From assembly GCA_002842085.1 (NCBI GenBank), contig PHCA01000001.1, positions 1,511 through 38,237 on the forward strand: DNA of 36,727 nt. The letters are read 5' to 3'. Every line of letters begins with the position of its first letter. Position 1 is the stretch's first letter. A program made the translations under genes and the position numbers. The stretch is from Chloroflexi bacterium HGW-Chloroflexi-1. Lineage in GTDB: Bacteria; Chloroflexota; Anaerolineae; CG2-30-64-16. Under the pieces are notes generated by a model. That model saw only the letters and a program-made list of their open reading frames with translations, ran no database searches and was not told where the DNA came from. Below are positions 1 through 36,727 of the stretch, piece after piece.

Positions 1-62
1 ACATGCCAGCCGAAGGGTCAATGCGCTGCGGCGCGGCGAGTTTCTCGATGGCTTCTTCTCAG

Positions 63-91
63 TTGACAGGTAGACGCGTCCTTGTTATACT
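63..91 (+). promoter_or_regulatory. Sigma70-type promoter for a leaderless gene
   Basis: TTGACA (63-68), a 17-bp spacer, then TATACT (86-91). Transcription would begin about 7 bases downstream, at the ATG at 99, so the mRNA would have essentially no 5' leader. This decides the start of the first gene against the longer ORF-track start at position 3. Confidence 0.7.
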
Positions 92-98
92 CCAAGCC

Positions 99-821
99 AT
101 GACACCTATGGTCGTTCGCAAGGAATCTGATGCCTTGGCCGCGTTCGCCGCACTGACTGACCATCTGCCGGGCGATTATCTGATTATTGGACCGCGCGCA
201 AGTTACATCTACCACCATTGGCTCATGCCAATCCACAAAATGATTGACTTGCGCATTCGCCCTGCAGACCTCTCGGCCTGGCAAGCCGCGCTCACCGCGC
301 CCTGGACCGTCTCGACTCAGATTCCCACGATCACGCAAATCCGTGCGGCGGTTCGCCTGACGCGGCTCGAACCGACGTTAACTGACACGCTCTATTATCG
401 CCGCCGTGTCATTGATGGATTGAATTTTATCTCGCCAGAGGACTTGAGCGTGGAATTACTCGCCTGCGCGTCCACGCAAATCAGCCTATCCGAGTGCGCC
501 GCCCTGCTCATCGCCCAGCGTGCTACGTTAGCTTGGGAATACCTCGCTGAACGTGCCGCTGCCGTGGGCCTCCTGGTTCGTTTGCAGCAGATTGTTACGG
601 CGGTCAACCGTGAAGCCGGGTTGCCGCTTCTCCCACACGCAAGGCTGAATGTCTGTTCCGCACCAGACCGTTCCGCCGTGGTTCGCCAGGTGAAACAACT
701 GACCGCTTATCTACCGCCAGCGCTTCGCCCATCCCATCATCCACCTATCGCCCCCGCCTCTGTCGCGGATGTCTTGCGCGGCTTACGGCTTAGTTGGAAA
801 GCCGCCTCCTATGGACGATGA
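99..821 (+). CDS. Hypothetical protein, possible partner of a nucleotidyltransferase-like gene
   Basis: A 240-residue protein that I do not recognise with certainty. I chose the ATG at 99 because a consensus promoter ends 7 bases before it and the ORF track's upstream start lies across that promoter. The middle part, around 'GLNFISPEDLSVELL' followed by a helical region ending in 'AWEYLAERAAAVGLL', has the look of the C-terminal part of AbiEi-like or nucleotidyltransferase-associated proteins; this is pattern resemblance only. Its end overlaps the next gene, a nucleotidyltransferase-like protein, by 11 bp. The pair therefore looks co-translated and could be a type IV toxin-antitoxin-like unit. 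No membrane segment or signal peptide is visible. Confidence 0.6.
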   Translation: MTPMVVRKESDALAAFAALTDHLPGDYLIIGPRASYIYHHWLMPIHKMIDLRIRPADLSAWQAALTAPWTVSTQIPTITQIRAAVRLTRLEPTLTDTLYYRRRVIDGLNFISPEDLSVELLACASTQISLSECAALLIAQRATLAWEYLAERAAAVGLLVRLQQIVTAVNREAGLPLLPHARLNVCSAPDRSAVVRQVKQLTAYLPPALRPSHHPPIAPASVADVLRGLRLSWKAASYGR

Positions 822-1113
822 GCTGCTCGTCCGCGAACTCCGTCAGGTTCTCACCGCTTGCGAGCAGGCAGGCATTCCTCTCTTCATCATCGGTGCGTTC
901 AGCGTCCGCGCCTATGATTGTCTCTTTCGCGTCTCTCAAGACCTCGACCTGGCTGTGACCTCTGACCATTGGCCCAAACTCAAGCCACTGCTGGAGTCGC
1001 TGGGCTATTCGGTCATTCTCGAACAGGTCTGGATTACAGCGATCAAGCCACTGGGAGAGACACGCATTGAAATCAACATTTCAAACTGTTCAAATCAATC
1101 TTCGTGTTCCTAA
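811..1113 (+). CDS. Nucleotidyltransferase-fold protein, apparently truncated
   Basis: About 100 residues from the ATG at 811, which lies inside the end of the preceding gene. The segment 'PLFIIGAFSVRAYDCLF' followed by 'SQDLDLAVTSD' resembles the N-terminal core of MNT/AbiEii-like nucleotidyltransferases (a G-S/A motif followed by a D-x-D pair). Family members normally continue well past the 'RIEINI' strand, whereas here the frame ends a few residues later, inside the start of the next gene. Either the protein is naturally minimal or a deletion has fused its 3' end to the UPF0175-like gene. Activity is doubtful because the third acidic residue of the usual active site cannot be placed with confidence. 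Confidence 0.5.
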   Translation: MDDELLVRELRQVLTACEQAGIPLFIIGAFSVRAYDCLFRVSQDLDLAVTSDHWPKLKPLLESLGYSVILEQVWITAIKPLGETRIEINISNCSNQSSCS

Positions 1114-1411
1114 CCAGATTGTGGTAGACCTGGATGATCTGGCGCGGCGGGAACTGGCTTCCCGGATTGACCTGGCCCGCCGGATCTTGCTGGAAGGCAT
1201 TGTCCAACGCAAGCGTGAACTGGCGTTACGTCTCTACCGCGAGGGCCAGGTCACCAAGTCACGCGCGGCGGAGATCGCCGGCATCTCCTTGTGGGAGATG
1301 ATGGATCTGGCCGAGCAGGCCGCGCTGCCTGCTTCTTACACTCTGCAAGAAGCCGTTGACGACGTGCGCCGGCTCGTCGCGCTCAGCGCCAATCCTGCGC
1401 CCGCGGCCTGA
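1067..1411 (+). CDS. UPF0175-like small antitoxin/DNA-binding protein
   Basis: A protein of about 114 residues. The N-terminus 'VQINLRVPNQIVVDLDDLA' looks like a short beta-strand/helix module. The C-terminal 'GQVTKSRAAEIAGISLWEMMDLAEQAALP' is the helix-turn-helix region typical of UPF0175 proteins, which are usually antitoxins paired with PIN-domain toxins. The only start codon in reach is TTG at 1067, inside the end of the nucleotidyltransferase-like ORF (about 46 bp of overlap). No PIN gene follows, so this is a solitary member or part of a rearranged locus. Function as an antitoxin is inference from family resemblance. Confidence 0.65.
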   Translation: MKSTFQTVQINLRVPNQIVVDLDDLARRELASRIDLARRILLEGIVQRKRELALRLYREGQVTKSRAAEIAGISLWEMMDLAEQAALPASYTLQEAVDDVRRLVALSANPAPAA

Positions 1412-1435
1412 GTCGTTACTTTGCAACATGTCCGC

Positions 1436-1645
1436 TCACAATTGGGGGCCGGCCAGCGGGAACAACAGCAGGAACCAGGCCAACGCCACGAACTGGTAGA
1501 CCTGGGTGAAAAGCTGCCAAAAGCCGGGCCGGGCGATGATCTCCAGCCACTCGGCCTGCGTCATCACCCCGGTCAGCATCAGCACCGTCCCGATTGTCTC
1601 CGGGATCCACGTCACGAAGCAATGATGCTTGAGGTGATTTAGCAT
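1436..1645 (-). CDS. Possible small membrane protein (doubtful)
   Basis: A 69-residue reading frame opposite to its neighbours with two hydrophobic stretches, around 'IGTVLMLTGVM' and 'FVALAWFLLLFPLAG'. These could form two transmembrane helices. Composition is plausible for a membrane protein, but there is no clear ribosome-binding site. Its start codon overlaps the ATG of the plus-strand gene at 1644, which has a better GAGGTGA site. It may be a remnant of a larger membrane protein or a chance frame. Confidence 0.3.
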   Translation of the reverse strand: MLNHLKHHCFVTWIPETIGTVLMLTGVMTQAEWLEIIARPGFWQLFTQVYQFVALAWFLLLFPLAGPQL

Positions 1646-1973
1646 GTCAACGCTCAAAGAAGCTCGCGCCACTGACTTAGCCGAACACGCTCTGACCGGC
1701 GAGGCTTTGCTGGAAGCTCGCTTTGACCTTCCCAGGCGCTACGCCTGGTTCAACGAACTGACCACTCAAGAGCGGTTAGACTTCTTTGCCGGCCTGCTGG
1801 CAACCCTGGTCAACCCCGTGCTTGTCCTGCCCAACGGCAAACGGCGCACCCGCCAGGCTGCCCTGGACGAGTATCTTCGTGGGTGGACGGCGACAGCGGA
1901 GATCGAATCCGGCTCGGAATTGCTGCAATCCATCCGGGCAGGCCGAGCCGATCTCCAGCACGGGCGGATCTGA
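1644..1973 (+). CDS. Hypothetical protein, 109 aa
   Basis: Unrecognised. The ATG at 1644 is preceded by TTGAGGTGATTTAGC, a good Shine-Dalgarno at about the right distance. The protein is charged, soluble and mostly helical, with the segment 'YAWFNELTTQERLDFFAGLL' and a C-terminus 'ELLQSIRAGRADLQHGRI' that recalls the tail of Phd/RelB-style antitoxins. No partner toxin is adjacent. I do not assign a function. Confidence 0.45.
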   Translation: MSTLKEARATDLAEHALTGEALLEARFDLPRRYAWFNELTTQERLDFFAGLLATLVNPVLVLPNGKRRTRQAALDEYLRGWTATAEIESGSELLQSIRAGRADLQHGRI

Positions 1974-2135
1974 TCTTACGCCGAGATCTGCGACGATGTA
2001 CCGCGGTGAGTTCTCGGCAGACACCATTTTCTGACCCCACCCTTTGCTTCCTCGCGCCCTGGCCTGCGGGACCCAGCCAGAGCCGAACGTGCGCCTCTGC
2101 ACACCGGCGGATGTCGTCGCGGGTTGAAAGACGCT

Positions 2136-2306
2136 TCACCGGCGGAGCGCCAGCGGCAGATAGAGACGCCGCGGCGCACCGCCGGCCACCGCGTGGCCGC
2201 CCGCGCCGCGGTTGACCCACCGCACCGTGTCGCTGATGGTGACGGTCACGGTCGGTGGGTCGAAGCCCGCGTCGGTGATAGAGACTTCGGTCGCGGCGGA
2301 TGCGCA
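2136..2306 (-). pseudogene. C-terminal remnant of a cupredoxin-type surface protein
   Basis: This frame is absent from the ORF track because it has no start codon. Translated, it reads 'TEVSITDAGFDPPTVTV', then 'DTVRWVNRGAGGHAVAG', and ends 'RRLYLPLALRR' before a TGA. The first part is the opening of a plastocyanin/cupredoxin-like beta domain. The ending is the short 'LYLPL' tail seen at the C-terminus of many Chloroflexota secreted proteins. Everything upstream of about position 2310 has been lost, and a repeat block lies there (2366-2424). I interpret it as a decayed 3' end of a secreted protein gene. Confidence 0.6.
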
Positions 2307-2365
2307 GGCCCCCAGCTTGGTTCGGTCATTACGAATGCATCCTTCGACATCTCAGGACATGGTTG

Positions 2366-2424
2366 GCGAAGCAATCTCGATTGCCGCAATCTCGATTGCC
2401 GCAATCTCGATTGCCGCAATCTCC
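2366..2424. repeat. Triplicated 15-bp unit, fragment of the GCAATCTCGATTGCCGC repeat family
   Basis: The segment begins GCGAAGCAATCTCGATTGCC and then carries tandem copies of a 15-bp unit (AATCTCGATTGCCGC). The same words occur inside the MITE-like element at 8844-9010 and the related element at 23994-24105, so this is a partial, internally amplified copy. The remaining intergenic DNA (1974-2135 and 2425-2551) holds no recognisable gene. Confidence 0.75.
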
Positions 2425-2551
2425 TGCATGTGGAGCATGCTCCCATGACCCTCCGTTTGTTGCCTGTGTCGTCTTGGTGTACAATGGCCGTCAGGTGAAA
2501 GAAATAGCTGCAGTGACCTTATTCAGACAGCCTGTTGACGAGGTGAGCACC

Positions 2552-2857
2552 ATGGCCATCCTGACTCTAAGCAACATTCTCGATGATCTGCGCGTGACAG
2601 AGGAAGCTCTGCATAGATTCGAACGTCGTTACTGGCTCAGCTCGAGTGCATTCTACGACCTTTACTCGAAGGGCTTCCTGGATGACGGCTCTCATGCCGA
2701 AGATTTCTCCGAGTGGGCCGGCCACTACAAGCTTAAGCTCAAACGCGAGGCCGCACTGGAACAATTGTCGCGCCGACGCATTGAGCAATTGCAGCGCCAG
2801 TTTGCCAATCAGACCATCGAGTTGGCGCCCCAAGAGCCGGCATTGGAGTTGGCCTGA
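2552..2857 (+). CDS. TumA-like antitoxin of a TumE-family pair
   Basis: A 101-residue protein. The ORF track's longer version runs through the upstream repeats. The ATG at 2552 follows a GAGGTG ribosome site by 6 bases and is the natural start. The sequence is helical and charged ('EEALHRFERRYWLSSSAFYDLYSKG'), with a coiled C-terminus ending in glutamate/glutamine-rich turns. It overlaps the downstream TumE-family gene by one base (TGATG), so the two are translationally coupled. Assignment as the antitoxin rests mainly on this pairing; the protein itself is small and poorly conserved. Confidence 0.7.
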   Translation: MAILTLSNILDDLRVTEEALHRFERRYWLSSSAFYDLYSKGFLDDGSHAEDFSEWAGHYKLKLKREAALEQLSRRRIEQLQRQFANQTIELAPQEPALELA

Positions 2858-3285
2858 TGCCTTTTCCCGCCCATGAGAACTATGAATGGTTTATCTACTC
2901 CCTGCCGGCCACTTATCCAAAGATACACTCCTCAACGCTGCGCATCTACACAAATAGCGCAACCACCTGTTTCGTTCGGGGAAGCATCTGGTTTCGGAAC
3001 GGGCTAGAACTTCGCGTCTTCGAGTATCTGGATTTTGCGGATCGGGAGCTTGTAGACTACCACTACGCGGTCTTCCAGGGTGAAGAGCGCATTCGCTGGT
3101 ACGACCCGCAACCCCACCCGGAGCTCCCCGAGCTGGCGCGTACCTTTCCCCACCACCGCCACGAGCCGCCGAATATCAAGCACAACCGCCGTTCGGCCCC
3201 CGGTATCAGTTTTCAAGCCCCTAACCTGCCGACCTTGATTGCGGATTGCATCGAGCTGGCGAAAGAACCTCCCGCAGAGTATTGA
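2857..3285 (+). CDS. tumE: TumE-family toxin (DUF6516)
   Basis: A 142-residue protein of the TumE/DUF6516 type, a family of small toxins found next to a small antitoxin gene. The diagnostic stretch is visible: 'RVFEYLDFADRELVDYHYAV', then 'IRWYDPQPHPELPELARTFPHH', then 'HEPPNIKHNRRSAPGISF'. The histidine-rich centre is characteristic. The start overlaps the stop of the presumed antitoxin. The gene ends 33 bp before the convergent end of the big protease gene. The cellular target is not evident from sequence. Confidence 0.75.
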   Translation: MPFPAHENYEWFIYSLPATYPKIHSSTLRIYTNSATTCFVRGSIWFRNGLELRVFEYLDFADRELVDYHYAVFQGEERIRWYDPQPHPELPELARTFPHHRHEPPNIKHNRRSAPGISFQAPNLPTLIADCIELAKEPPAEY

Positions 3286-3317
3286 GAAGATACCGGTCAA
3301 CTGATCTTTCAAGCCCC

Positions 3318-6300
3318 TCAGCGGTTCTTCATCATCACCGGCAGCCAGCTCAGCCACGGCCACTGCGCTGGGTAGTATCCCATTCGCGCCGGGTCGTAGC
3401 GAAACATCGGCCACTCCGGCGCTCTGGGCCGAATAAGGCCGGGCAGATCAAAGACGTAAACGGCGTAGTCGTAGGAGCCGACGGCCAGCTCGACGTCGCC
3501 GTCTTCGTCCATATCGGCCAGGGCCGGACCGGAGACCACGTTGTACCCGGTGCGGATCGGGAAGCCGGGCACCCGCGTGCCGTCGGCGTGCCAGGCGTAG
3601 AGCCGGTGATCGTTGGCGCCGACTGCCACCTCCATGTGGCCATCGCCGTCCACGTCCCCAATAGCGGCCGCGGAGCCGACCCCGCGCAGCTCCCCGGCGA
3701 TGTGTACAGGCCAGCCGGCCACCGGCGTGCCATCCGCGTGCCAGGCGTGGACGTAGCCGTTCTCTGCCCCGACCACGATCTCCGGGCCCCGGCGGCCGTC
3801 CAGGTTCCCCACCGTCGGCTGGGCCGTTATGGCCGCGCTGACGCTCTGCGGCCAGCCGGGGAAGGGCGTGCCCTGGGACGTGAACACGTACACCTGACCC
3901 CCGTGATCGGCGACGATCACCTCGGGCCGACGGTCGGCGTCCAGGTCCGCGAGAACAGGCGAGGCGAAGACCCCCGACGGTAGCACCACCGGCCAGCCGG
4001 CCACCGGTTGGCCGTCGTGGTGCCAGGCGAAGACCCGGCCGTGATCGGCTCCTTCCCAGGTGCCGACCACCACCTCCGGATCAGTATCGCCGTCCAAGTC
4101 CCCCACGGCCGGCGAGGCGACGATCCAGCCGCCAGTGGTGATCGGCCAGCCGGGCTGCACCTGACCCCGGTGGTCCCAAACCCAGACGCGGCCGTCCTCG
4201 GCCGCGGCGATGACGTTCTTGCCCAAGACATCAGGGAAAGGGTTGAGCCTGGCGATGACCGGGGTGGCCAACACGGGCGCCTGGACCTGGATCGGCCAGC
4301 CGGGCAGGAGCACCCCGTAGCTATCCCAGGCATACACCTGTGGCTCGAAGTGTGCGCCGGAGACCCGCGCCGCGGCCACGACGTCCGGTGTCCCGTTTTC
4401 GTCTAAGCCTGCGTTGAGCCCAGTCGAAACGTCCCCTACCGCAGGTGAGGCCCAGACCTGCCCGATCTCCTGCGGCCAGCCGAAGCGCGGATGCCCGCCG
4501 TGATCCCAGACGTACACTTTGCCGTCCAGCGAGCCGATGACCAGCGAGAGGCCGGGCACTACCGGGTCGGGGACGGGGCCGTCTTTGCCCAGGTCGGCCA
4601 GCGCGGGGGAAGCCCAGATCGAGCCGGCGGTGAGCTGGGGCCAGCCGGCCTGGTCGGGCGGGTTGGTGCGGTCGGCCAGGGCCGTGCTCAAGGGCGAGAG
4701 GTTGCCGGAATCGTCCACGGCCCGCACGAAATAGCGATAGGCCTGGTCGCGGCCCAGGCCGGTCTCCAGCCAGCGGCTGGAGCGGGCCAGGAAGTCGGGG
4801 TTGAGCAGCCGGGGCCCGCCCGGCTCATCCTGATAAATCCAGTAGCCAGCCAGGTCAGGCTCGCTGTTTGGCTCCCAGGTCAGCAGCATGGCGGTGCGCT
4901 CGGGCAGGGTGCCCAGCCCCGTCGGCGCGGCCGGCGGGCTGGTGAGCTCGGAGGAGTCGTGTCGCCAGACGTTGCCGTAGCGGTCGCGGGCTTCGAGGGC
5001 GAAGGTCAGGTCGGGCTGGCCGGGCCAGTCGGCGCGCACCTTGATCACGAACCGCTCCGTAGGAACTACCGTGGTCCCGGCCAGCACGTCGCCTACGGCC
5101 ACTGTGTCTCGCACCACGATAACCCAGGGGGTGAGGGAAGTCAGCCGGGCGGTCACGTCGTCGGCGTCGCCGTCCCCCACATTGCGCCAGGGCAGGCTGA
5201 GCTCGGCTCGCTCCCCCGGCTCCAGGCGGCCGTTGCCGTTCGTGTCGTAGATGCCGTTGGCCGGCCAGTGCCGCAGCTCCGGCCGGGCGACCGGCAGCTC
5301 GAAGCTGCTGACCCAACGCCCCGGCAGGGGACCATGGTAGATCGTCAGGGCCGCGTGGATGCTCTGTCCGGCCGGGAAGGCGGGGTCCACCTGCAGGGCG
5401 AAAGGTGTCAGGCTCCAGCGGGTCTCGCCGCCGGGGATTTCGCCGAAGGCAGCCGTGGCAGACGTGACCTGGACTAAATCGCTGCCGGGCCAGCGGGAGG
5501 CGAAGTCCAGCCCGTCCTCGTCGGCCCCCGCCACATGGCTCCGGAAGCGGGCGGCCGCCGGGCCATAGGTTACGAAGCCGTCGCCGGCTTCCAGGTTGTA
5601 GCCTTGCACGTTCCGCAATTCGCCCAGCGAGATCAACCAGCCGGCGAACTCGTGCGCCTCGCCGCCGCCGGCCCAGTGGACGTGCCAGCCGGACTGGTCG
5701 GTCCACACAAAGTAACCCAGGTCGGCGCCCGGGTTGTAAGGCGGCCGGCCGCTGGCCTTGTCGGCCGAAACCAGGAAGGGCACGCCGGCCGGGTGCGCGC
5801 CGGCCGCGCCGATGAATATCTGCTGCGGATCGGCCGGCCGGCCATCTATCAGGGGCAGGACACTGACGGGCGCATCCAGCTCCACGGTCAGGGTGGCCGT
5901 GACATCGGTGGCTGTGTTGACCCCCTCGTTGGTCAACGCCACGGGCAGGGTGATCGCCTCCCCCGCCTCCAGCCGGCCGTTGCCGTTGTCCGCCCCGTCG
6001 CCGACGCGGTGGTCGGCGTAGTGGAGCCACCACTGGATGGGCCGGCCGACCGGCAGACTGCCCAGGAAGGGCAGGTGGTCCGCCGCGGTGACGGTGAGGC
6101 TGATGACACCGGTGGTGCGGGGCGCCACGATGAGGGTCACGACGCCGGTAGCGTCGGTGAGGCCGGCGCTGTACGTCTCCCCATCCTTCCAGAAGGCGAC
6201 GCGGGCATTGGCGACGGGCAAGATCACCGGTAGCCAGGGGTGGCTCGCCTTCACCTGCACGGCCACGGTCTGTGGGCCGGTGAACTCCAGCCACTCCGGG

Positions 6301-6911
6301 TTGGTCGTGACGATCAGAGGCATGGGGGTCTGGATACGGGCAACCAGCTCAGGGTCGCCCAGCAGGTTGGTGAGGAAACTGGCCATGGCGCCACTCCAGC
6401 CCTGGGTGCTGGCCAGGGCCAGGCCCACCTCGGGCGCGCCGCCGAAGATCGTCTGCCAGAAGCGGAGGTCCTGGTAGAACTGCGAAGCATAGCCCTCACG
6501 GGTGTTGCCGACGAAGGCGATGCCGCCACCCCCCGGATTGCGCAGGAAGTGTTCGGAAATGGAATCCATGTCGAAGGCATTGGGGGAACAGCCGTAGGTC
6601 CACAGGATGGAGAGGCGGTCGCGGTTGGTCAGCCCGTCCATGTCCTCCTTGCTCAGGATGCCGCCGCCGGTGTAGTAGACGCCGGCGCCCATGCCGTAGG
6701 GGTTGGAGTGGTCGAAGTGGTTGACGAGGTCGTAGCCCTGGTTCAGCCGGTGGATGGCGTTGGCCCGGTTCAATTCCTCGTCCCCGCCGGTCTCCTGGTG
6801 CTCGGCGTACAGTTTCCAGAGGGGAAAGCCGGCAGGAAAGGGGGTGGCCGCGAGCTGGTTCTTCTGTTCCTGCGCCTCGTGGTCGTGTTCATAGAAGAGG
6901 TTGGCGGCCAT
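3318..6911 (-). pseudogene. C25 (gingipain-like) peptidase, part after the in-frame TAG
   Basis: About 1,197 codons in the same frame as the upstream ORF, separated from it only by one TAG and 16 sense codons. Contents in order: the second half of the C25 catalytic domain, with a histidine region 'VNHFDHSNPYGMG' near residue 65 and a cysteine in 'WTYGCSPNAFD' near 108; an immunoglobulin-like C25 accessory domain; two 'NGNGRLEAGE / NGNGRLEPGE' adhesion-type domains; a fibronectin III domain ('PTGLGTLPERTAMLLTWEP'); and about eight FG-GAP/VCBS-type repeats of the form 'ASPAVGDLDGD...GWP'. It ends in 'WLSWLPVMMKNR', a Chloroflexota surface-protein tail. The ATG at 6911 has no ribosome site, so independent translation is unlikely. 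Confidence 0.75.
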
Positions 6912-6959
6912 GAACAGGCCGGCCGGCTGAGGGGGAAAGACGCCGACCGGCCCCGAGGC

Positions 6960-8273
6960 CTACTCGTAGGTCAGGATCTTGTCCACGAAGACGGTCGCCT
7001 CCTCCGGCGTGCGCACGGGCGCGCGGCCGACGAAGAGGTCGGGGTAGAGGTCCATGCCGTCCCCCGGCTCACCGAAGTAGGCGTCGTGGTCAGCGTTCCA
7101 GTCGCCGTCCAGGTCGGCGTAGTAGAGGTCGGTGGGGATGGGCAGCGAGTAGCCGGCGCCGATCCAACCCTCCCGCACCGGCGCCAACGGCACGAAGTCG
7201 GCCGTTTCCACGTCGCTGGCGAGCAAGACCCAGGTGGTCCCCCAGAAAGCGTAGGCCTCCCGCAGGAAGTTGCGGATCCGCTCCGCCAGGTCTACACCGC
7301 CGTAGTTGGCGGCGATCCAACGGGTGGTGGCGATCCGGGCTGGCAGCCCCTTTTGGGTCTTCCAATGGGCCAGGGGTCGGAAGGCGGAGGCCAGGCTCTC
7401 GTCGGCGACGATGAGATAGGGGATGAGCGGATCGGTCTGCGCAGGCCGGCTGAGGACGTCAGGTTGTGGAGGGGTCAGGTCATACGGAGTGTCGTGCCAC
7501 ATCTTGAGCTTGCTCAGCGTGGCCGGCGGCGCGAATCGCTCGATGTCCTGGGGGTTATCGGTCACCGCCGCGAGCAAGGCGTGGTAGCGAGCCCAACTGT
7601 CGTCGGTGAGCGGGTGAGGAAGGGGCTGGGCCTGGTCGGCCGGACGCGGCGCCAGCTCAACCTGGAAGCGGACGTGAGTATGGAGCAGCAGTTGGCGCTG
7701 GGCGGGCACGTATTGCAGCGGATAGACCGCCAGGTTCACTACATGCCATCCGCCCAGGTAGCCCTCTCGCACCAGCGTCACCGGCACGCCGGGGTAGGGC
7801 GTGTTGCTGGCGTAGGTAGCCGGGTCGGGCGGGGCAACGGGACGCGTGGGCGCCCAGCCGGGGGGTTGCGGGCCGGGCGGCTGGCAGCACGGCGCGGGTG
7901 GTTGGACCGGGATGATGGCGAATGTGCCCGCCAGCGCCTGGGTGACGACTTCGCTGACGGTGAGGCCGGTCACCGTGGCGTCGGATGGGACGAGGAGCTG
8001 GACCCGGCGGAGGGGCAGATCCGGCCTACCGACCTCGGCGCTCGGCTCGGCGCCGGGGTACGTGACCCGGTCGTAGGTCACATCGGCCACAGTCTCATGG
8101 GAGAACTGGAGGTCAGCAGCGGCGAAATCGAGGGTGAAGGCAACGGATGGCAACGGATAAACGGATGACGGCGGATGATCGGGTGACGCTGCGACCGGCT
8201 GCATGTGGGGCCAGCCGGATGATCCACTTGCCAGAAGGAGTGCCAGCAGGCTCACTAACATCAGACGCTTCAT
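6960..8273 (-). pseudogene. C25 (gingipain-like) peptidase, N-terminal part
   Basis: 437 residues from the ATG at 8273, chosen because AAGGAGGTG lies just upstream and a signal peptide follows ('MKRLMLVSLLALLLASGSSG'). After it come the C25 propeptide-like region ('RPDLPLRRVQLLVPSDATV') and the first half of the catalytic domain ('IPYLIVADESLASAFRPLA', 'TTWVLLASDVETADFVPLA', 'DLYPDLFVGRAPVRTPEEA'). It stops at 'KILTYE' with TAG, exactly where family members normally continue 'YEKNP'. One AAG-to-TAG change would explain it. Together with the downstream ORF this was a secreted cysteine endopeptidase of about 1,650 residues. Confidence 0.75.
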
Positions 8274-8334
8274 GGGACACCTCCTTGCATCCCCAAACGG
8301 CCGTGGATTGCACGGTGGCAATGGGATAAGGCCG

Positions 8335-8413
8335 TTCCAGAAAAATAGATGTCCCAAGATCGCCGGTTTCCCTGGGAATCTCAGGAGGTTTTGGGACGAG
8401 TATTTTTCCGGAA
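8335..8413. repeat. Long imperfect inverted repeat in the protease 5' leader
   Basis: TTCCAGAAAAATA and GTCCCAA on the left pair with TTGGGAC and TATTTTTCCGGAA on the right, around a GC-rich centre. It lies inside the predicted transcribed leader of the C25 gene (promoter at 8488-8517, start codon at 8273), so it could fold in the mRNA; it may equally be a REP-like element. Confidence 0.6.
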
Positions 8414-8487
8414 CTAACTAAGAGCAGCAGTTGCTTGATGTGCCCCCGGAGGAACACGATGAGAGGTTGGCGAACCGGAGCAATTTG

Positions 8488-8517
8488 ATTATAGCACACG
8501 GAGGGAGGGCGCGTCAA
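8488..8517 (-). promoter_or_regulatory. Promoter of the C25 peptidase gene
   Basis: On the minus strand, TTGACG, an 18-bp spacer and a perfect TATAAT. It would give a leader of roughly 200 nt before the protease start at 8273. Confidence 0.7.
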
Positions 8518-8618
8518 AATTGCGAATTGGGCAACCGAACGGCGGCCACAGCTACCCTGGATTATCGAATGGTGACGTCGGGGAGCCAGGGCGCGGTGTT
8601 GGAGGTGTGATGCGCGCC

Positions 8619-8652
8619 AGTCCCGAAGGGTTTCCCAAAACCCTTCGGGACT
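8619..8652. repeat. Perfect 15-bp-arm palindrome
   Basis: AGTCCCGAAGGGTTT and its exact reverse complement are separated by 4 bases. It is followed by short CTGTCCC repeats (about 8665-8697). No run of T follows on either side, so a REP-type repeat is more likely than a terminator. Confidence 0.7.
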
Positions 8653-8724
8653 TTCCTGATCCCTGCCTCCTGTCTCCTGTCCCCTGTCCCCTGTCTGGCG
8701 AACCCCGAGATGTATCCAGTGCAA

Positions 8725-8747
8725 CGTGATGCGCACTATACATCACG
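8725..8747. promoter_or_regulatory. Inverted repeat upstream of the regulator promoter
   Basis: CGTGATG-N9-CATCACG, a perfect 7-bp inverted repeat 46 bp upstream of the -35 box at 8793. Related words (CATCATGTGAG, TGCATGTGTGCGATGAG) follow. A possible activator or repressor site for the divergent region. Confidence 0.4.
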
Positions 8748-8792
8748 TGCATCATGTGAGCTATGCATGTGTGCGATGAGGCATTTGTGAAC

Positions 8793-8821
8793 TTGACAAC
8801 GAGAGCGAAGTGTGTTATCTT
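8793..8821 (+). promoter_or_regulatory. Promoter toward the PocR-type regulator and sulfur module
   Basis: TTGACA, a 17-bp spacer and TATCTT. The start codon at 9060 is now about 230 bases downstream because a 167-bp element sits between; without that insertion the leader would be about 57 nt. Confidence 0.65.
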
Positions 8822-8843
8822 ATGCATAAGGTTGTAAAGTATC

Positions 8844-9010
8844 GTAACTACTCAGCCGCCGTGTCATTGCGAGCGTTTTTTGCGAAGCAATCTCGGATTG
8901 CCGCAATCGAGATTGCCGTAATCTCCTGGCACTGAACGCGAGGATTGCGGCAATCCCGATTGCTTCGTCGGCAAAAAACGCCTCCTCGCAATGACAGGCT
9001 GAGTAGTTAC
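8844..9010. mobile_element. MITE-like element with terminal inverted repeats and target duplication
   Basis: The ends are a perfect 14-bp inverted repeat (GTAACTACTCAGCC / GGCTGAGTAGTTAC). It is flanked by the 8-bp direct repeat AAAGTATC (8836-8843 and 9011-9018), as expected for a transposition target duplication. The inside is itself a long imperfect palindrome with GTCATTGCGAG near the left and CTCGCAATGAC near the right. There is no coding capacity, so it is a non-autonomous element. Confidence 0.85.
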
Positions 9011-9018
9011 AAAGTATC

Positions 9019-9035
9019 GCACATGCTGCATGTGC
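9019..9035. promoter_or_regulatory. 17-bp palindromic operator candidate
   Basis: GCACATGCTGCATGTGC is a perfect palindrome around one central base. It lies 25 bp before the regulator start codon and directly beside the MITE target duplication, which suits an autoregulatory operator in the original short leader. Confidence 0.5.
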
Positions 9036-9059
9036 CTACAGTGAAGGTAATGTGACGTG

Positions 9060-9842
9060 ATGGCCGATCTGTTGACGACCAGGCAAGTCCAAGACATCCT
9101 CCAGGTGGACCGCACGACGATCTACCGGATGGTTGACGGCGGGCAACTGCCGGCGATCCGGGTCGGCAAACAGTGGCGCTTCGACCGGGCCGAGATCGAG
9201 CGTTGGCTGCATGCCCAGGCGGCCTTGCCGGCCAGCAGCGCCTCGTCCATGAATGGCCCAACGCCGGCCGCGGTGGCCAGGCCGGCCGGCCACCTCTCCG
9301 AGTTGTTGCCGCTCCAATGCAGCCAGATGATCCAGGACGCGTTTGCGGATGCGCTGGGCGTGATGATCGTGGTCACCGACATGCAGGGGCAGCCGGTCAC
9401 CCAGGTGAGCAACGCCTGCGGCCTATACGACGCCGTGATGGGGGACCGGGCCGCGATTGCGCGTTGCATCGCCAACTGGCAGAAGCTCGTCGGCGCCGCG
9501 ATGTTGGAGCCCAGGTTCGCGCCCAGCGACCTGGGGTTGCTGTGTGCCCGGGGCTTGATTCGCGGCGGCAACGAGCTCAAGGGGATGGTGTTTGTCGGCG
9601 GGATCGCGCCGGAGGGGTGGCCGCCGCCGGCGGAGCAAATCACGGCCATTGCGACGCACTTCGGGCTGGAACCGGGTTACGTCGCGGCCAACATCGATGC
9701 CGTGCACCGGTTGGACAAAGCGGCCCGGGACAAGGTGTTGCAGTTCGTCCAGCGCATCGCCGACATCTTCGCGCACATTCTCGAGGATCGCAACGCGCTC
9801 TACAGCCGGCTACAGGCCATCGCATCGTTGACCGTGTTGTAG
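9060..9842 (+). CDS. HTH/PocR-domain transcriptional regulator
   Basis: 260 residues. Residues 1-50 form an excisionase/MerR-like helix-turn-helix ('LTTRQVQDILQVDRTTIYRM', then 'WRFDRAEIERWLHAQ'). After a linker, about residues 80-240 form a PocR-type sensory domain ('VVTDMQGQPVTQVSNACGLY', with a conserved cysteine in 'ARCIANWQK'). PocR domains sense small ligands in many bacterial regulators and kinases. GTG at 9057 is an alternative start. It is followed on the same strand, 124 bp later, by the SQR-DUF1641-TusE-DsrE genes, so it probably controls them; that role is inferred from position. Confidence 0.8.
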   Translation: MADLLTTRQVQDILQVDRTTIYRMVDGGQLPAIRVGKQWRFDRAEIERWLHAQAALPASSASSMNGPTPAAVARPAGHLSELLPLQCSQMIQDAFADALGVMIVVTDMQGQPVTQVSNACGLYDAVMGDRAAIARCIANWQKLVGAAMLEPRFAPSDLGLLCARGLIRGGNELKGMVFVGGIAPEGWPPPAEQITAIATHFGLEPGYVAANIDAVHRLDKAARDKVLQFVQRIADIFAHILEDRNALYSRLQAIASLTVL

Positions 9843-9966
9843 GGGCGTAGCATCGCAACGGCGTGGTGCGTGGTGCGTGGTCCGTCACGCAATCCGCAAT
9901 CCGCAACACTGAAGCGATTATCAATAGTCGATTGGAACAGGTACACCAAGTAGGAGAAGAACACCG

Positions 9967-11199
9967 ATGAAGCAACTGTTGATCCTGGGAGCCGGGACCG
10001 CTGGCACGATGGTCGCCAACCGGCTCAACCATCTGCTCGATAGCGACGAGTGGAAGATCACGATCGTGGACCAGCACGAGACGCACTACTACCAGCCGGG
10101 TTTTCTGTTCATCCCGTTTGGGATGTACAGTAAGAACGACGTGATGAAGCCCAAGCGCGACTTCATCCCGGCCGGCGTCGAAATGATCATGTCGCCCATC
10201 GAGCTCATCGAGCCGGAACACAACCGGGTGCGGATCCAGAAGGACGGGCGCTACCTCAACTATGACTTCCTGGTCATCGCGACCGGCACGGGGACACGGC
10301 CGGAGGAGACCCCTGGACTGGCCGAGCACGAATGGTACAACTCGATCTACGATTTCTACACCATCGAAGGCGCGCTGGCGCTGGCGAAACATCTGCGCAC
10401 GTGGCAGGGTGGCCGGCTGGCGCTCAACATTGTCGACACCCCGATCAAGTGCCCGGTGGCGCCGTTGGAGTTCATCATGCTGGCCGACTGGTTCTTCTAT
10501 GAGCAGGGCATCCGGGATCGGGTGGACCTGACCCTGGTGACGCCATTGCCGGGCGCTTTTACCAAGCCGGTGGCCTCCAAGCACCTGGGCAACATCCTGG
10601 AGCAGAAGGGGATCAAGGTCGTGCCGGAGTTTTTGATCGAGCATGTCGATCCGGACGCTAAGAAGCTGGTCTCTTACGACGAGAAGGAGATCGAGTACGA
10701 TCTCCTGGTCACTGTGCCGCTGAACAAGGGCAGCGACGTGATCGCCCGGTCAGAGATGGGGAATGAGCTGAACTACATCCCGGTCGACAAGCACACTTTC
10801 CTGTCGCCGAAATACCCAAACATTTTCGTCCTGGGTGATGCGGCGGACGTGCCGACCTCCAAGGCCGGCTCGGTGGCCCACTTCGCCGTGGATTGCTTCT
10901 CCGAGAATTTCCTGCGCTACATCGATGGCCTGGAGATGCTGCCGACCTTCGACGGCCATGCCAATTGCTTCATCGAATCCGGTTTCGGCAAGGGCTTGCT
11001 GATCGACTTCAACTACGATGTCGAGCCGTTGCCGGGGCGCTATCCGTTGCCCGGCGTGGGGCCATTCAAGCTCCTGCAAGAGTCGGAGATGAATCACTGG
11101 GGCAAGATGATGTTCCGTTGGATGTATTGGAATATCCTGCTCAAGGGGCAAGAGTTGCCGTTGCCGGCTCGCATGAGCATGGCCGGCAAGTGGAAATAG
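9967..11199 (+). CDS. Sulfide:quinone oxidoreductase-like flavoprotein
   Basis: 410 residues. It has an N-terminal FAD-binding motif 'ILGAGTAGTMVANRL', a second 'VIATGTGTRPEETPG', and a C-terminal FAD motif 'NIFVLGDAADVPTSKAG'. A conserved cysteine lies in 'DTPIKCPVAPLEF' (Cys162), with further cysteines in 'VDCFSENF' and 'GHANCFIESGFG'. This matches the SQR/flavocytochrome c-like family, which oxidises sulfide to bound sulfane sulfur and passes electrons to quinone. No transmembrane helix; the C-terminus is amphipathic, fitting peripheral membrane binding. AGGAGAAG precedes the ATG. The downstream sulfur-carrier genes support sulfide or sulfane-sulfur oxidation rather than another disulfide-reductase role. 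Confidence 0.85.
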   Translation: MKQLLILGAGTAGTMVANRLNHLLDSDEWKITIVDQHETHYYQPGFLFIPFGMYSKNDVMKPKRDFIPAGVEMIMSPIELIEPEHNRVRIQKDGRYLNYDFLVIATGTGTRPEETPGLAEHEWYNSIYDFYTIEGALALAKHLRTWQGGRLALNIVDTPIKCPVAPLEFIMLADWFFYEQGIRDRVDLTLVTPLPGAFTKPVASKHLGNILEQKGIKVVPEFLIEHVDPDAKKLVSYDEKEIEYDLLVTVPLNKGSDVIARSEMGNELNYIPVDKHTFLSPKYPNIFVLGDAADVPTSKAGSVAHFAVDCFSENFLRYIDGLEMLPTFDGHANCFIESGFGKGLLIDFNYDVEPLPGRYPLPGVGPFKLLQESEMNHWGKMMFRWMYWNILLKGQELPLPARMSMAGKWK

Positions 11200-11209
11200 G
11201 AGGGACGCG

Positions 11210-11776
11210 ATGGATCAGGCTATGCAAGAACTGAACCAGAAGATCGACCTCCTGACCGCTCAGGTTCAGTTCCTCACCGGGCAGGCTCAGATTGCCGAGC
11301 GGCAGCGCCAGGAGCGCGCTGAGCTGATGCGCGACGTGATGCCGATCGTCAACGATGCCTACCGGCTGACGGTGGACCAGTTGGAAGAGGTCGAGCAGTA
11401 CGTCGACCTGGGCGATCTGCTCCGGCTGCTCAAACGGCTGCTGCACAACGGCCGCAACATCGAGCAGATGCTCGACCAGATGGAGAGCTTAATGGGCCTG
11501 GCGGAGACCATCGGGCCGTTGACCGATGCTGTCTTTGCCAAAGCCGTGGACACCCTGGCCGAGTTCGAGCACAAAGGCTATTTCACCTTCGCCCGCAACA
11601 GCCTGCAACTGATGGACGGGGTGGTGGCCGCCTTCGATGAAGGCGCGCCGGCCCACGTTTCGTTGCTGGCTTTACTGCGCCAGATGCAAGACCCCGACGT
11701 CCGCCGCGGGCTGGCGCTCACTGTGCGGGTCTTGCGTGCCGTGGGCGCGCACGTCGGCGACGGGGTGACGGGGTGA
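11210..11776 (+). CDS. DUF1641 protein
   Basis: 188 residues, starting 10 bp after the SQR stop behind an AGGAGG site. The N-terminal third is a coiled coil ('MQELNQKIDLLTAQVQFLTG'). The C-terminal 'HVSLLALLRQMQDPDVRRGLALTVRVLRAVG' is the signature of DUF1641, a family often encoded next to SQR-like or formate dehydrogenase-related genes, with no settled biochemical role. The last residues ('GDGVTG') and the TGA are contributed by a GACGGGGTGACGGGGTGAC repeat, so the natural C-terminus may have been replaced. Confidence 0.8.
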   Translation: MDQAMQELNQKIDLLTAQVQFLTGQAQIAERQRQERAELMRDVMPIVNDAYRLTVDQLEEVEQYVDLGDLLRLLKRLLHNGRNIEQMLDQMESLMGLAETIGPLTDAVFAKAVDTLAEFEHKGYFTFARNSLQLMDGVVAAFDEGAPAHVSLLALLRQMQDPDVRRGLALTVRVLRAVGAHVGDGVTG

Positions 11777-11832
11777 CAAGGAAACAAGGAAACAAGGAAA
11801 CAGGGAAACAGGGAAACAAGGAAACAAGGAGA
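11759..11832. repeat. Tandem repeat, GGTGAC then nine-base AAGGAAACA units
   Basis: It begins inside the 3' end of the DUF1641 gene with two GGGGTGAC units, then continues as about seven copies of a nine-base AAGGAAACA-type unit with AAGG/AGGG variation. Confidence 0.8.
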
Positions 11833-11840
11833 TGCCTCGC

Positions 11841-11925
11841 CTGTATCTTCCTCGGTTTTTCGGGGCATGCTGTAGCCGGTCTGTGACCGAGCCATCGTGG
11901 CCCGGTCACAGACCGGCCACAGCCC
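11841..11925. repeat. Palindromic repeat family, copy 1
   Basis: A flank TATCTTCCTCGGTTTTTCGGGG, shared with the other copies in variant form, leads into a long inverted repeat: TAGCCGGTCTGTGACCGAGCC pairs with GGCCCGGTCACAGACCGGCC. Copies 2 (17821) and 3 (21471) have the same architecture. Confidence 0.8.
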
Positions 11926-11949
11926 CGGAGGTTAGGCCCTTATATCCTT

Positions 11950-12013
11950 GTCTACCAACCTACCAACCTACCAACCTACCAACCTACCAACCTACCAACC
12001 TACCAATCTACCA
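11950..12013. repeat. 8-bp tandem repeat CTACCAAC/CTACCAAT
   Basis: Seven or more copies of an 8-bp unit between the DUF1641 and tusE genes. This is the same repeat family (TTGGTAGA on the other strand) that recurs at nearly every gene junction further along. Confidence 0.9.
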
Positions 12014-12041
12014 GGCATCACGATACCAGGAGGTAACAAGA

Positions 12042-12359
12042 ATGGCTACCCGTGTAATCGCAGGCAAGACCGTGCAGGTCAACGATGAAGGTTTTTTGAC
12101 TGAGCCAGGCGAATGGACGCGCGAGATCGGCCAGGTTCTGGCTCAAGAAGAGGGTGTTGGCGAGCTGACCGACGCGCACTGGAAGGTGATCGACTTCTGC
12201 CGCCAGGACGCCAAGGATTCGGGCAAGGCGCCGACGCTGCGCCGCATCACCGGCGCGGCCGGCGTGTCCACGAAGGATATGTTCAAGCTGTTCCCCAAAG
12301 GTCCGGCCAAGAAGGTCGCTCGGATCTCCGGTTTGGGCAAGCCCGAGGGGTGTGTGTGA
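12042..12359 (+). CDS. tusE: TusE/DsrC-family sulfur carrier
   Basis: 105 residues from the ATG at 12042, which follows AGGAGGTAAC; the longer ORF-track start translates tandem repeats. The family landmarks 'DEGFLTEPGEWTREIG', 'LTDAHWKVIDFCRQ' and the C-terminal 'ISGLGKPEGCV' are present. The penultimate cysteine is the sulfur-carrying residue. The second C-terminal cysteine of true DsrC is replaced by alanine ('KKVARISG'), so this is a single-cysteine, TusE-like carrier that should accept persulfide but not form the DsrC intramolecular trisulfide. It sits between the SQR and DsrE genes, consistent with sulfane-sulfur relay. Confidence 0.85.
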   Translation: MATRVIAGKTVQVNDEGFLTEPGEWTREIGQVLAQEEGVGELTDAHWKVIDFCRQDAKDSGKAPTLRRITGAAGVSTKDMFKLFPKGPAKKVARISGLGKPEGCV

Positions 12360-12367
12360 GAGGGGAT

Positions 12368-12530
12368 ATTGGGAAACTGGTAAATTGGTGAATTCGTAAA
12401 TTGGTAAATTGGTAGGTGGTAAATTGGTAAATTGGGGGTTGGTTCTTGGTGAATGGTGCGACTCCCCATCACTGTACCAATCTACCAATCTACCAACCTA
12501 CCAACCTACCAAACACCAATCAACCGCATT
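12368..12530. repeat. Imperfect 8-bp tandem repeats in both orientations
   Basis: GGTAAATTGGTAAATT units (about 12375-12440) are followed by CAATCTACCAATCTACC units in the opposite orientation (about 12475-12520). The two arms could pair in RNA between tusE and dsrE. No gene is seen here. Confidence 0.8.
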
Positions 12531-12552
12531 ATCAACAGAGAGGAGACTTTCC

Positions 12553-13056
12553 ATGTCTGACGAAAATCGCCACGTTGTATTCATCTGCTCCAAGGGTAAC
12601 CTGGACATGGTCTACCCGGCCCTGGTGATGGGCTGGGCTGCGCTGGGCAACGGCATCGACGTAACGATCTTCTTCACTTTCTGGGGTATGGACATCATCA
12701 CCAAGAAGCGCCAGCCCCACCTCGAGATCGCGCCGGTGGCCAATACCAGCATGAAGATGAGCCTGATGGGTCTGCCGACCGGCAACCTGGGGATCCCGAA
12801 CATCTTGGGCATCTTGCCCGGCATGACCGCCTTCGCCACCAGCATCATGCACAAGAAGATCGCCGAGGTCGGCGCACCGCCGGTGGGCGAGTACCTCCAG
12901 ATGCTCGTCGACGGTGGCGCCAGGCTCTACGCCTGCAAGATGTCGGTGGACATGTTCGGGCTGACGAAGGAAGACTTCGTCGACGGCGTCGAGGACATCG
13001 TCACCGCCAGCGACTTCATGGACATGAGCGAAGGCGCACAGATTATTTTCATTTAG
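12553..13056 (+). CDS. DsrE/DsrF-like (DsrE2) sulfur-trafficking protein
   Basis: 167 residues from the ATG at 12553 behind AGAGGAGAC. It starts 'HVVFICSKGNLDMVYPALVM', has 'VTIFFTFWGMDII', a glycine-rich hydrophobic centre ('GLPTGNLGIPNILGILPGM') and the conserved cysteine in 'RLYACKMSVDMFGL'. This is the DsrE2 (DsrE/DrsH-like) subfamily, which carries sulfur on that cysteine and is typically found with TusA/TusE-type carriers in sulfur-oxidising clusters. The hydrophobic centre could associate with the membrane. It is the last gene of the module; a hairpin with a T run follows. Confidence 0.85.
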   Translation: MSDENRHVVFICSKGNLDMVYPALVMGWAALGNGIDVTIFFTFWGMDIITKKRQPHLEIAPVANTSMKMSLMGLPTGNLGIPNILGILPGMTAFATSIMHKKIAEVGAPPVGEYLQMLVDGGARLYACKMSVDMFGLTKEDFVDGVEDIVTASDFMDMSEGAQIIFI

Positions 13057-13127
13057 GGTGTGGCGCTGTAGGGCGAATGCGCGTTACGAGTGCAAATAAT
13101 GAGTAACGAGTAACGAGTGAACATCGA

Positions 13128-13177
13128 CGGGCAAGGCGCGGCGGTGTAACCGCCCTGCCTTGCCCGTTACGTTTTTT
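13128..13177 (+). terminator. Rho-independent terminator after the sulfur module
   Basis: CGGGCAAGGC pairs exactly with GCCTTGCCCG, with an inner GGCGGT/ACCGCC stem, followed by TTACGTTTTTT. It lies 72 bp after the dsrE stop. Short GAGTAAC repeats precede it (about 13100-13119). Confidence 0.8.
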
Positions 13178-13277
13178 CGCCAGGTTCAGCGCGTCTCGGA
13201 TGCGGTACGGCACCCCATGGTCGACGGGTGCGGTGCGGAGTTTTGCGCTGCTCAGATAGTTCTGGAAAAATACTGTA

Positions 13278-14375
13278 TTAGGATAAAAGTCTGTAAATAC
13301 AATGCTGTTCCCCTCCTCGCATTACCCAACAACCACCATAACAATCAAATTTCGACTTACATTCGGCGCAGTATGGATCAGCCACAAGTATTTCACGGTT
13401 TCGATACCGCTTGAAACCGTTTTGCCAAATCTCCGTAAATGAATTCTCCAAAAGAGATCCCTCCCTGGTATCAACCGTATCTGGCTGTTCAGGACATCCT
13501 CTCACATTCCCATCAACTCCAATACAACATGCTAAAAATCCGATCGGACAAATCATTGGGCCGCCTCTAATTTTCTTCTCCCAGTCCCCTAAAAATGTCA
13601 AGTTCTCCCCAAGATAGATGCGTATTCCCTTTCTATCATTTTCCTTGATAAATCTAAACAAAGAAATCAATTGGTTGCTATCCAGCGAGACATCCGCGGC
13701 TTGTGCCCTCCCGATCGGCATGACTACGGTGAGTCTCCAAAGTTTAACCCCTAACTGTAAAAGTAAATGCCTCAACTCTCCAATTTCGGAGATATTCCGG
13801 GTAGTAACGGTTGTGGCAACGGATAGTAATGGAATCCGGAATTTGGTCAGTAGCCTGACTGCATTTACAGCCTTTGTGAAGCTTTGACAGTTGTTTCGTA
13901 TGCGATTGTGTGTTTGTTCCAGGCCATCCAGACTGATTTGCACAGAATAGATATTGGCATCTTTTATTCGTTCCGCCATTGAATGATCAATCAGTAAACC
14001 ATTTGTGGCTATCCCAGTTTTTAGACCTTGATGGTATGCATAAGACATAACTTCAAGTAAATCTCTCCGCAATAGTGGTTCTCCGCCTGTAACCGCAAAC
14101 ATATCAACTTTCAAAACTGAGAGATCATCCAGTATGTCTTTAATTTGCTCCGTTTTTAGTTCGCTAGAGTACGTCTCTTTTGTAGCACCGCAGTGGATAC
14201 AACTTAGATTGCATCGGCGTGTACAATCCCAAAGAACATACCTCGGTGGTGGTTTTTTCTTGTTTGCCCAATTCCGTTCACTAAATTCGCTTAGAAAATA
14301 GTCCATCCTCAACTTTGCAAGTTCGTATCGAAGATTTGGCATTTTTCCACTTGGGAAGATTTTCTTAGGGTGCAT
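13278..14375 (-). CDS. Radical SAM/SPASM peptide-modification-type enzyme
   Basis: 365 residues from the ATG at 14375, which lies inside the end of the upstream peptide gene (11-bp overlap). The radical SAM motif is 'CNLSCIHC' in 'LWDCTRRCNLSCIHCG', with the glycine-rich 'TGGEPLLRRDLLE'. The C-terminal SPASM-type region has 'CPIGFLACCIGVDGNVRGCP' and 'CAECKSKFDCYGGCWVMR', enough cysteines for auxiliary 4Fe-4S clusters. This layout is typical of enzymes that modify ribosomal peptides (PqqE, AnSME and RiPP maturases). The gene is markedly AT-richer than its surroundings, suggesting transfer. The adjacent membrane peptide is the obvious substrate candidate; the reaction cannot be deduced. Confidence 0.85.
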   Translation of the reverse strand: MHPKKIFPSGKMPNLRYELAKLRMDYFLSEFSERNWANKKKPPPRYVLWDCTRRCNLSCIHCGATKETYSSELKTEQIKDILDDLSVLKVDMFAVTGGEPLLRRDLLEVMSYAYHQGLKTGIATNGLLIDHSMAERIKDANIYSVQISLDGLEQTHNRIRNNCQSFTKAVNAVRLLTKFRIPLLSVATTVTTRNISEIGELRHLLLQLGVKLWRLTVVMPIGRAQAADVSLDSNQLISLFRFIKENDRKGIRIYLGENLTFLGDWEKKIRGGPMICPIGFLACCIGVDGNVRGCPEQPDTVDTREGSLLENSFTEIWQNGFKRYRNREILVADPYCAECKSKFDCYGGCWVMRGGEQHCIYRLLS

Positions 14376-14601
14376 AGTCGGGAGGAGGGCCATAGGCGAT
14401 GAATGCGTTGGGTAGCCAAACACTGAAAGAGAAACAACCCAACAACCCAGGGACAATAAAAGTCAGTAATAGGCCAATCACTAAGTAGGATCGCTTTCTC
14501 GTTCGGACATATCGGACGAGAAAAAAGATCCCAATGCCTGACGATATCAGACCAAGAACGATTACTCCTACGATGATCATGATTGAGTGTAGAGATAACA
14601 T
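14365..14601 (-). CDS. Small membrane peptide with a Pro/Tyr-rich tail, putative radical SAM substrate
   Basis: 78 residues. AAAGGAGGT precedes the ATG at 14601 at good spacing, so it is strongly translated. Two transmembrane segments (about residues 6-30, 'IMIIVGVIVLGLISSGIGIF', and 40-60, 'LVIGLLLTFIVPGLLG') are joined by a basic loop ('VRTRKRS'). The last 22 residues form a tail ending 'IAYGPPPDYAP'. It overlaps the SPASM radical SAM start and lies 30 bp after a second radical SAM gene. I do not recognise the family. Coupling to two radical SAM genes suggests a modified peptide whose tail is the site of chemistry, but it could simply be an unrelated small membrane protein. Confidence 0.7.
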   Translation of the reverse strand: MLSLHSIMIIVGVIVLGLISSGIGIFFLVRYVRTRKRSYLVIGLLLTFIVPGLLGCFSFSVWLPNAFIAYGPPPDYAP

Positions 14602-14631
14602 TTCAAAGTACCTCCTTTTACGGGAGATTTC

Positions 14632-15339
14632 TCATCGCGTCCGATACTCGCACGCCGGAAAGCAACACCGGTCGCGCGCGCCGTCGAGGCTCACGCGCAC
14701 AAAGCCGTCACCGCACGTGTCAGAGAGGCCGAGCCGGCGGCGGGTGTAGTCATCGGCCGCCACGGTCGCACCGGCGCGGCGTCCCAACGCCACCAGCAGG
14801 GTGAAGGCGTCGGCCAGCTCGGCCGTGGTCGGGGCCAAACCGGGATGGTCACCCTTGTAGCCCAGGAGCAGCAGGCAGCGGGCGCCCCGCCGCAACGCCT
14901 CGCCGGCCCAGCCGGTCACCTGGGCCAGGCCGCCGGCCAGCAGGAGTAGATTGATCACGGCGGCCGGGTGGTCGACCAGCGCGGTCCACGCGCCCTTGCC
15001 CGCTGAAACGCCGAAGCTATCCAGCAGACCGGCGTCGGCCAGCTCGATGATCGTGTCGGGGGCGCGGGCGTTGGTGGTCAGCCCGGCGCGCAGGCCCCGC
15101 TCGCGGGCAGCTTTCAGCAGCGCGGGCAGCGCCGGGTGCAGGGTCGGCTCCCCGCCGCCCAGCGCGACCGCTTCGACCCCTGCGTCGGCCAGCTCGTTCA
15201 GCAGCGCGGCGAATTGCGCGACCGGCATGTCCTGCTCGGCCTTGGGTTGGTCGCAGTAAGGGCAGGCGTTGTTGCAGCGGCGGGTGATCTCGACCGATGC
15301 CAGCCGCAGACGGTCAGACGGCCAGGTCGGGGCCTTCAT
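14632..15339 (-). CDS. Radical SAM protein (short, no SPASM)
   Basis: 235 residues. It has 'ITRRCNNACPYCDQP', giving the CxxxCxxC iron-sulfur motif, then 'VALGGGEPTLHPALPALL', 'AGLTTNARAPDTIIELADAG' and 'DSFGVSAGKGAWTALVDHP', all of the radical SAM barrel. The C-terminus 'GARDRCCFPACEYRTR' adds three cysteines that could bind another cluster. Its ATG overlaps the end of the upstream 334-aa gene by 26 bp and it ends 30 bp before the membrane peptide gene, so it is part of the same run. Substrate unknown. It is GC-rich like the upstream genes, unlike the next two. Confidence 0.85.
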   Translation of the reverse strand: MKAPTWPSDRLRLASVEITRRCNNACPYCDQPKAEQDMPVAQFAALLNELADAGVEAVALGGGEPTLHPALPALLKAARERGLRAGLTTNARAPDTIIELADAGLLDSFGVSAGKGAWTALVDHPAAVINLLLLAGGLAQVTGWAGEALRRGARCLLLLGYKGDHPGLAPTTAELADAFTLLVALGRRAGATVAADDYTRRRLGLSDTCGDGFVRVSLDGARDRCCFPACEYRTR

Positions 15340-16318
15340 CAGGGTTGTCCTCGGCCTCTTCTTCCTCGTCCTCGGCGGCCCACAGGCCCGGCAGCCGATC
15401 CCACGGCGACCGGTGCAACTCGTCGTAGATGTGTTGCAGCGCGGCGACGCCGTCGGCGGTGTAGAGGCCTTTGGCTTGCTCGATCAGGGCCAGAAACCGC
15501 TGTTCCATGAACGGCCGCGCCCGGCCGAAGCCCTGGCAGGCGGTCCACAGGTGATCGAACAGGGCCGCGCGCTGGTAGAGGTAGGGCAACGGCTCTTCGG
15601 CTGCGGCGCACCACTTCTCGAACTCGACACTCAGCCGGACGGCCAGCGCGGCCCAGCGCACGCGTTCGGCCGGTTCGACGCCGGCCGGATCCAACCGGGC
15701 CAGCTCGTATTCCATGACGGCTTCGGCCCGCGTATCGACCTCTTGCAGCGCCTTCTCCACCCGTTCTGCCGCGTCGCGCACCCACCGATGCCCAACCTCC
15801 GGCCAACGCGCCCGCTCGCGCAGCACTTCGCCGCCATACTCCTCTGCCAATCGCTCGCGATGTTCGGCCATCGCCTTGGGCAAGTCCGTGGACATCAGGG
15901 AGATGCCCGGTTCCTCCCAGCGGTCCCAACGGATGCCGTCGGCCAGGTCGCTGATGTACTGTTCGCGTGTCTCCGGTTCGGGACCGCCCTGGGACAGGAG
16001 TGAAGTCCAGCCCAGTTCGAATCGGCCCAGGCCGCGTTCGGCCGCCTGGGCGAGGAGCTTTTTCAGCGGCTTCTCGTCCTGCTTCATCCCCTCTCGGTTG
16101 CCGAAGATGGGCGGATAGCCGCCATCGCCCGGCAACTCCAGTCGAAAGCCGCCCCACGCCCGCTCGACTTCAGGGCCGAGCTCCCGCGCCAGGTCGCTGA
16201 GTTGGCTCTGTAAAGCGCGGGCGCGGTCGAAGTCGATATTGCGCAGGACGTTTTCCAGTTCTTCAGCCAGCGAGATCACCAGGCCGGGATCGCTGCATTC
16301 GACGAGAAGCTGACGCAT
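15314..16318 (-). CDS. Hypothetical protein, 334 aa
   Basis: Not recognised. AGAGGAGGTTAGATC precedes the ATG at 16318. The protein is soluble, acidic and helical, with tryptophan-rich patches ('GYPPIFGNREGMKQDEKPL', 'DLADGIRWDRWEEPGISLM') and a strongly acidic tail ('EDEEEEAEDNPDEGPD'). The tail overlaps the start of the radical SAM gene, so the two proteins are made together. I see no catalytic motif. It could be a partner or scaffold of the radical SAM enzyme, by position only. Confidence 0.65.
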   Translation of the reverse strand: MRQLLVECSDPGLVISLAEELENVLRNIDFDRARALQSQLSDLARELGPEVERAWGGFRLELPGDGGYPPIFGNREGMKQDEKPLKKLLAQAAERGLGRFELGWTSLLSQGGPEPETREQYISDLADGIRWDRWEEPGISLMSTDLPKAMAEHRERLAEEYGGEVLRERARWPEVGHRWVRDAAERVEKALQEVDTRAEAVMEYELARLDPAGVEPAERVRWAALAVRLSVEFEKWCAAAEEPLPYLYQRAALFDHLWTACQGFGRARPFMEQRFLALIEQAKGLYTADGVAALQHIYDELHRSPWDRLPGLWAAEDEEEEAEDNPDEGPDLAV

Positions 16319-16339
16319 GATCTAACCTCCTCTGTTCGC

Positions 16340-16606
16340 TCACAAAAGCCCCTTGGCTCTCACCATCTTCTCAAAGGCGCGACGCACGGTAATGAGTGTT
16401 TCGACCCGCCACATGTCCAGGCGCTCCGGATTGTCTTTCGACTGAGTAGACAACTCCCAGCCTCTCACCAGGTCGTCGAAAATCGCGCGTGACTGCTCCG
16501 GCATCAGGTGCGCCAGGCGCTCCATACGCTCGTTTTCGATGACCTCGTTCGCCGCGGCATAGCCCGCCAGGGCTTCGCGGATCGCTTCAGGTTGCAGTGT
16601 GCTCAT
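16340..16606 (-). CDS. Hypothetical protein, 88 aa
   Basis: Starts at the ATG at 16606 ('MSTLQPEAIREALAGYAAAN'); the longer ORF-track start runs into the preceding protease frame. Helical, with 'HLMPEQSRAIFDDLVRGWE'. It lies 10 bp after the broken aspartic protease gene and 21 bp before the 334-aa gene, so it is in the same operon. It resembles small uncharacterised proteins that accompany toxin-antitoxin-type loci, but I cannot name a family. Confidence 0.6.
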   Translation of the reverse strand: MSTLQPEAIREALAGYAAANEVIENERMERLAHLMPEQSRAIFDDLVRGWELSTQSKDNPERLDMWRVETLITVRRAFEKMVRAKGLL

Positions 16607-16616
16607 AGGTTCAAAC

Positions 16617-16991
16617 TCACGGATCAACCAAGTCAAAAACCTGCTTCTTGCCGTCGAAAGTGGCGACGAAGAGGCTCAGGACGTCACGACCGAGCAACAT
16701 CTGACGGCGTTCGGCAGCAATGACTGTCAATGACCCGACGGTACATCCCGCCATAGTGACGTCAACGACATAAGCGGGGATCTGCGCGGGCAGCCCATCG
16801 TATCCCGCGACCTATACGTCGCTTTTCGAGATCAAGCCCAGTCCCTTGACCGTTGCTTGAGGGAGAACAGAGATACCGGCGCCTGTGTCCAGTTTGCCGA
16901 CCAGCAAGACCTTTCTCCCGGAAACAGGATTGGTGACCTGCACCGTCAGGATCGCTGCCGGCGGTCGTTCACTCGCGTCGTAACGGTACAT
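16617..16991 (-). pseudogene. Retropepsin-like aspartic protease interrupted by TAG
   Basis: From the ATG at 16991 ('MYRYDASERPPAAILTVQV') the frame carries the active-site triplet in 'GKLDTGAGISVLP'. It reaches 'LISKSDV' and a TAG at 16812-16814, then continues without frame change as 'VAGYDGLPAQIPAYVVDV', 'LTVIAAERRQMLLGRDVLSLF' and 'DGKKQVFDLVDP' to a TGA. The 'LLGRDVL' part is the second conserved element of clan AA single-domain aspartic proteases, so the whole 124-codon gene is recognisable and is broken by that one codon. It overlaps the end of the HTH/DUF5678 gene by 23 bp, a pairing seen with this type of protease. Confidence 0.8.
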
Positions 16992-17727
16992 GACGCACGA
17001 CCTCCGGCGACGGCACTTCGTAAACATATGGTTCGGCGCGGACTTCCTGTATGTAGACCGGCTCCCAACCCTGGGTGATCACTCGGCCCGCCAACGCGCG
17101 CTGGTCGGCATCAGCGTCCACCACGCGGCCGTCGTGAATTGCCACGAATTGCCCTGCGTGGGTGTCGAGCAACTCCGGCAGCAGCCGCTGGAACGCGGCG
17201 CGCTCAGACTGCAAATGGGCCAGTTGTTCCTCTCTCCAGGACTGGGATCGGCGCCACGACTGGAAGGCCTGATACTCCTCGGGCGCGATCAGCGCGGCAA
17301 CCAGTCGCCCCTCAAGCTCCAACACTACGGGGCCGTGGGCCAACACAGTCTCGTCAAAAGGCACGCCGTAGACGGTTGGCGGCTCCTGCACGGTGATGAC
17401 CCGGGCTTTCGGCGCATACTCGCCCTGGGAGGGGGCTTCCAGGGCGGCCAGCCCGGCTTCGACAGCAGCGGCTCGCCCTCGCGCTAGCTCCGCCGATTCG
17501 GCATCCCACGCGGCCGGTTGCATCTCGACACCCGTCGGGGCGGCCGGCGAGGTCATCTCGCGCTTCAACCGCTCTACCTCTTCCACGGGCACCCGGCGAT
17601 AGCGGCTGCCGGGCAGCCGGATCATGCGAATCAGGCCGCGCTTTTCCCAACTGCGCAGAGTTTGCTCATGGACGCTCAACTCCTGGGCCGCGCGCTTCAG
17701 GGTCAGGTGCACTTGCGGTTTGCTCAT
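16969..17727 (-). CDS. MerR-type HTH protein with C-terminal DUF5678
   Basis: 252 residues. Residues 5-55 are a MerR-like DNA-binding domain ('LTLKRAAQELSVHEQTLRSW', 'RMIRLPGSRYRRVPVEEVE'). The middle contains an antitoxin-like stretch ('VLELEGRLVAALIAPEEYQAF'). The C-terminus 'HAGQFVAIHDGRVVDADAD' with 'YVYEVPSPEVV' is the DUF5678 pattern. It starts the seven-gene run and has its own promoter with an overlapping palindrome, so it probably autoregulates. Its overlap with a retropepsin-like gene suggests a two-component regulator/protease unit; the details are unknown. Confidence 0.75.
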   Translation of the reverse strand: MSKPQVHLTLKRAAQELSVHEQTLRSWEKRGLIRMIRLPGSRYRRVPVEEVERLKREMTSPAAPTGVEMQPAAWDAESAELARGRAAAVEAGLAALEAPSQGEYAPKARVITVQEPPTVYGVPFDETVLAHGPVVLELEGRLVAALIAPEEYQAFQSWRRSQSWREEQLAHLQSERAAFQRLLPELLDTHAGQFVAIHDGRVVDADADQRALAGRVITQGWEPVYIQEVRAEPYVYEVPSPEVVRHVPLRRE

Positions 17728-17745
17728 AGCGTGTCTCCCGGTCTC

Positions 17746-17785
17746 ATGTTGTCAACATTATACAACATTTGTCAGGATATCGCAA
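17746..17785 (-). promoter_or_regulatory. Promoter and palindromic operator of the MerR/DUF5678 operon
   Basis: On the minus strand, TTGCGA, a 17-bp spacer and a perfect TATAAT (17757-17762). A 13-bp palindrome, ATGTTGTCAACAT (17746-17758), abuts the -10 box at the expected transcription start, a natural place for an autorepressor. Confidence 0.7.
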
Positions 17786-17820
17786 GGGTATCTTTTCAAC
17801 AAAGCGGGGCGACTTCCGAA

Positions 17821-17912
17821 GGATCCTCTCAGTTTTTCGGGGCTGTGGCCGGTCTGTGACCGAGCCACCGTGGCTCGGTCACAGACCGGCCACAGCCCCC
17901 AGAGAGAGGATA
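17821..17912. repeat. Palindromic repeat family, copy 2
   Basis: GGATCCTCTCAGTTTTTCGG leads into a near-perfect palindrome of about 61 bp (GGGGCTGTGGCCGGTCTGTG... with its complement), followed by GAGAGAGGATAC. The outer flanks (CCTCTC / GAGAGG) are inverted too. It separates the glyA-gcvT end from the MerR operon promoter. Confidence 0.85.
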
Positions 17913-17951
17913 CGTGCGACGCACCTCACAGGTGCGTCGCACGTGAAGTGC

Positions 17952-20900
17952 CTATTCGCCCGCCGGCAAGAAGCCCGGCGCTGATTCGACGGGCTTGCCG
18001 CGCCAGTGTGAGCGCTCGGCGTTGTCCGGGAAGCGGCGGAGGAGGGTGGCTCCGTCGGGCAGTTGGAGCTTGTCGCCCGGCTGGAGGTTGGCCTTGTTGG
18101 CCTTCTCGACCAGTGGTTTGGCTGGCAGGCTGAAGACGCCGATCCGGTCCCCCTGTTTGTGGTAGCGGCTCTGGATGTAGGCCAGCCCCAGGATCACGCC
18201 GTCCACGTCCACGGCCGCGCTGGTGACGTAGCCGATGGCCTGCCCCTTTTTGTTGATCACCGGATCGCCGGTCTTGGGCATCCGCACCCCGCGCTCGTTC
18301 ATGCGGAAACGGGCGATCTCCATCGTCCGCTGCTTTTCGCTGGCGATGTGCGCGGCCCGGCCGATGAAGTAAGGCTTATGCAGCTTGACGTAGCCGGGGA
18401 AGCCGGCGCCGACCGGCGAAATGTCGAAGTGGCCGGCCAGCTCGTGGCCGTAGAGCGGCAGGCCGGCCTCGGTCCGGGTGCTGTCGCGGGCGGCCAAACC
18501 GCACGGCTGCAGCCCGAACGGCTTGCCGGCTTCCAGCAGCGTCTCCCAGAACGCCACGGCCCGATCCGGGTGAATGAACAGCTCGTAGCCCACGTCCTCG
18601 CCGGTGTAGCCCGTTCGGGAGATTACGAGATCGAATCCGGCCAGATTACACTCGATCAGCCCGGTCTTGCGCACGCGGCCGATGCGATCCGCCAGCCGTG
18701 GGTCATCCACCATGCTCTGGAGGATGCGCAGGCTGGCCGGGCCCTGCAGCGCCAGGTCGACGCGCATGTCCGGCCCGCTTGACGGATCCTTCAGGTTGCG
18801 CAATGTGGTCGGGCGCAACACCTCGAGATCGGGCCGCTCGCGATCGATCAGCACCTCACTGCGGTTCACGGCGTTGATCCAGGCCCAATCCTTGTCCGCG
18901 TTGGACGCGTTGACCACCATCAGGTACTTGTCGCGCGCTCGCCGGTAGACCAGCAGGTCGTCGATCACCTTGCCGTCCGGGTCCAGGAAGTAGCTGTAGA
19001 AGCTCTCACCCGGCGCGTACCAGCGGACGTAGTTGGTGCAGACCAGGTCCAGGAATTCGGTGGCGTGGGGACCGCTGATTTCGAATACACCCATGTGGGC
19101 CACGTCGAACAGCCCGGCGTGTTTGCGGACCGCGTTGTGCTCGTCGAGCACGCCGGTGTACCAGACCGGCATCTCCCACCCGGCAAAGGGGATCACCCTG
19201 GTGGTGTGCGCCTTGTGCCATTCGTAGAGGGGGGTACGTTGGTAGATTGGTAGATTGGTAGATTGAGGGGTTGGCAGGTTGGTAGATTGGTAGATTGGTA
19301 GATTGGTAGATTGAACGGCGCGGACTTCGGCGAGGACGTGTTGGCCGACGAAATAGGGCTTGCGCAGCTCGAAGCGGGACGGCGCGACCCCGTACAGGTC
19401 GGCGCCGGAGGGACGTTCCTCGGTGACGTGAAAGCCCGTCGGGTCGTTCACCCCTAGCAGGCGTCCAGCCATGATCAACAAATCTACGTCAGGCTTGACC
19501 TCCGCCCACTCGTCGGGCGGAGGCGCAGCCGATGGCCGTGACATCGGCTGCCGGGTGACGGCCGCGAAGAGCCGTGAGACCATGTTCGGGCCGATCTGTG
19601 ACAGATCCTCAACGATCAGCGGCCCTTCGACCTTGGCGAGGAGATCGCTCCGATCGAAGATGATGTAGCCGTCTCCCAGGCCGCGCAGCCAGGCCTTGAC
19701 GCGCTCGTGGTGAACCGGCTGGGTGCGAAGGATGAAGCGGTCACGGCCGCGTTCGTCTTGCGGTAACCGCATCACTGCTACGTCGCTCATCAGCCGGCCG
19801 TCGGGATTTAGAATGAAGCCAAAACTATGCTCGCCGGGCGCTAACGCGCCCACATCGCAGGTGAGGATCTGGTTCAGGCCAGACTCGGCGCGTTCGCCGG
19901 TGACGAGGAGCAGGCCGGGGCGGAGGAGCGGCCCGGTCTGGAGACCGGCCCCAGCAGGATTGGGAAGCATATAGTAATGCGGATATCCCGTGCCCCGATT
20001 CTCGGTCTCGGCCACCCCCTTCGCCGCCAGCGCCGCGACCTCGGCCTTCACCTCCTCCAGCACGTCCAGTTCGATCTTGCCCCTGGGCAGCTCGCCCGCC
20101 AACCCCATGTAGCTGAACGGCCGGATGTTGGTCACAACCTTGTGAATCAGCCCGGCCACCTGATCCATCTCGGCTGGACCGAAGCCGCGCTGGGTGAGCC
20201 ACGGCGCGCCCAGGCGGATGCCCATCGCCAGGCCGGTCTGCGTGTCGCCGGGGATGGTGTTCTTGTTGGCGACGATGCCCGCCATGTCGAGGATGCGCAC
20301 GGCCGGTTCCCCGCGTAGGGGCGATCCCTTGCGGTCGCCCACGCTGTTGAGGTCCAACATGCAGAAATGGCTGTCGGTGCCGCCGTAGGCCAACCCCAGG
20401 CCGCGTTTCACCAGCCCGTCAGCCAACGCCGCGGCGTTTTCCTCGATCCCGAACATCATCCGCCGGAACGCCTTGCTCTGGGCGATCTTGAACATCACGG
20501 CCATGGCGGCGAACTTCTGCGGGTGGGGACCGCCCTGTTCGCCGGGGAAGACGGCCAGGTCAACCCGGCGGGCCAGTTCCTCGTCGGTGGTCACGATGAC
20601 CGCGCCGCGCGGCCCGCAGAGGGTCTTGTGCGTGGTGAAGGTGATCACGTCGGCGATGCCGACCGGGCTGGGGAACGCGCCCGCGGCCACCATGCCGGCC
20701 GGGTGGCTGATGTCGGCCAGCAGCAGCGCGCCGACCTCGTGCGCAATGGCCGCGAACGCCTGCCAGTCGGGCGCCCAGGTATACGACGTAAAGCCGGCGA
20801 TCATCATCTTGGGCCGGTGCCGCCGCGCCAGGTCGCGCAGCTCGTCGTAGTCCAGCTTGCCCGTGGTCTTGCTGACGCCGTAGGGGACGACGTGGTAGCG

Positions 20901-21434
20901 CTTGCCCGAGAAGTTGAACTCGGAGCCGTGGGTCAGGTGGCCGCCCTGGTAGAGATCCATGCCCATGACCGTGTCGCCGGCCTGCACCACGGTATCGTAG
21001 ACGGCCAGATTGGCCGCCGCGCCGGAGAGGGGCTGGACGTTGACATAAATATCGCCGGAGCTGACGCGCTCGTTGGCGAAGGTGTCCGCGCAGCGTCGTT
21101 GTGCGAGCGTCTCGACGAAATGGACGTAGTCTACGCCTTTGTAGAAGCGCCGATCGCCGTAGCGGCGGTAGTAGGCCAGCTCGTGATCGAAGTCGAGGAT
21201 GGTCTCCTCGTCCTCGCGGGTCATGCGGAGCGGGGGATAGCCCTCGGCATACACGTTGTTGAAGACCGAGCCGAGCGCCTGGCGGACGGCCTTCGGCGCG
21301 ATGGACTCGGAGGGGATCATGATCAGCTTGCGCGCCTGGCGCTCCTCCTCGAAGCCGATGATGGCGTCGGTGTCAGGGTCCACCAGGCCGATCTCGGCGC
21401 CGAGAAAAGTGTTCCAGTATTCGTGGTCGGGCAT
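17952..21434 (-). CDS. glyA-gcvT: Serine hydroxymethyltransferase fused to GcvT aminomethyltransferase
   Basis: 1,160 residues. Residues 1 to about 480 are GlyA, with the PLP lysine in 'ADVITFTTHKTLCGPRGA' (Lys270), 'PLSGAAANLAVY' and 'DISHPAGMVAAGAFPSP'. About 490-705 is a decayed GcvT-like half domain ('FGFILNPDGRLMSDVAVMRL'). About 708-731 is a tandem-repeat insert. About 735-1160 is complete GcvT ('TRVIPFAGWEMPVWYTGV', 'FDVAHMGVFEISG', 'SRTGYTGEDVGYELF'). One polypeptide would join glycine/serine interconversion with the T-protein of glycine cleavage, both tetrahydrofolate-linked, allowing C1 transfer in one enzyme. AAGGAG precedes the ATG. It is the last gene of the suf-centred array, behind a palindromic repeat. 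Confidence 0.9.
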   Translation of the reverse strand: MPDHEYWNTFLGAEIGLVDPDTDAIIGFEEERQARKLIMIPSESIAPKAVRQALGSVFNNVYAEGYPPLRMTREDEETILDFDHELAYYRRYGDRRFYKGVDYVHFVETLAQRRCADTFANERVSSGDIYVNVQPLSGAAANLAVYDTVVQAGDTVMGMDLYQGGHLTHGSEFNFSGKRYHVVPYGVSKTTGKLDYDELRDLARRHRPKMMIAGFTSYTWAPDWQAFAAIAHEVGALLLADISHPAGMVAAGAFPSPVGIADVITFTTHKTLCGPRGAVIVTTDEELARRVDLAVFPGEQGGPHPQKFAAMAVMFKIAQSKAFRRMMFGIEENAAALADGLVKRGLGLAYGGTDSHFCMLDLNSVGDRKGSPLRGEPAVRILDMAGIVANKNTIPGDTQTGLAMGIRLGAPWLTQRGFGPAEMDQVAGLIHKVVTNIRPFSYMGLAGELPRGKIELDVLEEVKAEVAALAAKGVAETENRGTGYPHYYMLPNPAGAGLQTGPLLRPGLLLVTGERAESGLNQILTCDVGALAPGEHSFGFILNPDGRLMSDVAVMRLPQDERGRDRFILRTQPVHHERVKAWLRGLGDGYIIFDRSDLLAKVEGPLIVEDLSQIGPNMVSRLFAAVTRQPMSRPSAAPPPDEWAEVKPDVDLLIMAGRLLGVNDPTGFHVTEERPSGADLYGVAPSRFELRKPYFVGQHVLAEVRAVQSTNLPIYQSTNLPTPQSTNLPIYQRTPLYEWHKAHTTRVIPFAGWEMPVWYTGVLDEHNAVRKHAGLFDVAHMGVFEISGPHATEFLDLVCTNYVRWYAPGESFYSYFLDPDGKVIDDLLVYRRARDKYLMVVNASNADKDWAWINAVNRSEVLIDRERPDLEVLRPTTLRNLKDPSSGPDMRVDLALQGPASLRILQSMVDDPRLADRIGRVRKTGLIECNLAGFDLVISRTGYTGEDVGYELFIHPDRAVAFWETLLEAGKPFGLQPCGLAARDSTRTEAGLPLYGHELAGHFDISPVGAGFPGYVKLHKPYFIGRAAHIASEKQRTMEIARFRMNERGVRMPKTGDPVINKKGQAIGYVTSAAVDVDGVILGLAYIQSRYHKQGDRIGVFSLPAKPLVEKANKANLQPGDKLQLPDGATLLRRFPDNAERSHWRGKPVESAPGFLPAGE
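19235..19312. repeat. TTGGTAGA tandem repeat inside the glyA-gcvT coding sequence
   Basis: Copies of GTTGGTAGATTGGTAGATTG in the coding frame. On the minus strand they encode 'QSTNLPIYQSTNLP' repeats in the linker before GcvT. Nearly identical repeats lie in non-coding DNA all over the window. Frame is kept, with no stop. Confidence 0.9.
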
Positions 21435-21470
21435 GACGCCGTCACTCCTTTATGCGATGTGCGAAGCTAT

Positions 21471-21592
21471 GTATCCTCTCAAGCGACAGCCATAATCCGG
21501 GATGGCTGTGGCCGGTCTCCTGACCGAGCCACGGTGGCTCGGTCAGGAGACCGGCCACAGCGAGCGATTCCCCGAAAAATTGAGAAGATACG
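21471..21592. repeat. Palindromic repeat family, copy 3
   Basis: GTATCCTCTCAA, then the palindrome GCTGTGGCCGGTCTCCTGAC with its complement GTCAGGAGACCGGCCACAGC (21505-21561), then CCCCGAAAAATTGAGAAGATAC. Compared with copies 1 and 2 both arms carry matching changes (CTGTGAC becomes CTCCTGAC and its partner changes accordingly), so the pairing is conserved. Confidence 0.85.
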
Positions 21593-21666
21593 AAGCTATG
21601 ATAGGGGGTGTCTGTTGTCCTGGCGGTCTACCGTTTGAGGCGAACGTTCCGTCTGTCCAAAATTGG

Positions 21667-21930
21667 CTATACCGTACACTGGATTGGTAGGCTACGCTTC
21701 TCGAGCTCCTCGTATAACTCTCTGTAGCTCAAGCCTGATCGGCGCGCCATTCCGCGCAACGTGATGTCGCCTCGTTGGTATTGATCGTGCAATTTCCTGA
21801 TCTGGGCCTCGTATCCCCTGCGCAGGAGCAAGCTAAGAATCGTTTGAGGAGTCTGACGCTTCTCAGTTGCCCGGCGCTGTGCGTAGCGCGACACCACATC
21901 ATCCACCACAACCAGCATCTCTGCACTCAT
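21667..21930 (-). CDS. UPF0175/HTH-type antitoxin of a PIN toxin
   Basis: 87 residues, starting one base after the PIN gene's TGA. The N-terminus 'MSAEMLVVVDDVVSRYAQRR' is followed by a helical segment, and the C-terminus 'GDITLRGMARRSGLSYRELYEELEKRSLPI' is a helix-turn-helix like that of UPF0175 antitoxins. Gene order is toxin first, antitoxin second. It would neutralise the adjacent PIN nuclease; this follows from pairing and family resemblance. Confidence 0.7.
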   Translation of the reverse strand: MSAEMLVVVDDVVSRYAQRRATEKRQTPQTILSLLLRRGYEAQIRKLHDQYQRGDITLRGMARRSGLSYRELYEELEKRSLPIQCTV

Positions 21931-21931
21931 T

Positions 21932-22462
21932 TCACACCCTGCCTTTCAGTTGTTCCACCGAATGCTCGATAAACCCGGCGCGATATCGCGGCTTGAGAGC
22001 GATTAGCGCTTTTTCACCGCGTTCCGACGGCATGAATCTCTGTCTGACCATCTCGACTACGAGATCGGGCAAGAACCAGGGCCGCATCTCAAAGCGATGC
22101 AAAATGATGTACAGCAGCCGATCATCCACAATGACGTGTTCGTAGACAGATGTCTGCCGGCATAGTTTGAGAACCTCTTTGTCGCCTCTCTCCACGCCAT
22201 AGGCACTCACCACACGATCGAACACGGGCTCGACCAAAGAGATGGGCGAGACGCTGATCTGATGACTCGTAATGCGCGCGTCGAGTTCGTGTGCATCCGC
22301 ATAACCCTGGCCCACGCCTTGGTCAACGGTCTCCTGTTTGATCGTTGGTGGAACGACAACCTGCGCGTATGTGAGCACATCGTCTGGAAGCAGCCATCCC
22401 TGCACCGTTGTCTTGGCCGCTGCAATCAACGCGCTGGCATCAAAGATCAGTTGTCGGGACAT
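21932..22462 (-). CDS. PIN-domain-like toxin nuclease
   Basis: 176 residues starting 'MSRQLIFDASALIAAAKTTV', the first acidic motif of PIN-like RNases. Further acidic residues lie in 'VVPPTIKQETVDQG' and 'YGVERGDKEVLKLCRQ', and near 'VIVDDRLLYIILHRF'. It is longer than VapC and closer to the DUF3368-like PIN branch that pairs with UPF0175 proteins. It has its own promoter, so the pair is transcribed independently of the suf genes around it. Confidence 0.75.
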   Translation of the reverse strand: MSRQLIFDASALIAAAKTTVQGWLLPDDVLTYAQVVVPPTIKQETVDQGVGQGYADAHELDARITSHQISVSPISLVEPVFDRVVSAYGVERGDKEVLKLCRQTSVYEHVIVDDRLLYIILHRFEMRPWFLPDLVVEMVRQRFMPSERGEKALIALKPRYRAGFIEHSVEQLKGRV

Positions 22463-22493
22463 TGGCGAAGCATCCTTTGCGATTCTAGCCGCT

Positions 22494-22522
22494 ATTGTAT
22501 CACCCGGCCGTTACTCTGGCAA
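22494..22522 (-). promoter_or_regulatory. Promoter of the PIN/antitoxin pair
   Basis: On the minus strand TTGCCA, a 17-bp spacer and TACAAT, with the start codon 32 bp further on. Confidence 0.65.
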
Positions 22523-22571
22523 CCTGTACTCGCACGCCAGAAAAAAGTTGGGACCTCACCCTTTGACCCTT

Positions 22572-22889
22572 TCAAAAGAACCCCAGCTGGTCCTTCGCTT
22601 CCTGACTCATCCGCTCCGGGCCCCACATCGGCGTCCAGACGATGTGCACGTCGATGCGGTTCAGGTCGGGGAAAGCGCGCTGGATGCAGGTCTGCACGCC
22701 GGAGATAATCTGCGGGCCGATGGGGCAGCCGGGGCTGGTCAGGGTCATCTCGACGTCCACGGTGTTGCCCGTTTCGGGTGCCTGGATATCATAGACCAGG
22801 CCCAGATCGACGATGTTCAGACCGAGCTCGGGATCGTACACGTTCTTGCGGATCGCCTCCCGCACGCCTTCCACGGTAACGTTAGCCAT
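22572..22889 (-). CDS. DUF59/MIP18-family Fe-S assembly factor
   Basis: 105 residues: 'VREAIRKNVYDPELGLNIVDLGLVYDI', 'VEMTLTSPGCPIGPQIISGV' with the conserved cysteine, and 'VHIVWTPMWGPERMSQEAKDQLGF'. These are hallmarks of the MIP18/DUF59 family, to which SufT and PaaD belong; members help mature iron-sulfur proteins. Position directly after the Rieske and SufU genes supports a SufT-like role. The ATG at 22889 follows CAGGAGAAGG. The 184-bp gap upstream contains no convincing gene. Confidence 0.85.
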   Translation of the reverse strand: MANVTVEGVREAIRKNVYDPELGLNIVDLGLVYDIQAPETGNTVDVEMTLTSPGCPIGPQIISGVQTCIQRAFPDLNRIDVHIVWTPMWGPERMSQEAKDQLGFF

Positions 22890-23073
22890 GGCCTTCTCCT
22901 GACGCTCGATGACCGGCGCGGGGGGCGACCGGCTTCGTCTTGGTTTCGTCGTTCTTCCGCATCAGCCGATTCAACAAGGACAGCTCTCTCCTCACCTTTT
23001 CGTTGTCGTTAACTCCAAAAATCGGACGCGGAGAACGCGGATAGAACTTAAATCGGGGGTTCTCGTTGCGGCT

Positions 23074-23382
23074 TCAAGCCGCGATCAGGACATCCTCGCC
23101 CTCGACCTTCACCTCATACGTCGGCGCGGGGTCCACGGCGGGCATCTTGAGGGCCGCGCCGGTGCGCACGTCGAAGCGCGCGCCGTGCCGCGGGCAGATC
23201 AGCTCGCAGCCTTCCAGCTTCCCTTCCCCCAACGGGCCGCCATCGTGGGTGCAAACATCCTCGATAGCGAAGAACTCGCCGTCCAGGTTGACGACGACGA
23301 CCTCGATGCCATCAACCTCCACGATCTTTTTCTCGCCGGGCGCGATCTCGTCGGTGCGAGCGACTTCGATGAAGTTGGTCAT
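23074..23382 (-). CDS. Rieske [2Fe-2S] ferredoxin
   Basis: 102 residues from 'MTNFIEVARTDEIAPGEKKI'; the extra N-terminus in the ORF track is translated tandem repeat. The two cluster ligand motifs are 'CTHDGGPLGEG' and 'CPRHGARFD', spaced as in soluble Rieske ferredoxins of dioxygenases and of suf operons. No membrane anchor. It probably supplies electrons to cluster assembly or a partner enzyme; the partner is not identifiable here. AAGGGGAGCACGT precedes the start. Confidence 0.85.
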   Translation of the reverse strand: MTNFIEVARTDEIAPGEKKIVEVDGIEVVVVNLDGEFFAIEDVCTHDGGPLGEGKLEGCELICPRHGARFDVRTGAALKMPAVDPAPTYEVKVEGEDVLIAA

Positions 23383-23425
23383 ACGTGCTCCCCTTTTGGT
23401 GGACAGGGAAACGAGGGTACCCTGG

Positions 23426-23572
23426 GAAATTGGTAGATTGGTAGATTGGTAAAATGGTAGATTGGTGATTGGCATTGCCAAGCCACATCGTCACCCTGTC
23501 ACCCTGTCACCCCTTCACCCTGTCACCGTGTCACCGTGTCACCGTGTCACCGCGTCACCGTGTCATCCTCCC
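23426..23572. repeat. Tandem repeats between Rieske and sufU genes
   Basis: First TTGGTAGA-type units (23430-23465), then CACCCTGT/CACCGTGT eight-base units (23494-23572) that run into the 3' end of sufU and encode its last residues. Confidence 0.85.
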
Positions 23573-23933
23573 CCAACCCCCACACCGCCGCCTTCAACGC
23601 CTTCAGCGGCAGCAACGCGCACTTGATGCGGACCGGCCCGACTTCGATGCCCAGCAGGTCGAGGATGTTATCTTTGTCCCACTCTTTTAGCTCGTCCAGC
23701 GACATGCCGATGATCTCCTCGGACATCATCGACGCGGCCGCCCGGCTGATGGCGCAACCCTGGCCCGTGAACGCGACGTCCACGACATGGTCATCCTCGA
23801 TCCTGAGCTCCAGGTTGATCTCGTCGCCGCAAAATGGGTTGGTGTCGTGATACGTCAGCGTCGGGTTGTCCAGATGCCCGAAGTGCCGCGGGTGTTTGTA
23901 GTGGTCGAGGATCTCCTCTGCGTATAGGTCCAT
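23547..23933 (-). CDS. sufU: SufU-type Fe-S scaffold/sulfur acceptor
   Basis: 128 residues, 'MDLYAEEILDHYKHPRHFGH'. The three conserved cysteines are in 'NPFCGDEINLEL', 'GQGCAISRAAASMM' and 'VRIKCALLPLKALKAAV', and an Asp near the first Cys completes the zinc/Fe-S ligand set of IscU/SufU. SufU accepts persulfide sulfur from SufS, whose gene lies just upstream. The last residues 'DDTVTR' and the stop come from a GGTGACACGG tandem repeat. A second SufU-like gene lies at 27619-28017. Confidence 0.9.
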   Translation of the reverse strand: MDLYAEEILDHYKHPRHFGHLDNPTLTYHDTNPFCGDEINLELRIEDDHVVDVAFTGQGCAISRAAASMMSEEIIGMSLDELKEWDKDNILDLLGIEVGPVRIKCALLPLKALKAAVWGLGEDDTVTR

Positions 23934-23993
23934 GCCGGTTCCTTATAGTATTACCCAGTAACATTCGCGTGGATCGCGAGAATCTTTGACGGC

Positions 23994-24105
23994 GTCATTG
24001 CGAGCGGTTTTTGCGAAGCAATCGAGATTGCCGCAATCTCCCTCATGTGTCAGAGATTGCTTTGCTTCGTGCCTCGCAACCGCACACCCCGCTCCTCGCA
24101 ATGAC
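23994..24105. repeat. GTCATTGCGAG...CTCGCAATGAC element
   Basis: An 11-bp perfect terminal inverted repeat enclosing GCGAAGCAATCGAGATTGCC and partial inverted copies. It is the same family as the MITE interior at 8844-9010 but lacks the outer GTAACTACTCAGCC ends and has no evident target duplication. It fills most of the 263-bp gap between the sufU start and sufS end; no gene is seen there. Confidence 0.8.
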
Positions 24106-24196
24106 TACCATGTTTGGTTGCGGCTGGAGGCCGCGCTATGAAGGTGTGAAGTGAACGGCTTTCCGAAAGGAGCAGTCCCTTCACACCCGTGATAGA

Positions 24197-25459
24197 TCAA
24201 TAGCTAAAGAATTCCACTACCTTGTGCAATCCGGCCACCAGCAGATCGATCTCGGCCTCGGTGTTGTAGATGTAGAAGCTGGCCCGCGCACTGGCCGGGA
24301 TGCCGTAGCGTTCGTGGAGCGGTTGGGCGCAGTGGTGGCCGGCCCGGATGGCGATGCCCATCGAGTCGAGCACGCCCGCGATGTCGTGCGGGTGCACGTC
24401 CCCGAGGATAAAACTCACCAGCCCGCCCCGCTGTTCGGGGCCAGGCCCCAAGATCTTCAGCCCTTCCACCTCCGACAGCTTTTGCATGGCGTACGCGGTG
24501 ATCTCCTGCTCGTGGCGGTGGACGGTGTCCATGCCGATGGCGTCCAGATAATCCACGGCCGCGCCGAAACCGATCGCTTCAGCGATGGCCGGCGTGCCCG
24601 CCTCGAACTTCCACGGCAGCTCGTTCCACGTTGACTCGCGCAGGTGGACCTCGCGGATCATGTCGCCGCCGCCCATGAACGGCGGCATGGCGTTCAGGAG
24701 CTCGCGACGGCCCCACAGCGCGCCGATGCCGGTCGGGCCCAGCATCTTGTGCGCACTGAACGCCAGGAAGTCGATGTCCAGTTCTTGCACGTTCACCGGC
24801 ATGTGTGGGACGCTCTGCGCGCCATCCACCAGCACCAGGGCGCCGGCCCGATGGGCCGCCGCGGTCAGCTCCTTGACCGGGTTGATCGTGCCCAGGACGT
24901 TGGACATGGCCGTGAACGCGAAAAGCCGCGTGCGGGGGGTCAGCAGTCGGTCCGGATCGTCCAGGATCAGCGTGCCGTTGTCAGCGATGGGCACGAAGTC
25001 CAGGTCCACGCTGGTCTCGGCGGCCAGGATCTGCCAGGGCACCAGGTTGGCGTGATGTTCCATCTCGGTGAGCAGGATGCGGTCACCGCGGCGCAGGTTG
25101 GCCCGGCCCCAACTGTAGGCGACCAGGTTGATCGCCTCGGTGGCGTTGCGCGTCCAGATCACTTCTTTCGGGCAGCACGCGCCGATGAAGTCGGCGACCC
25201 TGGCGCGGGCCGCCTCGTACTGGACCGTGGCCTCCTCGCTGAGCGTGTGGACCCCGCGATGCACGTTCGCGTGGGTGGTCTCGTAGTACCGCTCCATCGC
25301 GTCCAGCACGGCCTGGGGTTTCTGAGAGCTCGCGGCGCTGTCCAGATAGACCAACGGCTTGTCGTGGACGCGGCGGTGCAGGATCGGGAAGTCGGCGCGC
25401 AGGGCGTGTACGTCCAGATATTGGGTATTGGGTATTGGGGTCATGGTTGCTGTGGGCAT
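24197..25459 (-). CDS. sufS: SufS cysteine desulfurase
   Basis: 420 residues from the ATG at 25459, five bases after AGGAG. PLP-dependent group II desulfurase: 'YLDSAASSQKPQAVLDAM', the PLP lysine in 'FLAFSAHKMLGPTGIGAL', and the active-site cysteine in 'RAGHHCAQPLHERYG'. It removes sulfur from cysteine and hands it to SufU. The N-terminus before 'LDVHALRADFPIL' is unusual: 'MPTATMT' is shared with the upstream fic gene and 'PIPNTQY' is a translated CCCAATA repeat, so the original start has been remodelled. Confidence 0.92.
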   Translation of the reverse strand: MPTATMTPIPNTQYLDVHALRADFPILHRRVHDKPLVYLDSAASSQKPQAVLDAMERYYETTHANVHRGVHTLSEEATVQYEAARARVADFIGACCPKEVIWTRNATEAINLVAYSWGRANLRRGDRILLTEMEHHANLVPWQILAAETSVDLDFVPIADNGTLILDDPDRLLTPRTRLFAFTAMSNVLGTINPVKELTAAAHRAGALVLVDGAQSVPHMPVNVQELDIDFLAFSAHKMLGPTGIGALWGRRELLNAMPPFMGGGDMIREVHLRESTWNELPWKFEAGTPAIAEAIGFGAAVDYLDAIGMDTVHRHEQEITAYAMQKLSEVEGLKILGPGPEQRGGLVSFILGDVHPHDIAGVLDSMGIAIRAGHHCAQPLHERYGIPASARASFYIYNTEAEIDLLVAGLHKVVEFFSY

Positions 25460-25465
25460 GACCAC
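25438..25465. repeat. 28-bp direct repeat, sufS copy
   Basis: Identical over 28 bp to 26785-26812. It covers the end of the sufS ribosome site and the first codons. It contains an inverted repeat GGTCATG-N11-CATGACC. A (ATTGCGG)n stretch follows at 25470-25505. Confidence 0.9.
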
Positions 25466-25506
25466 TCCTGATTGCGGATTGCGGATTGCGGATTGCGGAT
25501 TGCGGA

Positions 25507-25677
25507 CTACGCCGATCTCGTGATGTCTTCGATGGCCTTGCCTGCGAAGTAGCGGCGACGATGGTCGCTGAATCGCTCGCCGTCCTTGCGTTCAGTGGCA
25601 AACCCGTTTACTTTCCAATACTTGCACAGAAGACATCCGCCACGGCGATTCTTGGGTCGGTTGCGTTTGTGGTTCAT
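25507..25677 (-). CDS. Small basic CxxC protein (56 aa)
   Basis: Below the ORF-track cutoff. It begins 'MNHKRNRPKNRRGGCLLCKY' and ends 'YFAGKAIEDITRSA'. The ATG is two bases after the Fic stop, with GGAGGAATGAG in front, so it is co-translated with fic. It is strongly basic, with one CxxC pair and a 'RFSDHRRRYF' stretch. Proteins of this look are scattered in bacterial genomes as uncharacterised small proteins. Possible RNA, DNA or metal binding; no function assigned. Confidence 0.7.
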   Translation of the reverse strand: MNHKRNRPKNRRGGCLLCKYWKVNGFATERKDGERFSDHRRRYFAGKAIEDITRSA

Positions 25678-25678
25678 C

Positions 25679-26806
25679 TCATTCCTCCGCCGTTATTGCG
25701 CCGATAAAGCGCCGATATTCCGCCGATAAACGGTAGCGCCGTGATTTGCGGGCCAGGTCGGCCACTTCTAGCCAGCCGGCGGCGACCCAATTCGCCAGCA
25801 GATCGCGTGCTGCCCGTGGAGAAAGCGCCAAGGCCCGCGCGATCTCAGCCGTGGTGAGCGATTCCTGGCGAGTGAACAGGCCCAACACCACACGCGCCCG
25901 CCGGTCGAATTGGCGCAGTTCCGGCAGCTCCGGCGCGCTCGGCCGATCTGCCCTGGCCTGTACTTCGGCGGCGATGTGGCGGAATGTCGCGGCCATACCG
26001 TGGACGAAATAAGCCAGCCAACCGGTGAGCTCCGCGTCCGCCCGTCCCTCGTAATAATTGTGGTGTGGATGGGTCTGCAAGGCCGCATAGTACGCCGCTA
26101 GATCGGCCGCGTAGACTTCCTCCAGGCTGTAAAAATGCCCCAAATCGTAGCCGTGCCGGTACAGGATCAAGGTCGCCAACGCGCGTGCCGTGCGACCGTT
26201 GCCATCGTAGAACGGGTGGACGGTGACGAACTGGTAATGGGTCAACCCTGCGATCACCGGGGCGGGCAGTTTCTCGCGTCCGGCGGTTGCGATCCAGGCG
26301 ACCAGGCTGGCCATCAACCGGGGCACGTCGGCGGCCTCCGGCGGCAGGTAGATGATGGCGCCGGTAGCCCCGTCACGGATGACGTTCTGTCCGTCGCGAT
26401 ATGGGCTGGGCCTGGCCCGCGCGCCGGTGAAGATCAGCGCGTGCAGGCGACAGATCAACTCCTCGGTCATCGGTGTCTGGCGGGCTGCCCACTCCTCGAC
26501 CTGGCCGAGCGCACGGTAATAGTTTTGCACCTCGCGCACGTCACGCTCGCGGCCGGGGAAGCGTCGCCCGTCCAACACCGCTTCTTGCGCCTCGGCCAAC
26601 GTCAGCCGGTTACCCTCGATCCGCGTGGAATAGTGGGTGGCGCGGATGCGCGCACCCTGGCGCAGCGCCGCGGCGATGCTCGGCGGCAGCACGGTCAGTT
26701 GCACCGCCTGCCGAGCCGCCTCGATCTCCATCAAGTCCCGTACGATCGCGGGGGTGAAGGTGTAGCGGAGGTTCATGACAAATTGGGTCATGGTTGCTGT
26801 GGGCAT
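25679..26806 (-). CDS. Fic-domain AMP-transferase with C-terminal winged helix
   Basis: 375 residues. The Fic active site 'HPFYDGNGRTAR' is at about residues 197-208. The N-terminal inhibitory helix 'STRIEGNRLT' (about 60-69) carries the (S/T)xxxE(G/N)N motif that blocks ATP in the family. The C-terminus 'LTTAEIARALALSPRAARDLLANWVAAGWLE' is a DNA-binding winged helix. Such proteins AMPylate hydroxyl side chains of target proteins. The start at 26806 follows GAGG at 5 bases, and its first residues 'MPTATMT' match SufS. It interrupts the suf gene order. Confidence 0.88.
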   Translation of the reverse strand: MPTATMTQFVMNLRYTFTPAIVRDLMEIEAARQAVQLTVLPPSIAAALRQGARIRATHYSTRIEGNRLTLAEAQEAVLDGRRFPGRERDVREVQNYYRALGQVEEWAARQTPMTEELICRLHALIFTGARARPSPYRDGQNVIRDGATGAIIYLPPEAADVPRLMASLVAWIATAGREKLPAPVIAGLTHYQFVTVHPFYDGNGRTARALATLILYRHGYDLGHFYSLEEVYAADLAAYYAALQTHPHHNYYEGRADAELTGWLAYFVHGMAATFRHIAAEVQARADRPSAPELPELRQFDRRARVVLGLFTRQESLTTAEIARALALSPRAARDLLANWVAAGWLEVADLARKSRRYRLSAEYRRFIGAITAEE

Positions 26807-26812
26807 GACCAC
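26785..26812. repeat. 28-bp direct repeat, fic copy
   Basis: Perfect copy of 25438-25465, again covering the start codon and first codons of the gene below it. The two copies bracket fic plus the small CxxC gene. Confidence 0.9.
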
Positions 26813-26831
26813 CTCGATTTCGGGTAAGTTT

Positions 26832-27287
26832 TCATGGAGTGGTCAGGTATTCGTCGGGGGTAAGCACTTTGATCACGGTGCGCCCCTCGAAGTGCCTCTT
26901 GTTCCAGGTGAGAATCGCCTCTGCCCCATAGTCTTCTGCGGTAAGGAGAAGCACGGCATCCTCCCAGGTCATCTTGCGTTCATATATCCCCAACACCCGA
27001 TAACTGAAGCGAGCAAACCAACTCATGGCGAGCATGATATCAATCCCCTTCGGCTCCAGCACCTTTACGCCGTACACCTCGTCGAAGTTGTAGCTCCAAC
27101 GTCTTAGCTCCGCTGGGGACATACGGAAAGACGCAATGCCACACAACTCAAATAGAGAGAAGGCCGAGAAGCCCGCGTCTATGCGCGGCAAACAGTCGAT
27201 CAGAGCTTGGTTGGTGGGATAGCGAACGTCGCGCTGGAAGAACCGGTCGATCACGAAGATGTCAGTATCCAGTAAGACCATACTCAT
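26832..27287 (-). CDS. PIN-domain (VapC-like) toxin
   Basis: 151 residues. It begins 'MSMVLLDTDIFVIDRFF', with the first PIN aspartate pair, has 'FSAFSLFELCGIASF' with the conserved glutamate, and ends with 'MTWEDAVLLLTAEDYGAEAILTWNKRHF', the acidic cluster and 'T.N..HF' of VapC-type RNases. It overlaps the preceding antitoxin gene by 26 bp. It should cleave RNA when free of antitoxin. Confidence 0.85.
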   Translation of the reverse strand: MSMVLLDTDIFVIDRFFQRDVRYPTNQALIDCLPRIDAGFSAFSLFELCGIASFRMSPAELRRWSYNFDEVYGVKVLEPKGIDIMLAMSWFARFSYRVLGIYERKMTWEDAVLLLTAEDYGAEAILTWNKRHFEGRTVIKVLTPDEYLTTP

Positions 27288-27579
27288 CTCCTCGCATGGC
27301 GCGTTCGAATTCCTCGACAGAGCGATAAGGCATGTTTTCGGCGATGATGGACGACAGCCTGTCGAAATCGGCTCGCCTCGCCTCTGCCGTCATGTAGCGG
27401 AGATCGGGCATCTCCCTGGCGATCTCCTGCTTGACCTGTTGCCAGACGCCCCGTCCCTGGACTATCTCAGCGCGTTCAGGGAACAGGATCAAGACCTCGG
27501 CCCCCTCTCGACTCGGCGCTTCTTCCAATGGTTTGACGACTCCTCCTAGATACTCGCCTCTGACAACTGCCCACGCCAT
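27262..27579 (-). CDS. Antitoxin partner of the PIN toxin
   Basis: 105 residues with a strong AGGAGGTGTGAC site before the ATG. The start 'MAWAVVRGEYLGGVVKPLEEAP' and 'GAEVLILFP' recall the strand-rich N-terminus of AbrB/VapB-like antitoxins. The rest is helical ('EIAREMPDLRYMTAEARRADFDRLSSIIAENMP'). The assignment comes mainly from its overlap with the PIN gene. Confidence 0.65.
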   Translation of the reverse strand: MAWAVVRGEYLGGVVKPLEEAPSREGAEVLILFPERAEIVQGRGVWQQVKQEIAREMPDLRYMTAEARRADFDRLSSIIAENMPYRSVEEFERAMRGDEYGLTGY

Positions 27580-27618
27580 GTCACACCTCCTCAGGTGAAT
27601 CCTGCGGTCTGCTGAGTC

Positions 27619-28017
27619 TTATTTCAACAACCCTAAGCCACCACTTCGCAATCGTCGAACGGCTTCCTTCGTCGTGTTCAGCCCCAATGTGACGCACTTG
27701 AGCCGGGTGGCGGCCATCTCGCGCCCCATCAAGTCCAGGATTGCCTCGGCCGACGTGGCCTCTACGTCAGCCACCGTCTTGCCGGTGAACATCTCGGTCA
27801 CAATGGATGCCCCCGCCTGGCTGATGGTGCACCCTTCGCCCTCGAACGAAATGTCAGAGATGCGGCCGTCGCCGTCGGCCTTCAGGTAAACCGTCACCAC
27901 GTCACCGCAGCCTGGGTTGACGCCCGTGGCGGTCGCCGCGGCATCCGCCAGCGCGCCGTAATGCCGCGGGTTTTCGTAATGGTCCAGGATGAAGTCAATT
28001 TGGGCTTGGCGATCCAT
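27619..28017 (-). CDS. Second SufU/NifU-N-like scaffold
   Basis: 132 residues from 'MDRQAQIDFILDHYENPRHYG'; the ORF track's N-terminal extension is repeat. The cysteines are in 'NPGCGDVVTVYLKADGDG', 'EGEGCTISQAGASIVTEM' and 'TRLKCVTLGLNTTKEAV'. It is similar to but clearly distinct from the SufU at 23547. It follows SufD directly in the array, so it may be the scaffold proper while the other serves SufS, or they may be redundant. Confidence 0.85.
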   Translation of the reverse strand: MDRQAQIDFILDHYENPRHYGALADAAATATGVNPGCGDVVTVYLKADGDGRISDISFEGEGCTISQAGASIVTEMFTGKTVADVEATSAEAILDLMGREMAATRLKCVTLGLNTTKEAVRRLRSGGLGLLK

Positions 28018-28027
28018 GGCAGCAGTA

Positions 28028-28245
28028 TATCGGTAAATTGGTAGATTGGTAAATTGGGAACGGGTAGATTGGTAAATTGGGGAGCGATAGATTGGGGAGT
28101 GGTAGATTGGTAGCTTGGGGAGCGATAGACTAGCAAGCTGGGAATTGAAACTCGGCGCCCAACGACCGACCCGTTTATCCACCAATCCACCAATCTACCA
28201 ATCCACCAATCCACCAATCTACCAATCTACCAATCTACCAATCTA
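28028..28245. repeat. Tandem TTGGTAGA / CCACCAAT repeats between sufU-like and sufD
   Basis: Units in one orientation (28028-28140) and the opposite orientation (28178-28245) could form a long hairpin. The second block ends at the sufD stop. Confidence 0.85.
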
Positions 28246-29568
28246 CAACCCCACCTTCCGCGCGATCTCCGTCTCCAACTTGCTCCGCACCCCTTCCACC
28301 GGGATCCGATCGATCACTTCCTCCAGGAAGCCCTGCACGATCATGCGTTCGGCGTTGCCGCGGTCAATGCCGCGGGCCATCAGGTAGAAGATGTATTCTT
28401 CGGGAATCTGCCCCGCGGTGGCGCCGTGCGTGCAGCGCACATCGTCCGCCTCGATCTCCAGGCCGGGGATGCTGTCGGCGCGGGCCATCTTGCTCAACAT
28501 CAGGTTGCGATTGGCCTGGTAGGCGTTGGTCTTCTGCGCCTGCGGATAGACCTTGACGTAGCCCTGGTAGACCGACCGCGCCCGATCCTTGAGCGCGCCC
28601 TTGAAGAGCAGGTCGCTGGTGGCGTGCGGCGACTTGTGCAACTGGTTCGTGTGGTGATCGAGATGCTGCCGGCCGCCGGGAACGTAAAGCCCCAGCAGCT
28701 CGCCGTGGCTGCCCGGGCCGTTCAGCTCCATGTTGATCCAGTTCTTGCTCAACCGGCTGCCCCACGAGCCGATGAAGTAGCGCAGCAGGCTGTCGCGGGT
28801 GAGCAGCATCCGCTGCGTGCTGAAGTTCCATGCCGTATCGGCCAGGTTTTGCAGATGCAGATAGTGCACCTGGCTGTTGACGCCGGGCAACAACTCGACG
28901 ACGCTGTTGGTCATCCCGCCGGCCGCGCCCACGAAGTCCTCCACCAGCGTCACCGCCGCGCCCTCTTCGGTCACGACCAGCGTGTGGTGCATCCCCGCCA
29001 GCTTGCCCGCGCTCTGGCTGATGACGGCCTGGAGCGGCTTGTCAATGGTCACGTTGCGGGGTACATAAACAAATGTGCCGCTGTTCCAGAGCGCATAGTG
29101 CAGCGCGCTGAACTTGTTCTCGTCGGTGGCGACCGCGGTGTTGAAATGCCGCTGCACCAACTCCGGATACGCGCGACAGGCGGTGTCCAGGTCGGTGAAG
29201 ATCACGCCGCGGGCGGCCAGGGCCGGGTCCAGACTGTACCGGGCCGCCGCCCCATCCACGATCGCCAGTTCACCGACGCTCTCGACCTCGGATAAGCTCT
29301 TCTCGACCTCGGCCGGCAGCGTTGCCGGATCACCTGGAGTCGAGGCTTTAGCCGGTTGGCCGCCTGATGGCTCTACTCCAGTTCCTCCGGCGAAAGGCCG
29401 GTAATCCTCCAGCCTGAAGCCGGTGAGCCGCGTTCGGCGCCACGTCTCCTCGTTGCCCGTGGGCCAGGGCATCTCCTCGAAGAATCGCCACGCCTTCTGC
29501 CGCAAATCCAGCATCCAGGTCGGCTCGACGGGGGAGGCGGCGGGGATGGGGAATGTGTGTGTTGTCAT
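28243..29568 (-). CDS. sufD: SufD, Fe-S assembly scaffold subunit
   Basis: 441 residues from the ATG at 29568 ('MTTHTFPIPAASPVEPTWML'). The N-terminal region 'RRTRLTGFRLEDYRPF' and the beta-helix core ('SALHYALWNSGTFVYVPRNV', 'VTEEGAAVTLVEDFVG') lead to the C-terminal 'RCTHGATAGQIPEEYIFYLMARG' with the conserved Cys/His region. It works with SufB and SufC. Around residues 64-78 an insert 'GVEPSGGQPAKASTP' is encoded by a palindromic repeat found elsewhere as non-coding DNA, an in-frame insertion. Confidence 0.92.
   Translation of the reverse strand: MTTHTFPIPAASPVEPTWMLDLRQKAWRFFEEMPWPTGNEETWRRTRLTGFRLEDYRPFAGGTGVEPSGGQPAKASTPGDPATLPAEVEKSLSEVESVGELAIVDGAAARYSLDPALAARGVIFTDLDTACRAYPELVQRHFNTAVATDENKFSALHYALWNSGTFVYVPRNVTIDKPLQAVISQSAGKLAGMHHTLVVTEEGAAVTLVEDFVGAAGGMTNSVVELLPGVNSQVHYLHLQNLADTAWNFSTQRMLLTRDSLLRYFIGSWGSRLSKNWINMELNGPGSHGELLGLYVPGGRQHLDHHTNQLHKSPHATSDLLFKGALKDRARSVYQGYVKVYPQAQKTNAYQANRNLMLSKMARADSIPGLEIEADDVRCTHGATAGQIPEEYIFYLMARGIDRGNAERMIVQGFLEEVIDRIPVEGVRSKLETEIARKVGL
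29336..29379. repeat. Palindromic repeat inserted in the sufD coding sequence
   Basis: GGAGTCGAGGCTTTAGCCGG pairs with CTGATGGCTCTACTCC. A closely related version lies in non-coding DNA at 33237-33292. The length and frame leave sufD open. Confidence 0.75.
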
Positions 29569-29595
29569 AGTTGTTTCCGTCGATGGGGAGGCGGG

Positions 29596-29719
29596 TAGAT
29601 TGGTACATTGGTAAACTGGTAAATCGGTAAATTGGTAAACTGGTAAATTGGTAAACTGGGCTTGTACTGATGCGAAGCCAGAACCCAATCTACCAACCTA
29701 CCAATCTACCAATCTACCA
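29596..29719. repeat. Tandem TTGGTAAA / TACCAATC repeats between sufD and sufB
   Basis: Two opposed blocks (29596-29660 and 29688-29719) of the same 8-bp family, able to pair. Confidence 0.85.
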
Positions 29720-32221
29720 TCACCCCACCGTCCCTTCCATCTGCAACTGAATCAGTCGATTCAACTCCACCGCGTACTCCATCGGCAGTTCCTTGACCAT
29801 CGGCTCGATGAAACCGGAGACGATCATGGCGCTGGCTGCGTCCTCCGCCAGGCCGCGGCTCTGGAGATAGAAGAGCTGCTCTTCGCCGATCTTGCTGACC
29901 GACGCCTCGTGGCCGACGGTGATATCGTCCTCGTCGATCTCGATGTACGGGTAGGTGTCGGAGCGGCTGCGCTCGTCCAACAGCAGCGCGTCGCAGACCA
30001 CGTTCGACCTGGCGCCGTGGCTGCCCTTGCTGACTTTCAGCAGGCCGCGATAGCTGGCGCGGCCGCCGCCCTTGCTGATGGACTTCGAGATGAGCTGGCT
30101 GCTCGTGTTCGGCGCGGCGTGCACCAGCTTGCCGCCGGTGTCCAGGTGTTGACCGGGGCCGGCAAACGCCATCGAGAGGATCTGGCCGTGCGCACCCTCG
30201 CCCAGCATGTAGACCGACGGATACTTCATGGTGGTCTTCGACCCCATGTTGGCATCAACCCATTCCATTGTCCCATTTTCATACACCAGCGATCTTTGTG
30301 TCACCAGGTTGTAGACGTTGGTAGACCAGTTCTGAATCGTTGTGTAGCGGCAACGGGCGTTCTTGCGGACGATGATCTCGATGACGCCGCTATGCAGTGA
30401 ATCTGTCGAATATATTGGTGCTGTGCAACCTTCTACGTAGTGCACACTCGCGCCTTCGTCCACGATGATCAGCGTGCGCTCGAACTGCCCCATGCTCTGC
30501 GCGTTGATGCGGAAATAGGCCTGGAGCGGGATGTCGAGATGTACCCCTTTCGGCACGTAGACGAACGACCCGCCCGACCAGCACGCGGTGTTCAGCGCCG
30601 CGAAGCGCGCAGGCCGCTGTCGCTGTCCACGAAGATGACGCCTTGCTTTTCCCACTCTTGCTTAAGGGAATGGTATACAGCTTCGGAGTTGTGAACGATC
30701 AACCCTTCAGCGACGAAATTGTGCGGGCCATCCACTTCGATGTCATAGACCGGCTCGATGCCCGCCGGAATGATGCTCTTGATGCGGGCAAAGCCCACGA
30801 ACTCGTTCGTGTGGTGTCGGAAGGTGGTGCCCTTGCTACTCGAATAGTCGTGGCGAAAACGTCGCTTACCCAGGCGTTCTGTTCGCTGTGGGGAGCGGCA
30901 GCCCAGGCGTTCGAATTCTCCGCTCAACTGCATTCGGTAGCCATCGACATAGCGTTCCTCGTCGTAAGGATGCTTGGACGCGAAGTGGTGGATAGCTGAT
31001 GTGGGGATGCCACACGACAGAGCCAACGCTTGGACTTGCTGCAGAAGCTCGTTGTTGCCGCTGGTGATGACTACGTCATGGCTTGTTGGGTGATCGCGCA
31101 CGTAGCCATCGGCATCCACATACCCGCCCAGGAACGCCAGCCGTTCGCTTTCTGGCAAGGTATGTACCCATTGCGGAATCCGTTTCGTCAGCGCACGACC
31201 GGCAAGACCGTTGACTTCCGGATAGCGCGCCAGGATCGTCGAGTACACCGTCATGCGATTGGGATCGCCATTGGTCGCCGTGATATCAAATACTGACTGG
31301 GTGACGTTCTTGAATTCTGTCCGCAGTGGCGCGTCCGTCTCAGGAATGGCGAACTCCACACGCGCCTTATCGGCGCCTTTGTGGTAATGAATGAAGCCAT
31401 CGCCCACGTAGAGGCCCAACCACCACATCAGATCGGTGGAGGTAGTGGTTGGAAGCGAGACACGATTGTAGCTGCCGGTGATGTCCGGATCGTATTTGAC
31501 GCCCGTCTGATTGCTTCCGACGACTTTGGTTTTGACGTTGGGCATGGTAAGGGTGTACGGCTGTCCTGCATCTGGAAGCTTCTTCGCAACGGCCACCAGG
31601 TCGCCGGGCTTCAGATCACGCAAATACTTCCACTCGCGTGTAAAGCGCCCGCGCTGCTTACCTTCCTCGCGGCGATAGGAAAGGGTCAAAAAGGGGTGGT
31701 TCGATGTGGCGCGAATCGTCTTCGTATGAACTCGCAACTCGAACACCTCGCGCTCACCCTTATCCATCTTGGCCTTGACAGGGGCTGAGATTAGCCGGTT
31801 TTGCGCTTCGTCAAAGGCAAATACGATGTCACCAGGCTCGATCTCGCGAATCGGCGTCAGGCCGCGGGCCGTGGCAACGCGTGTAGTGCCGCTCAAACAC
31901 TCATACTGCGCGCCCGCGCCGGCGAGAAACTTGCGCTCCGCCTCGGGGATGCCGAGCCTGTCGAACGTCTCCTTGATGTCGGCCGGCACGTCATCCCAGC
32001 TCCCAGGTCGGGATCGGCCTGGAGAAGAAGATGTCCAGCGCGGCGTGGCGGTATTTCCGCATCCACTCCGGTTCGCGCTTCATGGCGCTGATCTGGTCCA
32101 CGATGTCGTGGTCCAGTCCCTTGCGCGCCTTGAAAACGTATTTTTCCGGCTGGCTGAACCCGTATTTGTACTCGTCCTTGAGGTCGGCAAGGACCGCGCG
32201 GTCGGTGCTCGTTGCAGACAT
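29720..32221 (-). pseudogene. sufB: SufB with intein, broken by two small deletions
   Basis: The SufB sequence is in three frames. Frame 1 runs from the ATG at 32221 ('MSATSTDRAVLADLKDEYKY') to '[10 protein letters not shown]' and a TGA. Frame 2 runs from '[17 protein letters not shown]' through the intein to '[15 protein letters not shown]' and stops. Frame 3 continues '[18 protein letters not shown]' through '[20 protein letters not shown]' to the end, and is the same frame as the first. Family members have about 25 residues between 'PTW' and 'SWDDVP' and about 20 between 'SGLR' and 'FAALN'; both stretches are absent. As written the gene cannot give full SufB. Confidence 0.85.
30688..31899 (-). 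other. SufB intein with LAGLIDADG endonuclease domain
   Basis: 404 codons. It starts with Cys in '[20 protein letters not shown]' after the extein 'GAGAQYE' and ends '...[11 protein letters not shown]' before 'SEAVYHS', so the downstream nucleophile is Ser. Block B is 'TSNHPFLTL'. The two dodecapeptide motifs '[10 protein letters not shown]' and '[11 protein letters not shown]' mark a DOD-type homing endonuclease. All splicing motifs look intact, so the intein itself appears functional even though its host gene is not. Confidence 0.92.
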
Positions 32222-32236
32222 GGTTGTTGCTCCCTT

Positions 32237-32343
32237 GAACGGGTATTGGGTATTAGATATTGGATATTGAAACCTGGTCAGCAGTGCGCCGCCACCAATA
32301 CCCAATACCTGATACCCAATACCTGATACCCGATCCCCAATCC
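32237..32343. repeat. GGGTATTG / CCCAATAC tandem repeats between sufB and sufC
   Basis: Two opposed blocks of ATTGGGT-type units, running up to the sufC stop. The same unit makes the N-terminal 'PIPNTQY' of SufS. Confidence 0.85.
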
Positions 32344-33159
32344 CTACACCGGTTCCCCAAACTCCTGGCGAATCCAATCGTACCCCTTGGCTTCCAGTTC
32401 CAACGTCAGTTCCGGTCCGCCGGAAAGCACCACGCGGCCGTCGAAGAAGACGTGCACGAAATCCGGCTTGATGTAGTTCAGCAAGCGCTGGTAATGGGTA
32501 ATCAGTAGCGTGCCCATCTGCGGGCCGACCAGGCTGTTGATCCCTTCGGCGACCACGCGCAGCGCGTCGATGTCCAGGCCCGAATCGGTCTCGTCCAGAA
32601 TGGCGATCTTGGGTTCGAGCATGGCCATCTGCAGGATCTCCGCGCGCTTCTTCTCGCCGCCCGAGAATCCATCGTTCAGGTACCGGCGGGCGAAAGCCGC
32701 GTCGATGTGCAGCGCCTCCATCTTGTCGCTCAGCTCGTTGCGGAACTCGCGCATCGGCATCAGCTCGGAGCCGATCGGCCTGGCGCTGTCGCCCTCGGCG
32801 ACGGCCTGTTTGGCCTTGTCGGTGTAGCCACGCACCGCGCTGACCGCCTGGCGCAGGAAGTTGGCCATGCTCACGCCGGGGATGGTGGTGGGGTACTGGA
32901 AGGCCAGGAACAGGCCGGCCCTGGCCCGCTCGTGCGGCTCAATCCCCAGGATGCTTCGGCCATCGAGCAGGATGTCACCGTCCGTCACCTGGTAGTGCGG
33001 GTGGCCGGCGATGGTGTAGGCCAGCGTGCTCTTGCCAGAGCCGTTCGGTCCCATCAACGCGTGTACCTCGCCCTGGCGGATCGTCAGGTTGACACCCCGC
33101 AGGATCGGCTTGCCTTCGACGTCGACGTGCAGGTCTTTGATAACAAGTTCAGCAGGCAT
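32344..33159 (-). CDS. sufC: SufC ATPase
   Basis: 271 residues from '[20 protein letters not shown]'; the ORF track's longer start crosses intergenic DNA. Walker A is 'GPNGSGKST', the signature is '[11 protein letters not shown]', Walker B is '[14 protein letters not shown]', and the switch histidine is in '[10 protein letters not shown]'. '[18 protein letters not shown]' is typical of SufC. It drives the SufBCD complex; with SufB broken its partner set is incomplete here. Confidence 0.95.
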
Positions 33160-33206
33160 GGAAAGTATCTCCTGGCAGTAGAGTGTCCTCTGTAATGAGT
33201 AATGAG

Positions 33207-33323
33207 TATACTGAACGGAAATCAAACGAGTGCATTGGAATCGAGGCTTTAGCCGGCTTTTGCGCTTGATTTCCGCCTAAAGGCTCGACTCCGTTTGCAC
33301 TGCATCCATTTCCGTTCAGTATA
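33207..33323. repeat. Palindromic element with 16-bp terminal inverted repeats
   Basis: TATACTGAACGGAAAT and ATTTCCGTTCAGTATA are perfect inverted ends, with GAGTGCA/TGCACT-type inner arms and the GGAATCGAGGCTTTAGCCGG core. Short GAGTAAT/GAGTAAC repeats lie on either side (33185-33206 and 33335-33376). It occupies the gap between sufR and sufC. Confidence 0.8.
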
Positions 33324-33363
33324 ACCAGTAACCAACAACTCGTTACTCATCACTCGTTACTCA

Positions 33364-33966
33364 TTACTCGTTACTCATCACTGGTTCGATTCTGAACTGG
33401 CACCCATGATGCCCATCCAACGTACACGCCACCAACTCCACCGGCTGCTGCATCACCTGGGCGATCATATCTTGCTCCATGTCGCAGATCGCCCGATGCT
33501 CACGGGCCAGCTCGTAGTAGGGGCAGGTGTATTCATGGACCAGGATACCGCCCGGTCCCACGTGCACCTCGGCCAGGATGCCCCTGGCGTTGAGCAGCTC
33601 GGTGAGCTTGACCGCCCGGTCTTCGAGCGTGGAGTTGGCGATCTGCCGTCGGTACTGCTCGGCCAGCCGCTGTCCCATGCGCCCCAGCAGCGATCGGACC
33701 TTCTGCGGCCCTTCGCTGACCAGGATCTCGCGCAACAGGCTGTTGGTGAATTCATCGTAGTGTTTTGGGGACAGCGCGCGGCCCTCCGCCGTCAGCGAGT
33801 AGACGTGCCGGGGCCGCCCGCGGCCGGTGCGCTGTACCTCCTGGTCAACGTAGCCGTCGGCCATCAAACCCGTAAGCTGCTGGCGCACCGCGGTCGCAGT
33901 GACGCTCATCGCGATCTCCAGCTCCTTGATCGTCGCGATCATATCAGAGATCGGGACTTTAGTCAA
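33364..33966 (-). CDS. sufR: SufR-like iron-sulfur transcriptional repressor
   Basis: Up to 200 residues. The N-terminal winged helix 'ATAVRQQLTGLMADGYVDQE' is followed by the wing 'GRGRPRHVYSLTAEG'. The C-terminus has four cysteines ('YTCPYYELAREHRAIC', 'VACTLDGHHGCQF'), spaced C-X12-C-X19-C-X7-C, fit for an Fe-S cluster sensor. It stands at the head of the suf genes on the same strand and very probably regulates them. The start is uncertain: TTG at 33966 is shown, but a promoter covers it, and ATG at 33909 would remove part of the HTH. The last residues 'VMSNE' come from a GAGTAAC repeat. Confidence 0.85.
   Translation of the reverse strand: MTKVPISDMIATIKELEIAMSVTATAVRQQLTGLMADGYVDQEVQRTGRGRPRHVYSLTAEGRALSPKHYDEFTNSLLREILVSEGPQKVRSLLGRMGQRLAEQYRRQIANSTLEDRAVKLTELLNARGILAEVHVGPGGILVHEYTCPYYELAREHRAICDMEQDMIAQVMQQPVELVACTLDGHHGCQFRIEPVMSNE
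33938..33966 (-). promoter_or_regulatory. Promoter overlapping the sufR 5' end
   Basis: On the minus strand TTGACT, a 17-bp spacer and TATGAT. The -35 region contains GACT-AA-AGTC, a short inverted repeat that could be part of an operator. It coincides with the annotated TTG start. Confidence 0.5.
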
Positions 33967-34087
33967 ATTCTTATGTGTAAATTAGCAGAAATCCAGCAGC
34001 CGGACAGTGCAAACAGGCCAAAGGATCAATAGGAGACTTCTGCGATCAGGGGAGACCTCGGGGTTGGCTCGGATCGCCTGCGTTTGC

Positions 34088-34309
34088 TCACAGCAAAGCG
34101 ACGAACTCCGCCACGGAAAGCCCGGCCTTCCGAATCTGATCTCTCAACAGGCCAGGCCCGAGCGCCTCGTGCAGAGGGAAGGAAAGCGTATAGATGGTGC
34201 CCGGTCTGACCGGAACGACATGGCTCCCGCACTGGCGCGCTACATTCCAGCCTGCGCGCTGGAACACGCGCACCGCCTCTTCGCCGGAGATGCGCGGCAG
34301 TTTAGGCAT
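34088..34309 (-). CDS. hicA: HicA-like mRNA interferase toxin
   Basis: 73 residues from 'MPKLPRISGEEAVRVFQRAG'. The catalytic histidine is in 'RQCGSHVVPVRPG', the family's G-S-H motif. 'YTLSFPLHEALGPGLLRDQIRKAGLSVAEF' is the typical second half with the conserved His and the 'G.L..I...' helix. Small double-stranded-RNA-binding-fold RNase that degrades mRNA. It overlaps the end of hicB by 8 bp. Confidence 0.85.
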   Translation of the reverse strand: MPKLPRISGEEAVRVFQRAGWNVARQCGSHVVPVRPGTIYTLSFPLHEALGPGLLRDQIRKAGLSVAEFVALL

Positions 34310-34523
34310 ACACCGGAACCTCAATCTCCCGAGTTGCGATCGTGAGTGGTAGCCCCTGCTCCTGACGCACCTCCAGGCAGAGCTGAATCGCCTCTTGGAT
34401 ATTCGTGAGCGCCGCCGTCTCGGTTTCGCCCTGGCTCATGCAGCCGGGGATCACCGGGCACTCAACGACGTACCAGCCTTCTTCGTCTTGGTACATGGTT
34501 ACGGGAAGTCTCATGGTTTTCAT
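34302..34523 (-). CDS. hicB: HicB-like antitoxin
   Basis: 73 residues, 'MKTMRLPVTMYQDEEGWYVV', then 'ECPVIPGCMSQGETETAALTNIQEAIQLCLE', the partially degraded RNase-H fold of HicB. There is no C-terminal DNA-binding extension, so it is a minimal HicB. GAGG precedes the ATG at 34523. The gene lies first in the pair and has its own strong promoter. Confidence 0.85.
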   Translation of the reverse strand: MKTMRLPVTMYQDEEGWYVVECPVIPGCMSQGETETAALTNIQEAIQLCLEVRQEQGLPLTIATREIEVPVYA

Positions 34524-34559
34524 CGGCTCGCCTCGCTTAGGATGTATCGAATCACACCC

Positions 34560-34588
34560 ATGATAACGCCAGGCGCCAGGTTTGTCAA
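34560..34588 (-). promoter_or_regulatory. Promoter of hicBA
   Basis: On the minus strand TTGACA, a 17-bp spacer and TATCAT. The spacer contains GGCGCC flanked by CTGG repeats, a possible operator. Confidence 0.7.
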
Positions 34589-34626
34589 TCAAACCACCCA
34601 AGATGGAGATCGGGCCCGGCCGCGGT

Positions 34627-34655
34627 TCGACAACCGGCGAACTCTGTCGTAGAAT
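34627..34655 (+). promoter_or_regulatory. Promoter of the YjbQ-family gene
   Basis: TCGACA, a 17-bp spacer and TAGAAT, 17 bp before the start codon at 34673, which gives a very short leader containing only GGAGG. Confidence 0.5.
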
Positions 34656-34672
34656 AGCCTGCGGAGGTGCGC

Positions 34673-35068
34673 ATGGAGACATTGCAGATCGCCACACCGG
34701 CCGGGTCGGCGCTCGTGGACATCACGGGGGCGGTTCAGGGGTCGGTGGACAAGCTGAGGGTGAACGAAGGGCTGTGCGCGGTGTTCGTTCCGCACACCAC
34801 GGCCGGGCTGACGCTCAACGAGAATTGGGACCCGGACGTGCAGCACGATATCTTGCTCACGCTGAACGATCTGGTGCGGCCCGACCCGCGGCACCGGCAC
34901 TCGGAGGGGAACTCGCCCGCGCACATCAAGGCGGCGCTGATGGGGAACAGCCTGACCCTCATCGTCAGCGGCGGCAGGCTCCAACTCGGCACGTGGCAGG
35001 GGGTCTATCTGGCGGAGTTCGATGGACCGCGGCGGCGGCAGGTGTGGGTGAAGGTGGTGATCGGGTGA
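34673..35068 (+). CDS. YjbQ/UPF0047 family protein (secondary thiamine-phosphate synthase type)
   Basis: 131 residues from 'METLQIATPAGSALVDIT'; GGAGG lies 5 bases upstream. Family signatures are 'FVPHTTAGLTLNENWDPDV', 'RHRHSEGNSPAHIKAALMGN' and 'GRLQLGTWQGVYLAEFDGPR'. The conserved histidines and glutamates line a metal site. Some members have weak thiamine-phosphate synthase activity, but the physiological role is open. The 3' end runs into GGGTGACC repeats that supply the stop. Confidence 0.9.
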   Translation: METLQIATPAGSALVDITGAVQGSVDKLRVNEGLCAVFVPHTTAGLTLNENWDPDVQHDILLTLNDLVRPDPRHRHSEGNSPAHIKAALMGNSLTLIVSGGRLQLGTWQGVYLAEFDGPRRRQVWVKVVIG

Positions 35069-35160
35069 CCGGGTGACCGGGTGACCGGGTGACGCCGATG
35101 CTGCGCATCGGACGGTGACACGGTGACAGGGTGACAGGGCGACAGGTGACAGGGCGATCA
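35069..35160. repeat. GGTGAC-type tandem repeats with one arm of a 32-bp inverted repeat
   Basis: GGGTGACC units, then the hairpin-forming segment GTGACGCCGATGCTGCGCAT (35089-35120), then GGTGACAG units. The exact reverse complement of 35089-35120 lies at 36007-36038, on the other side of the SDR gene. TACCAATC units follow at 35168-35195. Confidence 0.85.
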
Positions 35161-35228
35161 ATGACCAATTTACCAATCTACCAATCTACCAATGCGATAT
35201 GCGATACGCAAGACGAGGAGACAAGCAA

Positions 35229-35966
35229 ATGGATCTTAACGGCAAGGTCGCGCTCGTCACCGGCGGCGCGGTGCGAGTGGGCAAGGCGATTGCGTTGGCA
35301 TTGGCTGAGGCCGGTGCGGACATCGCGTTCAGCTACAACTCATCGGCAAACGCGGCTGTAGCGATGGCGGCTGAGATCGAGGCGCTGGGGCGGAGAGCGC
35401 TGGCTTTCCAGGCCGACCAATCGCAGGCACAGCAGGTGACCGCGCTGGTGGACGCCACGATCGGCCGATTCGGGCGGCTGGACGTGCTCGTGAACAGCGC
35501 GTCGCTGTGGCGGCGCACGCCCTGGGACGCGCTGGACGAGGCGGCCTGGGATCAGTTGATTGACATAAATCTTAAGGGGCCGTTCTTGTGTGCGCGGGCC
35601 GCCGCGCCCCACCTGGCTGCCCACGGCGCCGGCGCCATCGTCAACATCGTCGATCTCTCGGCCTACGTGCCGTTCCCGAACTGCTTGCCGCACTCGGTCG
35701 CCAAGGCAGGGCTACTGAATATGACCTATGCGCTGGCGATGGAGCTGGCGCCGGCGGTGCGGGTGAACGCGGTCGCACCGGGTTCGGTCTTGCCGCCGCC
35801 CGACTACACCGACCGACAGATCGCCGCGACCGCCCACCGCACGTTGCTGAAGCGGTGGGGCTCCCCGGAAGACGTCGCCCAGGCGGTCGTGTTCCTGGCG
35901 CAGGCCGACTACATCACGGGCGCGGTGCTGCCGGTGGATGGCGGGGAGCGATTGTGCGTGAGGTAG
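35229..35966 (+). CDS. Short-chain dehydrogenase/reductase, pteridine-reductase-like, with Tyr-to-His change
   Basis: 245 residues from the ATG at 35229 behind GAGGAGAC. The nucleotide-binding motif is 'VTGGAVRVGKAIALALAEAG'. 'DVLVNSASLWRRTPWD' and 'VNIVDLSAYVPFPNC' follow, and 'NAVAPGSVLPPPDY' matches pteridine reductase/FolM-like SDRs. The catalytic tetrad should contain Tyr-x-x-x-Lys, but the sequence reads 'LPHSVAKAGL', with His in the Tyr position. The enzyme may be altered or inactive, or use a different proton donor. It is flanked by inverted repeats. Confidence 0.85.
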   Translation: MDLNGKVALVTGGAVRVGKAIALALAEAGADIAFSYNSSANAAVAMAAEIEALGRRALAFQADQSQAQQVTALVDATIGRFGRLDVLVNSASLWRRTPWDALDEAAWDQLIDINLKGPFLCARAAAPHLAAHGAGAIVNIVDLSAYVPFPNCLPHSVAKAGLLNMTYALAMELAPAVRVNAVAPGSVLPPPDYTDRQIAATAHRTLLKRWGSPEDVAQAVVFLAQADYITGAVLPVDGGERLCVR

Positions 35967-36006
35967 GAAGACCCGACAGGTGACCTGAAAACACCGCTTG
36001 ACACCT

Positions 36007-36038
36007 TGTCACCGTCCGATGCGCAGCATCGGCGTCAC
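36007..36038. repeat. Second arm of the 32-bp inverted repeat
   Basis: Exact reverse complement of 35089-35120, followed by CACCCTGT units. It lies between two convergent genes and can itself fold (CCGATGC/GCATCGG), but has no T run. Confidence 0.85.
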
Positions 36039-36076
36039 CCTGTCACCCTGTCAAGCGCGCCCGGAAGGCCATGCAG

Positions 36077-36727
36077 TCACCGGCCGTAGACCTCCGGGTT
36101 GACGCAATTGGGCAGGCGTTCGCCCCGCAAGCCGGCGATCAGGTTGGCGGCGGCCATCTGGGCCATTTTGCCGCGGGTGGCGACGCTGCCGCTGGCGATG
36201 TGCGGCGCGACGATGACGTTGTCCAGGGTTAGCAGCGGGCTGTCCGCCGGGATCGGCTCCGGCTCGGTCACGTCGAGCGCCGCATAGCCGATCGTGCCCG
36301 TTCGCAACGCCTGGTAAAGCGCATCGAGGTCTACGATCGGGCCGCGCGCCGTGTTGATGAGGATGGCCGTCGGCTTCATCCTGGCCAGGGCATCCTGGTC
36401 GATAAGGTGATGGGTCTCTTCAGTCAGCGGCGTGTGGAGCGACACGAAATCGGACTCGCGCAACAGGGTATCCAGGTCCACGCAGCGGGCGCCGATCTGC
36501 GCCGCGTACGGATCGTCCCGGCACAGCGGATCGTGGTAGAGCACCCGCATATCGAAGCCCTGGGCCCGTTTCGCCATCCCCTTGCCGATCCGTCCGAAGC
36601 CGACGATGCCCAGCGTGGCGCCTGTGATGTCTCCGCCCAGCAGCAACGTCGGCCCCCAGGTCTTCCACCTGCCGGCCCGCGCGAACTTGTCCCCCTCCAC
36701 GACACGCCGCGCCGCGGCCATCAGCAG
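36077..36727 (-). CDS. D-isomer-specific 2-hydroxyacid dehydrogenase (partial, N-terminus beyond window)
   Basis: The reading frame is open to the window edge ('LLMAAARRVVEGDKF...'), so the N-terminal catalytic half is missing and the ORF-track ATG at 36721 is internal. NAD(P)-binding motif 'GIVGFGRIGKGMAKRAQGF'; catalytic Arg in 'INTARGPIVD', Glu in 'LDVTEPEPIP', and His in 'NVIVAPHIASGSV'. The pattern fits glyoxylate/hydroxypyruvate reductase-like members, which reduce 2-oxoacids to D-2-hydroxyacids. Exact substrate uncertain. Confidence 0.9.
   Translation of the reverse strand: MLMAAARRVVEGDKFARAGRWKTWGPTLLLGGDITGATLGIVGFGRIGKGMAKRAQGFDMRVLYHDPLCRDDPYAAQIGARCVDLDTLLRESDFVSLHTPLTEETHHLIDQDALARMKPTAILINTARGPIVDLDALYQALRTGTIGYAALDVTEPEPIPADSPLLTLDNVIVAPHIASGSVATRGKMAQMAAANLIAGLRGERLPNCVNPEVYGR

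What the first reader, a model, noticed from the sequence alone, without database searches (positions are those of the whole stretch)
8836..9018. MITE-like element inserted between a promoter and the sulfur-module regulator
14-bp perfect inverted ends with an 8-bp target duplication (AAAGTATC). Removing it restores a short leader from TTGACA-17-TATCTT to the start codon, with a 17-bp palindrome in the middle. The hairpin now sits in the 5' leader and could change expression of the regulator and the SQR operon.
Basis: seen in the sequence. Interest (0 to 1): 0.6.

Follow-up and report, generated by a model that had tools for sequence, protein, structure and literature searches.

The report
IS66-type MITE in regulator's leader
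A small, gene-less jumping element, one of roughly a hundred in this apparent Chloroflexota genome, has landed between the promoter and the start of a gene regulator next to sulfide-oxidation genes; its ends match IS66-type insertion sequences, so it is real but largely ordinary.

Summary
A 167-bp element (8844-9010) has perfect 14-bp inverted ends (GTAACTACTCAGCC) and lies between two copies of AAAGTATC. It belongs to a family of about 100 copies in the same genome: 204 end matches against 3 for the reversed control. In 39 sampled copies the flanks agree over exactly 8 bp and no further. A same-genus genome has a clean empty site for one sibling copy. No same-species empty site exists for this locus, but family orthologues of the regulator lack the element; four show a consensus promoter 63-106 bp before the start codon, against 267 bp here and 92 bp without the element.

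The transposase type was identified. IS66-family elements of the ISBst12 group in related genomes have near-identical ends, and several have perfect 8-bp duplications; the published active element ISDge4 has the same architecture. The window's own assembly has no detectable IS66 transposase, so the family is mobilised in trans or stranded.

The interior resembles a pair of CGTC-type REP palindromes, a repeat class reported to lack a transposase; 36 of 39 copies carry this core. That is the most interesting part, but true REP membership was not settled. The effect on expression is untested.

The parts
8793..8821 (+). sigma-70-type promoter TTGACA-17-TATCTT of the regulator
   Evidence: consensus scan 10/12; TTGACA-type promoters with 17/18 spacing also 63-106 bp before the start in four orthologues
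8836..8843 (.). left target-site duplication AAAGTATC
   Evidence: sequence; 8-bp duplication is the family rule
8844..8857 (+). left terminal inverted repeat GTAACTACTCAGCC
8844..9010 (.). 167-bp non-autonomous IS66/ISBst12-type element (MITE), no convincing gene inside
8862..8892 (+). REP-like unit TGTCATTGCGAGCGTTTTTTGCGAAGCAATC
   Evidence: compared with the text of PMC3733652
8893..8957 (.). central spacer with GATTGCCGCAATC-type palindromes
   Evidence: I1, I4, D2
8958..8996 (-). second REP-like unit, opposite orientation, tag (GACA) outward
   Evidence: I5-I7
8997..9010 (-). right terminal inverted repeat
9011..9018 (.). right target-site duplication AAAGTATC
9019..9035 (.). host palindrome GCACATGCTGCATGTGC, possible operator or small hairpin
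9060..9842 (+). regulator gene: HTH_17 plus PocR sensory domain
9967..11199 (+). type III sulfide:quinone reductase, first gene after the regulator; followed by DUF1641, DsrC-like and DsrE2-like genes

Best explanation
The feature is a miniature inverted-repeat transposable element. A transposase of the IS66 family, ISBst12 group (TnpC only), recognises the GTAACTACTCAGCC ends, moves the DNA between them and makes an 8-bp target duplication. No such transposase is visible in this assembly, so it acted in trans from an element since lost, not assembled, or carried by another genome. This copy landed in the 5' leader of a PocR-type regulator, 15 bp after the -10 box if the left duplication is counted as target, and left the promoter, the candidate upstream operators, the ribosome site and the gene intact. 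Inferred step: if the promoter is used, the mRNA carries a hairpin of about 60 base pairs ending 49 nt before the start codon. The likeliest consequence is a modest change in transcript processing or stability (for example by RNase III) rather than shut-off, because the hairpin has no U-tract and lies upstream of the ribosome site.
For: Perfect ends and duplication at this locus. Family of about 100 copies: 113 forward and 91 reverse end matches against 3 for the reversed pattern. Of 60 end pairs in sampled loci, 31 have perfect and 8 have 7/8 duplications; over those 39, positions 1-8 match in 37-39 of 39 and position 9 in 11 of 39 (the 39 were chosen for matching, so the drop at position 9 is the informative part). 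Empty site for the sibling copy C144:4076-4160 in same-genus genome G001, 90% identity over 191 bp. Orthologues of the regulator lack the ends, and those with a recognisable promoter have short leaders. IS66/ISBst12-type elements in the class have ends GTAACTGCTCAGCC, GTAACTGCTCAGGC, GTTACTACTCAGCC and GTAACTACTAAGCC, with perfect 8-bp duplications in several. One genome (Umea3p4_bin-0630) holds both this MITE type and a 1559-bp IS66 element with GTAACTGCTCAGGC ends and an 8-bp duplication. ISDge4 of Deinococcus geothermalis, reported to transpose actively, has ends GTGACTACTCAGCA/GTAACTGCTCAGCA and an 8-bp repeat (PMC12898284).
Against: No IS66 transposase gene was found in the window's own assembly, by profile or by protein, although that assembly is a 419-contig draft. 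No IS66 element with exactly identical 14-bp ends was found; the best match is 13/14. The element has not been seen to move, and the empty site at this locus is known only from divergent relatives.
Confidence: 0.92

Rival explanations
1. It is a REP-type palindrome cluster (CGTC REPs) spread by its own route, for example RAYT enzymes, and the outer ends are only decoration.
For: REP-like cores GTCATTGCGAG occur 399 times in the genome, and about two thirds of the first 100 listed have no exact outer end nearby (comparison by eye of the and one search lists).
Against: 8-bp duplications abut the outer ends, not the REP cores. Elements with the same ends but other interiors also have perfect duplications (for example L076:1003-1273 and L079:316-403). 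RAYT/IS200 enzymes do not typically make 8-bp target duplications (own knowledge).
Confidence: 0.04
2. The hairpin is a host regulatory RNA (attenuator or riboswitch-like leader) of the sulfur module.
For: It sits in a leader and folds very stably.
Against: No Rfam match. The same element lies at many unrelated loci. Orthologous leaders lack it.
Confidence: 0.02
3. The insertion has become a functional switch: the MITE hairpin or its protein-binding sites now control the regulator and the SQR operon. (This is an added claim on top of the MITE explanation, not an alternative to it.)
For: Position between promoter and start codon. Published MITEs can change neighbouring mRNA stability (stated in PMC3733652).
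Against: No expression data. No conservation of the insertion in relatives. Promoter and ribosome site unaltered; predicted pairing around the ribosome site is not increased by the element.
Confidence: 0.15

Closest known systems
ISDge4 (IS66 family, ISBst12 group), Deinococcus geothermalis, PMC12898284
   Same: Ends GTGACTACTCAGCA/GTAACTGCTCAGCA match 12 of 14 positions each; 8-bp target duplication
   Different: Autonomous, with a 449-aa transposase; the window element has no gene
1.5-kb ISBst12-type elements of related genomes (L108, L113, L114, L115, L118, L135, L253)
   Same: Ends 12-13 of 14 identical; 8-bp duplications in L114, L118, L135 and L253
   Different: Encode a TnpC of about 490-510 aa; no REP interior
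CGTC-tagged REPs, PMC3733652
   Same: TGTC/CGTC tag followed by AT at the start of the stem; two units in opposite orientation with a structured spacer; dispersed
   Different: Reported without any transposase and not listed for Chloroflexi; here framed by IS66-type ends with target duplications; stem length does not fit cleanly
Bacterial MITEs such as ERIC, NEMIS and Nezha (listed in PMC3733652)
   Same: Short, gene-less, palindromic, multi-copy, near genes
   Different: Different ends and different transposase families (own knowledge)

Membership tests
MITE | Short (under about 600 bp), no transposase gene | tested here: met
   167 bp; the ORF of at least 80 aa that covers most of it (83 aa, minus strand, 8864-9115) runs into host DNA
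MITE | Terminal inverted repeats with target duplication | tested here: met
   14/14 and 8/8
MITE | Multiple dispersed copies | tested here: met
MITE | Empty sites | tested here: met
   Sibling copy, G001:C373; at this locus only divergent relatives
MITE | Autonomous partner with the same ends in the same genome (usual, not obligatory) | tested here: inconclusive
   No IS66 transposase in the own draft assembly, but multi-copy elements are often lost from draft assemblies; present in one other MITE-bearing genome
IS66 family, ISBst12 group (as non-autonomous derivative) | Ends beginning GTAA and matching ISBst12-group elements | tested here: met
IS66 family, ISBst12 group (as non-autonomous derivative) | 8-bp target duplication | tested here: met
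IS66 family, ISBst12 group (as non-autonomous derivative) | TnpC mobilises these ends | not testable with these tools
   needs a transposition assay
CGTC REP (interior) | CGTC/TGTC/CCTC tag, stem starting with AT | tested here: met
   TGTC-ATTGC...GCAAT in both units
CGTC REP (interior) | Stem of 8-9 bp, loop of 4-5 nt, CCA tail | tested here: inconclusive
   Only 5 bp pair cleanly within one unit by eye; the published consensus figure is not held

The most novel reading that the evidence does not exclude
In Anaerolineae-type Chloroflexota, CGTC-type REP pairs, a widespread palindrome class reported to have no transposase, are spread as cargo of IS66/ISBst12-type MITEs, which would give at least some of these REPs a DDE transposase as vehicle.
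Probability: 0.35. Interest if true: 0.5.

Novelty: new member of a known kind. Interest (0 to 1): 0.35.

Why it matters
It is a well-supported, apparently undescribed MITE family, shared across several Chloroflexota genomes, with an identified transposase type. If its interior really is a CGTC REP pair, it offers a testable route by which a long-orphaned repeat class moves. For the local gene it is a natural leader insertion in front of a sulfide-oxidation regulator.

Tried and rejected
IS4/IS5-type transposases (PF01609): three in the genome, none with matching ends. IS66 in the own genome: none by profile or by protein. Rfam: nothing. Viral contigs: no match to ends plus core. Literature search for the core sequence: 150 papers, of which the 20 listed looked unrelated (primer-type hits). 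Other joined-flank queries did not give clean empty sites: at L011 and L156 the same-genus genome carries different DNA at the junction; L076, L087, L027 and L080 were not alignable across the junction. A same-genus orthologue of this regulator was not found (best 36% identity in a 75%-complete genome).

Full report
Observation. The element proper is 8844-9010 (167 bp), with 14/14 complementary ends and AAAGTATC on both sides. The exact 14-mer ends are far beyond chance in the window, and the strand folds with z = -12.6. It has no Rfam match.

Other copies. A search of the window's own genome (4.45 Mb, 419 contigs) gave 111 matching pieces; these include both strands and fragments, so they are not 111 copies. 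Counting ends gave 113 forward and 91 reverse matches with up to one mismatch, against 2 and 1 for the reversed pattern, hence roughly 100 copies. Among 60 end pairs within 450 bp in the sampled loci, 31 have a perfect 8-bp duplication and 8 have 7/8; many of the rest are wrong pairings or decayed copies. For those 39, agreement between left and right flanks is 37-39 of 39 at each of positions 1-8 and 11 of 39 at position 9. The 39 were selected for high agreement, so the informative result is that agreement stops at 8 bp. Lengths run from 74 to 273 bp.

Empty sites. Flanks of 14 sibling copies were joined and searched in the nine nearest genomes. The copy at C144:4076-4160 (L148) aligns across the junction to same-genus genome G001 at 90% identity over 191 bp, with no element there. 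At L011 the MITE is also absent in G001, but different palindromic DNA sits there, so this is not a clean empty site. The window locus itself has no same-species comparison. Fourteen orthologues of the regulator lack the ends in their upstream regions. Four of them (L042, L043, L047, L049) have TTGACA-type promoters 106, 63, 94 and 95 bp before the start; the window has 267 bp, or 92 bp without the element and one duplication. In the other ten the promoter could not be placed with confidence. L042 shares TTGACAACGAG with the window.

Transposase type. The own genome has no IS66 hit and three DDE_Tnp_1 hits without matching ends. Of 298 genomes of the class, 85 carry IS66-type genes. Of the single-gene elements of about 1.5 kb, several have ends one or two bases from the MITE's, some with perfect 8-bp duplications: L114, L118 and L135 (GTAACTACTAAGCC, 8/8), L108 (GTAACTGCTCAGCC/GGC), L115 (GTAACTGCTCAGGC) and L113 (GTTACTACTCAGCC). 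Other, longer IS66 elements in the same set have different ends (GTAAGCG...), which serves as an internal contrast. In Umea3p4_bin-0630 a 1559-bp element with GTAACTGCTCAGGC ends and duplication CATTATTT (L253) sits in the same genome as a MITE of this type (L226). The published ISDge4 has the same architecture and was reported to transpose (PMC12898284). Assignment to the ISBst12 group is therefore by ends, duplication length and element anatomy.

Distribution. In these, 42 of 49 paired ends have duplications of at least 7/8 (where several partner ends were possible the one with the best duplication was taken). The host phylum of the window is inferred from this and was not tested directly.

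Interior. Just inside the ends lie TGTCATTGCGAG units in opposite orientation, tags outward. They resemble the CGTC REPs of Di Nocera et al. (PMC3733652), which were reported to lack a transposase and were not listed for Chloroflexi. Of 39 well-framed copies, 36 carry the core; many of these copies were found through a query that contains the core, so the proportion may be inflated. The core alone occurs 399 times in the genome, and a comparison by eye of the two position lists suggests about one third of the listed cores have an exact outer end within 20 bp. So the MITEs carry, and perhaps captured, a repeat that also exists independently. Stem and loop criteria were not met cleanly, so membership is left open.

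Function at this locus. The downstream genes are a HTH_17-PocR regulator, a type III sulfide:quinone reductase, DUF1641, DsrC-like and DsrE2-like proteins. The promoter lies upstream of the insertion and the ribosome site downstream, so both survive. If transcribed, the leader gains a hairpin of about 60 base pairs without a U-tract. Predicted pairing around the ribosome site was not increased by the element, although single-strand folding of a 280-nt leader is a weak guide. A modest effect on RNA processing is the most likely outcome; none is demonstrated.

Verdict. It is a new family of a well-known kind, with an identified transposase type and an unusual REP-like interior.

Noticed in passing
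window 8334-8413: A second palindromic repeat (GTTCCAGAAAAATAGATGTCCCAA...TTGGGACGAGTATTTTTCCGGAAC, about 80 bp) with at least six further copies near sampled MITE loci of the same genome; in L162 a MITE-like end is fused into one copy.
   Followed up: partly
window 23993-24106: A pair of REP-like cores (CGTCATTGCGAG / AGTCATTGCGAG) in opposite orientation without the GTAACTACTCAGCC ends, i.e. the interior repeat without the MITE frame.
   Followed up: partly
L246:150-235 approximately, and flanks of L008, L021, L155: A third palindromic repeat (GTGGCTCGGTCAGGAGACCGGCCACAGC) lies beside several MITE copies and occupies the MITE's place in the same-genus genome at the L011 locus.
   Followed up: no
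window 8700-8790 and upstream of orthologues: Repeated ATGCA/TGCAT-type half-sites upstream of the regulator's promoter in the window and in most orthologues, possible operator sites.
   Followed up: no
window 9967-11199: The SQR matches an NCBIfam model for the selenoprotein subtype of type III SQR (NF049943, above cut-off) although it reads as a full-length ORF without an internal stop, presumably a cysteine form.
   Followed up: no
L187 (JACQWW010000254.1): One MITE of this type sits in a MAG labelled Elusimicrobia; transfer or binning error not distinguished.
   Followed up: no
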